Part shown: positions 1-64,000 of the stretch, one piece after another
Position numbering within the stretch: the first letter of the stretch is position 1
How the letters are laid out: every line of letters begins with the position of its first letter
Assembly (NCBI GenBank): GCA_023255735.1
Contig: JAGDVP010000007.1
Coordinates: 1-64,000, forward strand
Direction of reading: 5' to 3'
DNA from: Halothiobacillus sp.
GTDB lineage: Bacteria > Pseudomonadota > Gammaproteobacteria > Halothiobacillales > Halothiobacillaceae
Length of the DNA stretch: 64,000 bases
Notes under the pieces: model-generated
The model's input: the letters and a program-made list of their open reading frames with translations, nothing else
The model's database searches: none
What the model was told of the DNA's origin: nothing
Position numbers and translations under genes: made by a program

Positions 1-2
1 CC

Positions 3-95
3 AAGGTCACGCAAGTGCGAAGCGCGCATGTGCAATCATCAAGCGTGGTTCAGGCTATGATGTCGGGAACAATGGTGGCATGGCAGCAAGAGTAA
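3..95 (+). CDS. possible 3' end of a gene cut by the left edge
   Basis: A reading frame is open from the left edge and closes at TAA 93-95. Its last 30 residues end in WQQE. They are too few to recognise. If real, this would be the last gene of the integrated element carrying the integrase and would run toward it. It could equally be a chance open frame. Confidence 0.2.
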   Translation, partial: KVTQVRSAHVQSSSVVQAMMSGTMVAWQQE

Positions 96-120
96 AATGC
101 ACTGAAAGGTTTGAAGGGGA

Positions 121-1098
121 TTAATCCAGCCGCGCCGCTATATCCGCCGCGCTTTCTCGGTAATAAATCATCAACATCTTAATGTCGCGGTGACCGCTAA
201 TGCGAGCCAGCGTCAACACATCCACTTTTTTGGATAGCCGCGTCAACGCCTCGGCGCGCATGTCATGAAAGGTTAGGCCAGTAATGTCGCATCGCAGCTT
301 GGCTTTACGGAACAGCGCATCGAGGGAAGCGCTGTCTACGGTGAACATTTCCGGCAAACGCTTGAGCAGTTCAATCGCTTTGCTCGATAACGCTACCCGG
401 CGAGATTCGCCGTTTTTGGTCATCGGCAATAACAACGTGCGTGATTCCCAATCAATTAGGTTGGGCTTAATTGAAAGCAATTCACCCGCGCGCATAGCGG
501 TTTCAATCGATAACAGCATGGCGAGCGCCACTTCTTGGCTCTTGGTTTTAATCTCGGTCTCATCGTCATAACCCAGCGCATCGCATAGCCGCTGAATCTC
601 ATCTTCAGTGGGGCGTCTATCCCGTGGCCTAGGGCTCGGTGGCCTGCGCACGTCATCCATTGGGTTAGCCGCAATCCAGCCCCAGTCCCGTCGCGCGCAT
701 TCAAACACAGAGCGCAGAATCGTCATCTCACGCAACACAGAACCCGGCGCCACTACGCCAAGGCGTAAATCACGCCATTCGGCAACCTCATGGCCATGGA
801 TGTGATCGAGCCGCCTGCCGCGCAAAGGATGCGCTTTAATCCATAAGTTAAGCGTGGTGGCTTCTCGCCGGTGACCTTTGTGCGTGGGTGACACTTCAAG
901 CAAATATCGCTCCAGCGCATCGCTAAGCGTTTTATCGCCGCGCGTCGCCCCGATACCTCGACCAGATAAAAGCTCCGCCTCAACCTCGGCCGCCCATTGC
1001 TGTGCTTGGCGCTTCGTGTCGAACGTTGCAGATCGCCGTACCCCAGCACGCGAAATCTCGACTCGCCACTTGTCGCCGCGTTTCCGATAAGTTGCCAT
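121..1098 (-). CDS. tyrosine recombinase / phage-type integrase
   Basis: A site-specific recombinase of 325 residues that would insert and excise a mobile element at the neighbouring tRNA gene. The N-terminal part (about 1-60) looks like an arm-binding domain (MATYRKRGDKW). A SAM-like core-binding domain spans about 60-150, followed by the catalytic domain. The active-site set is complete: R203 (in AMRAGELL), K228, H278 and R281 (FHDMR), H303 (SGHRD) and Y312 as likely nucleophile. It is full length with no frameshift, so it is probably active. It lies just downstream of tRNA-Leu in the same orientation, the usual arrangement for an element inserted at a tRNA 3' end. The rest of the element would lie left of the window. 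Element type (prophage or island) cannot be told from here. Confidence 0.93.
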   Translation of the reverse strand: MATYRKRGDKWRVEISRAGVRRSATFDTKRQAQQWAAEVEAELLSGRGIGATRGDKTLSDALERYLLEVSPTHKGHRREATTLNLWIKAHPLRGRRLDHIHGHEVAEWRDLRLGVVAPGSVLREMTILRSVFECARRDWGWIAANPMDDVRRPPSPRPRDRRPTEDEIQRLCDALGYDDETEIKTKSQEVALAMLLSIETAMRAGELLSIKPNLIDWESRTLLLPMTKNGESRRVALSSKAIELLKRLPEMFTVDSASLDALFRKAKLRCDITGLTFHDMRAEALTRLSKKVDVLTLARISGHRDIKMLMIYYRESAADIAARLD

Positions 1099-1182
1099 TC
1101 TTGCCTCTTGGCGTAAATTTTGGCGTAAACCTTATCCTATAAAATCGGGAGAAACAACCAAGAAACAGAAGCCGCAGGCAAG

Positions 1183-1217
1183 AAAAAAGGCCGTCAAACG
1201 TAAGCATGACGGCCTTT
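1183..1217 (-). terminator. intrinsic terminator downstream of tRNA-Leu
   Basis: An 11-bp perfect stem (AAAGGCCGTCA at 1186-1196 with TGACGGCCTTT at 1207-1217) closes a 10-nt loop. On the minus strand it is followed by a run of T residues. It sits 50 nt past the tRNA-Leu 3' end and would end the tRNA transcript before the integrase. Confidence 0.75.
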
Positions 1218-1266
1218 GTGCCATTGTTTCAACCGTGTTCGGTGAAAACCTGAAAACCCAATAATG

Positions 1267-1350
1267 TGCCTAGGGTCGGACTCGAACCGACACGATATCG
1301 CTATCGGTGGATTTTGAATCCACTGCGTCTACCAATTCCGCCACCCAGGC
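1267..1350 (-). tRNA. tRNA-Leu(CAA)
   Basis: The minus strand folds as a class II tRNA. The acceptor stem pairs GCCTGGG with CCTAGGC (one G-T pair), followed by discriminator A at 1267. The anticodon stem-loop is GTGGA-TTCAAAA-TCCAC with anticodon CAA. A variable arm typical of tRNA-Leu and a TTCGAGT T-loop are present. The 3' CCA is not encoded. The gene is probably the attachment site of the element encoded by the adjacent integrase. Confidence 0.95.
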
Positions 1351-1359
1351 AAGGCGCGC

Positions 1360-1388
1360 AATTTATCTCGTTTGTGTGACAAAGGCAA
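1360..1388 (-). promoter_or_regulatory. predicted sigma-70 promoter of tRNA-Leu
   Basis: On the minus strand TTGCCT (1388-1383) lies 17 nt before TAAATT (1365-1360). A GCGCGCC-rich discriminator follows, a pattern common at stringently controlled stable-RNA promoters. Assigned from sequence pattern only. Confidence 0.5.
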
Positions 1389-1592
1389 GTGTTGTGTTCG
1401 CTCGGCGGCAAAAAAGCATTCGTTGGTGCGCTGGCGTGTTGCGCCTGCGGGCGAGCTAAGTTGTTGTCTTGGGCTGTCATCTTGGGTTGCCGCCTCGGGG
1501 CGGTCTTGGTTTATGATGCGTTGTATGTTGGTTTAGGGTGGGGCGGTTTTGCCGTGCGAATATCCTATGAAAATACCTTGTGGGGACGCTCT

Positions 1593-1913
1593 GTGACGAT
1601 TCGTGATGTGGTGATGTTGCTCGCGCTCTTGCTGCTCGGGTATTTTTGGTGGATTCAAGATCAGTATCGGCGGCGGGCATTTGGGCTTGCCAAGCAGGCT
1701 TGCGATCGGGCGGGTGTGCAGCTTCTTGATGATTCAGTTGGGCTTAAACGCGTGCGCTTGCGGCGGGTTCGCGGTGGGTTTTTGCTTGAACGGCAGTTTA
1801 GTTTTGAATTCACCCCCTCGGGTGCGGCGCGATTTGCGGGCAGTGTGGTGTTTGCGGGCGCCCGGGTGCAAGCGGTGGATTTAGATTTATCCCAACCTAT
1901 TTTTGGAATTTGA
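1593..1913 (+). CDS. DUF3301 family membrane-anchored protein
   Basis: A small protein of unknown function, 106 residues from a GTG start at 1593. The reading frame is open back to 1389, but the conserved-looking part begins at VTIRDVVMLL, and GGGGA lies a few bases upstream, so the start was set here. There is one N-terminal membrane segment (about residues 5-22, ending GYFWWIQDQYRRR) and a soluble basic/beta-rich remainder (RLRRVRGGFLLERQFSFEF). The length and the W-x-x-Q-x-R-R pattern after the helix resemble the DUF3301 family. It lies 12 nt before purT and may share its transcript. Confidence 0.7.
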   Translation: MTIRDVVMLLALLLLGYFWWIQDQYRRRAFGLAKQACDRAGVQLLDDSVGLKRVRLRRVRGGFLLERQFSFEFTPSGAARFAGSVVFAGARVQAVDLDLSQPIFGI

Positions 1914-1925
1914 AGGTTTAAGCTT

Positions 1926-3146
1926 ATGACAACACAATCTGCCCCTTTGCCGCCGCCCGCTATTGTGCTTGGCGCACCGCACAATACGGCGGCCGTTAAA
2001 ATTATGCTGCTGGGCAGTGGCGAGCTGGGTAAAGAGGTCGCCATTGAGGCGCAGCGGTTGGGGCTTTTGGTGATTGCGGTGGATCGCTACGCGAATGCCC
2101 CCGCGATGCAGGTGGCACATCGGGCGGTGGTGATGGATATGTTGGATGGCGCGGCTTTGCGGGCTTTGGTTGAGCAAGAGCGGCCGGATTTTATTGTGCC
2201 GGAAATCGAGGCGATTGCGACGCCGACTTTGGTAGCGCTTGAGGCCGAAGGTTGGGCGGTGGTGCCTAATGCACGCGCCGCGTGGCTGACGATGAACCGT
2301 GAGGGCATTCGGCGCTTGGCGGCAGAAGAGTTGCAGTTGCCCACAAGCCATTATGCTTTTGCCGATAGCTTGGCTGAGTTTACTGCGGCGATTGCGGTGA
2401 TCGGCTTGCCTTGTGTGGTCAAACCGGTGATGAGTTCATCGGGCAAGGGGCAGTCGGTGGTGCGTGATGCGTCAAAAATTCAAGCGGCGTGGGATTACGC
2501 GCAGGCGGGTGGGCGCGCCGGTGGCGGGCGGGTGATTGTTGAATCGCTGATTGATTTTGACTTTGAGATTACCCTGCTCACGATTCGGCACCGCGATGGG
2601 ATTGCGTTTTGCCCGCCCATTGGCCATGTGCAAATTGATGGTGATTACCGCGAAAGCTGGCAGCCGATGGCGATGTCGGCGCAGGCTTTGCTTGCCTGCG
2701 AGCGGATTGCACGTACTGTGGTTGAGGCGCTCGGGGGGTATGGTCTATTCGGCGTGGAGCTATTTGTGCGGGGCGATGAGGTGTGGTTTAGCGAGGTATC
2801 GCCCCGCCCGCACGATACGGGTATGGTGACGCTCATCTCGCAAGATTTATCCGAATTTGCGCTGCATGTGCGGGCGTTTTTGGGGTTGCCTATTCCCAAT
2901 ATTCGCAGTCGCGGCGCGGCAGCTTCGGTGGCCTTGTTGCTTGAAGGCACGACCGATGCGCCGGTGGTGATGGGGATTGCCGACGCTTTGGTTGAGCCGG
3001 ATACGCAGTTGCGCTGGTTTGGCAAACCCGATATGGCCGGCAAACGCCGTATGGGGGTGGTGCTGGCTTTAGATGAAACCACCGACCTGGCGCGTGCCAA
3101 GGCCAAACGCGCCGCCGCACACATCCGATTAGCACTACCCGATTAG
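1926..3146 (+). CDS. purT: formate-dependent phosphoribosylglycinamide formyltransferase (GAR transformylase 2)
   Basis: Catalyses the third step of purine synthesis by making formyl-GAR from GAR, formate and ATP, an alternative to folate-dependent PurN. The 406-residue product is close to the usual length of about 390. It begins with the pre-ATP-grasp fold ([20 protein letters not shown]) and continues with an ATP-grasp domain containing [15 protein letters not shown] and [10 protein letters not shown]. The start is ATG, AAGG lies upstream, and the DUF3301 gene is 12 nt away. No terminator is evident between it and the convergent cluster that ends at 3219. Confidence 0.95.
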
Positions 3147-3218
3147 CAATGGCTGATTAGGTTGTTGGGGTTAAGTTTTGCCCGCGGCCCATAGACGGGC
3201 ATTCGTCATCTTAGAACT

Positions 3219-4091
3219 TTAAAGGTTATTAAGTCGCCGCAGCACGGTAATCACGGCAGAGGAATCTTGCTCGCCAAGGCCCGCGCCCACCAGTGCATTC
3301 ATCCATTGTGCAGCCAAGCGGGCGCCGGGTAGGGCTAAACCCAATTCTTCGGCGGTTTGCCGCACTATGCTTAAATCTTTCTGATGCAGCTTGGCTTTAA
3401 AGCCGGGGATGAAATCACCCGATAACATGCGTGCCCCGTGAATCTCTAGCATGCGCGAGTGAGCCGAGCCACCCAGCAAGGCTTCGCGCACGCGGGCGGG
3501 ATCAACCCCCGCGCCTTCGGCAAGCAGGAGCGCTTCGGCAATGGCGGCGAGTGTGCCGCTCACCACAATTTGATTGCAGGCTTTGGTGATTTGCCCCGCG
3601 CCCACATCGCCCACATGGGTGAGGGTTTTGCCCACGTGCGCGAGCAAGGGTCGAACGCGTTCGAACAGGGCGGGCGCGGCGCCCACCATGATGGTCAGGC
3701 TGGCGGTTTGCGCGCCTTTTTGCCCGCCAGAAACCGGCGCATCGACCCAATGGGCGGCCTTGGTGGCGAGTTGTTCGGCCATGCGGCGGGTGGTGCTGGC
3801 GCTAATGGTGCTGAAATCGATCACGATTAAATCCGGCTTTGCGCCGGCCAGAATGCCGTTTTCGCCCTGCACTAAGCTTTCGACATCGCGGCTGTCACCG
3901 ACATTGAGGCACAAGACATCAACGTGGAATGCCAAATCGGCGGGGCTGGATGCGAAATTTGCTCCTTGAGTGAGCAGAAAGTCGGCTTGTTGCGGTTGGC
4001 GTGCCCACACGTAGAGCGCATGCCCTGCGTGCAATAGATGCTCGGCCATGGGCGCGCCCATGATGCCTAGACCAATAAAACCGATTTTCAT
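3219..4091 (-). CDS. 2-hydroxy-3-oxopropionate (tartronate semialdehyde) reductase-like beta-hydroxyacid dehydrogenase
   Basis: An NAD(P)-dependent dehydrogenase of the 3-hydroxyisobutyrate/GarR/GlxR/LtnD family, 290 residues. The N-terminal Rossmann motif is GFIGLGIMGAPMA, the substrate loop is DAPVSGGQKGA, and the catalytic lysine is K170 in GAGQITKACNQ. The C-terminal region has GFKAKLHQKDL, very like tartronate semialdehyde reductases. It is translationally coupled to glcF by an ATGA overlap, so it should act on the product of glycolate oxidation. GarR/GlxR reduces tartronate semialdehyde to glycerate, while the related LtnD oxidises L-threonate. Because no glyoxylate carboligase is nearby, the true substrate is open. 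Confidence 0.85.
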   Translation of the reverse strand: MKIGFIGLGIMGAPMAEHLLHAGHALYVWARQPQQADFLLTQGANFASSPADLAFHVDVLCLNVGDSRDVESLVQGENGILAGAKPDLIVIDFSTISASTTRRMAEQLATKAAHWVDAPVSGGQKGAQTASLTIMVGAAPALFERVRPLLAHVGKTLTHVGDVGAGQITKACNQIVVSGTLAAIAEALLLAEGAGVDPARVREALLGGSAHSRMLEIHGARMLSGDFIPGFKAKLHQKDLSIVRQTAEELGLALPGARLAAQWMNALVGAGLGEQDSSAVITVLRRLNNL

Positions 4092-5341
4092 GGGGTGGAT
4101 CCGTGCGTGGCTGCCAGTGGGGCGGCGGGGTCGAGCAGGGTAAGCCAGTGCACGACGCGGCGCGTGCTGCCGCTTTCAAGATGAGTTTGGCAACCGATGT
4201 TCGCGGTGGCAATTAATTCAGGTTCGCCGGATTCCAGCGCGGTGACTTTTTGGGTTTTGAGTTGAGCGGCCAGTTGGGGTTGCAAAATCGAATAGGTACC
4301 GGCTGAACCGCAGCACAGGTGTGCATTAGGCACGGGGGTGAGCTCAAAGCCGAGCGTTTTAAGCAAACGTTCGGTTTTGCCTTTGAGCTTTTGGCCGTGT
4401 TGCAGGGTGCAGGGCGGATGAAACGCGATGCGCCGGGCATGGCGGGGTTTGAGTTCGGCAAGCTGCGGGTTATCGGCCTCAGCGATCAGCACTTCGATGG
4501 GGTCGCGGGTGAGGGCCGATATTTTGGCCGCTTTGCTGGCATAGCGGGGATCGTGTTCGAGCAGATGACCGTAGTCTTTAACTTGTAGCCCGCAGCCGCT
4601 GGCGGTAATCACAATGGCTTCGGCACCGGCTTCAACGAGCGGCCACCACGCATCAATAGTGCGGCGGATGGTATTGTGGGCGGCCTCTTGTGCGTTTAAA
4701 TGCTGTTCAATGGCGCCACAGCAACCCACGCTGGGTGCGGAAATTAAGCTTATCCCCAGCGCGTCGAATACCCGCCGGGCGGCGGCGTTAATATCGGGGG
4801 AGAGGCTAGGTTGCACGCAGCCTTCCAGCACGATCATTTTGCGGGCGTGATTGGGCGCGGGGGTTTTGCCTTTGGGGCGCGGGCTGGGGATGGTTTTTTG
4901 CCAGGCGGCGGGCAATAGCGGGCGAAATACGCGCGCGGTGGCCAAAGCCAAACCAAACAAGCGGGGCGAGAGCAAGCCGTGTCGCAATACGGCGCGATGC
5001 AGCCGCTCACCCAAGGCGCGCGGGGCGCGGGTTTCCACTTCTTTGCGGCCAATATCGACCAATTTGCCGTATTCGACCCCTGAGGGGCAGGTGGTTTCGC
5101 AGTTAAGGCAGGTTAAGCAACGGTCGAGATGATTGCGGGTGGTGGCGGTAACGGGCGCGCCTTCTAGCATTTGCTTCATGAGATAAATGCGCCCGCGCGG
5201 GCCATCATCTTCATTGCCGGTGAGCTGGTAGGTTGGGCAGGTGGCGTTGCAAAACCCGCAGTGCACACAGGCGCGCAAAATGCGTTCAGCCTCAAGGCCG
5301 TGTGGGGTGTTTTGCAGTTCAGCAATTAGGTTGGTTTGCAT
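4088..5341 (-). CDS. glcF: glycolate oxidase iron-sulfur subunit GlcF
   Basis: Electron-transfer subunit of the membrane-associated glycolate oxidase GlcDEF, which oxidises glycolate to glyoxylate. It has 417 residues, near the E. coli length of about 407. Two 4Fe-4S motifs lie near the N-terminus (CVHCGFCNATCP and CLTCLNCETTCP). Two CCG domains follow (SVGCCGAIEQ and LCCGSAGTYS), as in GlcF and heterodisulfide-reductase-type subunits. It starts 19 nt after glcE ends and overlaps the reductase gene downstream by four bases. Confidence 0.95.
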   Translation of the reverse strand: MQTNLIAELQNTPHGLEAERILRACVHCGFCNATCPTYQLTGNEDDGPRGRIYLMKQMLEGAPVTATTRNHLDRCLTCLNCETTCPSGVEYGKLVDIGRKEVETRAPRALGERLHRAVLRHGLLSPRLFGLALATARVFRPLLPAAWQKTIPSPRPKGKTPAPNHARKMIVLEGCVQPSLSPDINAAARRVFDALGISLISAPSVGCCGAIEQHLNAQEAAHNTIRRTIDAWWPLVEAGAEAIVITASGCGLQVKDYGHLLEHDPRYASKAAKISALTRDPIEVLIAEADNPQLAELKPRHARRIAFHPPCTLQHGQKLKGKTERLLKTLGFELTPVPNAHLCCGSAGTYSILQPQLAAQLKTQKVTALESGEPELIATANIGCQTHLESGSTRRVVHWLTLLDPAAPLAATHGSTP

Positions 5342-5360
5342 GAGTTATTGTCCGAAAGAC

Positions 5361-6464
5361 TTAAAGTTCGGGATACAAGCGGCCGCGATTGAATAGCCCC
5401 TTGGGATCAAGCGAGGCTTTAACGCGTTGCTGGAGGGCGAGCAGGGGCGCGGGCAGCGGGCTGAACGGTGCCATGCTGTTGCCGGTCGCTGCGCAAAATA
5501 GCGTGGCGTGGCCACCAGCGGCTTGCGCTTGCGGGCGGATTTTTGCGGCATCGCTTAAGTTATCTAACCATAGCCAGCGCTGTTGCCCACCCCAGTCGAT
5601 GAGCTGCCGGGCAAGGGGCAGCGCGGCAATCGGCGCGGTCAGCGGCAGGGCAACACGCCACAAATTCCCCGTTTTGGCCTGAAAAAAAGGCAGGTGATGA
5701 TCGCGCAGCGCCTGCCAATAGTGTGTGGCGGCGGTTGGCTCTTGCGTATCGCCACCGATGCGCAGCGCGGCTTTGTGCACGGCACTATGTGCGCCGGCGA
5801 GCCTTATGTGTAGCGCGTCGTCATGAAAACTTGCGCCATTAATGGGCAACGGGCTGCGGTTCCACTCGGCTAAATGCGCCAAGGCTTGCGACGCGCTCAT
5901 GGGGATGATTTGTGTTTGTTGCACACGCGCGATCGGCAGCACGCGAATCGAGACTTCGAGCAATACGCCGAGCGTGCCCAGCGCGCCTACCATGAGGCGG
6001 GAGACATCATAACCGGCGACATTTTTCATGACTTTGCCGCCAAAGTGCAGCACTTTGCCTTCGCCACTCAGCACGGTGACGCCGAGCACCGCATCGCGCA
6101 CGGCACCTTGCCAAGGGCGCGCCGGCCCAGATAAACCGGCGGCTACCGCGCCACCCAGTGTGCCGCCGGTGCTTTGGGGATCGCCAAAATGCGGCGGTTC
6201 AAACGGGAGCATTTGCCCCGCTTGCGCCAAGATGTGCTCAATGTGTTTGAGCGGCGTGCCTGCTCGGGCGGTGAGGACGAGCTCGGCCGGTTCGTATTCT
6301 AAAATGCCGCTGTGACCGGCCAAATCGAGCGGTTGGCCGTGGGTGGCGCGGCCATAAAATGCTTTACTGCCACTGCCCTGAATCATTAAGGGGGTGGCGT
6401 TGGCGAAGGCTTCAACTACGGTGGCGGTTAAAGCGGGGGTGAGGTCTTGTTCGAGTGAAGTCAT
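5361..6464 (-). CDS. glcE: glycolate oxidase FAD-binding subunit GlcE
   Basis: Second flavin subunit of glycolate oxidase, 367 residues from ATG at 6464 (MTSLEQDL). The frame is open further upstream into glcD, but this start gives a 7-nt gap after the glcD stop and a length near the E. coli protein (350). It has an FAD-binding PCMH-type domain with GSGSKAFYG and DPQSTGGTLGGAVAAG, and ends PKGLFNRGRL, the usual C-terminal signature of this oxidase family. GlcE is related to the N-terminal half of GlcD and both are needed for activity in E. coli. Confidence 0.93.
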   Translation of the reverse strand: MTSLEQDLTPALTATVVEAFANATPLMIQGSGSKAFYGRATHGQPLDLAGHSGILEYEPAELVLTARAGTPLKHIEHILAQAGQMLPFEPPHFGDPQSTGGTLGGAVAAGLSGPARPWQGAVRDAVLGVTVLSGEGKVLHFGGKVMKNVAGYDVSRLMVGALGTLGVLLEVSIRVLPIARVQQTQIIPMSASQALAHLAEWNRSPLPINGASFHDDALHIRLAGAHSAVHKAALRIGGDTQEPTAATHYWQALRDHHLPFFQAKTGNLWRVALPLTAPIAALPLARQLIDWGGQQRWLWLDNLSDAAKIRPQAQAAGGHATLFCAATGNSMAPFSPLPAPLLALQQRVKASLDPKGLFNRGRLYPEL

Positions 6465-6471
6465 GCCTAGC

Positions 6472-7974
6472 TCAAAAACGCGGTAAATCGGGATGGGGCA
6501 GGTGATTGTGGTGCACGTGCATCGCGCCAAATTCAGCGCAGCGTTGCAAGGTGGGCACCGCTTTGCCGGGGTTGAGTAAGCCTGCGGGGTCGAATGCGGC
6601 TTTCAGCGCGAAAAAATGCTCAAGTTCATCGGCCGCAAATTGCGCGCACATAGGCTTAAGCTTTTCAACCCCAATGCCGTGCTCGCCTGTGACGCTGCCG
6701 CCCACTGCGACGCAGAGTGTTAAAATGCTCATCCCAAATTCTTCGGCGCGGTCGAGTTCACCGGGTTTGTTTGCATCAAACAAAATCAGCGGATGCAAGT
6801 TGCCATCGCCTGCGTGGAACACATTGGCCACTTCGAGTTGGTATTTTTTGCTCATCGCATCAATTTGCTGCAATACCGAGGCGAGTTGCCTTCGCGGAAT
6901 GGTGCCATCCATGCAGTAATAATCGGGCGATAAGCGCCCCACGGCGGGGAATGCCGCCTTGCGTCCCGCCCAAAAACGAATCCGTTCTTCATCGTTTTTA
7001 GCAATCCACAAACCGGTCGCGCCAGAGCGTTGCAGCACGGCTTCCACCTCGCCCAGTAACTCGGTTACTTCTTCAGCGGTGCCATCAAGCTCGCACAACA
7101 AAATGGCGGTGGCATCAACGGGGTACCCCGCATGTACGAAGGCTTCGGCCGCGCGAATGGCGTTGTTGTCCATCATCTCAAGCCCGGCGGGGATAATGCC
7201 CGCCGCAATGATATTAGCGACCGCTTGGCCCGCATTTTCGAGCGAATCGAATGCGGCCATCACCACTTTGGCGGTTTCCGGTACGGGCAACAAGCGCACC
7301 AAAATTTCCACCATGATGCCGAGCATGCCCTCTGAACCGCTCATCACCGCTAATAGATCAAACCCTGCGCTATCGAGTGCTGCGCCGCCGATGGTGATGA
7401 TTTCGCCTTCGATGGTGATGAAGGTCACTTCCAGCACGTTATGCACGGTTAAGCCGTATTTAAGGCAATGCACGCCACCTGAGTTTTCCGCGACATTGCC
7501 GCCGATGGTGCAGGCAATTTGCGAAGAAGGATCGGGCGCGTAATACAAGCCATAGGGCGCCGCCGCCTCAGATATGGCGAGGTTGCGCACGCCGGGTTGC
7601 ACGCGCGCGGTGCGATTGGTTGCGTCAATGTGCAGAATGCTTTTGAATTTGGCGAGGCTCAATAACACGCCATCGATACTCGGCAATGCGCCGCCGGATA
7701 AGCCCGTGCCTGCGCCGCGCGCCACAACCGGGATGGCCAGGCGGTGGCATAATTTGAGCACCGCTTGCACCTGTTCGATGGTTTCGGGCAGCACCACGAC
7801 CGCCGGCATGCGTTTAATAGCCGATAGGCCATCGCATTCAAACGGTTTCATGGCCTCAGCGGTGGTGAGCAATGCCGCCGTGGACACAATGGCGCGCAAA
7901 CCTTCAATTAACGCGGCATATCGCTCGGCGGAGAGCGGGGGCGATTCGTGGGCAAGTTCAGCCGAAATACTCAT
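6472..7974 (-). CDS. glcD: glycolate oxidase catalytic FAD subunit GlcD
   Basis: Main flavoprotein of glycolate oxidase, 500 residues, matching the E. coli length of 499. The FAD-binding PCMH domain contains VARGAGTGLSGGALP and CTIGGNVAENSGG. The C-terminal FAD-oxidase domain carries HAGDGNLHP and TGEHGIGVEK and closes with NPGKAVP. In an autotroph this enzyme would process glycolate made from the 2-phosphoglycolate by-product of Rubisco. The start is 20 nt from the end of the kinase gene upstream and 7 nt separate it from glcE, so glcD-glcE-glcF-reductase is one transcription unit. Confidence 0.96.
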   Translation of the reverse strand: MSISAELAHESPPLSAERYAALIEGLRAIVSTAALLTTAEAMKPFECDGLSAIKRMPAVVVLPETIEQVQAVLKLCHRLAIPVVARGAGTGLSGGALPSIDGVLLSLAKFKSILHIDATNRTARVQPGVRNLAISEAAAPYGLYYAPDPSSQIACTIGGNVAENSGGVHCLKYGLTVHNVLEVTFITIEGEIITIGGAALDSAGFDLLAVMSGSEGMLGIMVEILVRLLPVPETAKVVMAAFDSLENAGQAVANIIAAGIIPAGLEMMDNNAIRAAEAFVHAGYPVDATAILLCELDGTAEEVTELLGEVEAVLQRSGATGLWIAKNDEERIRFWAGRKAAFPAVGRLSPDYYCMDGTIPRRQLASVLQQIDAMSKKYQLEVANVFHAGDGNLHPLILFDANKPGELDRAEEFGMSILTLCVAVGGSVTGEHGIGVEKLKPMCAQFAADELEHFFALKAAFDPAGLLNPGKAVPTLQRCAEFGAMHVHHNHLPHPDLPRF

Positions 7975-7994
7975 GTCACCACCTTAAATTTGGG

Positions 7995-9311
7995 TTAACC
8001 CCGCAAGCGGCGCACCACATCGCGCACCGCAAATTGATCGCCCACATTGCCCGGGAAAATCACCACGGGTAGCTGTGGGAAGCGCGGGTGATCGGCCGGA
8101 CAGCGCACGACCGAGCAGCCGGTGAGAATTTGCCCCAATACCCGCGCCGCTTTTAAGTTTAGACCGGTCGAGAGCACATCGTTGGAGGTAATGCCGCCTT
8201 TGCTCACAAGCCAGCCTAGGTCTTTGGGTAAGCCCGCGACGATCGCCATCAAGGTAGCCGATACGCGCTCGCCGAAGGCTAACCGCGTGGCTTGATCGGC
8301 AAAGGTTTTTTCCAAGCGACTGGTGAAAATCACGCTGGTTAAACCGGCATCAAACGCCGTTTGCGCACGGGTTAAAACCTCGCTGACCAGCGCGGCGTTA
8401 TCGCTGTCGATGCGTTCAATATCGACTTCAATGGCCGCCAGATTCGGCTCTTTTAACAGCTCGGCCAATTGCTCGCTGGTTTTTTTGACGTGTGAGCCGA
8501 CAATCAGCGCACCGGGCTTGCCATTGCGCACAAAATGCCGCATGTCGCTGGCGGCAATCGGTTGCGGGGGCAGGGCGGCGAGTGCGGTGAGTAGGCTCGC
8601 GGCGCTGCGAAATAAAAACCGCTTGCCCCTCGCCGCCACCGCCATCACCGCCTGGGCGAAGCGGTTTAAGTCATCTTGGGTGAGCGCATCCACCACACCG
8701 CAGGCATTGTGCGAGAGTACGGCGATTTTCGCTTCAAGCGTGCTGCCGCGAATGTCCTCCAGCACAAAGCGCTGCACGGCATCGGCGGGAATACGCCCAG
8801 CGGTTTTTTCAGCGACATAATCGGGCAGGTAGCTTGTTTGATAGCCGAACACGGAATCGCGGGCGAATTCGGTTTCGTGCGTGGGCACTCTTTTGCCATC
8901 GATGAGCAAATAATGCTGGCTGTGCTCGGTGATGCGACCGGCCTCGATAAAAGCCGGCACCAAAAAGTGCGCGTCGAATGGTCCGAGTTCCTCGGCAATG
9001 ACATCGGTTTCCACCGGATAATGCCCGCGCAAGGTGGAGTCGGAACGGCTAACCAAAATCGGGTTGATCGGGTTGCCCGCTGCCGCCTCAGCCGTCAAAG
9101 CGGCAGAGAGGTTCTGGCAAACTTCACGGGTGATGTGGGCGGCGCTCAGCGCATCCATGCCGCGCGTGTTGGTGAGCACGAAAAACAAAGGCGATGCATC
9201 GGTTAACGCGGCGCGCAGGGTGGCTGTATCCCAGCGCGTGAGTAATAAGCAGCCGTGCACGGTTTGCGAGCCGGTGGGGTCGTCATCCAAGGCAATAATT
9301 TTGGTTTGCAT
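7995..9311 (-). CDS. four-carbon acid sugar kinase family protein (DUF1537, OtnK/DtnK-like)
   Basis: An ATP-dependent kinase of the DUF1537 family, whose known members phosphorylate 3-oxo-tetronate, D-threonate or D-erythronate. It has 438 residues from ATG at 9311. That start is preferred over the ATG two codons upstream because GGAG lies 6 nt before it. The N-terminal substrate domain starts with ALDDDPTGSQTVHG and has SRSDSTLRGHYP. The C-terminal nucleotide domain has SKGGITSNDVLS. The usual partners of tetronate kinases (OtnC aldolase, OtnI isomerase or PdxA2) are absent. It sits between a ThDP enzyme and glcD, where a glycerate kinase would be expected. Confidence 0.85.
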   Translation of the reverse strand: MQTKIIALDDDPTGSQTVHGCLLLTRWDTATLRAALTDASPLFFVLTNTRGMDALSAAHITREVCQNLSAALTAEAAAGNPINPILVSRSDSTLRGHYPVETDVIAEELGPFDAHFLVPAFIEAGRITEHSQHYLLIDGKRVPTHETEFARDSVFGYQTSYLPDYVAEKTAGRIPADAVQRFVLEDIRGSTLEAKIAVLSHNACGVVDALTQDDLNRFAQAVMAVAARGKRFLFRSAASLLTALAALPPQPIAASDMRHFVRNGKPGALIVGSHVKKTSEQLAELLKEPNLAAIEVDIERIDSDNAALVSEVLTRAQTAFDAGLTSVIFTSRLEKTFADQATRLAFGERVSATLMAIVAGLPKDLGWLVSKGGITSNDVLSTGLNLKAARVLGQILTGCSVVRCPADHPRFPQLPVVIFPGNVGDQFAVRDVVRRLRG

Positions 9312-9323
9312 GAGCATCTCCGC

Positions 9324-9359
9324 AAAAAACCCGCGCGCTCAATGATTGAGGTGCGCGCG
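9324..9359 (-). terminator. terminator or attenuator hairpin between the ThDP-enzyme gene and the kinase gene
   Basis: On the minus strand CGCGCG (9359-9354), CTCAAT (9350-9345), a one-base loop, ATTGAG and CGCGCG form a long stem with a 3-nt bulge at 9353-9351. TTTTTT (9329-9324) follows. It lies 11 nt past the stop codon of the ThDP-enzyme gene and just before the kinase start. It would reduce or end read-through into the kinase-glcDEF genes. Confidence 0.65.
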
Positions 9360-9370
9360 TTTACGTTCAA

Positions 9371-11557
9371 TTAGAATGCGGCTTTAACGCGTTTGGCGAT
9401 GTCGCCACCGGTCATGCCATTGAGCTCAAACAGCTCTTGCGGGCTGGCGGTGGTCTCCCCGCGTTTCCACGAGAACACCTCCCGGCGGGTGGCACGGCTG
9501 CGAATCAGCATCGGCTCAAGCGGCGCCGATGAGCCACCACTAACCGCGACCAGCATGTCGCCATCAAACAACGCATTAAAATCGGCATCGCTCATAAAGC
9601 CGTTGTCGGACTCGGGCACCGAATCCCAAGCGACATCGCTGGGGCGATAGAGCTGGCGTGGGTTGGCCGCCGCTACGATGCGCACTTTAAAGCCCGCCGC
9701 TTCCAACTCATCTTTGGCTGCAAAAATGGGCAAAAACACCATATCGCCCGTGGCGGCCAGCACGACGGTTTTATCGCCACCTGTGCTTTCATACAGCGTA
9801 GCGGCGCCTTGCAGGATGGCAGCTTTGGCCTGCGCTGGCGTGGTGTATACCGGCAGTGGCGTTTTCGAGGCGATAATCGTGATGCACTTGTTAAAGCTGT
9901 TAAGCGACCAAGCGTAGGCCGCTTGAATCATGTTCGCATCCGCCGGATACAGCAAAAAGCTGTTGCCATTTTTCATCATGGCGGCGAAATGGCCTTCAAT
10001 TTCGGGGCGCTGATGCGTCCAGCCGTTGCGACCTTGCTCCAGCGCGCCGGCGGTGAACATGCTGACCATCGACGGGGTTTTACGGCGCAGTTCAGCCATG
10101 GCCTGCGCCACGGTTTGCACAATGGGCCAGCCGTTAATCGCAAAGCTTTCATACGACAACCACACCGAACGTCCGCCGAACAGGGCAATCCCTGCGGCTA
10201 AACCCGCGCAGGCATCTTCATTCAAAGGCTCGTATACGCGGCCGCTCGGCACTTGGTTGTAGAGCGGGTCAGTGGTGGGGTGGCGAATTTTGAGCGCATC
10301 ATTGATGTTTTTCATCGCCGAGGCTTCGTTACCATCGGCATTGGTGACAATGAATTGGGTATCTTTTTGACCAACATAAGCGACCAGCGCGCCGAAGGCC
10401 GTGGCCGGCACCTGCGATTCGCCCACGGCAAAATTTTGCAGCGGCAAGCCGCTAATATCCGCCAAGGGGCGCTCGTGCTCGGTGACCGCCGTGTTAACGG
10501 CTGAACCACCCCCAGCGCGGATGAGGTTATCGCGCACCAGTGCCCAAGCCTCAGGGGCGAGCGCGCGGGTTTGCAAGGCTTCGATCATGTGGGGTTTATC
10601 CAGTGTATCGCCGGCATATAAATTGTGCGATTTGGCGCCATGAACATGCACGCCCGCACCTTTAATTTGCTTGATAATCAAGGCGGTGAACGTGCCATTC
10701 AATGCCAGTTGTGCCGCTTTGTGCGTGGCTTGCAACACGGCTTTACCAAACGCCCTGCGCGCCGCAGGTGAGAAGCGGGTCGAATCGACATACTCGCCCT
10801 CTTGATCCATATCATCATAATCTTTGGCATTGATGAGAATCACTTCTTTAAAGCCGTGGCCGTACCAGTACGCCTTCATGCGCTCATTCGTCCACAGTGA
10901 GCACATCGAGTGGTGCTCTTGGCTGTAGCCGTTCCAAATCAAAATAGGCAAAAAGTTTGTAATGTCGGGGAACGCGGTGTTGAAGTGCAACATGGAGTTC
11001 AAAATATACGGCTCACCCATGCCGCCATCGCCGATGGTGACGGGGAAGAGTTTATCGCGGTGCAAATACGCGCCCGCCATCGCAAAATGCTGGCCTTGCC
11101 CCAAGGGGCCAGCTGGCGCCAATAAGCCCGGAATGGCGCCGGATAAATGCCCGAGCAAACCATGCTTTTCACGGAAGCGCGCGCGCAGGTCATCTACCGT
11201 GTGGATGCCCATTTTTTCAAGCGACCGATCTAAAAACATCGCACTGTAAAAGCCGGGCGCGTGATGCCCTACTTCAGTCACCATGTTTTTATGACCCAGC
11301 AGCATCAAGGCGGCATGAACATCTGCCGATGAGGCATAACCACCGGGGTGACCGGAGGCTTTCGCGCCGGTGATTTGCAGCGTTAAATACCGCAGCGCAT
11401 CGGCAGTGAGCAGGGTTTGAAAAGCTGCCGCATCGCTATTGACATCCGCAATGGCGGTGGCGCCTTCAGGCACAGCGGGGTGCTTGCCCAAGGTATCGAA
11501 ATCAGGCCAGGCGGGATTGAAGTATTGAATGCCTTGGGTGAAGCTTGGGTTACTCAT
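9371..11557 (-). CDS. thiamine-diphosphate enzyme related to phosphoketolase and transketolase
   Basis: A ThDP-dependent ketol-transferring enzyme of 728 residues, shorter than classical Xfp phosphoketolases (about 790-825). The N-terminal part has transketolase-like signatures: ASGHPGG near residue 67, GPLGQG near 150, and the ThDP motif from GDGGMGEP near 176 to N209. The middle and C-terminal parts are phosphoketolase-like (WLSYESFAINGWP, NGWTHQRPEIEGH, YPADANMIQAAY). Phosphoketolases split xylulose-5-P or fructose-6-P to acetyl-P, and transketolases move two-carbon units. The donor used here cannot be read from sequence. The start ATG has AGGAA 7 nt upstream. It is divergent from an IclR regulator and heads the glycolate cluster, though a hairpin follows it. 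Confidence 0.8.
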   Translation of the reverse strand: MSNPSFTQGIQYFNPAWPDFDTLGKHPAVPEGATAIADVNSDAAAFQTLLTADALRYLTLQITGAKASGHPGGYASSADVHAALMLLGHKNMVTEVGHHAPGFYSAMFLDRSLEKMGIHTVDDLRARFREKHGLLGHLSGAIPGLLAPAGPLGQGQHFAMAGAYLHRDKLFPVTIGDGGMGEPYILNSMLHFNTAFPDITNFLPILIWNGYSQEHHSMCSLWTNERMKAYWYGHGFKEVILINAKDYDDMDQEGEYVDSTRFSPAARRAFGKAVLQATHKAAQLALNGTFTALIIKQIKGAGVHVHGAKSHNLYAGDTLDKPHMIEALQTRALAPEAWALVRDNLIRAGGGSAVNTAVTEHERPLADISGLPLQNFAVGESQVPATAFGALVAYVGQKDTQFIVTNADGNEASAMKNINDALKIRHPTTDPLYNQVPSGRVYEPLNEDACAGLAAGIALFGGRSVWLSYESFAINGWPIVQTVAQAMAELRRKTPSMVSMFTAGALEQGRNGWTHQRPEIEGHFAAMMKNGNSFLLYPADANMIQAAYAWSLNSFNKCITIIASKTPLPVYTTPAQAKAAILQGAATLYESTGGDKTVVLAATGDMVFLPIFAAKDELEAAGFKVRIVAAANPRQLYRPSDVAWDSVPESDNGFMSDADFNALFDGDMLVAVSGGSSAPLEPMLIRSRATRREVFSWKRGETTASPQELFELNGMTGGDIAKRVKAAF

Positions 11558-11609
11558 GACAGGTTCCTATGCGTTGCTCATCGAAAAAGGGGAGAGGGCA
11601 AGATTTCTC

Positions 11610-11639
11610 TTGACGCTGACTTTAGCGAGCTTTCATAAT
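11610..11639 (+). promoter_or_regulatory. predicted promoter of the IclR regulator gene
   Basis: TTGACG (11610-11615) and CATAAT (11634-11639) are separated by 18 nt, a good sigma-70 match. They lie 66 nt before the regulator start, in the divergent gap with the ThDP-enzyme gene. The -10 element overlaps one arm of an inverted repeat, suggesting autoregulation. Confidence 0.5.
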
Positions 11640-11676
11640 TTCTCAATGCAAAATCGTTTTCACAATATGAAATTAT
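11635..11676. promoter_or_regulatory. candidate IclR-type operator (inverted repeat)
   Basis: ATAATTTC (11635-11642) is repeated inverted as GAAATTAT (11669-11676), 34 bp centre to centre, in the divergent promoter region between the ThDP-enzyme gene and the regulator gene. The shared half-site reappears partly as TTGAAAT at 11680-11686. IclR-family proteins commonly bind paired AT-rich palindromes. The assignment rests on position and symmetry only. Confidence 0.4.
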
Positions 11677-11705
11677 CAATTGAAATAGCGCGAACAGGAA
11701 ATCCC

Positions 11706-12455
11706 ATGTCTGAACCCCAAGACCGCGCCAGCGGTATTCAAGTCATCGACCGCGCAGTGTGCCTAATGCAAGCCCTTGCACGCTATCCGCACCCGGTCAG
11801 CCTCAAAATTTTGGCGGCAGAGTGTGGCCTGCATGCCTCAACCGCGCACCGTATTCTGGCGACTTTGGCTTTGCATCATTGGGTCGATAAACCGAGCGAG
11901 GGCTATGCCTTGGGCAGCGCGTTGGTGCGCCTCGCGGCACGCGCGCGCCCCGCCCCGCGCTGGCGAGAAATCGCCTTGCCCATTTTGGCTGAGTTGTGTG
12001 AGGCGCTTGGCGAAAGTGTGAATTTAACCGTGCGCGAAGGCGATGAGGTGGTGTATGTCGAACGCTCGGTGCCGAACCGCATGATGCGGGTCGAGCAAGT
12101 CATTGGTACGCGGGCGCCGCTGCATGTGACCTCGGTGGGTAAAATTTTGCTGGGCGCGGAAGGTGCCACCGCCATCAGCCGTTATGCCGAGCGCACCGGT
12201 TTGTTGCCGCTCACCAAAAACACGATTCGCCAAACCGAGGCGCTTATTGATGCCTGCCTCACCGCTGCCCACACGGGCTTTGCCTTTGATAACGAAGAGG
12301 CGGAAATCGGCGTGGGCTGCATTGGCGTTTTGGTGCGCGATGCCGATGGTGTGCCGGTGGCGGGCTTATCCATCTCCAGCCCCATCGAGCGCCGGCAAGA
12401 TCACTGGGTTACGCATTTGCAAGCGGCGGCAAAAAAAATCGAAGCGCGGTTGTAG
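11706..12455 (+). CDS. IclR-family transcriptional regulator
   Basis: A regulator of 249 residues from ATG 11706, which has AGGAA 5 nt upstream. The frame is open farther upstream to 11529, but that stretch overlaps the start of the divergent ThDP-enzyme gene and is not IclR-like. The N-terminal winged helix-turn-helix includes SLKILAAECGLHASTAHRIL (about residues 35-55). The effector-binding domain has TSVGKILLG and the acid-sensing region EEAEIGVGCIGVLV. E. coli relatives AllR and IclR sense glyoxylate and related acids. The divergent position makes it the likely regulator of the glycolate cluster, with a small organic acid as probable ligand. Confidence 0.9.
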   Translation: MSEPQDRASGIQVIDRAVCLMQALARYPHPVSLKILAAECGLHASTAHRILATLALHHWVDKPSEGYALGSALVRLAARARPAPRWREIALPILAELCEALGESVNLTVREGDEVVYVERSVPNRMMRVEQVIGTRAPLHVTSVGKILLGAEGATAISRYAERTGLLPLTKNTIRQTEALIDACLTAAHTGFAFDNEEAEIGVGCIGVLVRDADGVPVAGLSISSPIERRQDHWVTHLQAAAKKIEARL

Positions 12456-12485
12456 TTTGGTCGTCATTTCAAAATTGCGACGGTG

Positions 12486-13043
12486 TTAAACCGAATTTAA
12501 CGCCACATCGAAGGGCGTTTTAACCCGGATAGAATGCCTATTTGTGATGAGATTGACCCCTTCGCGTTCAAGCAAGCGCGCTTTTAGGGCGGTGCCGCCG
12601 CCGGAATAGGCACCGAGCGTGCCATCGGCGTGAATCACCCGATGGCAGGGAATTACAAAGGGCAGCGGGTTTTTTGCTAAGGCAGAACCCACGGCGCGGC
12701 TCGCTTGGGGCTTGCCGATGACGCGGGCGATAAAACCGTAGCTGCGCACCTGTCCCGGCGGAATTTGGGCGGTGATCTCTAAAACCTGTTGCTGAAATGG
12801 GGTGAGCCCCGCCAAACTGATTGGCGCAGCATAGCGGGTATTTTCAGTGAAAAGTACTGAAATTTGCTGCGAAAAAGCGATCAGTTCGGCATCTGCACGC
12901 ATCGGCGTAATCCCGGTGCGCCGGCGGATTGTGGCCACACAGTCCTGCTCAAGCCCTAGCGTGATATGGCATAAACCCGCGTCTGAAAATACCGCATACA
13001 GGGTGCCGATGGCGGCGGTAACCGCTGTGAATTTTAGGGTCAT
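12486..13043 (-). CDS. ogt: methylated-DNA-protein-cysteine methyltransferase (O6-methylguanine-DNA methyltransferase)
   Basis: A suicide DNA-repair protein of 185 residues that moves the methyl group from O6-methylguanine to its own cysteine. The acceptor site is IPCHRVIHADG. The helix-turn-helix region before it includes PPGQVRSYGFIA and ASRAVGSALAKNPLP with the arginine finger, and GAYSGGG follows. The N-terminal ribonuclease-like domain is present, as in Ogt and the C-terminal half of Ada. There is no Ada N-terminal zinc domain. It is convergent with the IclR gene, 30 nt apart. Confidence 0.92.
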   Translation of the reverse strand: MTLKFTAVTAAIGTLYAVFSDAGLCHITLGLEQDCVATIRRRTGITPMRADAELIAFSQQISVLFTENTRYAAPISLAGLTPFQQQVLEITAQIPPGQVRSYGFIARVIGKPQASRAVGSALAKNPLPFVIPCHRVIHADGTLGAYSGGGTALKARLLEREGVNLITNRHSIRVKTPFDVALNSV

Positions 13044-13161
13044 CCGGGGGGCTCACTTAAGCGTACAGGGCATGAAGGCTGCCTGATTTTTATAAAAAGG
13101 TGCGGTGATGATACTCGGCGGCGCGCCGCTTGGTGGGCATGTATGCCTCTCTTGTTCGCAT

Positions 13162-13188
13162 AAAAAACCCCCGAATTACTTCGGGGGT
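13162..13188 (-). terminator. intrinsic terminator of the DEAD-box helicase gene
   Basis: A perfect 8-bp stem (CCCCCGAA 13168-13175, TTCGGGGG 13180-13187) with a 4-nt loop. On the minus strand it is followed by TTTTTT. It lies about 50 nt past the helicase stop codon. Confidence 0.85.
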
Positions 13189-13239
13189 GTTGTACCTAAC
13201 GCTCGGCTGCAGCTTGGCTTATGGGCTCAGCGTGTGGGT

Positions 13240-15027
13240 TTAACTGCGGGGCTTTGGCCGGCGGGGTTTGCCGCCGAACGAATCCCCCCCGCGCGGGGCG
13301 GGTTTGCGGGGCGCCGATGGGCGGCGATTGCCGTTGCCGCGTTCATCATCCCCGCCGCCTGGGCCGGCTTCACTGATGTCGAGCGGAATACCTAAGACAT
13401 GCAGGCGTTTGAGCTGCGCAAACACTTCGGGCGGCATGCCTTCGGGTAAATCAACCGTGCTATGCGCATCAAAAATGCGAATCGCGCCGATGTATTTGCT
13501 CTCAATGCCCGCTTCGTTGGCTAAGGCGCCTACGATATTTTTGGGCTGAACGCCGTGTTCATGACCAATTTCAATGCGATATTTGGTGCGGGGTATGTCA
13601 TCGTTGCGCGGACTGCGTGGCTCGCTGCGGCGGACATCACGGTCATTGCCGCGATCGGCATTGCGCTCACCCCGATCAGGGCGATCAAAGCTAGGCATTT
13701 CTGGCGCTTGCTCGGGCAATAAGGGGCGCTCTTTTTGTGCCAAGTAGGCGAGTGCTGCGGCAATTTCGGGCAGGCCGGCATCATGTTCGCTTTGATACTC
13801 TTCCACCAAGGTTTCAAAAAAGGCGAGTTCTTGCGATTCGATTGCCTCTGAAATTTGGTTTTTGAATTCAGCGGTGCGTTTATCGGCAATATCGCCTTGG
13901 CTGGGTAAGCGCATCGGGGCAATGAGCTGGCCGGTGGCGCGTTCAATGGCACCTAACATGCGTTTTTCACGCGGGGCTACGAATAAAATCGCCTCACCCG
14001 AACGACCCGCGCGACCGGTGCGGCCAATGCGATGAACGTAAGATTCGGTATCTAGCGGGATGTCGTAGTTAATCACATGGCTGACGCGCGCCACATCAAT
14101 GCCGCGTGCCGCCACATCGGTGGCAATAATAATGTCGAGCGAACCGCGTTTAAGGCGTTCAATCGCTTTTTCACGGTGCGCCTGATTCATATCGCCATTG
14201 AGCGCGGAGGCGGCAAAGCCGCGCGCTTCAAGTTTTTCGGCCAATTCCGTGGTGGCCACTTTGGTGCGCACGAAAATAATCACCGCATCGAAATCTTCAA
14301 CTTCTAAAATACGGGTCAGCGCATCGAGCTTGTGCATGCCACTGACCGGCCAGTAGCGTTGATTAATCGCTTTAACCGTTGAGGTGCTGGATTTGATGGC
14401 AATTTCTTCGGGGTTGCGCAAATGCCGTTGGGCAATGCGCCGAATTTGCTCTGGCATGGTGGCCGAGAACAAAGCCACTTGGCGATTGGCGGGGGTTTTG
14501 CTCAAAATTTCATCGACATCATCGATAAAGCCCATGCGCAACATTTCATCGGCTTCATCCAACACAACGGCTTGAATTTGGTTGAGTTTTAAGGTGCCGC
14601 GCTTGATGTGATCTTGGATTCGACCGGGGGTACCCACTACGACATGGACGCCGCGCTTTAAGCCGCGCAATTGGGGTTCCATTGCTTGCCCGCCGTAAAC
14701 GGGTAAAACGTGGAAATTGGGCAGGTAACGGGCATAAGCCTGCATGGCTTCAGCCACTTGAATGGCAAGCTCGCGGGTAGGCGCCAAAACCAGAAGCTGC
14801 GGCGCATGTAAATTAATATCAATGCGGCTCAGCAAGGGTAAGGCAAATGCGCCGGTTTTGCCGGTGCCGGTTTGTGCCATGCCAATCACATCGCGCCCTT
14901 CGAGCAGGACGGGAATACTTTTGGCTTGGATGGGTGAGGGGCTTTCATAACCCAGCTCTTCGACTGCGCGTAATAACGGGGCAGCAAGGCCGAGATCAGA
15001 AAATAAAAGGGTGTTTTCTTCAGACAT
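13240..15027 (-). CDS. deaD: DEAD-box ATP-dependent RNA helicase, DeaD/CsdA type
   Basis: An RNA helicase of 595 residues, likely acting in ribosome assembly and mRNA turnover, especially in the cold. The two RecA-like domains carry the Q-motif (SPIQAKSIPVLLEGRD), AQTGTGKTGA, PTRELA, VLDEADEML, SATMP and HRIGRTGRAGR. A DbpA-type RNA-binding domain (about 485-560, TKYRIEIGHEHGVQPKNIVG) and a basic Gly/Arg/Pro-rich tail follow. The acidic/basic linker rich in RGERNADRGND is typical of the group. It stands alone and ends at a strong terminator. Confidence 0.95.
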   Translation of the reverse strand: MSEENTLLFSDLGLAAPLLRAVEELGYESPSPIQAKSIPVLLEGRDVIGMAQTGTGKTGAFALPLLSRIDINLHAPQLLVLAPTRELAIQVAEAMQAYARYLPNFHVLPVYGGQAMEPQLRGLKRGVHVVVGTPGRIQDHIKRGTLKLNQIQAVVLDEADEMLRMGFIDDVDEILSKTPANRQVALFSATMPEQIRRIAQRHLRNPEEIAIKSSTSTVKAINQRYWPVSGMHKLDALTRILEVEDFDAVIIFVRTKVATTELAEKLEARGFAASALNGDMNQAHREKAIERLKRGSLDIIIATDVAARGIDVARVSHVINYDIPLDTESYVHRIGRTGRAGRSGEAILFVAPREKRMLGAIERATGQLIAPMRLPSQGDIADKRTAEFKNQISEAIESQELAFFETLVEEYQSEHDAGLPEIAAALAYLAQKERPLLPEQAPEMPSFDRPDRGERNADRGNDRDVRRSEPRSPRNDDIPRTKYRIEIGHEHGVQPKNIVGALANEAGIESKYIGAIRIFDAHSTVDLPEGMPPEVFAQLKRLHVLGIPLDISEAGPGGGDDERGNGNRRPSAPRKPAPRGGDSFGGKPRRPKPRS

Positions 15028-15083
15028 GAGGATGCAGGCTCTCTATAGTACGAGTTTGCCCCCAGTGGGGTTCACCGAGGTGC

Positions 15084-15126
15084 AAAACAAAAAAGCGCGA
15101 CATTAGCGCGTTGGAATGTCGCGCTT
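15084..15126 (-). terminator. intrinsic terminator of the GT4 glycosyltransferase gene
   Basis: A 12-bp stem (AAGCGCGACATT 15093-15104, AATGTCGCGCTT 15115-15126) with a 10-nt loop. The minus strand downstream is T-rich. It lies about 70 nt past the stop of the glycosyltransferase gene and upstream of the helicase gene. Confidence 0.7.
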
Positions 15127-15195
15127 ATCGAGCCGGTATGGGGGTTTAAGTTGCGCACTATACGTGAAACCCCGGCGCTTGTCTTGAGTTTTCTT

Positions 15196-16407
15196 TTAGT
15201 CCATCAAGCCGTTATCGTTTTGATCGTGGGTATTTCGCAAAACAAGCGCGGTGTATTGGCTGAGGATTTGCTGGGTTTTTTGTTCCGCCGACCAGCTTGC
15301 CGCATAACGCACCGCGCATTCGGCCATGTACTGGTATCGCGCCGGGTCTTGGATGAGGAAGGCGACTTCATTGGCAAACGCGCGGGGTTCTTCCGGGGCG
15401 ATAATGCACCCGCCTTCAGAATTGAGTACATCGAGCGTGCCCATGACGCCGAGCGCCACCACCGGGGTGCCTAGGGCTAGTGCTTCGACCAATACCAGCC
15501 CTTGGGTTTCTGTGCGCGAAGCAAATACGAAGACATCGGCGGCGCGGTAGGCATCCTGAAGTGCGCCATCTCGGCGCATATAACCCACGCATTTGACGGA
15601 TGCGCGAATACCTAAGGCGTTAATTTGATGATTGATGTGGCGTTCGGCAGGGCCTTCGCCGGCAATAACGAGCACAGCATTGGGGATTTTTTCCAATACA
15701 AGGGGCAGCATCGTGAGTAAAAAATCGATATTTTTTTCCAAGGCAACGCGACCGACATAGAGCAGCAAGGGTTGTTCGGCGGTGATGCCGAGTTGGGCGC
15801 GAAAATCACTTTGCACAGGGGTGCAAAATTGCGTGAAATTTAGGCCGGTGGGGATGATGTGCATGGGGGTGTTGACCCCGTAGGTCATCAACGTGTTGCG
15901 CATGGGGGTTGAGGGCACAATAAGGCCATCCACCGCATTGCATTGACTGCGAGAAAAAAAGCGCGCGGCACTTTTCAGCCAAGATTTTGGCAGCCAGCGA
16001 ATGTAGTTATAAAGGTATTCTTCAAAAAAAGTATGGTAGCTCTCAACCACGGGCACGTTAAGCGCTCGGGCAATTTTAACGCCGGCATAATGCGCGACAA
16101 ACGGCGTGTGAATATGGACTAAATCCACCGCGCGGCTCTGCAATATCGGGATTAAGCCACAGGCGATATTAAAGCGCATCATGCGGTCTTCTGGGTCGAA
16201 AATCACATCGCGGGCGGGGATTCTTAAAATATCTTCATCATCCAAATGATCGCTTGCCCGCGCTAAGGCGTGCGCTTCGGGGTATTCCGGGCAGATCAGG
16301 GTCACTCGGTGGCCAAGCGCACGAAGCTCACCGCGAAAGCTGTCAATTGAGGTGGATACCCCGTTAATCCGAGGAAAATACACATCGGAGATCATCAGAA
16401 TATGCAC
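15196..16407 (-). CDS. glycosyltransferase family 4 protein
   Basis: A GT-B fold retaining glycosyltransferase of 403 residues. The N-terminal half begins MHILMISDVYFPRINGVSTS and has the acceptor-side motif HIHTPFVAHYAG. The C-terminal half has YVGRVALEKNIDFLL, ADVFVFASRTETQGLVLVEALA and the E-x7-E donor site. These features resemble diacylglycerol glucosyltransferases and phosphatidylinositol mannosyltransferase-like enzymes, so a lipid acceptor is plausible, but the substrate cannot be fixed. It is transcribed divergently from fabD. No polysaccharide cluster surrounds it. Confidence 0.88.
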   Translation of the reverse strand: MHILMISDVYFPRINGVSTSIDSFRGELRALGHRVTLICPEYPEAHALARASDHLDDEDILRIPARDVIFDPEDRMMRFNIACGLIPILQSRAVDLVHIHTPFVAHYAGVKIARALNVPVVESYHTFFEEYLYNYIRWLPKSWLKSAARFFSRSQCNAVDGLIVPSTPMRNTLMTYGVNTPMHIIPTGLNFTQFCTPVQSDFRAQLGITAEQPLLLYVGRVALEKNIDFLLTMLPLVLEKIPNAVLVIAGEGPAERHINHQINALGIRASVKCVGYMRRDGALQDAYRAADVFVFASRTETQGLVLVEALALGTPVVALGVMGTLDVLNSEGGCIIAPEEPRAFANEVAFLIQDPARYQYMAECAVRYAASWSAEQKTQQILSQYTALVLRNTHDQNDNGLMD

Positions 16408-16563
16408 ACACCACCTCCATTGGTAAAAATGGTACCCAGACTGTCGGATTTTTATGACAGTTTCGTGATTGCATGCCGCCTAAAAATACCGGCATTAACC
16501 GGGTGCAGAATTTGTCTGTGATAGCATGAACGTTAGTTTGTCACAACTAAATAAGGAATCAGT

Positions 16564-17490
16564 ATGATTGCAGGGGTTTTTCCGGGGCAGGGGTCACAGT
16601 CTATTGGCATGATGTCGGGCTGGGGCGTTTATGAGCCGCAAGCTATCGAAGTTTTTGAAGAGGCAAGCGCGGTACTGGGCTTTGATTTATGGTCGCTTGT
16701 GGCCTTGGGCGAGGCGGCTCAGCTGAATCAAACCGAAATCACACAGCCCGCCATGTTGGCGGCCGATGTGGCTGCGTGGCGAATTTATTTGCATCAAGGC
16801 GGGCATCAGCCCATTGCGCTGGCGGGGCATAGCTTGGGTGAATATGCCGCCTTGGTGGCCGCCAAAAGCCTTGACTTTGCCGATGCGATTAAATTAGTAG
16901 CCGAGCGGGGGCGCTTAATGCAAGCCGCCGTTGCGCCGGGCGTGGGTGCGATGGCGGCCGTGTTGGGGTTAGATGATGAGGTGGTGCTGGCGGTATGCGC
17001 GCAGGCGGCAGAAGGCCAAGTTTGCGAGGCGGTGAATTTCAATTCACCCGGACAAGTGGTCATCGCCGGTGATGCGGCCGCGGTGATGCGGGCTGAAGCC
17101 CTCGCTAAAACAGCCGGCGCCAAGCGGTTTTTGCCACTCCCCGTGAGTGTGCCTTCGCACTCAAGCTTAATGAGTGAAGCGGCGCGTGGCTTAGATGCTT
17201 ATTTGAAAAATGTCATCATCCAGCCGCCCCAAATTCCCGTGCTGCACAACGTAGATGCGCAATGCCATGATGATGCGCTGGCAATTCGTCATGCGCTGGT
17301 TGAGCAATTGTATCGCCCGGTGCAATGGGTCGCGTGCGTGCGGGCTTTGCATAGCCGCGGTTGCAATCGCCAATTTGAATTTGGCCCAGGTAAAGTGCTC
17401 ACCGGCTTGGCTAAGCGCATTGAGCGCGGCATCAATGGCGTTGGTATTTTTGATGCGGCAAGTTTAGAGGCTCTGCTGCCAAAAGTTTGA
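16564..17490 (+). CDS. fabD: malonyl-CoA:ACP transacylase FabD
   Basis: Loads malonyl groups onto acyl carrier protein for fatty-acid elongation. It has 308 residues, the usual length. The N-terminal motif GVFPGQGSQSIGM and the nucleophile elbow ALAGHSLGEYAALVA (catalytic Ser) are present, and the catalytic His is in VPSHSSLM. AAGGA lies before the ATG. It heads fabD-fabG-acpP-fabF. Many gammaproteobacteria also have plsX and fabH upstream, but here the neighbour is a divergent glycosyltransferase. Confidence 0.97.
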   Translation: MIAGVFPGQGSQSIGMMSGWGVYEPQAIEVFEEASAVLGFDLWSLVALGEAAQLNQTEITQPAMLAADVAAWRIYLHQGGHQPIALAGHSLGEYAALVAAKSLDFADAIKLVAERGRLMQAAVAPGVGAMAAVLGLDDEVVLAVCAQAAEGQVCEAVNFNSPGQVVIAGDAAAVMRAEALAKTAGAKRFLPLPVSVPSHSSLMSEAARGLDAYLKNVIIQPPQIPVLHNVDAQCHDDALAIRHALVEQLYRPVQWVACVRALHSRGCNRQFEFGPGKVLTGLAKRIERGINGVGIFDAASLEALLPKV

Positions 17491-17532
17491 ACCAATTGAA
17501 TCTGATTTTTTATTAAAGAGCGTATTGTAAGC

Positions 17533-18306
17533 ATGACAACTGATTCCCCTTCTCTTGCCTTAACATCCAATGAATTTGCAGGCAAAGTCGCGCTGGTCAC
17601 CGGCGCATCACGCGGTATTGGCGCGGCCATAGCAGGAGCGCTCGCCTCGGCGGGCGCGATTGTGATTGGCACGGCCACCTCAGCTAGCGGTGCGAGCGCC
17701 ATTAACGCGCGTTTGTCGGCGTTGGGCGGGGCGGGCATGGCGCTGGATGTGACCGATGTGGCGCAAATTGATGCCGTGCTGACAGAAATCGAAACCCGGT
17801 TCGGCGCGGTCGCCATTTTGGTGAATAACGCGGGCATTACCCGCGATGCGCTTTTGCTGCGCATGAAGGAAGATGATTGGTCTGCCATTATCGACACAAA
17901 CCTCACCTCGGTTTTTAGGCTATCGCAAAAAGTGTTGCGCGGCATGACAAAAGCCCGTTGGGGGCGAATTATTTCCATTGCCTCCGTTGTGGGTGCCATG
18001 GGGAATGCCGGGCAAACCAATTACGCAGCGGCCAAAGCCGGTTTAATGGGGTTTTCCAAGTCGTTGGCGCGGGAAGTCGGCGGGCGCAATATAACGGTGA
18101 ATGTCGTGGCGCCGGGCTTTATTGACACCGATATGACCCGCGATTTGCCTGAAGCGCATAAAACCGCGCTCTTGGCCAATGTGCCCTTGGGACGCTTGGG
18201 CGATCCTTCGGAAATTGCCGGCTGCGTGCGTTTTTTGGCGAGCGATGCCGCCGCTTACGTCACGGGGCACACCTTGCATGTCAATGGTGGGATGTACATG
18301 AGTTAG
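17533..18306 (+). CDS. fabG: 3-oxoacyl-ACP reductase FabG
   Basis: NADPH-dependent reduction of beta-ketoacyl-ACP in fatty-acid synthesis. It is a short-chain dehydrogenase of 257 residues with the cofactor motif TGASRGIGAAIAG, the NNAGIT motif, catalytic Ser in ISIASVVGAMG and YAAAK. The C-terminus ends in HVNGGMYMS as in FabG. It is about 10 residues longer at the N-terminus than E. coli FabG (MTTDSPSLALTSNEF), so an internal start is possible. It lies 42 nt after fabD. Confidence 0.95.
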   Translation: MTTDSPSLALTSNEFAGKVALVTGASRGIGAAIAGALASAGAIVIGTATSASGASAINARLSALGGAGMALDVTDVAQIDAVLTEIETRFGAVAILVNNAGITRDALLLRMKEDDWSAIIDTNLTSVFRLSQKVLRGMTKARWGRIISIASVVGAMGNAGQTNYAAAKAGLMGFSKSLAREVGGRNITVNVVAPGFIDTDMTRDLPEAHKTALLANVPLGRLGDPSEIAGCVRFLASDAAAYVTGHTLHVNGGMYMS

Positions 18307-18394
18307 CCGCGCTAACCCAGCAATGCAAAACAATTTATTTAGGGTTTTTTGCCTGAGTTTGGATGGCGAAATTGCGCGGGTTGGTTATTTTTAT

Positions 18395-18423
18395 TTGGTG
18401 CTTACGCCAGTTTTCACTAGAAT
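18395..18423 (+). promoter_or_regulatory. predicted acpP promoter
   Basis: TTGGTG (18395-18400) and TAGAAT (18418-18423) with a 17-nt spacer, 60 nt before the acpP start. A separate strong promoter for acpP inside the fab cluster is expected because ACP is very abundant. Pattern match only. Confidence 0.5.
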
Positions 18424-18482
18424 GCCCCCCATCTTGGGTAGCCAACCCTTGAACCAATTTATTTTTATGAGGTTGAGCCTTT

Positions 18483-18722
18483 ATGAGCACTATTGACGAG
18501 CGCGTGAAGAAGATTGTTGTTGAACAGCTGGGCGTTAAAGAAGAAGAAGTCACCAATGAAGCGTCTTTCGTAGATGATTTGGGCGCTGATTCTTTGGATA
18601 CGGTTGAGCTTGTGATGGCGCTGGAAGAGGAATTCGAGTGTGAAATCCCCGACGAAGAAGCCGAAAAAATCACGACCGTACAATTGGCCATTGATTACAT
18701 CAACGCCCATAAAGACGCTTAA
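18483..18722 (+). CDS. acpP: acyl carrier protein
   Basis: Carrier of growing acyl chains through a phosphopantetheine arm. It has 79 residues and is strongly acidic. The attachment serine is in [17 protein letters not shown]. The typical segments [20 protein letters not shown] and [16 protein letters not shown] are intact. It sits between fabG and fabF with its own predicted promoter and terminator. Confidence 0.98.
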
Positions 18723-18768
18723 ATCATTCCCAGCTTGCTGGGCGTGTTTAATGATTGATTGAATTAAG

Positions 18769-18801
18769 GCCGCGCTTCGGGCATTCCGAGCGCGGCTTTT
18801 T
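18769..18801 (+). terminator. intrinsic terminator after acpP
   Basis: An 8-bp GC-rich stem (GCCGCGCT 18769-18776, AGCGCGGC 18789-18796) followed by TTTTT. It lies about 50 nt past the acpP stop and before fabF, so fabF expression would need read-through or its own promoter. Confidence 0.75.
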
Positions 18802-18890
18802 CATAAGGACTGATTCAAGGGCGCAACGATAACGGCTGGGGCGGTGCCCTTTGTATCGGGCGCAAATCAACAGTAAATAGGTTTGAATGC

Positions 18891-20132
18891 ATGAGTAAGC
18901 AACGGGTGGTGGTAACAGGTTTGGGCGCGATAACGCCGTTGGGTAACACGGTTGAAGCAAGCTGGGCCGGTATTTTGGCGGGGCGGTCCGGTGTTGGCCG
19001 CATCGAGCGCTTTGATGTAAGCACGATGGCATCTCAAATTGCGGGCATGGTGCGCAATTTTGATCCCGCCACTTTTATTGCCGCCAAAGATGTCAAGAAA
19101 ATGGAGCCCTTTATTCATTACGGCTTAGCCGCTTCGATTGAGGCGATTACCGATGCTAGGTTGATTAGCGACTCATTAAATCACGATCGCGTCGGCGTAT
19201 TGATTGGCTCGGGTATTGGCGGGCTTGAAGGCATTGAGCGCAATACGCTCACCCTACAAAGCCAAGGGGCGCGGCGGGTATCGCCTTTTTTCGTGCCCGG
19301 TGCCATTGTCAACATGGTCTCGGGGCAGTTATCTATTCGCTATGGCTTTCGCGGGCCGAATTTAGCAACCGTAACCGCGTGCGCGGCGGGCACGCACAGC
19401 ATTGGGCAAGCGGCACGGCTGATTGCCTACGGTGATGCCGATGTCATGATTGCCGGCGGCACAGAATCGGCTGTATCGCCCTTGGGGGTGGCGGGTTTTT
19501 CTGCCGCTCGTGCGCTCTCCACACGCAATGAGGCACCCGAGTTGGCATCACGCCCGTGGGATCGGGATCGCGATGGCTTTGTGCTGGGTGAGGGGGCGGG
19601 CGTTTTGGTGCTGGAATCTTTAGCGCATGCCACCGCGCGCGGCGCGCGAATTTATGGCGAGCTGACGGGGTTTGGCATGAGCGCAGATGCCTATCACATG
19701 ACGTTGCCCGCCGCCGATGGCGATGGCGCGCGGCGCTGCATGTTAGCCGCTTTGAATGATGCAAAGCTTAACCCCGACCAGGTGGGCTATGTGAATGCCC
19801 ACGGCACATCAACCCCCGCAGGCGATGGCGCTGAAGTTGCCGCTCTGCATGCCGCGTTGGGCGCGCACGCAAAGCGCTGCCCGGTGAGCTCGACCAAATC
19901 GATGACCGGCCATTTGCTGGGCGCAGCGGGGGGCATTGAAGCGGTGTTTTCTTTGCTGGCGCTGCGCGATCAGGTACTCCCCCCCACCATTAATTTAGAT
20001 CACCCCTCTGAGGGCTGTGATTTAGATTTTGTGCCGCACACCGCGCGCCAAGTTAAAAATTTATCGGTGGTGATGTCCAATTCATTCGGCTTTGGCGGCA
20101 CCAATGGCACGCTGATTTTTCAGCGGTTTTAG
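18891..20132 (+). CDS. fabF: 3-oxoacyl-ACP synthase II FabF
   Basis: Condensing enzyme that extends acyl-ACP with malonyl-ACP, controlling long-chain and unsaturated products. It has 413 residues, the normal length. The catalytic triad is clear: Cys in [11 protein letters not shown], His in [11 protein letters not shown], and His in [15 protein letters not shown]. The C-terminal [13 protein letters not shown] motif is present. It is the last fab gene here, and pabB begins within a few tens of bases. Confidence 0.97.
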
Positions 20133-20156
20133 CCCTGATGCGTGGCGAGTTGCAAG

Positions 20157-21677
20157 ATGATTAATTCTGCGACACCACGGGCGGTGATTCGCCCCGTCAT
20201 TGAGTTGATTGGGGGCATTGATGCCAGCGATTTTCCAAAGCTTTTAACCCAGGCGCCGCAGGTTTTTTCGCATCTTTTTGCGAGCCTCGCGGTTGCGGGG
20301 CGCGCGCCCGGTGCAAGCGGCAAAAACACGGCGCGCTGGTCGATTTTGCTCGCTGCGGCAGAGTCACAATTGCGCCTTGATGCCAACGGCACGCTCGAGC
20401 GCCCCGCTGAGTTGCTTCGCGCAAACGCAACGGATTCGGCAGATTTTCTGGCTACGTGGGCCAAATGGGTGGCGGGGCACGCCAAACTTGCCACCGATTT
20501 TAAAACCGATCTGCCTTTTGTCGGCGGCTGGAGTTTTTATCTTTCCTACGAGCTCGCCCAATACATTGAGCCAAGTTTGCAGTTGCCTAGTTTTGATCCC
20601 GCTCGGCGCGTTGGGTTTCCGGTTGCGGTGGCGCAATATCACGCGGCTGCCTTGGTGTTCGATCATCAAAAAGCGCTGACCTACTTGGTGCACGATGGCC
20701 AGCATCCCGCGATCGTAGCCGCCGTAACCGCCGCACTTATATCGGCTACCGCCGCAAATGAATCTCAATCGGCGCCCCAGCAAGATGCGGATCACGCGCT
20801 CATTATCGACGGCTTAATTGCCGATGAGGCGGCCCACTATCAGTCGGGCGTGCGAAAAATTTTAGAATATCTGCGCGCGGGGGATATTTTTCAGGCGAAT
20901 TTATCCCGCGCTTGGCGCTTCCATGCGCCGCAAAGTGACGCTGGTGCCCGCATTTTTCGCCGCTTGGCGCGCTATAACCCCGCGCCTTTTGCCGCGTGGT
21001 ATCGCTTAGCTCAAGGGCAAATCATCAGCTCATCGCCGGAGCGCCTCGTCGATTACCGCGTTGAGCCGAAGGCCGGTGTTGCCGCGCGGTGGGTTTCAAC
21101 ACGCCCAATCGCCGGCACCCGTCGGCGCGATGCTAACCTCGAGTGGGATGCGCGGCTGCGGTGCGAATTGCAAGCACACCCCAAAGAGCGCGCCGAGCAT
21201 GTGATGATGATTGATTTAGAGCGCAACGATTTAGGCCGCGTATGCCAGCCGGGCAGCGTGCAGGTCGATGAATTTATGGTGCTGGAATCGTTTGCCCATG
21301 TGCATCATTTAGTCTCTAACGTGTGTGGGCAGTTGCAGGCCGAGCGCTCAGTGTTTGATTTGCTGGCGGCGGTGTTTCCCGGCGGCACCATAACCGGTTG
21401 CCCGAAGGTGCGCTGCATGGAAATTTTGGCCGAGCTTGAGCAAACCGGCCGCGGACCTTATACGGGGAGCGTGGGATATTTGAGCCTGGATGGTCAGATG
21501 GATAGTAATATCTTGATTCGAACCGTGTTTTTAGCGGCCGATGGTATTGGCGAATTTCGTACGGGCGCGGGCATTGTGGTGGATAGCGATCCTTTGCGGG
21601 AAACCATCGAAACCGAAGAAAAAGCGCGCGGCCTGTTATTGGCCCTCACCGAGCCTGCCAAGCCGGAGTCGTTATGA
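20157..21677 (+). CDS. pabB: aminodeoxychorismate synthase component I
   Basis: Converts chorismate plus ammonia to 4-amino-4-deoxychorismate in folate synthesis. ATG 20157 (506 residues) has GGCGAG before it; a GTG at 20142 is an alternative. The chorismate-binding domain holds IISSSPERLV, ERNDLGRV, FPGGTITGCPKVRCME and a C-terminal FRTGAGIVVDSDP. Its active-site segment reads RPIAGTRRR, with alanine where E. coli PabB has the lysine of PIKGT, so it resembles anthranilate synthase at this point. Immediate coupling to pabC (ATGA overlap) supports PabB. The partner glutaminase PabA is not in the window. Confidence 0.88.
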   Translation: MINSATPRAVIRPVIELIGGIDASDFPKLLTQAPQVFSHLFASLAVAGRAPGASGKNTARWSILLAAAESQLRLDANGTLERPAELLRANATDSADFLATWAKWVAGHAKLATDFKTDLPFVGGWSFYLSYELAQYIEPSLQLPSFDPARRVGFPVAVAQYHAAALVFDHQKALTYLVHDGQHPAIVAAVTAALISATAANESQSAPQQDADHALIIDGLIADEAAHYQSGVRKILEYLRAGDIFQANLSRAWRFHAPQSDAGARIFRRLARYNPAPFAAWYRLAQGQIISSSPERLVDYRVEPKAGVAARWVSTRPIAGTRRRDANLEWDARLRCELQAHPKERAEHVMMIDLERNDLGRVCQPGSVQVDEFMVLESFAHVHHLVSNVCGQLQAERSVFDLLAAVFPGGTITGCPKVRCMEILAELEQTGRGPYTGSVGYLSLDGQMDSNILIRTVFLAADGIGEFRTGAGIVVDSDPLRETIETEEKARGLLLALTEPAKPESL

Positions 21678-22603
21678 GTTTTTTTGAGCCCGGATTGCAT
21701 GATCGGGGGTTAGCTTATGGCGATGGCGTGTTTGAAACGCTGCGCCTTGAAGCCGGACGGCTGATGTTTTGGCCAGAGCATGTGGCAAGGCTGAGCATTG
21801 GCTGCCGCGCCCTAGGCTTGCCTGAACCCGATGCCTTGATGCTGCGCGCCGCAATTGATACCGCTGTGCTCAATAGTGGCCGCACGGATGCGGTAGTCAA
21901 GCTTATTTACACGGCGGGTACTGGAATGCGGGGCTATCAGCGAGCGCAATCGCCCATCCCCAGCCTTGCCGTTTTGCTCAGCGACCTGCCCGAAACGCCG
22001 AGCACTCGGGTAGAGCAGGGCCTGGTGGTGGGTGTGCTGCCAGCGCAATCTGAAGGCAGCTTACCCGCCCTCATGGGGCTGAAACATTTGAATCGTTTAC
22101 CCCAAGTGTTAGCGCGCGCCGCCTGGCCTTCTGATGTGGATGAGTGCTTAGTTTGCGATGCACAGGGTCAGCTACTCGGCGGCACCCAAAGCAACCTGTG
22201 TTGGCTTGAGGGGAATCAATGGTTTACCCCGCCCATTGCCGGCACCGCGATTGCCGGCACCGTGCGCGGGCTGCTGATTCGGCATTTTGGCGTTAAGGTA
22301 GCCCCCTTGGCTTGGGGGCGGTTGGCCTTGGCGCGGGCGATGGTGCTCACCAATGCGGTGCGTGGCGTGCGCCCCGTGGGGCGGGTTTTATGGCCCAAAG
22401 CTGCCCTTGCCCCCAACGCAGGGCAAGCCTTGGCGTTGGCACCGGCTCACAGCTTGGCAGCGGGCTGGCAGGCGTTGTCTCAAGCCTATCTTAATGCCGC
22501 CACGGATGATGCTGCGATTAAGCCCGCAGCCTTAATGCAAACGGCCTGGGTTTCAAGCCTAAGCCTTGAAGGTTTTTTGGCTATGCCGATGCAAAATCAA
22601 TGA
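21674..22603 (+). CDS. pabC: aminodeoxychorismate lyase, class IV PLP enzyme
   Basis: Releases pyruvate from aminodeoxychorismate to give p-aminobenzoate. It is a fold-type IV aminotransferase-like protein of 309 residues with RGLAYGDGVFETLRL near the start, the PLP lysine in LMGLKHLNRLPQVLA, and GGTQSNLCWLEG in the cofactor pocket. E. coli PabC has about 270 residues, so the last 40-50 form an extension. It overlaps the pabB stop by four bases and precedes mltG by 16 nt, the usual pabC-mltG-tmk-holB order. Confidence 0.9.
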   Translation: MSFFEPGLHDRGLAYGDGVFETLRLEAGRLMFWPEHVARLSIGCRALGLPEPDALMLRAAIDTAVLNSGRTDAVVKLIYTAGTGMRGYQRAQSPIPSLAVLLSDLPETPSTRVEQGLVVGVLPAQSEGSLPALMGLKHLNRLPQVLARAAWPSDVDECLVCDAQGQLLGGTQSNLCWLEGNQWFTPPIAGTAIAGTVRGLLIRHFGVKVAPLAWGRLALARAMVLTNAVRGVRPVGRVLWPKAALAPNAGQALALAPAHSLAAGWQALSQAYLNAATDDAAIKPAALMQTAWVSSLSLEGFLAMPMQNQ

Positions 22604-22619
22604 GAGGCCATAACCCTAA

Positions 22620-23744
22620 ATGAAGCGCGCGTCCGGATTACTCATTGTGTGGGGCTTAACGCTGGGCTTGCTGGCGAGTCTGGTGCTGGGCGTAGGATTC
22701 ATCGGTTCACGCCTAATGCGCCCCTTGCTCTCGCCCAATGCGCCGGCTATTACGATTGAAATTCCGAGCGGCACGGATGCCCAACGTATCGCCCGGATTG
22801 CTGATGCGGCTGGGGCGCAGCTTGATCCGATGCTGTTCGCTTGGATTGCTCGGCTGCGGGGTCAAGCGCGGGATATTAAAGCGGGCGAGTATCAAATCAC
22901 CGCGCAAGATCGGCTTTTGACCTTCCTTGATCGCCTCGTGGCGGGCGATGTGGTGCGCTATCGTCTCACCATCACCGAGGGCAGCACGGCGCAAGATTTT
23001 TTGAATGTGCTGGCAGCGGAACCCGCCCTCAAGCATACGCTTCAAGGGTTAAACTCAGCGCAAATGATCAAGGCTTTGAATTTACCGATCACGAATTTAG
23101 AAGGTTGGTTGTTCCCCGATACTTATATTTTTACGCGCGGCACCACCGATCGAAAAATTTTGCAAGAAGCTTATCGCAGCATGAAAACCCACCTTGATGC
23201 CGCTTGGGCAACGCGCGCACCGAATCTGCCGCTTAAAACGCCTTATGACGCGTTAATTTTGGCCTCGATTGTGGAAAAAGAAACCGGCTTGCCGGCCGAG
23301 CGAGCCGAAGTGGCGGGGGTGTTTGTGAATCGATTAAATTTGGGTATGCGCTTACAAACCGACCCAGCAGTGATTTATGGGGTAGCGCTGGCAAGCTTGG
23401 GGCAAGTGGATGAGCAAACCGCCCCGCGCAGCTTAACGGCCACGCAATTGCGCAGCGATACCCCCTACAACACGTACCTTCACACAGGTTTGCCGCCCAC
23501 GCCCATTGCCTTGCCCTCAGAGGAGGCATTGCAAGCGGTCACGCAGCCGGCCGCGACCGATGCCCTCTATTTTGTGGCCAATGGCACCGGCGGACACACT
23601 TTTTCCCGCACCCTGCAGGGGCATAACCAAGCGGTGCAAACATGGCGCCGAGTTGAGAATCAACGAAATACCCCGGCTCAAAACCCGGCCAAAGATCCGG
23701 TAATTTCGCCCAAAACCCATGAGCAACCCGTAAAAACCCCATGA
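22620..23744 (+). CDS. mltG: endolytic murein transglycosylase MltG
   Basis: An inner-membrane lytic transglycosylase thought to cut nascent peptidoglycan strands and set glycan chain length. It has 374 residues with an N-terminal signal anchor (about 7-30, LLIVWGLTLGLLASLVLG), a LysM-like region, and the YceG catalytic domain with the glutamate in ILASIVEKETGLPAER. NRLNLGMRLQTDPAVIYG and TPYNTYLHTGLPPTPI follow. The Pro/Lys-rich C-terminal tail is variable. It overlaps tmk by four bases. Confidence 0.95.
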   Translation: MKRASGLLIVWGLTLGLLASLVLGVGFIGSRLMRPLLSPNAPAITIEIPSGTDAQRIARIADAAGAQLDPMLFAWIARLRGQARDIKAGEYQITAQDRLLTFLDRLVAGDVVRYRLTITEGSTAQDFLNVLAAEPALKHTLQGLNSAQMIKALNLPITNLEGWLFPDTYIFTRGTTDRKILQEAYRSMKTHLDAAWATRAPNLPLKTPYDALILASIVEKETGLPAERAEVAGVFVNRLNLGMRLQTDPAVIYGVALASLGQVDEQTAPRSLTATQLRSDTPYNTYLHTGLPPTPIALPSEEALQAVTQPAATDALYFVANGTGGHTFSRTLQGHNQAVQTWRRVENQRNTPAQNPAKDPVISPKTHEQPVKTP

Positions 23745-24409
23745 AACAGGCAGGCATTTTTATCACCCTTGAAGGGGTCGAAGGCGCAGGAAAATCGACT
23801 GCCGTGGCCAGCGTGGCGGCCTTCTTTAGCCAGCGCGGCCTTCAAGTTGAATGCAGCCGCGAGCCGGGCGGCACCCCGACGGCTGAAACCATTCGGCACA
23901 TTTTACTCAACCCCACGGCAGAAGCCTTGGCCGAACCTGCCGAGCTTATGCTCCTATTTGCTGCCCGTGCGCAGCATGTGGCGCATCGCATTAAGCCCGC
24001 ATTGGCTGCAGGCAAGATTATGATTTGCGATCGTTTTACCGATTCCTCACGGGCGTATCAGGGCGCAGGGCGTGGAATGGATCGCGCGCTAATCGAAATC
24101 TTGGCCAAAGCCGCCGAACAAGGACTCGAACCGCATTTAACTCTGCTGCTGGATTTGCCCGTGGCAGCGGGATTGGCGCGGGCAGCTGCCCGCCGAGGCT
24201 TAACTCTGCGCGATCGCTTCGAGCGAGAGCCGGCTGAATTCTTTGAACGCATTCGCGCTGAGTTTTTACAATTAGCCGCACAGACTCCACGTATCGTAAT
24301 AATTAACGCAGCCAAACCCTTAGCTGAAGTTCAAGCGCAAATACACGCCGTGTTGCAGGCCAAGTTTCCAAAGATAGCCGCCCGACCTTTGGGTGAACAT
24401 CATGGCTAA
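23741..24409 (+). CDS. tmk: thymidylate kinase
   Basis: Phosphorylates dTMP to dTDP. It has 222 residues with the P-loop EGVEGAGKST, the base-binding CSREPGGTPTAE and the DRF motif MICDRFTDSSRAYQGAGRG. The LID region has arginines in RAAARRGLTLRDRFE. The start overlaps the mltG stop, and the end overlaps holB. Confidence 0.96.
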   Translation: MKQAGIFITLEGVEGAGKSTAVASVAAFFSQRGLQVECSREPGGTPTAETIRHILLNPTAEALAEPAELMLLFAARAQHVAHRIKPALAAGKIMICDRFTDSSRAYQGAGRGMDRALIEILAKAAEQGLEPHLTLLLDLPVAAGLARAAARRGLTLRDRFEREPAEFFERIRAEFLQLAAQTPRIVIINAAKPLAEVQAQIHAVLQAKFPKIAARPLGEHHG

Positions 24410-25463
24410 ATCCGCGGCGAAAAAATCCTTGCAGGCAGAGGCGGTCGCCGCTGATTTTGCTTGGCCAGAAGAGCGCATCCAAGTTGCCAATACGCCTTGG
24501 TTGCGTGCGCCTTGGGCGCAGTTTCTTGCTATGCGGCAAGCCAATCGTCTGCCGCATGGCTTGCTTATTACGGGTGCTCGGGGTCTGGGTGTGATGAGTC
24601 TAGCGCGCCAGATCATCGCTTATTCACTATGCCGCTCGCCCATCACCGCCCCAGGTGCCGAGGGCGCTTGTCAAGTGTGCCCGGCCTGCCGATTACGGCT
24701 TGCCGGCACGCATCCTGATATCCAGCAATTGCTACAGAGCGGGTCGGCGTCCAGCGTGACTGTTGATGACATCCGAGCGTTAATCGACGCCTTCAGCTTC
24801 ACCCGCTATGGCGCGTTGCGCGTTGCGCTCATTGAGCAGGCAGAACGCATGAATCGCAATGCCGCCAATAGCTTGCTCAAATTACTGGAGGAGCCGCCAG
24901 AGGGGAGCTTATTTTTGCTCACCACTGAACGGGCAGATTTGCTCCCTGCCACCATTCGATCACGCGTGCAACGCTTGGTTGTGACCATGCCGAGCAGAGC
25001 CGTAATGGTGCGCTGGCTGTGCGATACCCAAGGCTTTAGCGAGGCCGATGCCCAAATGCTCTGGTTTATGGGCGAGGAACAGCGCATCAGTGGTGAGCTA
25101 CCGGCTTGGGATTGGCTGGCGGTGACTCAAGCTTGGGTTGCACTCAATGCTGGTCATAGCGGGGTTTTAGCCACCGTGAAATGCTGGCAGGCCGTTTCGC
25201 GCGATACCCTCGCCCGCTGGCTGCTGCGGCTATGGGTTGACGTGATGCGGGTGCAATCTGGGCTTGCCTCCGAGGCGCCAAGCCATTTAGCCCCGCTGAT
25301 AAGCCAACTGAGCCGCCAACACACACGAGTGCATTGGCTAAAATGTCATCCTATCTTGCTGGAGTTTCTGCAAACCGCAAGCCATCCCTTGAATGATGAG
25401 CTGTCGCTTGAGCGGCTCGCGCTGGATTTAACCGATCAAAGTTTGCCGGCGCGTCTTGCTTAA
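24402..25463 (+). CDS. holB: DNA polymerase III delta-prime subunit
   Basis: Clamp-loader subunit that helps open the sliding clamp. It has 353 residues from ATG 24402; a GTG three codons earlier is an alternative. The AAA+ fold has a degenerate P-loop (GARGLGVMSLARQI, no lysine), as is usual in delta-prime. Cysteines in SLCRSP and CQVCPACRL form the zinc site. The SRC-like region is NAANSLLKLLEEPPEGSLF followed by TIRSRVQRL. It overlaps tmk. The PilZ and TatD genes that often follow are absent. Confidence 0.92.
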   Translation: MAKSAAKKSLQAEAVAADFAWPEERIQVANTPWLRAPWAQFLAMRQANRLPHGLLITGARGLGVMSLARQIIAYSLCRSPITAPGAEGACQVCPACRLRLAGTHPDIQQLLQSGSASSVTVDDIRALIDAFSFTRYGALRVALIEQAERMNRNAANSLLKLLEEPPEGSLFLLTTERADLLPATIRSRVQRLVVTMPSRAVMVRWLCDTQGFSEADAQMLWFMGEEQRISGELPAWDWLAVTQAWVALNAGHSGVLATVKCWQAVSRDTLARWLLRLWVDVMRVQSGLASEAPSHLAPLISQLSRQHTRVHWLKCHPILLEFLQTASHPLNDELSLERLALDLTDQSLPARLA

Positions 25464-25712
25464 GCTTGGGTTTTTAACCTGCGCTAAGCCGTGCTATTTT
25501 AACGTTTTCTTATTTTGCTTTTATGCGCATAAATAACTTTATTGTCGTCAATTCGGGCAGTGTGGTTAAATTATGAGCTGCGGTTTCGCCTGCACGATAG
25601 GTTTTGAAACAAGTTAGGTGGTTTGCTCTAAACAGAATAGTGGGCAACAAACGTGGGCGAACGGTATTTAATCTGCGCGTCCTTATAAAAATGTCATAAC
25701 GGAGATCAACGA

Positions 25713-27521
25713 ATGAATTTATCTCGTCGGGAATTTTTGCAAATGCTGGCAGTCGCTTCGGCCGCTGGTATTAATCTCGAAACCGCGCAGGCGGGCACGG
25801 GCAATCAAACCGTTGCGAATACCGTCAAGGTAAACCGCGCATCGGGCAATATGTATGAAATCCCCAAATTCGGTAACGTGCATATCCTGCATTACACCGA
25901 CATTCACGCGCAGTTAGACCCGGTTTATTTCCGTGAACCCAGCATTAACTTGGGTATCGGCAGCATGGAAGGCAACCCGCCCCATCTGGTTGGCGAAGCA
26001 TTTTTGAAGCATTTTGGCTTAAAACCCAACACCCCCGATGCCCATGCATTCACCTGCCTTAACTATGTTGAAGCCGCGAAAAAATACGGCAAAGTGGGCG
26101 GCTACGCCAACTTACTGACACTCGTTAAACACATGAAAGCCCAGCGCCCAGGCGCCTTGGTGCTGGATGGTGGCGATAACTGGCAAGGCAGCGGCTTGGC
26201 GCTTTGGACTAATGCCCAATGCCAAATTGATGCGCAGAAATTGTTTGGCCTCGATGCCTTCACCTCGCATTGGGAAGCCACTTATGGCAAAGACCGCATG
26301 CAAGATGGCATCAAACAGCTCGAAGCTGCGGGCAATATGAGCTTTGTTGCGCAAAATATCCGCAGTGAAGATTTCGAAGAACGCGTGTTCAAACCCTACA
26401 TCATCCGTGAGCAAAATGGCGTTAAAGTCGCGATTGTCGGCCAAGCGTTCCCCTACACCCCAATTGCTAACCCGCGCTGGATGGTGGAAGGCTGGACCTT
26501 CGGCATTAATCCCGAAGATATGCAAGACGTTGTCAATAAAGCGCGTAAAGAAGGCGCTGAGTGCGTGGTTGTGCTGTCGCACAATGGGATGGACGTGGAT
26601 TTGAAACTGGCCTCACAAGTGAGCGGCATCGATGCCATTATGGGCGGCCACACCCACGATGCGATTCCACACCCCACGATTGTTAAAAATCCGGGCGGCA
26701 AAACAATTGTCACCAACGCCGGTTCCAACAGCAAATACTTAGGTGTGCTGGATATGGACTTCAAAAACGGCAAGCTGCAAGATTTCAAATATACCCTGTT
26801 GCCGGTGTTTGCCGACTTCATCGAAGCCGATAAAGAAATGGCGGCCTTGATCGAGAAGATGACCAATCAAGATGTGACCTTCCAAGGCAAAACCTTCAAT
26901 GCGAAAAAACGCTTAAATGAAGTGGTCGCCACCAACGAAGGCTTGCTCTATCGCCGCGGTAACTTTACCGGCTCATGGGATCAGCTGATTTGTCAGGCCA
27001 TCATTGATCAGAACGATTGCCAAATTTCGTTCTCTCCGGGTGTGCGCTGGGGTACAAGCTTGGTACCGGGCGAGGCTATCACTTATGGTGATTTGATGAC
27101 GGAAGTGGGCCTGACTTATCCGAACGTAACCGTCAATGAATTTACTGGCGAGCAAATCAAAGGCATCTTGGAAGATGTGTGCGACAACATCTTCAACAAA
27201 GACCCGTACTATCAGCAAGGCGGCGACATGATGCGGGTAGGTGGTATGACCTACGCTTGTGCGCCCAATGAAAACAAAGGCAAGCGTATTTCAGACATGG
27301 CGCTGGATGGCAAGCCACTCGACCCCAGCAAAAAATACAAAGTGGCGGGCTGGGCATCGGTACAAAAACCGGGTGAAATTCCAGGCGATACCGGCAAGAT
27401 GATTTGGGATCAAGTGGAAACTTGGCTGAAAGATAAAAAACATATCAAGCCCGTTAAAATCAATGAGCCTAAACTCATCGGTGTGAAAGGCAATCCAGGT
27501 TTGACAGACTGCAAAGCCTAA
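25713..27521 (+). CDS. soxB: thiosulfohydrolase SoxB
   Basis: A periplasmic dimanganese enzyme that hydrolyses sulfate from SoxYZ-bound thiosulfate intermediates. It has 602 residues, somewhat longer than many SoxB proteins (about 560-570). The N-terminus NLSRREFLQMLAVASAAG is a Tat signal. Metal-site motifs of the 5'-nucleotidase/calcineurin fold are HYTDIHAQLDP (D63, H65), LDGGDNWQGSG (D155), TSHWEATYG, VVLSHNGMD and GGHTHD. A strong GGAGA lies 8 nt before the ATG. It stands alone, without soxAXYZCD neighbours, which is common in gammaproteobacterial sulfur oxidisers. The 249 bp upstream hold its presumed promoter. Assignment is firm; the role in thiosulfate oxidation is inferred. Confidence 0.95.
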   Translation: MNLSRREFLQMLAVASAAGINLETAQAGTGNQTVANTVKVNRASGNMYEIPKFGNVHILHYTDIHAQLDPVYFREPSINLGIGSMEGNPPHLVGEAFLKHFGLKPNTPDAHAFTCLNYVEAAKKYGKVGGYANLLTLVKHMKAQRPGALVLDGGDNWQGSGLALWTNAQCQIDAQKLFGLDAFTSHWEATYGKDRMQDGIKQLEAAGNMSFVAQNIRSEDFEERVFKPYIIREQNGVKVAIVGQAFPYTPIANPRWMVEGWTFGINPEDMQDVVNKARKEGAECVVVLSHNGMDVDLKLASQVSGIDAIMGGHTHDAIPHPTIVKNPGGKTIVTNAGSNSKYLGVLDMDFKNGKLQDFKYTLLPVFADFIEADKEMAALIEKMTNQDVTFQGKTFNAKKRLNEVVATNEGLLYRRGNFTGSWDQLICQAIIDQNDCQISFSPGVRWGTSLVPGEAITYGDLMTEVGLTYPNVTVNEFTGEQIKGILEDVCDNIFNKDPYYQQGGDMMRVGGMTYACAPNENKGKRISDMALDGKPLDPSKKYKVAGWASVQKPGEIPGDTGKMIWDQVETWLKDKKHIKPVKINEPKLIGVKGNPGLTDCKA

Positions 27522-27563
27522 TGCGAAACGCCAGTTAAGCCGTTTGGCTTAAATTTATAGATC

Positions 27564-27588
27564 AACCCCGCCGATGCGGGGTTTTTTA
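27564..27588 (+). terminator. intrinsic terminator of soxB
   Basis: A stem AACCCCGC (27564-27571) with GCGGGGTT (27576-27583), loop of 4, then a T run. It lies 43 nt past soxB. Its T run abuts the stop codon of the convergent asparaginase-like gene. Confidence 0.85.
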
Positions 27589-28128
27589 TTGTGTGCTAAC
27601 GGCCTGAAAAACGCCCAGTGCCCGGTTTTTTAAAAGTGCGCGATAAGGCAGCACGCGCCCGTGCATGGCCACATAAATGCCGGCTTGCGGTTCGGCGGCA
27701 GCAAAGCCAAGTGCTAGACCTAAATGAAGCGCCGCCTCAATGGGTTCAATGATGACAGGCTGCATGGCGCCGGTCAGAATAACCACGCGATTCAAATCGG
27801 CCGCATCTAAATACTCGGCGGTTAAGTGTAAGGTATCGGTGCCATGCACCACGATAATGGGTGCGCTGGCCATGGCGCTTGGTAAAGATTGGATGATGGC
27901 GGCTAGCGCGCGGCGATCAAAATCGGTCATCTCAAGGCTATCTTTGTGCAGTGCGCCGAGTAAATGCAGCTCAAGATTAGGCATTGCAGATCGAATTAGC
28001 TGCATGACTGCGGCATCATCCGATGGCACAAACAACTCGCCAGATAAGGGGTTGTAGCGTTTGTTGAGCGTACCTCCCGTATTGATAATCACGACGGGAA
28101 ATAAGGCGGGGGCGTGGTTTTTTGTCAT
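27586..28128 (-). CDS. short asparaginase-domain protein
   Basis: A protein of 180 residues that corresponds only to the N-terminal domain of L-asparaginases (normally about 330 residues). The two catalytic threonine regions are present: NTGGTLNKRY (T20) and VHGTDTLHLT. LTGAMQP also matches the family. The C-terminal domain is lacking. The gene has a normal stop next to the soxB terminator, so it is a compact family member and not an obvious break. The substrate is unknown; amide hydrolysis is inferred from the motifs. Confidence 0.75.
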   Translation of the reverse strand: MTKNHAPALFPVVIINTGGTLNKRYNPLSGELFVPSDDAAVMQLIRSAMPNLELHLLGALHKDSLEMTDFDRRALAAIIQSLPSAMASAPIIVVHGTDTLHLTAEYLDAADLNRVVILTGAMQPVIIEPIEAALHLGLALGFAAAEPQAGIYVAMHGRVLPYRALLKNRALGVFQAVSTQ

Positions 28129-28296
28129 GAAGTGCCTCTGGGCTAAGGTCGGGGGAATAGAGTTGGGTGAATAGCGGGCAATTCTGCCAAGTGCTTTTAT
28201 GGCTTAATTAAATTAGAATACAGGGCAATTTACTTGGTTTCTTGATGGGAATCAGGTGATTTTTAATATCCACACGAATTCATTCTGAGTACCTTC

Positions 28297-28623
28297 ATGA
28301 CTTATCGCTTTCTTATTGAGTCCGTCACGAAATCCGGTGCGCGATTTCGCCCGAGTGATTGGATTGATCGACTAGCCAGCTGGGATGCCACCTTCGATCA
28401 GCATCGGCTTGTGTTTTCTGATCGGCTGCACCCCGCCGTGCTTGATGGGCAAAAAGTTTTAGCCATTGAGCCCGTACTGCGAGATGAAAATGCCGCCATG
28501 TTTGATTCGATTTTGCAGTTTGCCGAGCGCAATAATTTAAAAGTGCATGTACAGCATGCCGATGGGCGTCTTGAGGACTTCAGCGATACCCGCCCGTCTG
28601 CTGCCAAAAACCCCGCGGAATGA
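28297..28623 (+). CDS. DUF3579 family protein
   Basis: A small soluble protein of 108 residues. The opening FLIESVTKSGARFRPSDW and the segment FDSILQFAERNNLKVHV resemble the DUF3579 family of proteobacteria, whose function is unknown. The last 20 residues are polar and variable. It lies 45 nt before rimO in the same direction and may be co-transcribed with it. Confidence 0.7.
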   Translation: MTYRFLIESVTKSGARFRPSDWIDRLASWDATFDQHRLVFSDRLHPAVLDGQKVLAIEPVLRDENAAMFDSILQFAERNNLKVHVQHADGRLEDFSDTRPSAAKNPAE

Positions 28624-28668
28624 ACCCGTTGGTTTGCGTTTTTCGTCCTAACTATTGAGTCATCTATT

Positions 28669-30021
28669 ATGAGTTCATCTGCGCCGCGCGTCGGCTTTGT
28701 CAGCCTTGGCTGTCCCAAGGCATTAGTCGATTCCGAGCGAATTTTGACGCAGTTGCGTGCCGAAGGCTACGCCGTGTCAAGCGCGTACCAAGATGCCGAT
28801 TTAGTGATTGTGAACACCTGCGGCTTTATCGATTCGGCAACCGCAGAATCACTCGATGCCATCGGTGAGGCCTTAGTTGAAAATGGCAAGGTGATTGTGA
28901 CCGGTTGCTTGGGCGCGCGCGATGATGGCGCGCTCATTAAGCAGGCGCACCCCAATGTGCTGGCCATTACCGGGCCCCAAGCTTATGGCGAAGTCATGAA
29001 CTTGGTGCACCAGCATGCGCCGCCGCGCCATGATCCGTTCACCGATTTAATTCCCGCGCCGAGGTTATCCCAATTTGAGCAAAAAGTGGGCGTTAAACTC
29101 ACCCCGCGTCATTATGCCTATGTCAAAATTTCTGAAGGCTGCAATCACCGTTGTAGTTTTTGCATAATCCCCAGTATGCGGGGTGACTTAGTGAGCCGGC
29201 CAATTGGCGAGGTGCTCACCGAAGCGCAAAATCTCGTTAATGCGGGCGTGCGTGAATTGCTCATTGTCTCGCAAGATACCAGCGCCTACGGCTTAGATAC
29301 CAAGTATAAGCTCGATTTTTTTGGCGGCAAACCGGTTAAAACCCGCTTTAAAGAATTGGCAGAAGAGCTTGGGCAAATGGATGCTTGGATTCGGTTGCAT
29401 TATGTCTACCCTTATCCGCATGTGGATGATGTGATTCCGCTCATGGCGGAAGGGTTAATTTTGCCCTATCTAGATATTCCCTTTCAGCACGCCAGCCCGC
29501 GCATTCTTAAAGCCATGAAGCGCCCGGCATCCAGTGAAAACGTATTGGCGCGCATTCAAAACTGGCGCTCTATGTGTCCAGATATAACCTTACGTTCAAC
29601 TTTTATTGTGGGCTTCCCCGGTGAAGCCGACGATGATTTTAACCAATTACTCGATTTTCTGGATGAAGCGCAACTCGATCGCGTAGGCGCCTTTGCCTAT
29701 TCACCCGTTGATGGCGCGCCGGCAAATTTACTGGCAAACCCAGTGCCTGAATCGCTAAAAGAAGAACGCTTAGCCCGCTTTATGGCAAAGCAAGCGGAAA
29801 TAAGCGCAGCTAAACTGGCGGCCAAAATCGGCCAAACGATGGCAATTTTAATTGACGAAGTGGATGAGTCCGGTGCCATGGGCCGAGGGGCTGGCGATGC
29901 GCCCGAGATTGATGGGGTGGTTTTCTTACCCGATATTACCGATGTGCACCCCGGCGATTTTGTCGAAGTCGAAATTACCCACGCCGATGAACATGATTTG
30001 TGGGCCGTGCCCCGCGAATAA
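28669..30021 (+). CDS. rimO: ribosomal protein S12 methylthiotransferase RimO
   Basis: A radical-SAM enzyme that adds a methylthio group to the conserved aspartate of ribosomal protein S12. It has 450 residues. The UPF0004 domain holds the cysteines of [21 protein letters not shown] and VTGCLGAR for the auxiliary cluster. The radical SAM motif is [17 protein letters not shown] and the C-terminal TRAM domain (about 380-450) complete the family pattern. Confidence 0.96.
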
Positions 30022-30037
30022 ATCGACCACGCCCAGC

Positions 30038-30346
30038 ATGATGATGGATTTGGCTCCAAATAGAGAAGCTCAGGCGAGTGCGCCTGCAAGCGCCATTTGC
30101 TCGTTTCATCGAGATGCGCAAGGGGATTGGTTTGCCAGGTTAGCGTGCGGTCACCACCAACACGTCCGGCATAATCCCCCTTGGATTGATCGCCAATGGG
30201 TTGAACACAGTTTCGGGCGGGTGAGCATGCTAGGGCAGTATTTGACGTGTATAAAATGCGCTAAGTCATCACCCAAAGATGCACTGCATAGGCCAAAACA
30301 TAATGCGCAGCACGGTGTTCCTCCCTATTTGAATAAATCAGGTTAA
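30038..30346 (+). CDS. DUF3565 family protein
   Basis: A small protein of about 100 residues from ATG 30038 (two further in-frame ATG codons follow at once). The reading frame is open upstream inside rimO, but only this part is protein-like. The core FHRDAQGDWFARLACGHHQHVRHNPPW and LTCIKC match the DUF3565 pattern, with Cys and His residues that could bind zinc. Function unknown. It lies between rimO and moaB, 17 nt after rimO ends. Confidence 0.72.
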   Translation: MMMDLAPNREAQASAPASAICSFHRDAQGDWFARLACGHHQHVRHNPPWIDRQWVEHSFGRVSMLGQYLTCIKCAKSSPKDALHRPKHNAQHGVPPYLNKSG

Positions 30347-30365
30347 ATAAATCAGGAGATCGCAC

Positions 30366-30884
30366 ATGCCACCGCGCGAGTTTATGCCACTGAATATTGC
30401 CGTACTCACGGTTTCAGATACCCGAAGCCTAACCGATGATCGCTCCGGAGATGCACTGCAAACCTTGTTGACCCAAGCAGGGCACACACTCTTTGACCGA
30501 CAAATTGTTCGAGATGACAAATATGCCATTCGTGCGGTGGTGTCTGCATGGATCAATCAGCCCACTTGCCAAGCGATTATTACCACAGGCGGCACTGGCC
30601 TTACCGGGCGCGATGGTACGCCGGAGGCAATTAAACCCCTGCTGGATAAAGAAATTGAAGGTTTTGGTGAGTTATTTCGGATGCTGTCATGGCAATCGAT
30701 AGGCACATCAACCCTGCAATCGCGCGCTATGGCTGGGGTTGCGAATGGTACCTATCTTTTTGTGCTGCCCGGCTCAACCAGCGCCTGCCAAGATGCTTGG
30801 CGCCAAATTATTCAAAACCAGCTCGATTATCGAACCCAGCCGTGCAATATGGTTGAACTCATGCCGAGGCTTAATGAGCAATAA
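30366..30884 (+). CDS. moaB: molybdenum cofactor biosynthesis protein MoaB
   Basis: A MogA/MoaB-fold protein of 172 residues that adenylylates molybdopterin or has a related role. The start NIAVLTVSDTRSLTDDRSGD and the motifs ITTGGTGLTGRDGTPEA and VLPGSTSACQDAW are conserved. The rest of the moa/moe set is not in the window. Its stop overlaps the next start by one base (TAATG). Confidence 0.95.
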   Translation: MPPREFMPLNIAVLTVSDTRSLTDDRSGDALQTLLTQAGHTLFDRQIVRDDKYAIRAVVSAWINQPTCQAIITTGGTGLTGRDGTPEAIKPLLDKEIEGFGELFRMLSWQSIGTSTLQSRAMAGVANGTYLFVLPGSTSACQDAWRQIIQNQLDYRTQPCNMVELMPRLNEQ

Positions 30885-32770
30885 TGCAAGTCAATCAAAA
30901 CAGCAGCTCCTGCAATAATGGGCACAGCAATGTTAAACCCGTGATAACTCCGCAGCCTCGTGCACTTTTTGCCGTGAGCTCACTGGGTTTGGGGCATGCG
31001 ACCCGTAGCCTTGTTTTGATTCACGCGTTTTTGGCGCAAGGTTATCAAATCACGATTGTATCAACCGGTAATGCGCTGGCATTTTTGCGCTTAGAGTTGG
31101 CAGATTGCACCGCAATCGACTGGCAAGATAGGCAAGATTATCCGCCGCTTGAACGCGGTATGGGTTGGCAATTTTATCGTTATTTAATTCAAGATCTGAT
31201 AAAAACTTGGTCATTAATCCAAAAAGAACACCGAGAATTTGAAAAAAATTCAACCGAATATGATTTTATATTCAGTGATGGCCGTTACGGGTTTTACAGC
31301 AAATGGACGCCCTCATTTATTTTATCGCATCAAATTGCTTTTGTGCCGCCAAAGGGCTTAAAAGAAATTAGTTGGTTGAGTGATCACTTAAATGCTGCCG
31401 CATTGAAAAAATTTGATCAAATATTTATCCCCGATTACCCATGCCCCAGTAACAATTTATCTGGTAATTTATCTCATACCCCGGTTCTTAATGATGCAGA
31501 AAACCAATATATTGGCATACTTTCCTCTTACCCTCACTTAAATCTAAAGCAAGATATTGATTATTTATTTGTTATCAGCGGCTACCTTAAAGAACATAAA
31601 GATACTTTTGTTAAAAGCCTGCTTCAGCAAGCGCGTCAACTTGCCGGCATAAAAGTTTTTATTTTGGGTGATGCAGAGGCCAATGAGGCAGACTATCAAT
31701 CATTCGAGGAAGAGAACCTAACCATTTACCCCTTGGCAAGTGGCTTGTTGCGGCAAGAATTATTTAACCGAGCGAAGTGCATTATCTCGCGAGCAGGCTA
31801 TACAACCGTCATGGATTTGGTCGAACATGGCAAACAGGCCTTGTTGATTCCCACCCCAAACCAAACCGAGCAAGAATATCTTGGGTACTATCTTCATAGT
31901 CTGAATCATTTTATCTCAAAAGAGCAAACACAAGCATTTGATTTATGCCAAGCACTTGATGAAATTCAAAAAACTAAAATTTTTACTCCGCCGTGGCAAA
32001 CAAACGAATCTGTTAGCCGAATTAGGGAATCGATGGATCGGCTTATTTATAAAAACTTCTTTACGATTATTATTCCAGCTCATAATGAAGAAAAAGAGCT
32101 CGGCCGAACGTTAGAGGCCATTCTAGCGCAGCGTTATCCCTCGGATCGCTTTGAGATTATTATTGTTGAAAATGGCTCCCTAGATGCAACTTGGGCTATA
32201 GCCGAGCAGTTCGTAGCAACGCATCAATCTACCCGATCAATCCAATTATTACGCAGTGCGTTGGGCGTTTCTAATGCCAAAAATGCCGGATTAGCGCAGG
32301 CTGCTGCACACTCAGAATGGGTGATTTTTTGTGATGCGGATACGCAATTTGCCCCGCACGCTTTGCACCAAATCAATACATGGATCAACCGGCACGGCAC
32401 TATGGCGCTTAGCGTGGGTACTACGCGCGTTTTACCTGCAAAGCCTGCGGGCAGCTATGCGTGGCTCTGGTTTAGCTTTTATGATTTTATGCATCGGCTC
32501 ACGCGAAGCTCTTATGCGATTCAAGTGGCCCGCACCCCCATCGCTCGAGGGATTGGCTTTGATCCGGAATTATCCTTTTCTGAGGATTTGGTTTTTATTC
32601 GTGAGTGTCGTCGCTACGGTCGATTTTTCTTTATTCCAAGCGATCAAGTGAGTACCTCAGTTCGACGTTTTGAGGCTAAAGGCTATTTCCGGCAAGGGTT
32701 TCGTTGGCTAATTGAAGCATTAATGCCCGTTCGAATGAAAAAGAACCGGAGCTACGATGTCGTTCGCTAA
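30884..32770 (+). CDS. two-domain glycosyltransferase: GT-B (MurG/MJ1255-like) fused to GT2
   Basis: A fusion of 628 residues. Residues about 26-385 form a GT-B domain like the MJ1255/VC2487-type glycosyltransferases, with SSLGLGHATRSLVL at the start and SRAGYTTVMDLVEHGKQALLIPTPNQ at the donor site. Residues about 390-628 form a GT-A family 2 domain: FTIIIPAHNEEKELGRTL, the DxD-like FCDADTQF, and LSFSEDLVFI with the likely base. No signal peptide or membrane helix is seen, so it should act on the cytoplasmic face. The gene is clearly AT-richer than its neighbours and overlaps the DedA gene by 14 nt. Two successive sugar additions to one acceptor are suggested. Substrates are unknown. Confidence 0.82.
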   Translation: MQVNQNSSSCNNGHSNVKPVITPQPRALFAVSSLGLGHATRSLVLIHAFLAQGYQITIVSTGNALAFLRLELADCTAIDWQDRQDYPPLERGMGWQFYRYLIQDLIKTWSLIQKEHREFEKNSTEYDFIFSDGRYGFYSKWTPSFILSHQIAFVPPKGLKEISWLSDHLNAAALKKFDQIFIPDYPCPSNNLSGNLSHTPVLNDAENQYIGILSSYPHLNLKQDIDYLFVISGYLKEHKDTFVKSLLQQARQLAGIKVFILGDAEANEADYQSFEEENLTIYPLASGLLRQELFNRAKCIISRAGYTTVMDLVEHGKQALLIPTPNQTEQEYLGYYLHSLNHFISKEQTQAFDLCQALDEIQKTKIFTPPWQTNESVSRIRESMDRLIYKNFFTIIIPAHNEEKELGRTLEAILAQRYPSDRFEIIIVENGSLDATWAIAEQFVATHQSTRSIQLLRSALGVSNAKNAGLAQAAAHSEWVIFCDADTQFAPHALHQINTWINRHGTMALSVGTTRVLPAKPAGSYAWLWFSFYDFMHRLTRSSYAIQVARTPIARGIGFDPELSFSEDLVFIRECRRYGRFFFIPSDQVSTSVRRFEAKGYFRQGFRWLIEALMPVRMKKNRSYDVVR

Positions 32771-33536
32771 CATTTCATCGCTTGATCAAGTTATCCCATT
32801 TTTACAGCAAAACCGACATTATGCGTATTTGATTTTATTTTTTGGCGCATTTTTTGAAACAGTTATTCCCTTTTCCCTCGTGGTGTTTGGGGAGTTTTTT
32901 TTTCTGGCTGGTGCCATTCTTGCCGGTATGGAAGTTTTAGAGTTATGGATAGTTATGGCCGTGCTGTATTCAGGCGGCATTTTAGGGGATAACCTAAGTT
33001 ACTGGATGGGGCGAAGATATGGCCTGGGTTTATTCGATCGATTGCAACATTGGCCGCTTGTAGGCCGTTTAGTTCATCGCGAAAATTACGATAAAGGTGT
33101 GGTATTTTTTGAAAAGCGGGGTGCCTTTGCTGTATTCATCGCACGTCTGAGCGGGCCGCTTTCTTGGATAACACCTGCTATGGCGGGGATTTTTAAATTA
33201 AATTATAGGGTTTTTTTAACGTTTAATACGCCCGCTGTGGTGATTGGGATTAGTGAATTTATTGTTTTGGGTTATTTTTTTGGTAACTACATTCATGTGA
33301 TTATTGATTGGCTGCATCAGTTTGGCTTGGCAATTGGCTTTATTTTTATTTGCTTAATCGCAGCCTTTTTTTTAGTACATCGCTACTTTGATTGGCGGGC
33401 AAAAGTTAAACGGACGGAAGCGGAGCTGATTGATTTTATTGGTCGTCATTTCGCTGCGGCAGTGCTGATTATTGCGGGTCTTATTTTGGGTTCTTTATAT
33501 TTGATTTATTCGATGGGTTCGCCTCGATTAAGCTAG
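32757..33536 (+). CDS. DedA family membrane protein (VTT/SNARE-associated domain)
   Basis: An integral membrane protein of 259 residues with about five or six hydrophobic segments. The DedA core has FGAFFETVIPFSLVVFGEFFFLAGA, GGILGDNLSYWMGRRYG, and the basic motif FIARLSGPLSWITPAMAGI. DedA proteins include undecaprenyl-phosphate translocases that recycle the lipid carrier. The 14-nt overlap with the glycosyltransferase gene implies co-translation, so it may recycle or move the lipid carrier used by that enzyme. It is AT-rich like its partner. Confidence 0.88.
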   Translation: MSFANISSLDQVIPFLQQNRHYAYLILFFGAFFETVIPFSLVVFGEFFFLAGAILAGMEVLELWIVMAVLYSGGILGDNLSYWMGRRYGLGLFDRLQHWPLVGRLVHRENYDKGVVFFEKRGAFAVFIARLSGPLSWITPAMAGIFKLNYRVFLTFNTPAVVIGISEFIVLGYFFGNYIHVIIDWLHQFGLAIGFIFICLIAAFFLVHRYFDWRAKVKRTEAELIDFIGRHFAAAVLIIAGLILGSLYLIYSMGSPRLS

Positions 33537-33568
33537 TTTTCTCGAAAATTAACCATTACTTGCGCATT

Positions 33569-33598
33569 AAAAAAAACCCCCAGCCTATGGGGGTTTAT
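33569..33598. terminator. bidirectional intrinsic terminator between dedA and the parvulin gene
   Basis: A stem AAACCCCC (33574-33581) with GGGGGTTT (33589-33596), loop of 7. An A run lies on the left and T residues on the right, so it can end both converging transcripts. Confidence 0.8.
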
Positions 33599-33619
33599 AT
33601 TGTCGGGTTTTAGCTTTTA

Positions 33620-34624
33620 TTAGGGTTTAGTTGTGGGCTCTGCGGGTGTTTTGGGTGTCGCATTCTCGGTAGTTGCCGGTGCGGTGGGCGCAGCAGGTTG
33701 CGCGGCAGCGGGTGCTGCCGTGTCTGTTTTAGGGGCGGCGGGCGGGTTTACCATATCAATGGTGGCTTTCGCCCGCAGTTCTTTGATTAAGTTGGCAACA
33801 GCCGTGCGCTTATATTGATTTTCGAGCTGTGTTTTGAGCTGGGCGAACGTGGGCGGCTGGGCTTCACGGCTATCTTCAAGTTTGATGATATGCCAGCCGA
33901 ATTGGGATTTAACAGGCTGCTGGGTAATTTCATCTTTTTTCAGCTTTTCAACGGCGGCTGAAAATTCAGGCACCATCTGATCGGGTGCGAACCAGCCGAG
34001 TTCCCCACCTTGCTTGGCTGAACCGGGGTCTTGAGATTTTTCTTCCGCTAACTGAGCGAATGGGGTGCCACTATTGAGCTGTTTGATAATTGCATCCGCT
34101 TCTTCTTTGGTTTTAACGAGAATATGCGCCGCTTTGTATTCCGTTGTTTTAGGATAGCCTTTAACAAACTGATCGTATTCGGGTTGCAATTCGCTATCGG
34201 TCACTTTGAGTTTGCTGATGTAATTGGCCAGGTAATCATTTGCTAATTGGTTATCGATGGCATTTTCAATTTGGGCTTGGGTTTTTAATTCTTTTTCTAA
34301 CCCAGCTTGTTTGGCGGCGCCCGCCAACAGGCGCAATTCAATCATGCGTTCCACCAGTTGTTGCTCTGGCATGGGGTTGGGCAGGGCGCTTTGCACCACT
34401 TTGAGGTTTTCCTCATACAAGGGCTGGCCATTAATGGTGGCAATCACTTTGCCGCTGCTCACTTTGCCGGTAGACGCAGATGAGGTTGGGGTTTGCATGC
34501 CTAAGGGTGTTTTGGCTGCAGTCGTTGCTTGATTGCTGCTGCCTTGGCAGCCTGCAAGCCCGGCAAAAGCGAGGAGTACGGCACTTGCGATGGCGGTGGG
34601 TTTAATCCAGTGTGCTTGAGTCAT
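33620..34624 (-). CDS. parvulin-type peptidyl-prolyl isomerase lipoprotein
   Basis: A periplasmic folding factor of 334 residues. The N-terminus has a lipoprotein signal with lipobox LAGC (Cys about 27). A SurA/PrsA-like N-terminal region is followed by one rotamase domain (about 165-255) with YKAAHILVKTKEEADAI, GGELGWFAPDQMVPEF and SQFGWHIIKLED. The C-terminal 50 residues are low-complexity Ala/Pro/Thr. It is likely to assist outer-membrane or secreted proteins. It does not match SurA, which has two rotamase domains. Confidence 0.88.
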   Translation of the reverse strand: MTQAHWIKPTAIASAVLLAFAGLAGCQGSSNQATTAAKTPLGMQTPTSSASTGKVSSGKVIATINGQPLYEENLKVVQSALPNPMPEQQLVERMIELRLLAGAAKQAGLEKELKTQAQIENAIDNQLANDYLANYISKLKVTDSELQPEYDQFVKGYPKTTEYKAAHILVKTKEEADAIIKQLNSGTPFAQLAEEKSQDPGSAKQGGELGWFAPDQMVPEFSAAVEKLKKDEITQQPVKSQFGWHIIKLEDSREAQPPTFAQLKTQLENQYKRTAVANLIKELRAKATIDMVNPPAAPKTDTAAPAAAQPAAPTAPATTENATPKTPAEPTTKP

Positions 34625-34700
34625 AAGGTTTCTTCCTTTAATTTAAGTTAAAACAGAGATCGAAAGGGAATTTGGCTTTGATGGAATTTAACGGCACCGC

Positions 34701-35021
34701 TTATGCCGAATTGATAGGTTCGCCCCAATAGGTGGCTAAATAGGGCTGCACTTGCACCGATTGATAAACGCCATGCGCCACATAGGGATCTGCATTTGCC
34801 CACGCTTGGGCTGCAGCTAAATCGGCAAAGTCCGCAATAATGAGGCTGCCACCAAAACTTAAATTCGCCGCGGTTTGATGATGCGCGTGGGGCATGGGGC
34901 CTGCCGTGATGAGTCGCTTGGCTTGAGCAAGCTCATCGAGTCTGGCGCGATGTTCGGCGCGATAGGCGAGCCGCTGAGCCAAACTGTCCTGCGCGTCGGT
35001 GGCGATAATGGCGAAATACAT
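34701..35021 (-). CDS. yciI: YciI family protein
   Basis: A small dimeric ferredoxin-fold protein of 106 residues with no firmly known role. It begins MYFAIIATDAQDSLAQR and has the family residues in HRARLDEL, GSLIIADFADLAAAQAWANADPY and the ending VQPYLATYWG. In E. coli yciI also lies by yciB, and the same pairing is seen here (yciB ends 36 nt upstream in transcription order). Confidence 0.87.
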   Translation of the reverse strand: MYFAIIATDAQDSLAQRLAYRAEHRARLDELAQAKRLITAGPMPHAHHQTAANLSFGGSLIIADFADLAAAQAWANADPYVAHGVYQSVQVQPYLATYWGEPINSA

Positions 35022-35057
35022 AAATTCAGTCCTTAACTCATTAATTAGGCGGGTTTT

Positions 35058-35633
35058 TTAATCTGTTTTATCGCTGTCATTGGGTTGCGCGTTAGCCATG
35101 TCTTCGGTGGTTCGCGCGTACTTGGCAAGGTAGATGCCTTGCAAGATCATGAAAATAAACGTCATACCCATTAATCCGAACAGCTTAAAATTCACCCACG
35201 TATCTTGGGAGTAATGGTAAGCCACATAGATATTGGCCACGCCCGATACAATAAAAAACACCACCCAAGCCCAATTAACTCGGTGCCAAATAAGGTGAGG
35301 TACATTGAGCACATGCTCCATCATTCGCTGCACTAGGGGCTTGCTGCCCATAAATGCACTGCCGGCGAATACCAGTGCAAACAGCCAGTTTAGAATGGTT
35401 GGCTTCCACATAATAAATAGGGGATCGTGCAAAAGTAATGTCATGCCGCCAAATACGAGAATTAATCCCGCGGAAATCCAATGCATGTTTTCAACATTTT
35501 TTTTAATGAACCAGCCGTAACTGATTTGCGCAACGGCAGCTACCATCGCGACCCCCGTTGCGACATAAATGCCGCCAAGCTTGTAGGCAACAAAAAAAAG
35601 CAGGATGGGGAAGAAATCGTATAAAAACTTCAT
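35058..35633 (-). CDS. yciB: inner membrane-spanning protein YciB (septation protein A family)
   Basis: A polytopic membrane protein of 191 residues with about five helices. It opens MKFLYDFFPILLFFVAYK as YciB proteins do. KPTILNWLFALVFAGSAF and WAWVVFFIVSGVANIYVAY are further family segments. It is linked to cell-envelope synthesis and septation in other bacteria. The C-terminal tail is charged and cytoplasmic. It is upstream of yciI in the same transcript and divergent from the YciO-type gene. Confidence 0.92.
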   Translation of the reverse strand: MKFLYDFFPILLFFVAYKLGGIYVATGVAMVAAVAQISYGWFIKKNVENMHWISAGLILVFGGMTLLLHDPLFIMWKPTILNWLFALVFAGSAFMGSKPLVQRMMEHVLNVPHLIWHRVNWAWVVFFIVSGVANIYVAYHYSQDTWVNFKLFGLMGMTFIFMILQGIYLAKYARTTEDMANAQPNDSDKTD

Positions 35634-35827
35634 AAGTTAAATCAGGGTACACTTTAGAAATGAGCTGGCGCAAAACTTGAGTGGCTATCTTAATCGGATT
35701 TGATTCTTTTTGTTGCCATTCGATGCGGGTTGGCCAAGATAGTTCCCAGAAGCTTACCCTTGGATGGTTGTGATTTCTGTGCGGTAGAGCCGCTTTTTTA
35801 ATTCCTTTTACCAAAGATTCGAAGTTT

Positions 35828-36454
35828 ATGAGTGTTACGATCGAAATCCATCCCCATTCGCCGCAACCTAGGTTGTTAAATCAAATTGCCGAAGCTTTGG
35901 CGGCAGGCTCTGTTTTGGTTTTGCCAACGGATTCCGGCTATGCCTTGGCATGTCGCCTAGAGGATAAGTCGGCTTTAGCGCGCATTGCGCAAATACGCCG
36001 GGATGATGAGCCGCACCATATGACGCTTTTGTGCCGAGATTTATCGGAAATTAGCACCTACGCCAAGCTCGATAACCCCCATTATCGATTTTTGAAAGCG
36101 CACACGCCGGGGCCATTCACCTTTATTTTAGAGGCCACAAGCTTGGTACCACGGCGATTGTTGCATGCCAAAAAACGCTCAATTGGCTTGCGCGTCCCAG
36201 AGCATCCAGTGCTGCAAGCGATTATCCGCGCGTTATCGGCACCCATTCTTAGCGCCTCATTAGTGCTGCCTGATTTTGATGAGCCCATGGAGGATCCCGC
36301 GTTTTTCCCCACCGCGATTGAGCGTCAAGTCGATATGATTATCAACGTCGGGTTTTTAGCCCAAGCGCCCTCAACGGTTATCGATATGACAAAAGAAACG
36401 TTCGTGCTCGTGCGCGAGGGCTTAGGTGGCGTTCCGCCCGAATTAGAGGATTAA
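35828..36454 (+). CDS. L-threonylcarbamoyladenylate synthase family protein (YciO type)
   Basis: A Sua5/YrdC/YciO-fold protein of 208 residues. The nucleotide-binding region has SVLVLPTDSGYALACRL and RRDDEPHHMTLLCRDLSE, then PGPFTFILEATS and RSIGLRVPEHP. The sequence lines up better with YciO than with the shorter TsaC. TsaC makes threonylcarbamoyl-AMP for tRNA t6A; the role of YciO is less certain. It lies 3 nt before the M50 protease gene. Confidence 0.87.
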   Translation: MSVTIEIHPHSPQPRLLNQIAEALAAGSVLVLPTDSGYALACRLEDKSALARIAQIRRDDEPHHMTLLCRDLSEISTYAKLDNPHYRFLKAHTPGPFTFILEATSLVPRRLLHAKKRSIGLRVPEHPVLQAIIRALSAPILSASLVLPDFDEPMEDPAFFPTAIERQVDMIINVGFLAQAPSTVIDMTKETFVLVREGLGGVPPELED

Positions 36455-36457
36455 ACC

Positions 36458-37114
36458 GTGTTGGAATTAACGTTAATACAAAAAATAGCCATTGGGCTTT
36501 TGCCGATTTTGTTAGCCGTGACCGTGCATGAGGCCGCCCACGCCTACGCGGCCAATTTTTTCGGCGATGGTACGGCTAAATTTTTGGGAAGAATGACGCT
36601 TAACCCAATCAAGCATATTGATATTTTGGGCACCATTATCATCCCGCTAACCATGTTTATCCTCACCTCATTTGTGTTTGGTTGGGCAAAACCCGTTCCC
36701 GTGAATGCGCAAAACTTTAAAAATCCCCGCCGAGATATGGCGCTGGTAGCCTTGGCGGGACCCGCCTCAAATATTGTGATGGCATTTGCATGGGCCGGCA
36801 TGACTGCGATTGGTGTAGCCGGGTTATCGAGCGGCGCTTGGTATGCAGAGCCTTTGGCGCTCATGGGGCAAATCGGCATATTTGTGAATATTTTGCTTGC
36901 GGTGTTTAACCTTCTGCCCTTGCCGCCATTGGATGGGGGGCGTGTTTTGGTCGCCGTTTTGCCGCCTAAAGCGGCCAATACCGTAGCTCGATTGGAGCCT
37001 TGGGGCTTTCCGATTTTATTGTTGCTGCTTTTTACGGGTGTGTTGTCTTTTGTGCTTTCGCCTATTTTGTATGCCGCTTTGGCTTGGTTTAATGGCCTTA
37101 TCCACCTGCTTTGA
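36458..37114 (+). CDS. site-2 protease family (M50) zinc metalloprotease
   Basis: A multi-spanning membrane protease of 218 residues from GTG 36458. The zinc motif is VHEAAHAYAANFFGD, and the second metal site is in LPPLDGGRVLVA. It lacks a PDZ domain, unlike RseP, and belongs to the small S2P group often next to scpA. Substrates are unknown. Its stop codon overlaps the first possible start of scpA. Confidence 0.88.
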   Translation: MLELTLIQKIAIGLLPILLAVTVHEAAHAYAANFFGDGTAKFLGRMTLNPIKHIDILGTIIIPLTMFILTSFVFGWAKPVPVNAQNFKNPRRDMALVALAGPASNIVMAFAWAGMTAIGVAGLSSGAWYAEPLALMGQIGIFVNILLAVFNLLPLPPLDGGRVLVAVLPPKAANTVARLEPWGFPILLLLLFTGVLSFVLSPILYAALAWFNGLIHLL

Positions 37115-37893
37115 GTAATCAACCCATGCAGGTTATCGTTGCCGGGCGGCCGCTTGAGCAATTGCCCCTTGATCTCTACATTCCACCTGATGCCTTATCG
37201 GTTTTGTTAAGCCAATTTGAAGGGCCGCTGGATTTATTGCTCTACCTAATTCGTAAGCAAAATATCGACATTCTGGCCATCCCGGTGGCCGAGGTGACGC
37301 GTCAATATTTGGCGTATCTCTCATTGATGAAAACCTTGCATCAAACCCTAGCCGCAGAGTATTTGCTGATGGCCGCGTGGCTGGCCGAGATTAAGTCACG
37401 CTTACTTTTACCAAGCCCGCCCAAGGGCGATGAAGACGAAGCTGAAGATCCCAGGTTGGCTTTAGTGGCGCGCCTGCTGGCATATGAGCAACTGAACCAC
37501 GCGGCACATTGGCTTGATGAGCAGCCCAGGGTTGATCGGGATTATTTTGCGCTCACCATTGCCGCCGATTTACCACGCAACTTGGTTTTACCCGCGCAAT
37601 TGACCTTGCCACATTTGGTGGCCGCATTACGTGCCATGGTCAGCCAAGGCGAATTAATTGCCGCCCATGAAATTCGGCAAGAAACCCTATCGGTGCGAGC
37701 TCGCATGCGCGATATTCTTGATTTACTGGGTGCTGGGGGGGCGGTTAATTTGGATAAAGTCTATCAAGCCAAGGAGGGGCGAGGGGGTATCGCGGTGAGC
37801 GTGGTGGCGGTGCTGGAGTTGGCTCGTGCTGATGCGATTGATTTTTGGCAGGAAGCACCTTTTTCGTCGGTGCGGTTAAGCGCGCCGCATTAA
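37111..37893 (+). CDS. scpA: segregation and condensation protein A
   Basis: Kleisin subunit that bridges SMC heads in chromosome condensation. It has 260 residues from TTG 37111, or 255 from ATG 37126. The N-terminal kleisin motif FEGPLDLLLYLIRKQNIDILAIPVAE and EYLLMAAWLAEIKSRLLLP are well conserved. The winged-helix C-terminus ends before a 246-nt gap. The usual partner gene scpB does not follow; rpsB does. Confidence 0.93.
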   Translation: MSNQPMQVIVAGRPLEQLPLDLYIPPDALSVLLSQFEGPLDLLLYLIRKQNIDILAIPVAEVTRQYLAYLSLMKTLHQTLAAEYLLMAAWLAEIKSRLLLPSPPKGDEDEAEDPRLALVARLLAYEQLNHAAHWLDEQPRVDRDYFALTIAADLPRNLVLPAQLTLPHLVAALRAMVSQGELIAAHEIRQETLSVRARMRDILDLLGAGGAVNLDKVYQAKEGRGGIAVSVVAVLELARADAIDFWQEAPFSSVRLSAPH

Positions 37894-37946
37894 GCCCTCA
37901 TAAAAAAATGCCGCGCACGGGCACACGGAAATTTCACGCAGCGTGC

Positions 37947-37975
37947 TTTATTTTATCGAGCTTACCCGTTAAGAT
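37947..37975 (+). promoter_or_regulatory. predicted rpsB promoter
   Basis: TAAGAT (37970-37975) with a weak TTTATT (37947-37952) 17 nt upstream and a GCGCGCC discriminator just after. The GC-rich discriminator fits stringent control of ribosomal protein genes. Confidence 0.42.
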
Positions 37976-37984
37976 ACGCGCGCC

Positions 37985-38139
37985 TTGCACGATGGTTGTC
38001 GTGATCAAGGTAAATTCACACGTCCAGCGATAAAATTATGCGGGGTGCTGCGGGAACTGATCAATTTTGAAGTTTCCCAAAGTTGCATTGATTTGGCTGG
38101 GCGGAGGCTCAACCCATACATTGAAAAGGTTTAAAACTC
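37985..38139 (+). promoter_or_regulatory. rpsB 5' leader, candidate S2 autoregulatory element
   Basis: A leader of about 150 nt separates the predicted promoter from rpsB. It can form a hairpin with GGGAACT near 38053 and AGTTTCCC near 38073, with one bulged base. In gammaproteobacteria the rpsB-tsf leader is a known site of S2 feedback control. The match here is by position and a hairpin only. Confidence 0.35.
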
Positions 38140-38874
38140 ATGGCTGCAGTTAGTATGCGTCAAATGATCGAGGCAGGCGTCCACTTTGGTCACCAAACTC
38201 GTTATTGGAACCCGGGCATGGCGCCCTACATTTTTGGACAGCGTAATCGCATCCATATCATCAACTTAGAGAAAACTGTTCCCTTATTTAACGAGGCGTT
38301 AAATTTTGTAGGCAAGGTGATCAGTGGTGGTGGTTCGATTATGTTTGTTGGCACCAAGCGTTCAGCGCGCGATACGGTGGCTGAGCAAGCTGCGCGTTGT
38401 GGTATGCCATTTGTCAATCACCGCTGGTTAGGCGGCATGATGACCAACTACGCAACCGTGCGTGCCTCTGTGCGCCGGCTGAAAACACTTCAAACCATGG
38501 AGCTAGATGGCACCCTGGCAAAACTGAATAAAAAAGAAGCCCTTATGTTGACGCGCGAGCGTGAAAAGCTCGAGCGCTCTTTAGGCGGCATTCAAAATAT
38601 GGAACGCTTGCCCAATGCATTGTTTGTTATTGATGTGGGTCATGAAGATATCGCCGTGATTGAAGCCAACAAATTGGGCATCCCAGTCATCGGGATTGTC
38701 GATACCAATAGCAGCGCCAAAGGGATCGATTATGTGATTCCAGGCAATGACGATGCGATTCGCGCGATCCAGTTATATGCCAATGCCGTTGCTGATGCCG
38801 TGCTTGAAGCAAAAGGCGCTTCAGCCATCAGCCCAGCCGATTTTGTTGAGCCCGCTGCACCCGAGCAGGCTTAA
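38140..38874 (+). CDS. rpsB: 30S ribosomal protein S2
   Basis: Small-subunit ribosomal protein, 244 residues. The start [24 protein letters not shown], then [14 protein letters not shown] and [14 protein letters not shown], is unmistakable. [16 protein letters not shown] and [22 protein letters not shown] complete the family pattern. AAGG lies before the ATG. It is followed by a hairpin and tsf, as in most bacteria. Confidence 0.98.
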
Positions 38875-38931
38875 TTTATCGGTTGTGAGCACCTCGGTGC
38901 AAACAGCCAAAACACGGCGATAAGCCACAAG

Positions 38932-38956
38932 ACGGGTCCTCAGTGACCCGTTATTT
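38932..38956 (+). terminator. attenuator-like hairpin between rpsB and tsf
   Basis: A 7-bp stem (ACGGGTC 38932-38938, GACCCGT 38945-38951) with loop CTCAGT and a short U-containing tail TATTTCTAT. The tail is too mixed for a strong terminator, so partial attenuation before tsf is likely. Confidence 0.5.
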
Positions 38957-38994
38957 CTATCTCATACTGTATTAACGATTAAGAGGAACCGCTG

Positions 38995-39873
38995 ATGACC
39001 ACGATTAGTGCAAGCTTAGTTAAAGACCTGCGCGAGCGTACGGGCTCCGGGATGATGGAATGCAAAAAAGCCTTGGTTGAAACGCAAGGTGATATTGAAG
39101 CGGCGATTGAATACATGCGCAAAAACGGCATGGCCAAAGCCGACAAAAAGGCCGGCCGCGTCGCCGCTGAGGGGCAAATTGGCATGGCGGCGTCGGCTGA
39201 TGGTCATGTTGCAGCCCTAGTTGAAGTGAATTCTGAAACCGATTTCGTTGCTAAAAACCCAGATTTCGCCAGCTTTGTGCAAGCACTGGCCAATTTGGTT
39301 TTGTCTGCCAATCCCGCTGATTTAGATGCGCTCTTAGCATTGCCGCTCAACGGTTCAACGGTAGAAGAAACCCGCAAAGGCTTGGTTGCCAAGCTCGGTG
39401 AAAATTTACAAGTTCGCCGCTTTGAGCGTTTTGAAACCACCGGCGTGGTCGGTGCCTACCGTCACGGTGAGCGCATTGGGGTTTTGGTCGAACTGCACGG
39501 TGGTGCGGTTGAACTGGCGCGCGATGTTGCGATGCATGTGGCGGCAAGCCGTCCGGTGTGCGTGAATGAGAGTGATGTCGATGCCGCTTTGGTTGCCAAA
39601 GAGCGCGAAATTTTCATTGCCCAAGCGGCCGATAGCGGTAAACCAGCTGATATTATCGAGAAAATGGTCGAAGGCCGGATTCGTAAATTCTTAGCAGAAG
39701 TGGCGCTCACCGGGCAGCCTTTTGTTAAAGATCCCGATGTAACGGTTGGCAAAATGCTTAAAAATAAAAATGCGAATTGCCTTAAGTTTGTGCGAATTGA
39801 AGTGGGCGAAGGGATTGAAAAAGAAACCATCGATTTTGCCGCTGAGGTGATGGCGCAAGTTAAAGGCGCCTGA
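38995..39873 (+). CDS. tsf: translation elongation factor Ts
   Basis: Nucleotide exchange factor for EF-Tu, 292 residues. The N-terminal UBA-like domain has [36 protein letters not shown] and [12 protein letters not shown] are family hallmarks. The C-terminal dimerisation region is intact. AGAGGAA lies before the ATG. A strong terminator follows. Confidence 0.98.
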
Positions 39874-39888
39874 TCCCATCAAGAGAAG

Positions 39889-39914
39889 GCCGGAGTCAGC
39901 TCCGGCTTTTTTTT
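39889..39914 (+). terminator. intrinsic terminator of rpsB-tsf
   Basis: A perfect 7-bp stem (GCCGGAG 39889-39895, CTCCGGC 39900-39906) with a 4-nt loop and eight T residues. It separates tsf from pyrH. Confidence 0.88.
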
Positions 39915-39965
39915 GAGGCGCTGCGATCAACCCAAATCAATCACACCAAATTTTAGAGGCTAATT

Positions 39966-40706
39966 ATGATGGATCCAACCGCCCCCAAATATCGACGCGT
40001 TTTGCTGAAACTCAGCGGTGAAGCCTTGATGGGCGATCATCCTTTTGGCATTGACCCGGCGGTCATTCACCGTTTGGCGGGGGATATTCTGCAATTACGC
40101 GCGCTGGGCGTGGAGATCGGTATTGTGGTCGGCGGCGGCAATATTTTTCGCGGTGAGGGCTTGGCAAAAGCGGGTATGGATCGGGTGACCGGCGATCAAA
40201 TGGGTATGCTGGCCACTGTAATGAATGGGTTAGCTATGCAAGATGTGATTGAGCAGCGCGGGTTGCAGGTGCGCGTCATGTCGGCATTATCTATTCCCGA
40301 GGTGTGTGAGTCGTTTATCCGTCGTCGCGCGATTCGTCATCTTGAAAAAGGCCGCATCGTGATTCTGGTGGGCGGCACGGGCAATCCTTTTTTTACAACC
40401 GATTCGGGCGCGAGTTTGCGCGCGATTGAAATTCAGGCGGACATCATGATTAAAGCCACCAAAGTCGATGGTGTATATGATGCCGACCCGAAAACCAATC
40501 CGACGGCGCGCCGCTACGAGCACTTGACTTATAATATGGCGCTCGATCAGCGCTTGGGTGTGATGGACGCCACGGCCATTGTGCTTTGTCGGGATCAAAA
40601 TATGCCGATGATGGTGATCGATATTCAAGCGCCCAACAATTTATTTCATGCCGTCATGGGCAAGCCTGTAGGAACACTGGTGACAGCCGAGGAAACCGTA
40701 AAATGA
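39966..40706 (+). CDS. pyrH: uridylate kinase (UMP kinase)
   Basis: Phosphorylates UMP to UDP. It belongs to the amino-acid kinase fold, 246 residues. [25 protein letters not shown], and [14 protein letters not shown] are the expected motifs. [17 protein letters not shown] marks the nucleotide site. It overlaps frr by the ATGA arrangement. Confidence 0.97.
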
Positions 40707-41260
40707 TTGAAGCGATTAAAAAAGATTGTGATGTTCGCATGCATAAAAGTATTGATGCATTGAAATCTGAGCTCACTAAAATCCGCACCGGACGAGCCCA
40801 CGTGAGTATTTTGGATCATGTCACGGTGGATTATTTTGGCAGTATGGTGCCGTTATCTCAGGTCGCCAAGCTTTCGGCGGAAGACGCACGCACGCTCACG
40901 GTCGCCCCCTGGGAAAAAGATATGGTTGGCAAAATTGAAAAAGCCATCATGACCTCAGATTTGGGTTTGAATCCTTCTACCTCAGGCATGGTCATTCGGG
41001 TTCCTATGCCCGCATTGACGGAAGAGCGCCGCCGTGATTTTGGCAAAATTGTGCGCACCGAAGGTGAAAATGCCAAAGTGGCTGTGCGCAATATCCGTCG
41101 TGATGCGAATACCGTGCTTAAAAATGGGCTGAAAGATAAAACGATTTCTGAAGATGAAGAGCGTAAAGGACAGGAGTTAATCCAAAAATTGACCGATGCC
41201 TGTGTGCTTGAAATTGACAAAATTGTGGCCGAAAAAGAAAAAGAGCTGCTTGACGTGTGA
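40703..41260 (+). CDS. frr: ribosome recycling factor
   Basis: Splits post-termination ribosomes together with EF-G. It has 185 residues from ATG 40703 ([10 protein letters not shown]). A longer in-frame start inside pyrH is rejected because it would add 39 residues foreign to the family. [36 protein letters not shown] and RRDANTVLK are conserved. The start overlaps the pyrH stop. Confidence 0.97.
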
Positions 41261-41326
41261 TGCGGGTGTTATAACGCACGTGAATGTCGAGGGACGGGTG
41301 GTCGCACCACGCACAGGGTGGCTTAA

Positions 41327-42064
41327 TTGATAGCGCTTGAAGGAATTGATTCTGCTCGTTTGCCTCATCACGTTGCCGTGATTATGGATGGCAACGGCCG
41401 CTGGGCCAAAGAGCGCCATTTGCCCCGCAGCTTTGGCCATCAGCGTGGTCGCCGTGCCCTGCGGCGCTTGATTGAATCGGCTCGTCGCGCGCATATTCCT
41501 GTTCTGACTTTATTTGCATTCTCATCAGAGAACTGGATTCGACCGCAAGCGGAAATCGATGCGTTGATGCGTTTATTTGCGCACGCGCTTGAGCGTGATA
41601 TTGAGGCGATTCACGCCAATGGTATTCGGGTACAGTTTATTGGTGAGCGCGATCGGCTGCCGCCTAAAATCACCGCTTTGATGCGTGATGCCGAGGCAAA
41701 AACGGCTCAAAACCAAGCTTTGCGCTTGCTAATTGCCGTCAGTTACGGCGGCCAGTGGGATATTCTGCAAGCCGCCATTGGCTTGGCTCGAACGGCACAG
41801 AACGGATTGGTTGATTTAAATGATGCAAGCCAAGTGCGGGTCTGTTTTGAACAGGGTCTCGCGACAAGCGATTGTCCGCCTGTGGATTTATTTATTCGCA
41901 CGGGTGGCGAGCAACGGATGAGCAATTTCTTGTTATGGCAATCGGCCTATGCCGAATTATATTTCACGCCGTGCTTATGGCCCGCCTTCTCGGAGCAACA
42001 TTTTGTGACAGCCTTGACTTGGTTTGCAGAACGAAATCGCCGATTTGGCGGGGTTGAGACATGA
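41327..42064 (+). CDS. uppS: undecaprenyl diphosphate synthase (cis-prenyltransferase)
   Basis: Makes the C55 lipid carrier for peptidoglycan and other glycans. It has 245 residues from TTG 41327, with AGGGTGG upstream; no ATG precedes the conserved region. HHVAVIMDGNGRWAKERHLPR holds the catalytic aspartate. TLFAFSSENWIRP and FIRTGGEQRMSNFLLWQSAYAEL complete the active site. It overlaps cdsA by four bases. Confidence 0.95.
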   Translation: MIALEGIDSARLPHHVAVIMDGNGRWAKERHLPRSFGHQRGRRALRRLIESARRAHIPVLTLFAFSSENWIRPQAEIDALMRLFAHALERDIEAIHANGIRVQFIGERDRLPPKITALMRDAEAKTAQNQALRLLIAVSYGGQWDILQAAIGLARTAQNGLVDLNDASQVRVCFEQGLATSDCPPVDLFIRTGGEQRMSNFLLWQSAYAELYFTPCLWPAFSEQHFVTALTWFAERNRRFGGVET

Positions 42065-42915
42065 GCATCACAAAACCTATGAACGCCATGCTTAGTCCGA
42101 CCCAAGTGCGCATTGTGACAGGCTTGGCTTTGTCTGTTCTGGGTGTGTGTGTTGTCTTTTTTATCCCCCTTTGGGCTTTTGTGGCGTTTACGGCCTTGCT
42201 CACCTTGGGCGTTGGCTATGAGTGGTTCAGGCTGAGTTGCCGCTTTAACAGCACGCGTTGGGTTGCTTTGGCGATGGTGATGCTGATTGGGGCGGGTTTG
42301 CACTTTTTGCCGAGCAATCAAGCGACGGGGCTGGCGTTCATCACCAGTCTGGGTTGGTTACTGCTGATCGTGGGTTTATGGCGACATCGGCGGGTTGCCG
42401 GGGCTAACCGTTCGGCTAATTTTCGCACCGTGCTGGGTATTTTTATATTGCCGGCTTTTTGGTTTGCGCTGGTGCAAATTCGCAGCCTCGAGCAAGGTGA
42501 TTGGCTCTTGCTTTTTGGTATTCTGATTGTGGCGGTTGCCGATTCTTTGGCCTATTTTGTCGGTCGCGCCTTGGGTCGGCGCAAGCTAGCCCCGGCTTTA
42601 AGCCCGGGAAAAACCCTTGAAGGCGTTATCGGTGGGCTTTTGGGAGTGGGTGTTTTGGCCGCAATTGGGGCGGTTCTGCCTTTGTTTGCCAGCGTGCCTT
42701 CTTGGATGTTGGCGTTGTGGAGCATGTTGGTTGCGCTGTATTCGGTGGCGGGTGATTTAGAAGAGTCGCGCTTAAAACGCGAAGCGGGCGTAAAAGATAG
42801 TGGTCAGTTGTTGCCCGGCCATGGGGGATTGCTCGATCGTTTAGATGGTCAGCTGGCGGCGATGCCCATTTGGTTGCTCGCTTTAACGCAGATGCATTTG
42901 TTTGTGATTCACTGA
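42061..42915 (+). CDS. cdsA: phosphatidate cytidylyltransferase
   Basis: Makes CDP-diacylglycerol, precursor of all phospholipids here. A multi-spanning membrane protein of 284 residues with about seven or eight helices. The signature near the C-terminus is AGDLEESRLKREAGVKDSG followed by LPGHGGLLDRLDG. ADSLAYFVGRALGRRKLAP lies before it. It overlaps uppS and precedes dxr by 19 nt. Confidence 0.95.
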   Translation: MSITKPMNAMLSPTQVRIVTGLALSVLGVCVVFFIPLWAFVAFTALLTLGVGYEWFRLSCRFNSTRWVALAMVMLIGAGLHFLPSNQATGLAFITSLGWLLLIVGLWRHRRVAGANRSANFRTVLGIFILPAFWFALVQIRSLEQGDWLLLFGILIVAVADSLAYFVGRALGRRKLAPALSPGKTLEGVIGGLLGVGVLAAIGAVLPLFASVPSWMLALWSMLVALYSVAGDLEESRLKREAGVKDSGQLLPGHGGLLDRLDGQLAAMPIWLLALTQMHLFVIH

Positions 42916-42934
42916 TGCAGTTGGGCGTATTTTC

Positions 42935-44173
42935 TTGAAATCTATCGCAATTTTTGGTTCTACCGGCAGTATCGGCACCCATGCCTTAGATGTGATTGCG
43001 CGGCACCCTGAGCGGTACCGCATTCAAACTTTGGTCGTCCATTCGCAGATTGAGCCCTTATGGGCGCAAATTATTCAATTTGCACCGCGCACCGTGGGGG
43101 TGGCCGACCCGCTGGCCGCAGCCGTGCTTCGGGCTCGGGTTCAAGCTGAGATTGCTGATAAGAACCTTCGCCCCGAGGTGGTGTCCGATCCCTATGCCAT
43201 TGCCGCGTTAGCAGCCGATAAAGGAGTGGATTGTGTGGTGGCGGCCATTGTCGGCGTGGCGGGTTTGGCGTCAACTTGGGCGGCGGTTTGTGCCGGTAAA
43301 CAGGTTTTGCTCGCCAATAAGGAATCGTTGGTTGCCGCAGGGCAATTAATGATGTCTGCGGCGCGGGCATCAGGCGCGACGATTTTGCCGATCGATAGTG
43401 AGCACAATGCCATTTTTCAGTGCCTCCCTTCGGGGGCATGTGCGCCCGAGGCGGTGTTGAAATTAATTTTAACGGCATCGGGTGGTCCTTTTCGCAGCTT
43501 GCCCTTAAGCGCCTTTGCTGACATAACTCCAGCAGATGCTTGCCGTCATCCTAATTGGAGTATGGGGCGGAAAATTTCGGTCGATTCTGCCACGATGATG
43601 AACAAAGGGCTGGAGGTGATCGAAGCGGCTTGGTTGTTTTCTATGCCGCCCGATCGCATCGAAGTTGTGGTTCATCCGCAGTCGGTTATTCATTCCATGG
43701 TGCAGTATGCCGATGGCTCTATGCTAGCTCAGCTGGGTCGCCCGGATATGCGAACCCCCATTGCCCATGCACTGGCATGGCCTGAACGAATTGATTCTGG
43801 GGTGGCGCCGCTTGATTTATGTGCGGTGAGTGGGTTGCAGTTTGAAGCGCCCGATCTGCAGCGCTTTCCGTGTTTGGGTTTGGCTTTTCAGGCGATTGCG
43901 CAAGGCGGGGCTGCCCCTTTGGTGTTGAATGCCGCCAATGAAATTGCGGTCGCCGCCTTTTTGGATCACAGGCTTAGCTTCTCGCAAATTCCACAGGTTA
44001 TTGAGGCAACATTAGATGCCGCCTTCACGGGAACTGCCACAGCCGCGCCTCAGTCTATGGATGAGGTTTTGTTTCAAGATGCTATGGCGCGCACCCTCGC
44101 GCGCAGCGTGCTCACAAAACTAAATCCTTGTCTTGAACATTCCCTGCCCGCAACGGAGCCACCAACATGCTGA
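42935..44173 (+). CDS. dxr: 1-deoxy-D-xylulose 5-phosphate reductoisomerase
   Basis: The first committed step of the MEP isoprenoid pathway. It has 412 residues from TTG 42935. The NADPH motif is IFGSTGSIGTHALDV. LANKESLVAAG, PIDSEHNAIFQ and the flexible loop SMGRKISVDSATMMNKGLE are conserved. The last 25 residues overlap the start of rseP by seven bases. Confidence 0.96.
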   Translation: MKSIAIFGSTGSIGTHALDVIARHPERYRIQTLVVHSQIEPLWAQIIQFAPRTVGVADPLAAAVLRARVQAEIADKNLRPEVVSDPYAIAALAADKGVDCVVAAIVGVAGLASTWAAVCAGKQVLLANKESLVAAGQLMMSAARASGATILPIDSEHNAIFQCLPSGACAPEAVLKLILTASGGPFRSLPLSAFADITPADACRHPNWSMGRKISVDSATMMNKGLEVIEAAWLFSMPPDRIEVVVHPQSVIHSMVQYADGSMLAQLGRPDMRTPIAHALAWPERIDSGVAPLDLCAVSGLQFEAPDLQRFPCLGLAFQAIAQGGAAPLVLNAANEIAVAAFLDHRLSFSQIPQVIEATLDAAFTGTATAAPQSMDEVLFQDAMARTLARSVLTKLNPCLEHSLPATEPPTC

Positions 44174-45579
44174 CGATTTTAATGAGTCTACTGGGCTTTC
44201 TGATTACGATTGCCGTGCTGGTTGCCTTCCACGAATTTGGTCATTTCTGGGTGGCGCGCAAGCTGGGCGTGAAAGTGCTGACCTATTCATTGGGGTTTGG
44301 CAAAGCGCTGTGGTCCACGCGCAAAGGGCCGGATGCGATTGAATACCGTCTCGCTATGTTCCCGCTTGGCGGCTTCGTCAAAATGCTTGATGAGCGCGAA
44401 GGATCGGTCGATCCTTCAGAATTGCACCGCGCTTTTAACCGACAACCCGTGTGGAAACGGTTTTTAATCGTGCTGGCAGGTCCTGTGGCTAACTTATTGT
44501 TGGCCTTAGTTCTATGGACGTTGATGTTTATGGTCGGCGTGCAGGGGGTGTTGCCCAAAGCCGGTGTGTTGGCGCCGACCTCTCTACTCGCACAAAGCGG
44601 GGTGCGTGATGGCGATGTCATCACCCAAGTGGGTAATCAAGCAATCCATAGCTTGGCCGATCTGCGGTTAGCCGTGCTGGAGGGTGGGGTTGACTCAGCT
44701 AAAGTGCCGATTGCGTTCGAGCATCAGGGGGCGGTGAGCAAAGGCGAGCTCAATTTATCCGAGCTTAAGCCTTTGGCGGGCAACGCCACTGATACTTCTC
44801 GGGATGTGCTCAAAGCGATCGGCTTTGTATTGTGGTCGCCCCCAGGCGATGCACAGATTCATGCAGTGCTGCCTGATAGCCCGGCGGCGCGCGCCGGTCT
44901 TAAAAAAGGTGACATCATTACCCAAATCAACGGCGCACCGTATCGTGATCCCTGGGCGCTCATTGATCGTGTGGAGCAATCGGCCGGTGTGCCGATAAAA
45001 TTAACCATCAAACGTGGGGCAGGCTTGGATGTTATCGATGTGACGCCAAAAGCTGAAACACAAAAATCAGCCAATGGTCAGATGCACACAGTGGGGCGCA
45101 TGGGCGCGCAACTGGGTTTGGCGCCTGACGCGCAAGAACAGGCGAAGCGGGATGGCGTGCATCTGTTGGTGCTGGATCAATATGACCCATTTACTGCCTT
45201 ATCGATGGCGCTCCAGCGGAGTTGGTCGATGACGACGCTTACGTTCAACGTGTTTGGCGGCCTTTTAACCGGGCAAGCCAGCTTATCCAATCTTTCTGGC
45301 CCTGTGGCGATCGCCGAGTTTGCTGGCCAAAGCTTAATCATCGGCTTTTCGACATTTCTGGGGTTTTTGGCTTTGGTCAGCTTATCTCTAGCCATCATGA
45401 ACTTGTTGCCAGTACCTTTATTGGATGGCGGGCATTTGGTTATGTATGTGATTGAAGCTATTCGCGGTAAGCCGGCGGAAGCCGCTATGGAGGCTTTTGC
45501 CACCAAGATAGGTCTAGTATTTCTGTTCAGTTTAATGGCCGTGGCTTTTTATAATGACATATCACGGTTGCTGCACTAG
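44167..45579 (+). CDS. rseP: RIP metalloprotease RseP
   Basis: Site-2 protease that releases sigma-E by cutting RseA inside the membrane. It has 470 residues, slightly longer than the E. coli 450. The zinc motif is VAFHEFGHFWVARKLG in the first helix, and NLLPVPLLDGGHL near the C-terminus supplies the third ligand. Two PDZ domains lie between (about 115-200 and 210-300, with DSPAARAGLKKGDII). It is placed between dxr and bamA as usual. Confidence 0.95.
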   Translation: MLTILMSLLGFLITIAVLVAFHEFGHFWVARKLGVKVLTYSLGFGKALWSTRKGPDAIEYRLAMFPLGGFVKMLDEREGSVDPSELHRAFNRQPVWKRFLIVLAGPVANLLLALVLWTLMFMVGVQGVLPKAGVLAPTSLLAQSGVRDGDVITQVGNQAIHSLADLRLAVLEGGVDSAKVPIAFEHQGAVSKGELNLSELKPLAGNATDTSRDVLKAIGFVLWSPPGDAQIHAVLPDSPAARAGLKKGDIITQINGAPYRDPWALIDRVEQSAGVPIKLTIKRGAGLDVIDVTPKAETQKSANGQMHTVGRMGAQLGLAPDAQEQAKRDGVHLLVLDQYDPFTALSMALQRSWSMTTLTFNVFGGLLTGQASLSNLSGPVAIAEFAGQSLIIGFSTFLGFLALVSLSLAIMNLLPVPLLDGGHLVMYVIEAIRGKPAEAAMEAFATKIGLVFLFSLMAVAFYNDISRLLH

Positions 45580-45707
45580 GCATACTCAGCGACAATAGCG
45601 CGCACCGTGCGGGCTTGCGCAGATTTTTGGCACCCACGATACCCTCAATATGCTGCGATCATCGCAATTTTTTATTTTTAGCCGATCTTTGGGATGTAAC
45701 CTTAAGC

Positions 45708-48113
45708 ATGACTTCTTTTTCTCGATTCAAAATGGCTCGCCTAATGATGGCACCTCTCGCGGGTATGCTTTTTTTAGTGCCCGCGCTGGCCAACGCCTTC
45801 GTGATCTCCGATATCAAGGTAGAAGGGCTGAGAACGGTTACTCCGAGCACCTTATTTACCTATGTGCCCTATAAAGTGGGTGAGAACTTCACCGCGCAAG
45901 ATAGCACCCAAGTTATTGATTCATTGTATAAAACTGGTTTTTTTAGCAATGTAAATGTCGGCCAAGTGGGCAATGTGCTCATGATTCAAGTGCAAGAGCG
46001 TCCCACGATTTCTGCCATCGAGGTCAAAGGGAACAAAAAGGTCGAAACGGAGAAGCTGCAAAAAGCTTTAAAAGACATCGGCTTGAGCCAAGGGCATGTG
46101 CTTGACCCGCAAGCACTCGACAAAATGAAAACCGAACTGCAACGGGTGTATTACAGCTTAGGCCAATATGGCGTGCAGATTGAAACCAGCGTTAAGCCGC
46201 TGGACGACAACCGAGTGTTTGTTTTAATTGATATTTATGAAGGCAAGCCCGCCAGTATTCGCCAAGTGCGCATCGTCGGTAATCACGATTTTTCAGAGTC
46301 GCAGTTGCTGGGCGAGTTCAGTATGCACCCCACCTCGTGGTGGGAGTTTTGGTCGAGCGCCGATCAATACTCCAAAGAAAAAATGGCGGCTGATTTAGAA
46401 AGCCTGCGATCATTTTATTTAAATCGCGGCTACCTTAAATTTGCCGTTGACTCATCTCAAGTCACCATTACGCCCGATCGAAAACAAATCGATGTCGTCA
46501 TTAACATCAGTGAAGGGCCGCGCTATAAAGTTAGTGATGTGAGTTTTTCTGGCAACCTCTTGCTGGATAAGGCCACGCTAGAGAAATTGGATCAGGTTAA
46601 GAAAGACCAGTACTTCAATCGCAAAGAAATTATTGATACCTCGGATGCCATTTCCAAGCGCTTAGGCAATGATGGTTATGCGCTGGCCAAAGTACAGCCT
46701 CTTCCAAAAATAGATGAAGAAAATAAAACAGTGGCGGTGGATTTTAATATTCAGCCGGGTGATCGCGTGACGGTTCGCCATGTCGAATTCACCGGAAACT
46801 TTAATACCAACGAAGATGTTTATCGTCGTGAAATGCGGCAAATGGAAGGCAGTTGGTATGCGGCCGATAAATTAGATCGCTCCAAAGAACGCTTGCAGCG
46901 TTTGCCCTCAGTGCAAAAGGTGGATCAAAACGTAAAACCGGTGCCCGGCGTGGCTGACCAAGTGGATGTGGATTACGACATCACAGAACAGCTATCGGGT
47001 TCATTCACGGCGGGTGTGGGATATTCACAATCCGAAGGGGTGCTGTTTAACTTAGGCTTGAATCAGTCGAACTTCTTAGGCTCGGGTAAATCGGTTGGCA
47101 TCAACATGCAGCGCAGCGCCTACCAAACTGGCGTGCAGTTTAATTATAACAATCCGTATTTTACGGTTGATGGGGTAAGCCAAGGGTTCGGTTTGTTCTA
47201 TTCGCGTCAGAATGCTGCGCAATTGTCTTTGTCGAAATACTTGGTGGATTCTTATGGCGGCAACATCAATTTTGGTGTGCCCTTATCTGAAAACACCTAC
47301 GGCTCTATTGCTTTCCAAGCGCAAGAACAAAAAATTAAATCCACCACGTATTCACCCAGTTGGGTGACGGGCAATTCGGTTCTGCCAACGGGTACTTATC
47401 CCATAACCGGTTTAGGGGCGGGTGGATACGACGTTCCAGGGCCTGGATTTGATGGTAAAAGCTTCTTTACCTTCAGCGTGATACCGACTTTGCGCTATGA
47501 CACGCGTAACAAAGCGATCTTCCCTACCTCTGGGATTTTGCAAAGTGTTTCAGCCACCTTGGCGGTGCCGGGTAGCCAATTGCTGTATTACAAAGGGGAT
47601 TACAGGGGGCGGATTTACATGCCGCTCTGGTCGGATACCACGTTGTCGGCGCATGGACAGGTGGGTATGATTAAAGCCTATGGCAACACGCAATCAACTT
47701 ACGGGTCGCCGGTTAGCCAGTATTACAATGGCGTGCCACCGTTCTTGAATTATTACAGTGGCGGCATTCAATCGGTGCGCGGCTTTCAAGATTACTCATT
47801 GGGGCCAAGAGATTCGAACGGCGACCCCATGGGCGGCACGTTCTTAACCGCCGGTGGATTGGAGCTGATTACCCCTTTGCCGTTCTTGACGAAGCAAGCC
47901 AACTCCGTGCGCTTATCGCTGTTCTGGGATGTGGGCAACGTGTATAGCAGTTATAGCAACTTCAGTGCCCAAGAATTGCGTCAATCGGTGGGTGTTGGCT
48001 TCAACTGGATTTCACCCGTGGGTCCTTTGGTGTTTAGTGTGGCCAAACCCTTGAACAACAAACCGGGTGACTTAACCCAAGTGTTTCAGTTTACTGTTGG
48101 CACAAGCTTCTAA
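45708..48113 (+). CDS. bamA: outer membrane protein assembly factor BamA
   Basis: Core of the BAM complex that inserts beta-barrel proteins. It has 801 residues from ATG 45708; an earlier in-frame start would put 31 residues before the signal peptide. The signal peptide is about 1-27, ending PALANA. Five POTRA domains span to about 420 (the first begins FVISDIKVEGLRTV). The 16-strand barrel carries the RGF motif in SVRGFQDYSLGPRD and ends in the C-terminal phenylalanine QFTVGTSF. It lies 128 nt after rseP. Confidence 0.97.
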   Translation: MTSFSRFKMARLMMAPLAGMLFLVPALANAFVISDIKVEGLRTVTPSTLFTYVPYKVGENFTAQDSTQVIDSLYKTGFFSNVNVGQVGNVLMIQVQERPTISAIEVKGNKKVETEKLQKALKDIGLSQGHVLDPQALDKMKTELQRVYYSLGQYGVQIETSVKPLDDNRVFVLIDIYEGKPASIRQVRIVGNHDFSESQLLGEFSMHPTSWWEFWSSADQYSKEKMAADLESLRSFYLNRGYLKFAVDSSQVTITPDRKQIDVVINISEGPRYKVSDVSFSGNLLLDKATLEKLDQVKKDQYFNRKEIIDTSDAISKRLGNDGYALAKVQPLPKIDEENKTVAVDFNIQPGDRVTVRHVEFTGNFNTNEDVYRREMRQMEGSWYAADKLDRSKERLQRLPSVQKVDQNVKPVPGVADQVDVDYDITEQLSGSFTAGVGYSQSEGVLFNLGLNQSNFLGSGKSVGINMQRSAYQTGVQFNYNNPYFTVDGVSQGFGLFYSRQNAAQLSLSKYLVDSYGGNINFGVPLSENTYGSIAFQAQEQKIKSTTYSPSWVTGNSVLPTGTYPITGLGAGGYDVPGPGFDGKSFFTFSVIPTLRYDTRNKAIFPTSGILQSVSATLAVPGSQLLYYKGDYRGRIYMPLWSDTTLSAHGQVGMIKAYGNTQSTYGSPVSQYYNGVPPFLNYYSGGIQSVRGFQDYSLGPRDSNGDPMGGTFLTAGGLELITPLPFLTKQANSVRLSLFWDVGNVYSSYSNFSAQELRQSVGVGFNWISPVGPLVFSVAKPLNNKPGDLTQVFQFTVGTSF

Positions 48114-48221
48114 GGGGGCGTGATTCGCTTTGATGTTTAGTGCACTGTGACATAATGCCTTCCGACCATGGGTGTCGTTAGGCTCGATTATTTGGTTTTT
48201 ATTTGTTTTGGGAGAATTTGC

Positions 48222-48740
48222 GTGAATCGCATTGCATTAGTGTTGGTATCTTTCTTAGCCCTTTTTTCTGCTGCTACCGTTCAGGCGGCAGAAATTAAGA
48301 TTGCGTTTGTTAACTCTTCAACCTTGCTAGAACAAGCGCCTCAGGCAGATATTGCAAAGAAAAAGTTGGAAAAAGAATTTGCACCGCGCGAGAAAGAAAT
48401 CCGTGATGCTCAGCAAGCCGCCCAAGCCTTGGAAACAAAATTAAACCGGGATGGGGTCACCATGAGTGACAGTGATCGCTCAAAGCAAGAGCAAGAGCTC
48501 AATCGGCAACTGCGGGATTTACAGCGGATGCAAAGCAATTTCCGTGATGATTTAAATCTGCGCAAAAATGAAGAATTGGGAAAATTGCAGCGCGTGGTGT
48601 TGAGCTCGATTAAAGACGTCGCTAAATCCAGCGGTTATGATTTGGTTTTAGCTGAAGGTGTTGTGTACGCAGCGCCGCAGGTGGATATTACCAATGAAGT
48701 TTTAGCTAAACTCCAGCAAGATGCCAAAAGCAGCAAGTAA
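48222..48740 (+). CDS. skp: periplasmic chaperone Skp (OmpH)
   Basis: Trimeric holdase for unfolded outer membrane proteins. It has 172 residues from GTG 48222, chosen because GGGAG lies 8 nt before it and because a signal peptide follows at once (NRIALVLVSFLALFSAATVQA). The mature protein begins AEIKIAFVNSSTLLEQAPQAD. Two long helices rich in K/E/Q (about 40-130) form the tentacles. It lies between bamA and lpxD. Confidence 0.93.
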   Translation: MNRIALVLVSFLALFSAATVQAAEIKIAFVNSSTLLEQAPQADIAKKKLEKEFAPREKEIRDAQQAAQALETKLNRDGVTMSDSDRSKQEQELNRQLRDLQRMQSNFRDDLNLRKNEELGKLQRVVLSSIKDVAKSSGYDLVLAEGVVYAAPQVDITNEVLAKLQQDAKSSK

Positions 48741-48772
48741 CGGCTAGCGCCGCATCACCACGGGCTGATTTA

Positions 48773-49840
48773 ATGGACAGTACCGCCACCGATGGGTTTT
48801 GCGCCGCAGATATTGCGGCGCTCGTATCCGCCACGCTCATCGGGGCGCCCGACTGTCGCGTGTATCATGTGGCCTCGCTCACCTCTGCCGGCGCGCGTGA
48901 TCTTGCTTATTTTAGTGGTTCCCGCCGGGGTTCGAATCCGCAGGCTTGCCGAGCCGGTATTATTGTGTGCCGCAGCCAAGATGCGGATCGAATGCCCCCG
49001 CAGGCAACGTTAATCCTTGTCCCTAACCCTCAGATTGCGTTTATCGATATTGTGGCTTGGATGATGCCGCAAGATCATGCGTACTCGGGTATTGATAGCT
49101 CGGCGATTATCCATCCGACCGCTCAACTTGGCATAGATGTTGTGGTGGGGCCCTTGGCGGTGATTGGTGCCGGCTGCCAAATCGCTGCGGGCGCGGTGAT
49201 AGGGCCTGGCTGCATATTAGGACGGAATGTGTGCATTGGCGCTGAAACTGAGTTAGTGGCGCGGGTGACGGTATTAGATGATTGTGTTATTGGGGCTCGC
49301 TGCGTAATTGCGCCTGGCGTTGTGATTGGTTCTGATGGGTTCGGTTTGGTCAGTGAACACGGACGTTGGCGACGCGTGCCCCAGTTAGGCCGCGTGATTA
49401 TCGGTGATGATGTCGATATTGGCGCCAATACCACGATTGATCGCGGCACGCTCGACGACACGCGAATTGATGATGGGGTGAAGTTAGATAACCTCATTCA
49501 AATTGCGCATAATGTAGAAATTGGCGCGCACTCAGCGATTGCGGGTTGCGCCGGTTTAGCAGGCTCAAGCATCGTGGGGAAGCATTGCACTCTGGGCGGG
49601 GGCGTCGGGCTTGCAGGGCATCTCACGCTGGCCGATGGGGTGCATATTACCGGCATGTCGATGGTGACTCGCTCAATTCATCAGCCCGGGGTTTATTCTG
49701 CGGGCACCCCGCTCGACACAAACGCGCGCTGGCATAAAAATGCCGCCCGATTTAAACAACTTGATCGAATAGCGCATCGTATCCAAGCGTTAGAGCTTCG
49801 TTTTGATGCGGATAAAAATCCGGATGAGGAAAATGTGTGA
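48773..49840 (+). CDS. lpxD: UDP-3-O-acylglucosamine N-acyltransferase LpxD
   Basis: Third step of lipid A synthesis, adding the N-linked 3-hydroxyacyl chain. It has 355 residues. The N-terminal uridine-binding domain (about 1-100, with LAYFSGSRR) precedes a left-handed beta-helix of hexapeptide repeats from about 105 to 320 (IHPTAQLGIDVVVGP onward). The catalytic histidine is in LIQIAHNVEIGAHSAIAG. It overlaps fabZ by four bases. Confidence 0.96.
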   Translation: MDSTATDGFCAADIAALVSATLIGAPDCRVYHVASLTSAGARDLAYFSGSRRGSNPQACRAGIIVCRSQDADRMPPQATLILVPNPQIAFIDIVAWMMPQDHAYSGIDSSAIIHPTAQLGIDVVVGPLAVIGAGCQIAAGAVIGPGCILGRNVCIGAETELVARVTVLDDCVIGARCVIAPGVVIGSDGFGLVSEHGRWRRVPQLGRVIIGDDVDIGANTTIDRGTLDDTRIDDGVKLDNLIQIAHNVEIGAHSAIAGCAGLAGSSIVGKHCTLGGGVGLAGHLTLADGVHITGMSMVTRSIHQPGVYSAGTPLDTNARWHKNAARFKQLDRIAHRIQALELRFDADKNPDEENV

Positions 49841-50295
49841 CAACTAAAAATACGATAATGATTCAAGAGATTATGAATCTTTTGCCCCACCGGTATCCCT
49901 TTTTATTGATTGATCGGGTTATTGATTGGGCGCCTAATGAATACTTGGTTGCCATTAAAAATGTCACGTTTAATGAGCCTTTTTTCCAAGGCCATTTTCC
50001 GGTTCGCCCGATTATGCCGGGGGTGCTTATTACCGAAGCCATGGCGCAGGCAACCGGTGTATTAGCCTTTAGCAGCCAAGGCATTGCCCCCAGCCCCAAT
50101 TCTTTATATATGTTGGTGGGTTTGGATGATGTCTCGTTTCGTCGGGTGGTTGAGCCTGGAGATCAGCTCACCATTCGGGTGGAGTTAAAGCGTCTAATTC
50201 GGGGGATGGGCATATTCCAGTGTGAAGCGCATGTGGGTGATGAACTGGCGGCGCGAGCACAAATTAAATGTGTTGCCAAGGAAGTGGCTGAGTGA
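49837..50295 (+). CDS. fabZ: 3-hydroxyacyl-ACP dehydratase FabZ
   Basis: Dehydrates beta-hydroxyacyl-ACP in fatty-acid synthesis and balances lipid A supply. It has 152 residues from GTG 49837. The hot-dog fold has LLPHRYPFLLIDRV, the catalytic FFQGHFPVRPIMPGV with His, and ITEAMAQATGVLA with Glu. GTG starts and four-base overlaps tie it to lpxD and lpxA. Confidence 0.97.
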   Translation: MTTKNTIMIQEIMNLLPHRYPFLLIDRVIDWAPNEYLVAIKNVTFNEPFFQGHFPVRPIMPGVLITEAMAQATGVLAFSSQGIAPSPNSLYMLVGLDDVSFRRVVEPGDQLTIRVELKRLIRGMGIFQCEAHVGDELAARAQIKCVAKEVAE

Positions 50296-51059
50296 TTCAT
50301 TCAACGGCCATTATTTCCCCCGAAGCAACGCTCGATCCTTCGGTGCGCGTGGGGCCTTTTGTTGTCATTGAAGGTGCCGTTGAGATTGCCGCCAATACGC
50401 AAATAGACAGCCACTCGGTGATTAAAGGCCCGTGCCGAATTGGTCGAGATAACCATATTTTTTCTCATGTCGTGCTGGGTGAAGTGCCGCAAGATCTTAA
50501 ATTTCATGGTGAGTATTCCTTGCTTGAGATTGGGGATCGCAATCAGATTCGCGAATTTTCATCCATTCATCGCGGTACCGAAGGCGGCGGCGGGGTGACG
50601 CGGTTAGGTTCAGATAACCTCATTATGGCTTATGCCCATATCGCCCACGATTGCCAAATTGGTCATCATGTCATTCTTGCCAACGCCGCCTCGCTGGCCG
50701 GTCATGTCACGGTGGGCGATTTTGCTATTTTTGGGGGATTTGCTGTTGCGCATCAGTTTTGTCGGATTGGCGCGCATGCGTTTATTGGCGGTTTTAGCAA
50801 ATTATCTAAAGATGTGCCGCCTTTTGTGATGGCCGATGGGGCGCGTGCGCGTTCCATTGGCTTAAACAAAGAAGGGCTCAAACGGCGTAATTTCTCGCCT
50901 GACACCATTACCTTATTAAATCGATGCTTCCGACAATTGGTGAAAAAGCAGGGTGACGACATGGTTTGGGCTGAGTTTGAGCAGGCCGCAGAAAATGAAC
51001 CGGCTTTGCAGCAAATGCTTGATTTTATTCGTACCAGCGAACGGGGTATCGCCCGTTAA
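50292..51059 (+). CDS. lpxA: UDP-N-acetylglucosamine acyltransferase LpxA
   Basis: First step of lipid A synthesis. It has 255 residues from GTG 50292. The hexapeptide beta-helix spans about 1-190, with IHSTAIISPEATLDPSVRVG at the start. The catalytic His is in AYAHIAHDCQIGHHV. GLNKEGLKRRNFSPDTI begins the C-terminal helical domain. The expected lpxB does not follow; fumC does, 17 nt later. Confidence 0.96.
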   Translation: MIHSTAIISPEATLDPSVRVGPFVVIEGAVEIAANTQIDSHSVIKGPCRIGRDNHIFSHVVLGEVPQDLKFHGEYSLLEIGDRNQIREFSSIHRGTEGGGGVTRLGSDNLIMAYAHIAHDCQIGHHVILANAASLAGHVTVGDFAIFGGFAVAHQFCRIGAHAFIGGFSKLSKDVPPFVMADGARARSIGLNKEGLKRRNFSPDTITLLNRCFRQLVKKQGDDMVWAEFEQAAENEPALQQMLDFIRTSERGIAR

Positions 51060-51076
51060 CTCCGTGGATTGCCGTT

Positions 51077-52447
51077 ATGACAGACTCTTTTCGCACTGAA
51101 TCGGATAGCATTGGGGCTGTTTTAATCCCTGTTGATGCCCTTTGGGGTGCTCAAACTCAGCGTGCGGTCGATAATTTCCCGATTAGCGGGCGCCCCCTGC
51201 CTGCGGAATTTATTCGTGCCTTGGCGATGGTGAAATCCATGTGCGCACATGCCAATATGACGCTGGGTGTGCTTCCTTGCGATATTGGCCAAGCAATTAT
51301 CGCCGCCTGTGCCGAGATTATGGCGGGGTACCACCTTGATGCTTTCCCAATTGATGTGTATCAAACGGGATCGGGCACCAGCACCAACATGAATATCAAT
51401 GAGGTGATCGCAAACCTTGCCGCCAAGGCTGGGGTGGTTGTTCATCCCAATGATCATGTCAACATGAGCCAAAGCTCAAACGATGTGATCCCGACAACCC
51501 TTCGGGTATCTGCGGTGGAGTCGGCGTGCACCCATCTTTTGCCAGCACTCTCGCATCTTATCGAAACACTTGAGTGCAAAGCGCGAGCCTTGGCGGGGCA
51601 GACTAAGATGGGCCGCACGCACTTAATGGATGCCATGCCGATTCGGTTTGATCAAAGCCTAATGGCTTATGTCGATCATCTATCAGGTGCCAAATTAGGC
51701 ATTGAGCAAGCCTTAGAGCGGATGCGCGCTCTGCCGCAGGGGGGAACCGCAGTGGGTACGGGTGTTAACGCGCCTCAAGGCTTTGCCGAAGAATTTGTTT
51801 TGGCGTTAAACCAAGCCAGTAACGGCTCGTATCGATTAATGCCGCGGGCATTTGCTGGGTTATCGGCGCAAGATGAACCGGTTGCTTTATCTGCTGCGCT
51901 GCGGGGGTTGGCGATTGTGCTCACTAAAATTGCCAATGATTTGCGTTTAATGAATTCGGGGCCTCTAGCCGGTTTAAGTGAAATTAGCCTGCCCGATTTG
52001 CAACCCGGCAGCTCAATCATGCCTGGCAAAGTCAATCCCGTGGTGCCTGAAGCGGTGGCTATGGTGGCCGCGCAAGTTCAAGGGTTGGATTTATCGGTCG
52101 CGCTGGCGGGTCAATCGGGTTTGTTTGAGTTAAATGTCATGCTCCCCTTGATTGCCAATAATGTGTTGCAATCCTTAAGTTTGCTTGGCAATGCCATGCG
52201 GCTTTTGGCTGACAAGGCGATTGCAAATTTCACCGTGAATCAAGCGCGCATTGATGCCACCTTAGGCATGAATCCCATTCTGGTTACGGCTTTAAACCCC
52301 GTGATTGGCTATGAATTAGGCGCTAAAATCGCAAAACGAGCCTACCGCGAACAGCGTGCCATTTTAGATGTTGCCCTTGAAATGACGAATATCCCCGAAG
52401 ATGAACTCAAAAGGTTGCTTGATCCGGTTCGTTTAACGGGGAAATAG
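51077..52447 (+). CDS. fumC: class II fumarate hydratase FumC
   Basis: Interconverts fumarate and malate in the TCA cycle, without an iron-sulfur cluster. It has 456 residues. The start has SIGAVLIPVDALWGAQTQRAV. GSGTSTNMNINEVIAN, GRTHLMDAMPI and the signature GSSIMPGKVNPV are present. It closely follows lpxA in the same direction, so it is possibly co-transcribed. Confidence 0.95.
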   Translation: MTDSFRTESDSIGAVLIPVDALWGAQTQRAVDNFPISGRPLPAEFIRALAMVKSMCAHANMTLGVLPCDIGQAIIAACAEIMAGYHLDAFPIDVYQTGSGTSTNMNINEVIANLAAKAGVVVHPNDHVNMSQSSNDVIPTTLRVSAVESACTHLLPALSHLIETLECKARALAGQTKMGRTHLMDAMPIRFDQSLMAYVDHLSGAKLGIEQALERMRALPQGGTAVGTGVNAPQGFAEEFVLALNQASNGSYRLMPRAFAGLSAQDEPVALSAALRGLAIVLTKIANDLRLMNSGPLAGLSEISLPDLQPGSSIMPGKVNPVVPEAVAMVAAQVQGLDLSVALAGQSGLFELNVMLPLIANNVLQSLSLLGNAMRLLADKAIANFTVNQARIDATLGMNPILVTALNPVIGYELGAKIAKRAYREQRAILDVALEMTNIPEDELKRLLDPVRLTGK

Positions 52448-52569
52448 CCCACACCTAAGCTCTTGCGGTGCGCGCAATTAATCGGCCGTTATGGCTCTGT
52501 TTTCATTCCGCCCGTGTAGTTTGTAAGCCATAATTTTACCGATCAATCAATCAGACAAGGATACCTGCC

Positions 52570-54174
52570 GTGCGATACCCTCTTGCGGGTTTATGTTTTT
52601 TGATGCTGCCCACTTGGGTCAACGCGGCGAGCCCTGATGCGGCACCCGATTGGGTATACACCGTCCGGCCCGGGGATACGTTAATCGAGATTGCTCAAAC
52701 GTACTTGAATCAACCCAATAATTGGCGCCCTTTACAGCGGGATAATTCTATTGCCAATCCGATGGCCATTCCACCGGGAACGCAATTACGCATTCCGGCC
52801 AATTTGTTAAAACACAGCCCTAGTTCAGCCAAGCTGATTGCGCTAACCGGTGCCGTCCTGTTTCGTCAAGGTGCTGAAGGGGCATGGCAAGCGGCCACGG
52901 TTGGGCAAAAATTAGCCGTTGGTGATGCAGTTCAAACCCCTCCTGAGGGCTATGCCGTGCTGGAATTGGCGAATGGATCGCGCATCAATATCCAAGCGAG
53001 CGCTCTTGTGGTGCTGGATACGCTGAGTTTATATGCCGAAGGGTTGATGGCTGATACGCGTTTACGTTTGAATACCGGCCGGGTAGAGATTGTGGATAAT
53101 CCCCAACGCCAAACAAATCAACACCTTCGTGTCATTACGCCAACGGCACAAGCGGTGGTGCGCGGCACTGAGTTTCGTGTTGGGGTTGAAGGGCAAACCA
53201 CCCGTGAGGAAACGCTTGATGGCGCCATTGCCTTTCGTGCGGCAACCAAAACCGTCGCGGTAGAGCAGGGGTTTGGGTCTTTATCGGTTAATGGCCAAGC
53301 GCCCCACCCGCCGGTGGCTTTATTGGCTGCCCCCGATGTGAGCGGGTTGCCAAAGCGCGTGGAGCAGCTACCCATTCGCTTCCCGCTGCCTGTGATGGCC
53401 AATGCCGCATCAATGGTTGGCGAGGTCGTCGCGGCATCACAGGCAGAGCCCGTGTTATTGGCAAAATCCAGCACGAGCAAGACGCTTAATTTTGCCGATT
53501 TGCCGAATGGGGACTACATTCTGCGTCTGAGCGCCACAGATCGGCTCGGCTTGCAAGGTTATACGGCGTTGCATCCTTTTACCGTTTTTGCGCGGCCTTT
53601 TTTTCCGCCGGTGAATCAGCCGCAGGTCGATGGGGTTGTGCGAAGCCCGCGCCCCGAGTTTTCTTGGGGGCAAATTCTTGATGTGACGGCAAGCCATATC
53701 CAGATTGCGACCAGTGCGGATTTCAAACACCCGTTGTTTGATGCCCAAATAGGTGCCAATCGCTGGTCACCGCCTGCGGATTTGCCCGCAGGCGCGCTGT
53801 TTTGGCGGGTTGCTAGCATAGATAAAATTCAAGGACCCTGGACACCTGCCATCGCTTTTACTTATAAGCCCGCGCCTGCTTTAGTGGATATAACGCAAGC
53901 GGCGATGCAAATTACAGGTGATGGCCTGCATTATGATTTGCCTAAACCGGAAGCGGGCTTGCATTACTTGGTGAGTTTGTCGGCAGTGCGTTCAATGGAT
54001 CCGTTGGTTATGCCCGCAGTTGAAAGCCATTCGGGCAAAGTTGTGATGTCGCGTTTTGGCGTGGGAGATTTTTATTTGAGCGTGCGGTTAGTGGATGATC
54101 GCGATGGCACCCAAGGGCCTGCCGTGGTGCAGAAAATTAGTGTGCCGATTACGCGACCTTATTTACTGCCTTAA
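52570..54174 (+). CDS. LysM and FecR domain protein
   Basis: An exported protein of 534 residues from GTG 52570. A signal peptide (about 1-19, ending VNA) is followed by one LysM domain (about 28-75, YTVRPGDTLIEIAQTYLNQ), which would bind peptidoglycan. A FecR-type domain (about 90-225) includes VGDAVQTPPEGYAVLELANGS and TPTAQAVVRGTEFRV. The C-terminal 250 residues are beta-rich, with two fibronectin-like parts (GDYILRLSATDRLGLQGY; ALFWRVASIDKIQGPW). No membrane helix or sigma-factor neighbour is seen, so it is not a classic FecR anti-sigma system. Function unknown. Confidence 0.8.
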   Translation: MRYPLAGLCFLMLPTWVNAASPDAAPDWVYTVRPGDTLIEIAQTYLNQPNNWRPLQRDNSIANPMAIPPGTQLRIPANLLKHSPSSAKLIALTGAVLFRQGAEGAWQAATVGQKLAVGDAVQTPPEGYAVLELANGSRINIQASALVVLDTLSLYAEGLMADTRLRLNTGRVEIVDNPQRQTNQHLRVITPTAQAVVRGTEFRVGVEGQTTREETLDGAIAFRAATKTVAVEQGFGSLSVNGQAPHPPVALLAAPDVSGLPKRVEQLPIRFPLPVMANAASMVGEVVAASQAEPVLLAKSSTSKTLNFADLPNGDYILRLSATDRLGLQGYTALHPFTVFARPFFPPVNQPQVDGVVRSPRPEFSWGQILDVTASHIQIATSADFKHPLFDAQIGANRWSPPADLPAGALFWRVASIDKIQGPWTPAIAFTYKPAPALVDITQAAMQITGDGLHYDLPKPEAGLHYLVSLSAVRSMDPLVMPAVESHSGKVVMSRFGVGDFYLSVRLVDDRDGTQGPAVVQKISVPITRPYLLP

Positions 54175-54206
54175 TTTTATCTGGCCAATTGCGGGCATCT
54201 CAAATA

Positions 54207-54234
54207 AAAACCCCACTTTAAAGTGGGGTTTTTT
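54207..54234. terminator. bidirectional intrinsic terminator between the LysM-FecR gene and the RND operon
   Basis: A perfect 13-bp palindrome, AAAACCCCACTTT (54207-54219) and AAAGTGGGGTTTT (54220-54232), with A and T runs at its ends. It lies between two converging genes. Confidence 0.85.
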
Positions 54235-54236
54235 GA

Positions 54237-57200
54237 TTATAGTCTATCGCAGGTTTTATCCTGATGCGGTGGGGTTTGATGTAAATCATGCCCCAGCATC
54301 ATGTACACACTGGGCACCACAAAAAGGGTGAAAATAGTGCCGATACCCAAACCGGTTGATATGACCAAGCCCAAATCAAAACGGCTTACCGCGCCCGCAC
54401 CCGCCGCCGTGAGGAGTGGGAACACTCCAATCACCATCGCGAAGGTGGTCATTAGAATGGGCCGCAGCCGCAAGCCTGCGGCTTCAATAATGGCTGCGCG
54501 TTTGCTTAATCCTTCTTTTTGCAAATTATTGGCAAATTCCACAATCAAAATGCCGTGTTTGGAGATTAAGCCAATCAGGGTGACTAAGCCCACTTCGGTG
54601 TAAATGTTGAGTGTGGCGTGGCCAATCCCTAAGTTGATAAAGATCAGCGCGCCCGCAATCGACATGGGGACAGACACCAAGATGATGACAGGATCGCGGA
54701 AGCTTTCAAATTGGGCGGCGAGTACGAGATAAATAATCAAAATCGCAAAGAAGAAGGTGAGCACCAAGCCGCCTGATTCCTGCACGAATTGGCGTGAGGG
54801 CCCTGAGTAATCGTAGTTATAACCGACCGGCAGGGTGGTTTTCGCCAATTGCGTGAGTTTGGCCAAGGCCAAGCCTTGCGGAATGGTGGGAAAGTTCACC
54901 CCTTGAATGGTGGCGGCATTGAGCTGCTGAAAGTGGTTAATCGCTTCAGGCAGCACGTGCATTTTGATATGCGCCACGGTCGAGAGCGGCACCATAGCCC
55001 CACTGGCTGTGCGCAAGTAATACGATTTGAGCTGATCGGGGTTCAATCGGTATTCTTGTTGCACTTGCGGAATGACTTTGTACGCGCGGCTATCGAGCTC
55101 AAAATAATTCACATAGCCGCCGCCGAGCATGGCAGAAAGTGCCGAGCCAATATCTTGCATGGACAGCCCAAGTTGAGCGGCCATGTTGCGATCAATTTGA
55201 ATGCTGGCTTGGGGTAAATCGATGCGTAAATCCGATTGTAAAAAGATGAAATCGCCGGTTTTCAACGCTGCTTGCAAGAAATTGTTGGCAACGGTAAAAA
55301 GCTGCTCGAACGGCTCGGTTGTCGTAATAACAAACTGAATGGGCAAGCCGCGTGCCCCCGGTAACGAGGGCGGTTGGAACACCGCGTTTTGTGTACCTGC
55401 AATTTGCATCAGTTCTTTTTGCACTTGCGGTTGTAGCTGGGTGGCCGTTTGGGTGCGCTCATCCCAAGGTTTTAACACCATGCCGCTAATCACCTGAGTT
55501 GGGGTGTTGAGCTGAAACACATGGTTGGTTTCCTTAAAGCCTTGGAAATCTTTAACCACTTGATCGCCGTACAGTTGGCGCTGATCGAGCGTAGCGGTCG
55601 GGGAATTAAACGCGATAGAAATTAATACGCCTTGGTCTTCCTGCGGGGCGAGTTCGGTCATGGCGGTGGAATACAGAAAGTAAATTCCGCCCAACATTAA
55701 TACGATAAAAACGCCCACCACCGGCAGATAATTTAACACGCCATTCAATTTGCGTTGGTAGGCCATGTGCAGGCGCGTGAACTGCCGATCCAGCCACAAG
55801 ACGAGGCGATCTTGCCAGCTACCGCCTTCTTTTTTGGGCGCCCGTAGCATTTTTGAGCCCAGCATGGGCGATAGGGTAAGGGCGATAATGGCCGACATGG
55901 TGACGGCGCCAACCAAGGTAAAGGCAAACTCGGTAAACAGCGCCCCGGTGAGCCCTTGCATGAAGCCTATGGGCACATACACGGCGATCAAGACGATTGT
56001 CATGGAGATAATGGGTGAGGCCAGTTCGCGCGCGGCCAAGGTGGCGGCATCGAATGGCGTGCGTCCTTCTTCTAAGTGACGGCTGATGTTTTCCACCACA
56101 ATAATCGCATCATCGACCACCAAGCCAATGGCGAGCACAAAGGCCAACAAGGTGAGCAAGTTGATCGAGTACCCGAGCATGAGCATCACGCCAAATGTAC
56201 CCACGAGCGATAGGGGAATCGCAATGATGGGGATCAACACCGAGCGGAACGAGCCCAAGAACACGAACACAACCAAGCTTACAATCAACACGGCTTCGAT
56301 TAGGGTTTTAACCACTTCATTGATGGATGAATCCACAAATTTGGTGGAGTCATAGACGATATTCGCTTTCAAACCCGTCGGTAGCTGCGCTTCGATGCCG
56401 GGCATTTCTGCGCGAACTTTTTTAATCACATCGAGTAAATTGGCGCCCGGCGCCACTTGGATGCCGATATAAACCGCTTTGCGGCCATCGAACGATACGC
56501 TGGAATCGTAATCTTCGGCACCGAGCGTTACATTGGCGACATCGCTAAGGCGAACCACGGAGCCCTTATCTTGCTTTACGATCATATCTTTAAATGAATC
56601 GAGCGATTTTAACGCGGTGGATGCACTTAAATTGATTTGTACCAATTGCCCTTTGGTTTGGCCGCTGGAAGATAAAAAGTTATTGGCGGCCATCGTGCTG
56701 TAAATATCCGCCGCCGTTAAGCCCACTGCCGCGAGTTTTTCGGGGTTAAGCCAAGCGCGCAGCGCGAAGTTTTTTGCGCCCAAAATCTCGGCCGTTTGCA
56801 CGCCGTCAACCGCTTGCAGGCGCGGTTGCACCGAGCGCACCACATAATCAGTTACTTGGTTGGGCTGCAATACATCGCTGTAAAAACCGATATACATCGC
56901 ATCAATCGTTTGGCCGATACTTACCGCCAACGTGGGTTTTTGCGCCTGCGGCGGTAATTGGTTCAGCACCGAATTGACCTTGGTGTTGATTTCGGTGAGG
57001 GCTTTATCCGGTTCGTAATTGAGCTTTAAGTTAACGGTGATGAGACTCACGCCCTGCGTGCTGCTGGAAGTCATGTAATCAATGCCATTCGATTGCGCAA
57101 TGGCATTTTCTAGCGGCGTTGTGATGAAGCTTGATACCAAATTGGCATCCGCACCGGGGTAGGCCGTGGTGACAGTGACAACGGCATTTTGCGTGAAGGG

Positions 57201-57335
57201 GAATTGCAACACCGGCAGCAAGCCAAACGAGCGAATGCCGAGCACAAAAAGCACCAAGCTAATCACGGTCGCCAGCACCGGCTTTGAGACGAAAATATCC
57301 GTGAATTTACGCGTTTTTGAAGAAGCCGTACTCAT
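54237..57335 (-). CDS. efflux RND transporter permease (AcrB/MexB-like HAE1 family)
   Basis: Inner-membrane proton-driven drug pump of 1032 residues, full length. It has the usual 12 helices and two periplasmic loops. The proton relay aspartates are in LAIGLVVDDAIIVVENIS. The N-terminus has FVSKPVLATVISLVLFVLG. It overlaps the adaptor gene by four bases (ATGA). Substrates cannot be told from sequence. The C-terminal tail after VPSVYMMLGHDL is short. Confidence 0.94.
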   Translation of the reverse strand: MSTASSKTRKFTDIFVSKPVLATVISLVLFVLGIRSFGLLPVLQFPFTQNAVVTVTTAYPGADANLVSSFITTPLENAIAQSNGIDYMTSSSTQGVSLITVNLKLNYEPDKALTEINTKVNSVLNQLPPQAQKPTLAVSIGQTIDAMYIGFYSDVLQPNQVTDYVVRSVQPRLQAVDGVQTAEILGAKNFALRAWLNPEKLAAVGLTAADIYSTMAANNFLSSSGQTKGQLVQINLSASTALKSLDSFKDMIVKQDKGSVVRLSDVANVTLGAEDYDSSVSFDGRKAVYIGIQVAPGANLLDVIKKVRAEMPGIEAQLPTGLKANIVYDSTKFVDSSINEVVKTLIEAVLIVSLVVFVFLGSFRSVLIPIIAIPLSLVGTFGVMLMLGYSINLLTLLAFVLAIGLVVDDAIIVVENISRHLEEGRTPFDAATLAARELASPIISMTIVLIAVYVPIGFMQGLTGALFTEFAFTLVGAVTMSAIIALTLSPMLGSKMLRAPKKEGGSWQDRLVLWLDRQFTRLHMAYQRKLNGVLNYLPVVGVFIVLMLGGIYFLYSTAMTELAPQEDQGVLISIAFNSPTATLDQRQLYGDQVVKDFQGFKETNHVFQLNTPTQVISGMVLKPWDERTQTATQLQPQVQKELMQIAGTQNAVFQPPSLPGARGLPIQFVITTTEPFEQLFTVANNFLQAALKTGDFIFLQSDLRIDLPQASIQIDRNMAAQLGLSMQDIGSALSAMLGGGYVNYFELDSRAYKVIPQVQQEYRLNPDQLKSYYLRTASGAMVPLSTVAHIKMHVLPEAINHFQQLNAATIQGVNFPTIPQGLALAKLTQLAKTTLPVGYNYDYSGPSRQFVQESGGLVLTFFFAILIIYLVLAAQFESFRDPVIILVSVPMSIAGALIFINLGIGHATLNIYTEVGLVTLIGLISKHGILIVEFANNLQKEGLSKRAAIIEAAGLRLRPILMTTFAMVIGVFPLLTAAGAGAVSRFDLGLVISTGLGIGTIFTLFVVPSVYMMLGHDLHQTPPHQDKTCDRL

Positions 57336-58474
57336 TGATCTTTAACCTCAGGTTGCGGATTATTGCTCGGCTGAATGCTGTTATTAATAAACACCGGCGA
57401 GCCATTGCGCAGTTTTAATTGGCCAGCGGTCACAATGGTTTCACCCGCTTTAATCCCGGAAAGCACGGCAATTTGATCGCCCCGTGTAGGCCCTGTGGTA
57501 ACCACGCGCTGCTCAACGGTGAGCTTAGGCTTGCCTGATTCATCTTTGCCGCCATCATGCACAACAAACACGGTGCTGCCATAGGGATTGAAGGCAATTG
57601 CCGTCCCCGGGAGTGTGAGATAGTTTTGCTCGCCGCCTTGGTTAACCTGGACGGTGGCAAATAAACCGGGCAGCAATAAGCCCTCGGGATTGGCCACCTC
57701 TGCCCGAACCGTGATATTGCGGGTGGCGGTGTTTACCTGCGGCTCGATGGCTTGCACTACGCCTGTAAAGGTTTTATTGGGAATGGCATCGGTTTTAAGC
57801 GTGACCGATTCGCCAATTTTTATGAGCGCCAATTCGGTTTGCGGCACGGTGAAATCCAGATACATCGGATCTAATTTTTGCAGGCTCACCACATTCGTGC
57901 CTGCGGGTAAAAACTCGCCTAAATCGACTTGCCGAATCCCCAACTTGCCCGCAAAGGGCGCCAATAAGGTTTTTTGGGCGATGAGCGCTTCTTGCTGATT
58001 CACCAACGCTTGCGCCCCTTTTAAGCTGGCTAAATCGGCATCAACGGTAGCTTGGCTAACCGCTTGGATTTTAAGCTGCGCCCGATCGCGATTCAGGTTT
58101 TGCTGCGCCAGTTCCGCCGACGCTTTGAGTTGGGCTAATTGCGCTTTGAGTGGATCGGCATTCAATTCAAGCAACACGGCGCCCGCTTTGACGGTATCGC
58201 CCGATTTAAAGTGGATTTTGTCGATAATGCCGCCCACTTCTGTGGCTAAGTTAGTGGCTTGGGCGGCGCGTAAATTACCAACGGCTTGCACGGTGGGCTG
58301 CCACACGGCGGGCTCAACTGTGATGGTTGATACCGCTTGCGGCGGAATTCCTCCGCCGCGAATCGCCTTTGAAATCATTTGGTTGCGAAATTGCTGGAAG
58401 CCATAAATGCCGCCGAAGATCAACGCGACCAGCAACAGCATGATCATCATGCGCATCGGGGTACCTTTCTTCAT
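57332..58474 (-). CDS. RND efflux periplasmic adaptor (membrane fusion protein)
   Basis: Links the RND permease to the outer-membrane channel. It has 380 residues. A signal anchor (about 8-25, MMIMLLLVALIFGGIYG) is followed by the lipoyl/barrel-sandwich region (GGIIDKIHFKSGDTVKAG and GKLGIRQVDLGEFLPAG), a helical hairpin at about 110-165, and the beta-barrel. No lipobox cysteine is seen, so it is membrane-anchored by the helix. Its start overlaps the end of the channel gene. Confidence 0.93.
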   Translation of the reverse strand: MKKGTPMRMMIMLLLVALIFGGIYGFQQFRNQMISKAIRGGGIPPQAVSTITVEPAVWQPTVQAVGNLRAAQATNLATEVGGIIDKIHFKSGDTVKAGAVLLELNADPLKAQLAQLKASAELAQQNLNRDRAQLKIQAVSQATVDADLASLKGAQALVNQQEALIAQKTLLAPFAGKLGIRQVDLGEFLPAGTNVVSLQKLDPMYLDFTVPQTELALIKIGESVTLKTDAIPNKTFTGVVQAIEPQVNTATRNITVRAEVANPEGLLLPGLFATVQVNQGGEQNYLTLPGTAIAFNPYGSTVFVVHDGGKDESGKPKLTVEQRVVTTGPTRGDQIAVLSGIKAGETIVTAGQLKLRNGSPVFINNSIQPSNNPQPEVKDQ

Positions 58475-60063
58475 TTTGTGTTTTTCTCCGGCTGGGAATG
58501 AATCGATAATTGGGTTGTTGTGGCGGCGGCTTGAATTGGGTCTGGCGCGCTATCTTTGGGCGGGTAAGCGCTGTTTTCACTGCCCATGGCCTGATAAAAC
58601 GCCACTGAATCCGATAGCCGTTGCGCGCGAGCCGCCAAGGTAGAAAGGCGGCTTTGCGTGACTTGTTGTTGCGCGGTGAGCAATTGCAATGAAGTGGCCG
58701 AGCCAAGTTTGAGCTGTTGTTCAACCAGAGCGAGCGATTGCGCAGCCGATTGCTCGGCGGCCACTTGTGCGCTCAAGGTATCGGCATCCAAAGTGCAGGC
58801 TTGCAGGGTGTCGGCCACATTGCGCAAACCATCGAGCACCACTTGCTGATAATTGGCCGCAGAAGCGGAAACATTCGCCGAGGCCGCTTCGCTGGCTGCT
58901 TTTAATCCGCCATTAAAAATGGGCTGGGTTAGGCCGCCGATTAAGCTCCAAATCAAGGAGCTGGCATTAAATAAACTGGCCGGGGTAATGCCTTGTGAGC
59001 CTAACGTGGCCGTTAAATTAATTTGCGGATATAAGTTGGCAACAGCAACCCCATATTGCGCGGTGGCCACATGCAAGAGCGCAGAAGCCGCTTGAATATC
59101 CGGGCGGGCGCGTACCCAAGCGGAAGGCACCACGACGGGTAACTCGGAGGGCAGGTTAAGCGCATCTAAATTAAACGTCGGGATTTGCGCTGCACTTGGC
59201 ATTTGGCCGGTTAAGGTGGCGAGCAGGTGATCGGTTTGGGCGCGTTTTAATTTTAATGGCGGCAAGCTGGCGCGGGTTTGATCGCGCTGACTTTGCAAAA
59301 TTAAAACATCGCTGCGGGTGGCGGCACCCAAACGCAAGCGGGCATTAATTAAATCAATCTGTTGGCTCTGATTTTTAATAATTGATTCGGTTGCGTTAAT
59401 TTGCGCATTTAACAATGCCTGTGTAATGGCCGCAATCGCAATATTGCCAGCCAACGTGAGGCGGGCGGCTTGCAGTTGATAGCGCTGATAATCGGTTTGC
59501 GCGGCCAGCCCCTCTAGGGTGCGGCGATTTTCACCAAATAAATCAATGTTATAGCCAATGGTAAGACCGGCATTGTATAAATTAAAATTTTTCTCACCAC
59601 CCGATTGACCAAAGTTGGCGCTGTTAATGCCCTGGCGTTGTGCGCCCAATTTGCCATTCACTTGGGGCAGCTCTGATGAGCCGGATTGGGCGGCAAAGGT
59701 TTTTTCAGCTTGCCGCAATTTGGCCTGCGCTGACGCCAGTGTGGGGCTGGCCGCCAAACCCTGCTCAATTAATGCAGTAAGCGCTGCTGAACCTAAATTG
59801 GCCCACCAAGCGGAATCCGGCTGGGCTTGGGGCACAAACTTTTGCGCACCGCCTTGCGCCACATTGGCCGTGGCTGCGGTGTGGGCGGGCAGGGCCTGGT
59901 TTGTGTACGTTGCAGAATTGGGCGCGGCGGGGGATTCAAAATTAGGCCCTACGGCCGCGCAGCCCGCAAGGCCGAGCAAAGCGGCACATACCGGCGCATA
60001 AACAAACGCTCGATGATGAACAACACCAATCTTACGCAGGGGTTTGGGGTCAAGCTTGGCCAA
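58471..60063 (-). CDS. outer membrane efflux lipoprotein (OprM/NodT family)
   Basis: TolC-like exit duct of the pump, 530 residues from TTG 60063. That start has CAGGAG 6 nt upstream; another TTG seven codons earlier lacks such a site. The lipobox is LLGLAGC. The mature protein begins AAVGPNFESPAAP, typical of NodT/OprM proteins. Two outer-membrane efflux repeats span the remainder (AALTALIEQGLAASPTLASAQ and RPDIQAASALLHVATAQYG). First gene of the three-gene operon channel-adaptor-permease. Confidence 0.92.
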   Translation of the reverse strand: MAKLDPKPLRKIGVVHHRAFVYAPVCAALLGLAGCAAVGPNFESPAAPNSATYTNQALPAHTAATANVAQGGAQKFVPQAQPDSAWWANLGSAALTALIEQGLAASPTLASAQAKLRQAEKTFAAQSGSSELPQVNGKLGAQRQGINSANFGQSGGEKNFNLYNAGLTIGYNIDLFGENRRTLEGLAAQTDYQRYQLQAARLTLAGNIAIAAITQALLNAQINATESIIKNQSQQIDLINARLRLGAATRSDVLILQSQRDQTRASLPPLKLKRAQTDHLLATLTGQMPSAAQIPTFNLDALNLPSELPVVVPSAWVRARPDIQAASALLHVATAQYGVAVANLYPQINLTATLGSQGITPASLFNASSLIWSLIGGLTQPIFNGGLKAASEAASANVSASAANYQQVVLDGLRNVADTLQACTLDADTLSAQVAAEQSAAQSLALVEQQLKLGSATSLQLLTAQQQVTQSRLSTLAARAQRLSDSVAFYQAMGSENSAYPPKDSAPDPIQAAATTTQLSIHSQPEKNTK

Positions 60064-60309
60064 AGGAAGCTCCTGGTGATGCAAAAAACCAAAAATCTGG
60101 GCAGGGGGGCTTTATGCAAATTTAATGTAAACCGGTGATCCGCGCATAAGCTTAGAAACAAAATGCAATAAAGCCAGTGCAACGCCCCGCTTAATCTGAG
60201 CGTTTCACTGAGATACCAAAAGATAGCATGCTAATAGTTTTTTTCTAACATATTATGCGTTGACGCACTGCTTGAATGATGTAATGAAACAACAGGGGCG
60301 GGCTTTGAA
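60064..60309. other. non-coding region upstream of the RND operon
   Basis: About 245 nt with no convincing gene. It should hold the promoter of the efflux operon (minus strand). AT-rich runs occur around 60230-60260. No adjacent TetR or MarR regulator gene is present and no clear operator was recognised. Confidence 0.5.
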
Positions 60310-60541
60310 CTAATGATTCAGCGAAAATCCAATCCCAATCCGATGGATAGAGTGGTTGTAATCAATCAGGCTTTCACCCAAGCCATTAAAATATTGCACA
60401 TACGCTTGCACATGCTTAATTAAAGTGAAAGTTGTAATTTAGCTCGACGGAACCGCGATTTTGGCTTTTCAAATTGTTCCGTAAGGTGGCCGACCCTAAT
60501 TTATAACCCAAGGTTAAATCGACATAGCCTAGCAGCCAACC
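60310..60541 (-). pseudogene. pldA: C-terminal remnant of outer membrane phospholipase A, frameshifted
   Basis: The minus strand encodes the last part of PldA in two frames. Frame one (60541 to 60416) reads GWLLGYVDLTLGYKLG and then [13 protein letters not shown] before a TAA at 60418-60416. Frame two, from 60414, reads [20 protein letters not shown] and [14 protein letters not shown], then TAG at 60312-60310. This matches the E. coli PldA end, which has a [10 protein letters not shown] segment and the pattern RVGVGVMLND. The residues holding the Ser-His active site are absent. The break at 60415-60418 would be repaired by two extra bases. It is a decayed gene; a sequencing error could explain the frameshift but not the missing front. 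Confidence 0.78.
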
Positions 60542-60545
60542 TGCC

Positions 60546-60749
60546 TTAGCGCAGTTCTACGACAAAAAAGCCAGATTTGGCTCTATTTCCCCCGATTTCT
60601 CGTTCAATGGAACAACCATTCGCCTCAAAATCGTGAAAAATAGCGCTCAAACTGGACATTTTTTCGAGACGAATGGTTAAGTCCGATAGGCTGCTTGGTA
60701 ATCGGTAATATCCGGGTTGTCGTCGGTCGCGCGGCTTTTCATCTGGCAT
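60546..60749 (-). CDS. small hypothetical protein
   Basis: An open frame of 67 residues (MPDEKPRDRRQPGYYRLP at the start), in the same direction as the sia genes and starting 65 nt after siaD ends. The protein-like composition continues upstream of the ATG to a stop codon, without an earlier start. No family was recognised. It runs straight into the pldA remnant, so it may be part of a rearranged junction or a real small gene at the end of the sia operon. Confidence 0.3.
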   Translation of the reverse strand: MPDEKPRDRRQPGYYRLPSSLSDLTIRLEKMSSLSAIFHDFEANGCSIEREIGGNRAKSGFFVVELR

Positions 60750-60813
60750 GGCGTTTTGGCGGGCGCGTTTGACGCATTGGGCGGCTTGGCCAGCGCATCA
60801 AAGCAAGTTCAAA

Positions 60814-61551
60814 TCATTGGGTTTCAAGTGGGCTCCACACAATTTCAATGCGATCACGGCCATTGTGCTTGGCGCGATACAAGGCATCATCGCCGCATAA
60901 ATAGAGTTGTTCAAAGGGTGCGTTGGCCTTGGCTGCGGTAATACTGAGTGACGCCGTAATGCGCAGCCCCGGCTCGTTATCGCAGCGCAAATCGCGGATT
61001 TGGCTGCTGATGAGCTCGGCAATATTAATGGCATCGCGGATTTGATCGGTGGGGATAAGGGCTGCAAATTCCTCACCGCCCATGCGGCCACTAAAATTGG
61101 GCGCTTTGACTAAATTATGCAGGAGGGCGGCAAGCCCCATGAGCACTTTGTCGCCGGTGGGGTGGCCATAGCGGTCATTGACTTGTTTGAAATGATCGAT
61201 GTCGAGCAAAATCAAAGCGACGGGTGCTTGCGTGAGTAAACGCTCGGTTTCAAAAATGAAGGTGTTGCGATTCAGCAAACGGGTGAGACCATCGTGCCGA
61301 TTTTGAAAGGTCAGCGCTTTGGTGAGTTCACGCAGGCGCTGATTGGCAATGTTGAGTTCAAGCTCGGTGCGGTCTGAATGGCTAATGACGCGCCGCATAT
61401 CGCGAATAACCCGTTCATATTCTGCAATTAATTCGGCCAAGGCAAAATGCACCACCGCAAAGGACGGATCGGCATGGGCACGGAGTGCGCGATCCAGTAC
61501 CGCCTTTTCGCGTTCAAATAAATCGGGCTGAAGCTCAGGGGAAGGTTGCAT
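60814..61551 (-). CDS. siaD: GGDEF diguanylate cyclase, SiaD-like
   Basis: Makes cyclic di-GMP. It has 245 residues: an N-terminal alpha-helical/coiled region (about 1-80, with LAELIAEYERVIRDMRR and ELNIANQRLRELTK) and a GGDEF domain with active motif GGEEF at 158-162 and DIDHFKQVNDRYGH. The product-inhibition site RxxD is missing (KAPN at 149-152), so feedback by c-di-GMP at that site is unlikely. The gene overlaps siaC (TAATG). In Pseudomonas, SiaC binds the N-terminal region of SiaD and switches it on. Same order and coupling here support that role. Confidence 0.9.
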   Translation of the reverse strand: MQPSPELQPDLFEREKAVLDRALRAHADPSFAVVHFALAELIAEYERVIRDMRRVISHSDRTELELNIANQRLRELTKALTFQNRHDGLTRLLNRNTFIFETERLLTQAPVALILLDIDHFKQVNDRYGHPTGDKVLMGLAALLHNLVKAPNFSGRMGGEEFAALIPTDQIRDAINIAELISSQIRDLRCDNEPGLRITASLSITAAKANAPFEQLYLCGDDALYRAKHNGRDRIEIVWSPLETQ

Positions 61552-61937
61552 TAGGATTCAATCGCGTGGGCGTGAAATTCAATGGCGGGAAAATCTTCGG
61601 CCAGCTCTAAACCAAATTCAAGAATGGTTTCATCATCAATATCATGATGCCAATCGAGCACGATGGTGTTGCCTTCTTCGGCGGCAAGGTTCAGCCGATC
61701 AAACAAGCTAAACAGCATTTTGGTGCTGGAGCTGTTGAAATAATTCAGCTGCACGCTGATGTGTAGGGTTTCCCCAGTCATTTCATCTAGAAATGCCGAC
61801 GTTTTGTTCAGAATATCGCCGTAAAACGCAGCGGCGCTTTCGGGATAAGATTCGCCTTTTAACAGCAAGCGGCGGGCAGGGAAGTCGAAATCAACTTCGG
61901 GGGTATTGCTGGTGGCGGCCAAATAAAATTTTTCCAT
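61551..61937 (-). CDS. siaC: SiaC family (DUF1987) regulatory phosphoprotein
   Basis: A switch protein of 128 residues that, when not phosphorylated, activates the partner diguanylate cyclase. It begins MEKFYLAATSNTPEVDFDF. The expected phospho-acceptor loop is QLNYFNSSSTKMLFSLFDRL (S69-T72, where P. aeruginosa SiaC uses Thr68). The fold resembles STAS-type anti-sigma antagonists. It lies between the kinase gene (25 nt) and the cyclase gene (overlap). Confidence 0.88.
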   Translation of the reverse strand: MEKFYLAATSNTPEVDFDFPARRLLLKGESYPESAAAFYGDILNKTSAFLDEMTGETLHISVQLNYFNSSSTKMLFSLFDRLNLAAEEGNTIVLDWHHDIDDETILEFGLELAEDFPAIEFHAHAIES

Positions 61938-61962
61938 GGGGAAATCCTGATCAAAAAACGGG

Positions 61963-62523
61963 TTAAATGGTGGCTTTTAGGGTGAACATTTGCATGCCGT
62001 TGGCGGCAGGTTCGAACCCATACTCAATAGGCGCAGAGCTATCTTTGGCAATGGTAAGAAAGCCCAAACCCGCGCCTTTGCTGTGCTCACAGGTTTCTGC
62101 GCGGAGTGTTTTGCGGTAGGCCTCTTTGATTTGCTCAATCGACATAACGCGCAAGGGTTCAAGCAAGGGCTCAAGTTGCAGGGCAAAGCTTGGATCAACG
62201 GGGTTTGCGCAAATAATGTGAAAGGTGCCATCAACATGAGACACCATCACGGAGCCGGCGCGCATCTCTAACGTGGCTTGATCGGGCGGCGTTAAGCTGT
62301 CGCTTGAGTAATGCACAATATTTTGCGCCATTTCAATAAAGGTTGAGAAGATTTTGCGGCGCGCGCTGCCGGTGGTTTCGGTTTGCTCAAGCCTCAGGCG
62401 CACGGCATCACCAATGGCATTAATAATGTTTTGTGAAAAATACCCGGCGTAGAAAAAAATCAAGTTGGGATCAAGACCTGGAAAGCAGGGGTTGTAGGGT
62501 TCGTGCTCTGGCGCGGTATTCAT
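61963..62523 (-). CDS. siaB: SiaB family protein kinase
   Basis: An HATPase-fold kinase of 186 residues that phosphorylates SiaC. The N-box-like motif is FIEMAQNIVHYS, and the G-box-like motif is KGAGLGFLTIAKDS. The region between (AGSVMVSHVDGTFHI) is beta-rich as in this group. It is soluble, with no sensor domain, so the balance with the phosphatase would set the state of SiaC. Confidence 0.87.
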   Translation of the reverse strand: MNTAPEHEPYNPCFPGLDPNLIFFYAGYFSQNIINAIGDAVRLRLEQTETTGSARRKIFSTFIEMAQNIVHYSSDSLTPPDQATLEMRAGSVMVSHVDGTFHIICANPVDPSFALQLEPLLEPLRVMSIEQIKEAYRKTLRAETCEHSKGAGLGFLTIAKDSSAPIEYGFEPAANGMQMFTLKATI

Positions 62524-62584
62524 GCGGATTATCCTTAATACGGTTTGGGGGTTTGGTTTTTGGGGCTTTTATAGAGCTGCGGTT

Positions 62585-63823
62585 TTATGAGCTTTTTGGG
62601 ATTAAATCGAGTGCCAGTAGGGTCACATCATCGCGCCGTTTTTCTTGCCCTTGATAGCTTCTAAAGGCGGCTTGAAAAGCGGTTTTTTGGTCGCTCGCGG
62701 TGGCTATGCGGCCTTCAATGAGGGTTTGACCTAAACGCCGCTTACCAAACGCAATTTTTTTCGTACCGCCCACTTGATCAATCACGCCATCGGTAATTAA
62801 AAAAATACGCTTAGCCTCAGTAATAGGCACGATGTGGTTGTACCATGTGGCATCCATCGGTGTGCTGGCATAGCCGACGCCTTTGCGATCGCCCGCTAAC
62901 ACCTCAATAGCTTCATCAGCATTTAATCCCATAATAAACAATGGGTTCCTTGCGCTGGCAAAAATCAGATGTTGCTGGTTTTTATCAAAGCGCACAATCA
63001 TGCCATCAAGCCCATCATCGGAATTTTCACGTGATCCTATGGCGTGATCGTGCTGGTTTAAGGTGTGCTTAATATATTGATTAATCGCAGCCAGCAAGGC
63101 GGCAGGGTCGCGATCGCCATGCGTTGCAATGGCTTGGGCTAAGGCAGACTCGGCAATTAAGGTCATAAATGCGCCCGGCACGCCATGGCCGGTGCAATCG
63201 AATAGTACTGCTAAAAACCCATCATCTTGGCCCTCATGGCGGGTCGGAATAAAATGGAACATATCGCCACCCACCACGTCACGGGGTTCCCAAATTAACC
63301 AATGGGTATCTGGGAAATAGGTGTTTAGCGCAATGCGGGACGGTGCAAGAATCGATTGCTGAATCACGCTGGCGTATTGGATGCTTTCAATGAGCTGGCG
63401 ATGCTGGCGCGCTTGAAGTTCCGTCATGGCGTGCATTAAATCCAGCACTTGGCCTATGCCTAGGTATTTTCCATTTGAGACGATAATAAATCCGTCGGTA
63501 AATACCTTATCTCCCGCTTCAACCGCCAATGCGGTGAGCTGCTCTATTTCTAAGCGGGCTTCAACAATCAGGGGACTTTTATCCATGAAGGCGATGCAGC
63601 TTTTTTGGCTGTAAAGCTCAGGATAATAAGGTTTGGTCATATTGCTGTGAAACATGTTGCGATTAATTAAACCCAGCGGCCGGCCATCATCGTGCAACAC
63701 GGGTAAATTTTTCAGGCTGGATTTTTGCGCGAATAGCGCCAATACATCTTCATTTTTAAACTCGGGTGTAATGGCACGAGCTTCAATCAGCAAGTCACCC
63801 GCGAAGCGAATTTCTTTTAGCAT
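62585..63823 (-). CDS. siaA: SpoIIE-type PP2C phosphatase with CBS-like input region (SiaA-like)
   Basis: A serine/threonine phosphatase of 412 residues from ATG 63823 (MLKEIRFAG). A TTG ten codons earlier is less likely. Residues about 1-130 resemble a CBS-domain pair (LPVLHDDGRPLGLINRNMF and DGFIIVSNGKYLGIGQVLDL), with no membrane helix. A short linker helix (AMTELQARQHRQLIESIQYA) joins to the PP2C domain, which has metal-site motifs RDVVGGDMF, FDCTGHGVPGAFMT and RRDDVTLLAL. It would dephosphorylate SiaC. The Pseudomonas SiaA has a membrane HAMP sensor instead, so the input differs here. First gene of the sia operon. Confidence 0.87.
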   Translation of the reverse strand: MLKEIRFAGDLLIEARAITPEFKNEDVLALFAQKSSLKNLPVLHDDGRPLGLINRNMFHSNMTKPYYPELYSQKSCIAFMDKSPLIVEARLEIEQLTALAVEAGDKVFTDGFIIVSNGKYLGIGQVLDLMHAMTELQARQHRQLIESIQYASVIQQSILAPSRIALNTYFPDTHWLIWEPRDVVGGDMFHFIPTRHEGQDDGFLAVLFDCTGHGVPGAFMTLIAESALAQAIATHGDRDPAALLAAINQYIKHTLNQHDHAIGSRENSDDGLDGMIVRFDKNQQHLIFASARNPLFIMGLNADEAIEVLAGDRKGVGYASTPMDATWYNHIVPITEAKRIFLITDGVIDQVGGTKKIAFGKRRLGQTLIEGRIATASDQKTAFQAAFRSYQGQEKRRDDVTLLALDLIPKSS

Positions 63824-63968
63824 GTAGGGCTCGCAAGCAAGGGGGCAGGGCAAAGTCGAGTCTTAGAAACACCCCGCATAATGCAAGCGTTATGTTTCAT
63901 TTTTTTGACAATCGCGCGGGCTATCCCACTTTAATTCAGACAGTTTCACCCCGTGTTCGGGCCTCGCT

Positions 63969-64000
63969 ATGTTCTTAAAGATATTTCGTGGCGTGATTTT
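63969..64000 (+). CDS. possible start of a gene cut by the right edge
   Basis: ATG 63969 opens a frame (MFLKIFRGVI) that runs off the window. The hydrophobic/basic start would suit a signal or membrane segment. No clear ribosome binding site precedes it. It would be divergent from siaA. Confidence 0.25.
   Translation, partial: MFLKIFRGVI

Follow-up and report, generated by a model that had tools for sequence, protein, structure and literature searches.

Genes for a ThDP enzyme and a DUF1537 kinase belong to a tightly conserved set in many CO2-fixing bacteria, often beside glycolate-oxidizing genes, and one such set lies at positions 3219 to 12455 of the 64,000-nucleotide stretch of Halothiobacillus sp. 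DNA analyzed here (the window). Tentatively, and with a little less than even confidence, we read this cluster from its sequence as a module through which RuBisCO autotrophs would assimilate glycolate and glyoxylate, and in which the ThDP enzyme would transfer a C2 unit to glyoxylate to give an oxotetronate that is then converted to DHAP. Phosphoglycolate salvage is the most likely purpose of the module. Families were assigned from the ORF list and from Pfam/NCBIfam profile matches, and the gene content is as given in a preliminary description of this DNA:

3219..4091, minus strand: GarR/TSR-like beta-hydroxyacid dehydrogenase (NAD_binding_2/11), an optional module member
4088..5341, minus strand: glcF, glycolate oxidase iron-sulfur subunit (NF008434, 636 bits, cut-off 333)
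5361 to ~6461, minus strand: glcE, glycolate oxidase subunit (NF008439, 489 bits, cut-off 284)
6472..7974, minus strand: glcD, glycolate oxidase FAD subunit (NF008408, 825 bits, cut-off 897; TIGR00387, 546 bits, cut-off 568)
7995..9317, minus strand: DUF1537 kinase (SBD_N + NBD_C), constant partner of the ThDP gene
9371..11557, minus strand: ThDP enzyme of 728 aa (XFP/Transket_pyr), the module core, from a discrete transketolase/phosphoketolase-like family
11658..11672, no strand: palindrome TTTCATATTGTGAAA, putative IclR-family operator
11706..12455, plus strand: iclR-family regulator, divergent from the ThDP gene, best NCBIfam match BhcR

The garR-like gene and glcF overlap by 4 bases. GlcE and GlcF score above their own cut-offs with a GlcD-family gene alongside, identifying the three as GlcDEF; the window GlcD itself falls 4-8% under both curated cut-offs. 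The ORF and family matches agree with the earlier observation that the cluster holds neither Gcl nor a recognized glycerate kinase.

In the proposed route, GlcDEF would make glyoxylate from glycolate. The ThDP enzyme would take a C2 (glycolaldehyde) unit from a ketose phosphate, for example xylulose-5-P or fructose-6-P, and join it to glyoxylate, yielding 3-oxotetronate and a shortened aldose phosphate, and the kinase would phosphorylate the oxotetronate at C4. Decarboxylation to DHAP and CO2 could be due to an adjacent F_bP-type aldolase (in some relatives) or to a housekeeping aldolase, or could be spontaneous, as for a beta-keto acid. The predicted net reaction is glyoxylate + pentose-P + ATP to two triose-P + CO2 + ADP. 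The local IclR-type regulator would control the module, probably by sensing glyoxylate. We favor this route because of the constancy of the ThDP-kinase pair, its association with RuBisCO, its glyoxylate-related neighbors, the aldolase gene after the kinase in relatives, residue R510 of the ThDP enzyme, and the kinship of the kinase to kinases linked to F_bP-type aldolases, which is the gene pairing of the 2-OtnK/2-OtnC route in the accessible text of PMC12540250.

Among 274 sampled genomes of the class, the ThDP family occurs in 21, and all 21 carry the kinase subfamily on the same strand at most 0.9 kb from the ThDP gene. The kinase lies 3' of the ThDP gene, on the same strand and within 1 kb, in 99/99 in-family loci whose downstream flank extends for 600 bases or more (99/102 when the three phosphoketolase controls, L097-L099, are included; there is some redundancy among the loci, and genes in relatives were placed by tblastn). 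Chance would be very unlikely to produce this arrangement. Only one of the 274 genomes, G233, has a full-length kinase that scores comparably without the ThDP gene, and that kinase begins at contig base 160. RuBisCO_large matches were present in 20 of the 21 ThDP genomes, compared with 133 of the 274 in the whole sample (Fisher p 2.9e-6, kinship ignored; 5 of the 133 matches do not reach 1e-100 and could be RuBisCO-like proteins). RuBisCO was not found in the remaining ThDP genome, G033, which is 86% complete, and the module is missing from 113 of the 133 RuBisCO genomes. Records with the module are named Acidithiobacillus, Gallionella, Mariprofundus, Nitrotoga, Sulfuriferula, and Halothiobacillus. 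With constant pairing and RuBisCO in nearly every carrier, the pair looks like a dedicated, autotroph-associated glyoxylate module, which supports part of the earlier interpretation. A search at title and abstract level, with most subscription journals outside its reach, found no earlier description of the gene set.

A role in glyoxylate metabolism is likely given the neighboring genes, namely glcDEF, a lactate-type TRAP protein, and malate synthase in two loci. Downstream of the ThDP gene and on the same strand, glcD was present in 9 of 20 fetched stretches; at genome level a GlcD-family match at 1e-60 occurs in 21/21 ThDP genomes, a generic test in which only 2 exceed the cut-off. Malate synthase A directly follows the kinase in locus L106; a TRAP binding protein at that locus gives 2e-111 against 7e9y, an entry named lactate-binding TTHA0766. 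In L107, malate synthase G lies within the same-strand gene run, so that glycolate oxidase and malate synthase G share one run as in the E. coli glc operon (order glcDEFGBA); a DUF336/GlcG-like gene was also recognized by eye in some loci. To our knowledge, the ThDP-kinase pair and the IclR regulator are not part of E. coli glc. LutABC, GlcG, serine-glyoxylate aminotransferase, and TRAP subunits Q and M near cores were likewise named by eye; a GlcG-like protein scored 120 bits (cut-off 246), and transporter genes lie close to several cores. We discarded the idea that ThDP presence is complementary to malate synthase, which occurs in 4/20 RuBisCO-containing genomes with the ThDP gene and in 24/113 without it.

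We know of no activity for this ThDP family. The enzyme scores far under the NCBIfam cut-offs for both phosphoketolase (best 94 bits, cut-off 777) and transketolase (TIGR00232, 42.5 bits, cut-off 682); among Pfam models, XFP (50 bits) and XFP_N (30) pass, while XFP_C (19.6) does not. Its closest solved relatives are phosphoketolases, and in the alignment the catalytic histidines and glutamate common to its superfamily, which includes phosphoketolase and transketolase, are retained. A search of plasmids for relatives gave 10 records at 22-30% identity; in 5 the matching region is annotated as phosphoketolase, and in the other 5 it carries no annotation. Three of the 10 were taken as outgroups. 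Two aligned features set the family apart from phosphoketolases: an invariant arginine (R510), possibly a carboxylate site, occupies the His548 position, and GELG is replaced by GPLG within a transketolase-like GPLGQG. The pocket nevertheless conserves phosphoketolase-type Q508, N511, and Y469, which makes C2 transfer to an aldehyde less than certain. Pocket residues were compared using the list in the accessible part of PMC10547157.

Judged from sequence, the kinase has its nearer kin among kinases linked to F_bP aldolases, with OtnK more distant. It scored 35 bits against 3-oxo-tetronate kinase OtnK (NF043035, cut-off 350), and BLAST at 1e-3 matched it neither to E. coli YgbK nor to the L092 kinase linked to PdxA; its best curated match was D-threonate kinase DtnK (NF047819, 74 bits, cut-off 450). 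It is 37-39% identical to two kinases outside the module, each followed by a class II F_bP aldolase gene, and almost as close, at 33-35%, to kinases adjoining garR and a gluconate symporter without an F_bP-type aldolase; of the kinases found outside the module, the most similar one adjoins an F_bP-type aldolase. Within the module, a full-length F_bP-type aldolase follows the kinase in L018, L027, L032, L045, and L103, with a 98-aa match in L101. Adjacent aldolases number 7 among 108 in-family locus records (one duplicate, one short match), and none lies next to the kinase in the window. Aldolase_II, the OtnC family, had no match in this genome or in G207 among the 21 ThDP genomes searched; matches in the other 19 carry little information, the family being generic. 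The three-step LtnD-2-OtnK-2-OtnC route from threonate/erythronate is reportedly to be credited to Guo, 2024. As given in the accessible text of PMC12540250, it works through an F_bP-type aldolase and does without OtnI. This published route, together with the aldolase beside the closest outside kinase, weakens the earlier argument that missing OtnC, OtnI, and PdxA2 speak against tetronate chemistry. Our module resembles that route in having a kinase akin to those paired with an F_bP-type aldolase and in the proposed end from oxotetronate to DHAP, and differs in that the oxotetronate would come from ThDP carboligation rather than a dehydrogenase and that the aldolase is non-adjacent in most loci. 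Possible kinship to 2-OtnK was judged through kinases with and without an adjacent F_bP-type aldolase. The near-equal similarity to kinases lacking that neighbor, the rarity of adjacent aldolases in the module, and the reported action of 2-OtnK on 2-oxo- rather than 3-oxotetronate count against the route that we favor.

Other chemistries could be built on the same genes. An external tetronate might be degraded, with the GarR-like protein as tetronate dehydrogenase, the kinase 2-OtnK-like, and the ThDP enzyme in a later or parallel step. The kinship of the kinase just described, garR-kinase pairs on Ligilactobacillus and Priestia plasmids, and the transporter genes near several cores fit this reading, which we nonetheless hold to be improbable: a garR match occurs in only 12/80 loci (one partial) and 2/20 fetched stretches, many of them incomplete, and the links to RuBisCO, GlcDEF, and malate synthase are left without a reason. 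The window GarR also scores higher as TSR (TIGR01505, 292 bits, below the cut-off of 340.75) than as L-threonate dehydrogenase (172 bits), and is 55% identical to the L106 TSR and 30% to E. coli YgbJ. No garR-like gene was found in the related Halothiobacillus locus L002. The GarR tree is weakly supported, and conclusions rest on other data. The TSR-like gene, with a TSR above the cut-off in the L106 run (366 bits), would instead suit the form proposed in the preliminary description, in which the ThDP enzyme acts as a glyoxylate carboligase not homologous to Gcl, its product tartronate semialdehyde is reduced to glycerate by GarR, and the kinase replaces glycerate kinase. Half of its premise held: gcl is missing from this genome by profile search and from all 21 ThDP genomes. 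The best TIGR01504 match here (356 bits, cut-off 711) is IlvB, beside IlvN and IlvC. The other half found no support, as a GarK-type glycerate kinase is encoded at G000:C13 (TIGR00045, 356 bits, cut-off 168) and conventional glycerate kinases occur in 19/21 ThDP genomes (5 TIGR00045, 14 others MOFRL, one a fragment only), leaving two without a match. Moreover, no TSR homologue was detected at 1e-20 in 4/21 genomes, each 99% complete, so a tartronate semialdehyde route through the TSR family cannot be general, and we know of no transketolase-type enzyme that generates a formyl anion, as Gcl does with glyoxylate. Carboligation of this kind seems to us quite doubtful.

Phosphoketolase-like supply is also unlikely. 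Here sugar phosphates would yield acetyl phosphate and then acetyl-CoA, with malate synthase consuming glyoxylate and the kinase in a side role. The solved relatives, the conserved Gln, Asn, and Tyr, and malate synthase in the L106 and L107 runs agree with it; the changes of His548 to Arg and of GELG to GPLG do not, the constant kinase goes unaccounted for, and malate synthase is present in only 4/21 ThDP genomes and not in this one. Very unlikely, in our view, is a variant in which the C2 donor is hydroxypyruvate, the product of serine-glyoxylate aminotransferase, joined to glyoxylate with loss of CO2 before the kinase acts. Transketolases accept hydroxypyruvate as donor, and an aminotransferase cluster is found in 4 loci. 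It is nevertheless rare near the module, and its label as serine-glyoxylate aminotransferase was given by eye.

Returning to C2 transfer from a Calvin-cycle sugar phosphate through oxotetronate to DHAP, it is possible, though we lean against it, that this is a natural, hitherto undescribed phosphoglycolate salvage route of sulfur-, iron-, and nitrogen-oxidizing autotrophs, replacing the carboligase, C2, and malate cycles. The glycerate pathway (Gcl-Hyi-TSR-GlxK) and malate cycle of C. necator likewise begin with glycolate oxidation to glyoxylate and serve autotrophs (PMC7486775, accessible part). In contrast to C. necator, the 21 sampled module genomes lack Gcl and few have malate synthase, with a transketolase/XFP-like ThDP enzyme and a DUF1537 kinase instead. 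According to the same accessible part, phosphoglycolate recycling in chemolithoautotrophs has had scarce attention, and malate synthase stands at 0% in 9 Acidithiobacillales, 6 Halothiobacillales, and 14 Nitrosococcales genomes (PMC7486775). The module would be a direct candidate for this recycling in chemolithoautotrophs other than C. necator. If the proposal is true, it would assign a function to a ThDP family that has no name and could serve synthetic photorespiration bypasses as a ready-made path from glyoxylate to triose phosphate.

In the ORF list, iclR begins inside the ThDP gene and encodes 308 aa, compared with about 240-255 aa in relatives; this length and the position of the palindrome place the probable start near 11706. 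The product scored 151 bits against BhcR (NF045644, cut-off 350). The classical IclR box (GGAA-N5-7-TTCC) was found in 0/95 intergenic stretches. Exact TTTC-N7-GAAA was present in 61/85 distinct intergenic stretches (shuffled mean 0.3), counted on the same stretches that first revealed the motif. Allowing two mismatches, the palindrome has 3 matches in the window (shuffled mean 1.3), not clearly apart from chance. The palindrome itself sits between iclR and the ThDP gene, and a weaker tandem copy with 2 mismatches lies at 11639-11653.

The ThDP enzyme and the DUF1537 kinase form a real and widespread module, linked to RuBisCO, in which the ThDP enzyme represents an unnamed family. Of 274 genomes of the class, taken as one fixed sample, 21 had a match to the ThDP profile at 1e-100; all full-length matches exceeded 1300 bits, and the weaker ones were only two pieces of one contig-split gene. 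RuBisCO_large was matched in 20 of these 21 genomes versus 133 of the 274 overall (Fisher p = 2.9e-6, uncorrected for kinship), five of the 133 matches being weaker than 1e-100 and possibly RuBisCO-like proteins; the one ThDP genome lacking a match (G033) is 86% complete. The kinase profile matched in every ThDP genome, on the same strand and at most 0.9 kb from the ThDP gene, including one (G128) where the 850-base gap has room for another short gene and one (G036) where the kinase comes after the C-terminal piece of the ThDP gene. Outside these genomes there were four kinase matches: one full-length at a contig start (G233), two at half score (G111 and G228) and a fragment (G170).

The same core recurs among individual loci. 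A scan of the contig database (genome_contigs) with the ThDP protein retained 80 of 116 confirmed loci, at 65–96% identity, the closest among named records being from Halothiobacillus (89–96%). Record titles also include Gallionella, Sideroxydans, Sulfuriferula, Acidithiobacillus, Mariprofundus, Nitrosospira, Nitrotoga, Thiogranum, Sedimenticola, many Gammaproteobacteria MAGs and one Campylobacterota MAG; the contig so labelled carries a ThDP-kinase locus at 65% identity (L072). The kinase gene lies within 1 kb after the ThDP gene, on the same strand, at 99/99 in-family loci that have 600 or more downstream bases, and iclR is divergent and close at 96/101 loci with room (raw counts 99/102 and 96/104, before removal of the phosphoketolase plasmids L097–L099), in an overlapping set where some genomes are counted twice or three times. 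Of the five loci that lack a close divergent iclR, L055 has the gene 4.6 kb away, and no match was found in L080, L081, L116 and L117. In L116 a malic-enzyme-like gene follows the kinase (6413–7852; 537 bits, below the cut-off of 1178). Gallionella-like loci (L006, L008, L022 and similar) have a Liv-type ABC transporter, a CoA-acylating MmsA, a GarR/MmsB-like protein and a 2-hydroxyacid dehydrogenase downstream of the kinase, possibly a side module for 3-hydroxypropionate or a hydroxyacid.

In the window, all seven genes of the cluster have the positions and identities given in the preliminary description, with ORFs at these places and family models in agreement. GlcE and GlcF scored above curated cut-offs and GlcD slightly below two; the top model for the GarR-like protein was tartronate semialdehyde reductase (TSR), yet at 292 against a cut-off of 341. 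The ThDP protein had weak Pfam matches to XFP, XFP_N and Transket_pyr, and no NCBIfam model scored near its own cut-off. The kinase has SBD_N and NBD_C (DUF1537) domains and scored far under both curated tetronate kinase models. The source genome (2.06 Mb, 29 contigs, 93.5% complete) encodes a RuBisCO large subunit; searches of it found no malate synthase (1e-30) and no Aldolase_II/OtnC-family gene (1e-5).

The module probably has a role in glyoxylate metabolism. The regulator's top curated model is BhcR, followed by PcaR/PcaU, IclR, KdgR and AllR, every one below cut-off; glyoxylate is an effector of BhcR, IclR and AllR. The interval separating iclR from the ThDP gene contains a palindrome, TTTC-N7-GAAA (window 11658–11672). 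Exact copies occur in 61 of the 85 distinct intergenic stretches, versus a mean of 0.3 and a maximum of 2 in mononucleotide shuffles, a contrast somewhat flattered because the palindrome was discovered in the stretches used for counting. Scanning one strand of 1.6 Mb of loci, redundant ones included, gave 105 copies of a stricter form, of which 104 lie upstream of the ThDP gene. In the stretch 11529–11706 (+) of the window, the iclR ORF has its first ATG inside the ThDP gene, and automatic annotation could yield a false iclR start. Among 20 stretches around the ThDP gene, several of which end early at contig ends, glcD lies downstream on the same strand in nine and a lutABC-like run, named by eye, in one. 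A GlcD-family protein is present at 1e-60 in 21/21 ThDP genomes, but the family is broad and only two pass the GlcD cut-off. Locus L107 has the order ThDP, kinase, TRAP, glcDEF, garR, MmsA-like dehydrogenase, malate synthase G (1229 bits, cut-off 565), and L106 the order ThDP, kinase, malate synthase A (819 bits, cut-off 595), lutABC-like, TRAP, TSR; the TRAP binding protein in L106 has matches to 2zzv (3e-121) and to 7e9y, named lactate-binding TTHA0766 (2e-111).

The cluster had been singled out as one in which these two enzymes may replace glyoxylate carboligase (Gcl) and glycerate kinase. The choice of cluster was right and the absence of Gcl was borne out, whereas the claim about glycerate kinase was wrong. 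The best Gcl match in the source genome scored 356 bits, where the cut-off is 711, and adjoins IlvN and IlvC, so it was rejected as Gcl and assigned as acetolactate synthase. Gcl scored above cut-off in 4/274 genomes and in 0/21 ThDP genomes, and malate synthase was matched in 93 and four, respectively. However, the source genome encodes a GarK-type glycerate kinase (C13:125529–126650, 356 bits, cut-off 168), and conventional glycerate kinases occur in 19/21 ThDP genomes, five with TIGR00045 and 14 others with MOFRL (one a 74-aa fragment); neither was matched in G026 or G245. These unrelated types did not overlap among the 21. TSR homologues were not found at 1e-20 in four of the 21 genomes searched (G081, G206, G239 and G240, each 99% complete), only three passed the TSR cut-off, and the Halothiobacillus locus L002, in which glcF is followed by purT, gave no GarR match. 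Given these glycerate kinases and the gaps in TSR, the one reductase family searched, an obligatory tartronate semialdehyde route with the DUF1537 protein as glycerate kinase does not describe the family, although in L106 a TSR above cut-off does share a gene run with the ThDP-kinase pair, and the two can therefore co-occur. Many ThDP-bearing autotrophs may share glycerate as a metabolite.

The specific chemistry can be put forward only tentatively. If glycolaldehyde were transferred to glyoxylate in the manner of a transketolase, the product would be 3-oxotetronate, a compound of the type phosphorylated by tetronate kinases, and this step would tie the two genes together. Thirteen phosphoketolase pocket residues, as listed in PMC10547157, were mapped through alignments to phosphoketolase, with numbering transferred by manual count. 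Ten of the 13 so listed (H70, H98, H137, G153, H311, E447, Y469, Q508, N511 and H515) match phosphoketolase and do not vary among 30 sequences; His548 is changed to an invariant R510, Gln321 to N312, and Ser440 has no assignable position. HMMER pairs His97 with H98, MAFFT with H89. Since ten residues are kept, alignment suggests a catalytically competent ThDP enzyme whose pocket has gained a positive charge.

E. coli YgbK is annotated as a 3-oxo-tetronate kinase, and the module kinase had no BLAST match at 1e-3 to YgbK or to a PdxA-linked kinase. DUF1537 kinases directly before a class II F_bP aldolase are 39% (Deinococcus) and 37% (Rhodococcus) identical to it, and one near LtnD-like and F_bP-type genes on an Arthrobacter plasmid 34%. 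This kinship would suggest an F_bP-aldolase-linked group, but garR-paired kinases without such an aldolase (Ligilactobacillus, Priestia, Niallia) are nearly as similar, at 33–35%, and speak against a simple reading; the kinase tree did not resolve the nearest group. PMC12540250 credits a three-step 2-OtnK/2-OtnC route to Guo 2024; as given there, 2-OtnK and an F_bP-type 2-OtnC convert 2-oxothreonate to DHAP without OtnI. Five relatives (L018, L027, L032, L045 and L103) have a full-length F_bP-type aldolase directly after the ThDP-linked kinase, and a 98-residue match to it between the kinase and TRAP genes of L101 (9662–9922) may be what is left of a lost gene. The module-linked aldolases share 58–74% identity where compared; two that were scanned scored 197 and 210, slightly below the cut-off of 216 of the general ketose-bisphosphate aldolase model, and 204 and 227 with the best-scoring model, about half of its cut-off of 396.

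Since 89/133 RuBisCO genomes gave no match to ThDP, gcl or malate synthase, the module answers the glyoxylate question for some autotrophs only. RuBisCO-positive relatives in the window's family (G158 and G269) likewise had no match for these three genes. Near the left window end, a 325-aa ORF (121–1098, –) resembles, by eye, a tyrosine integrase.
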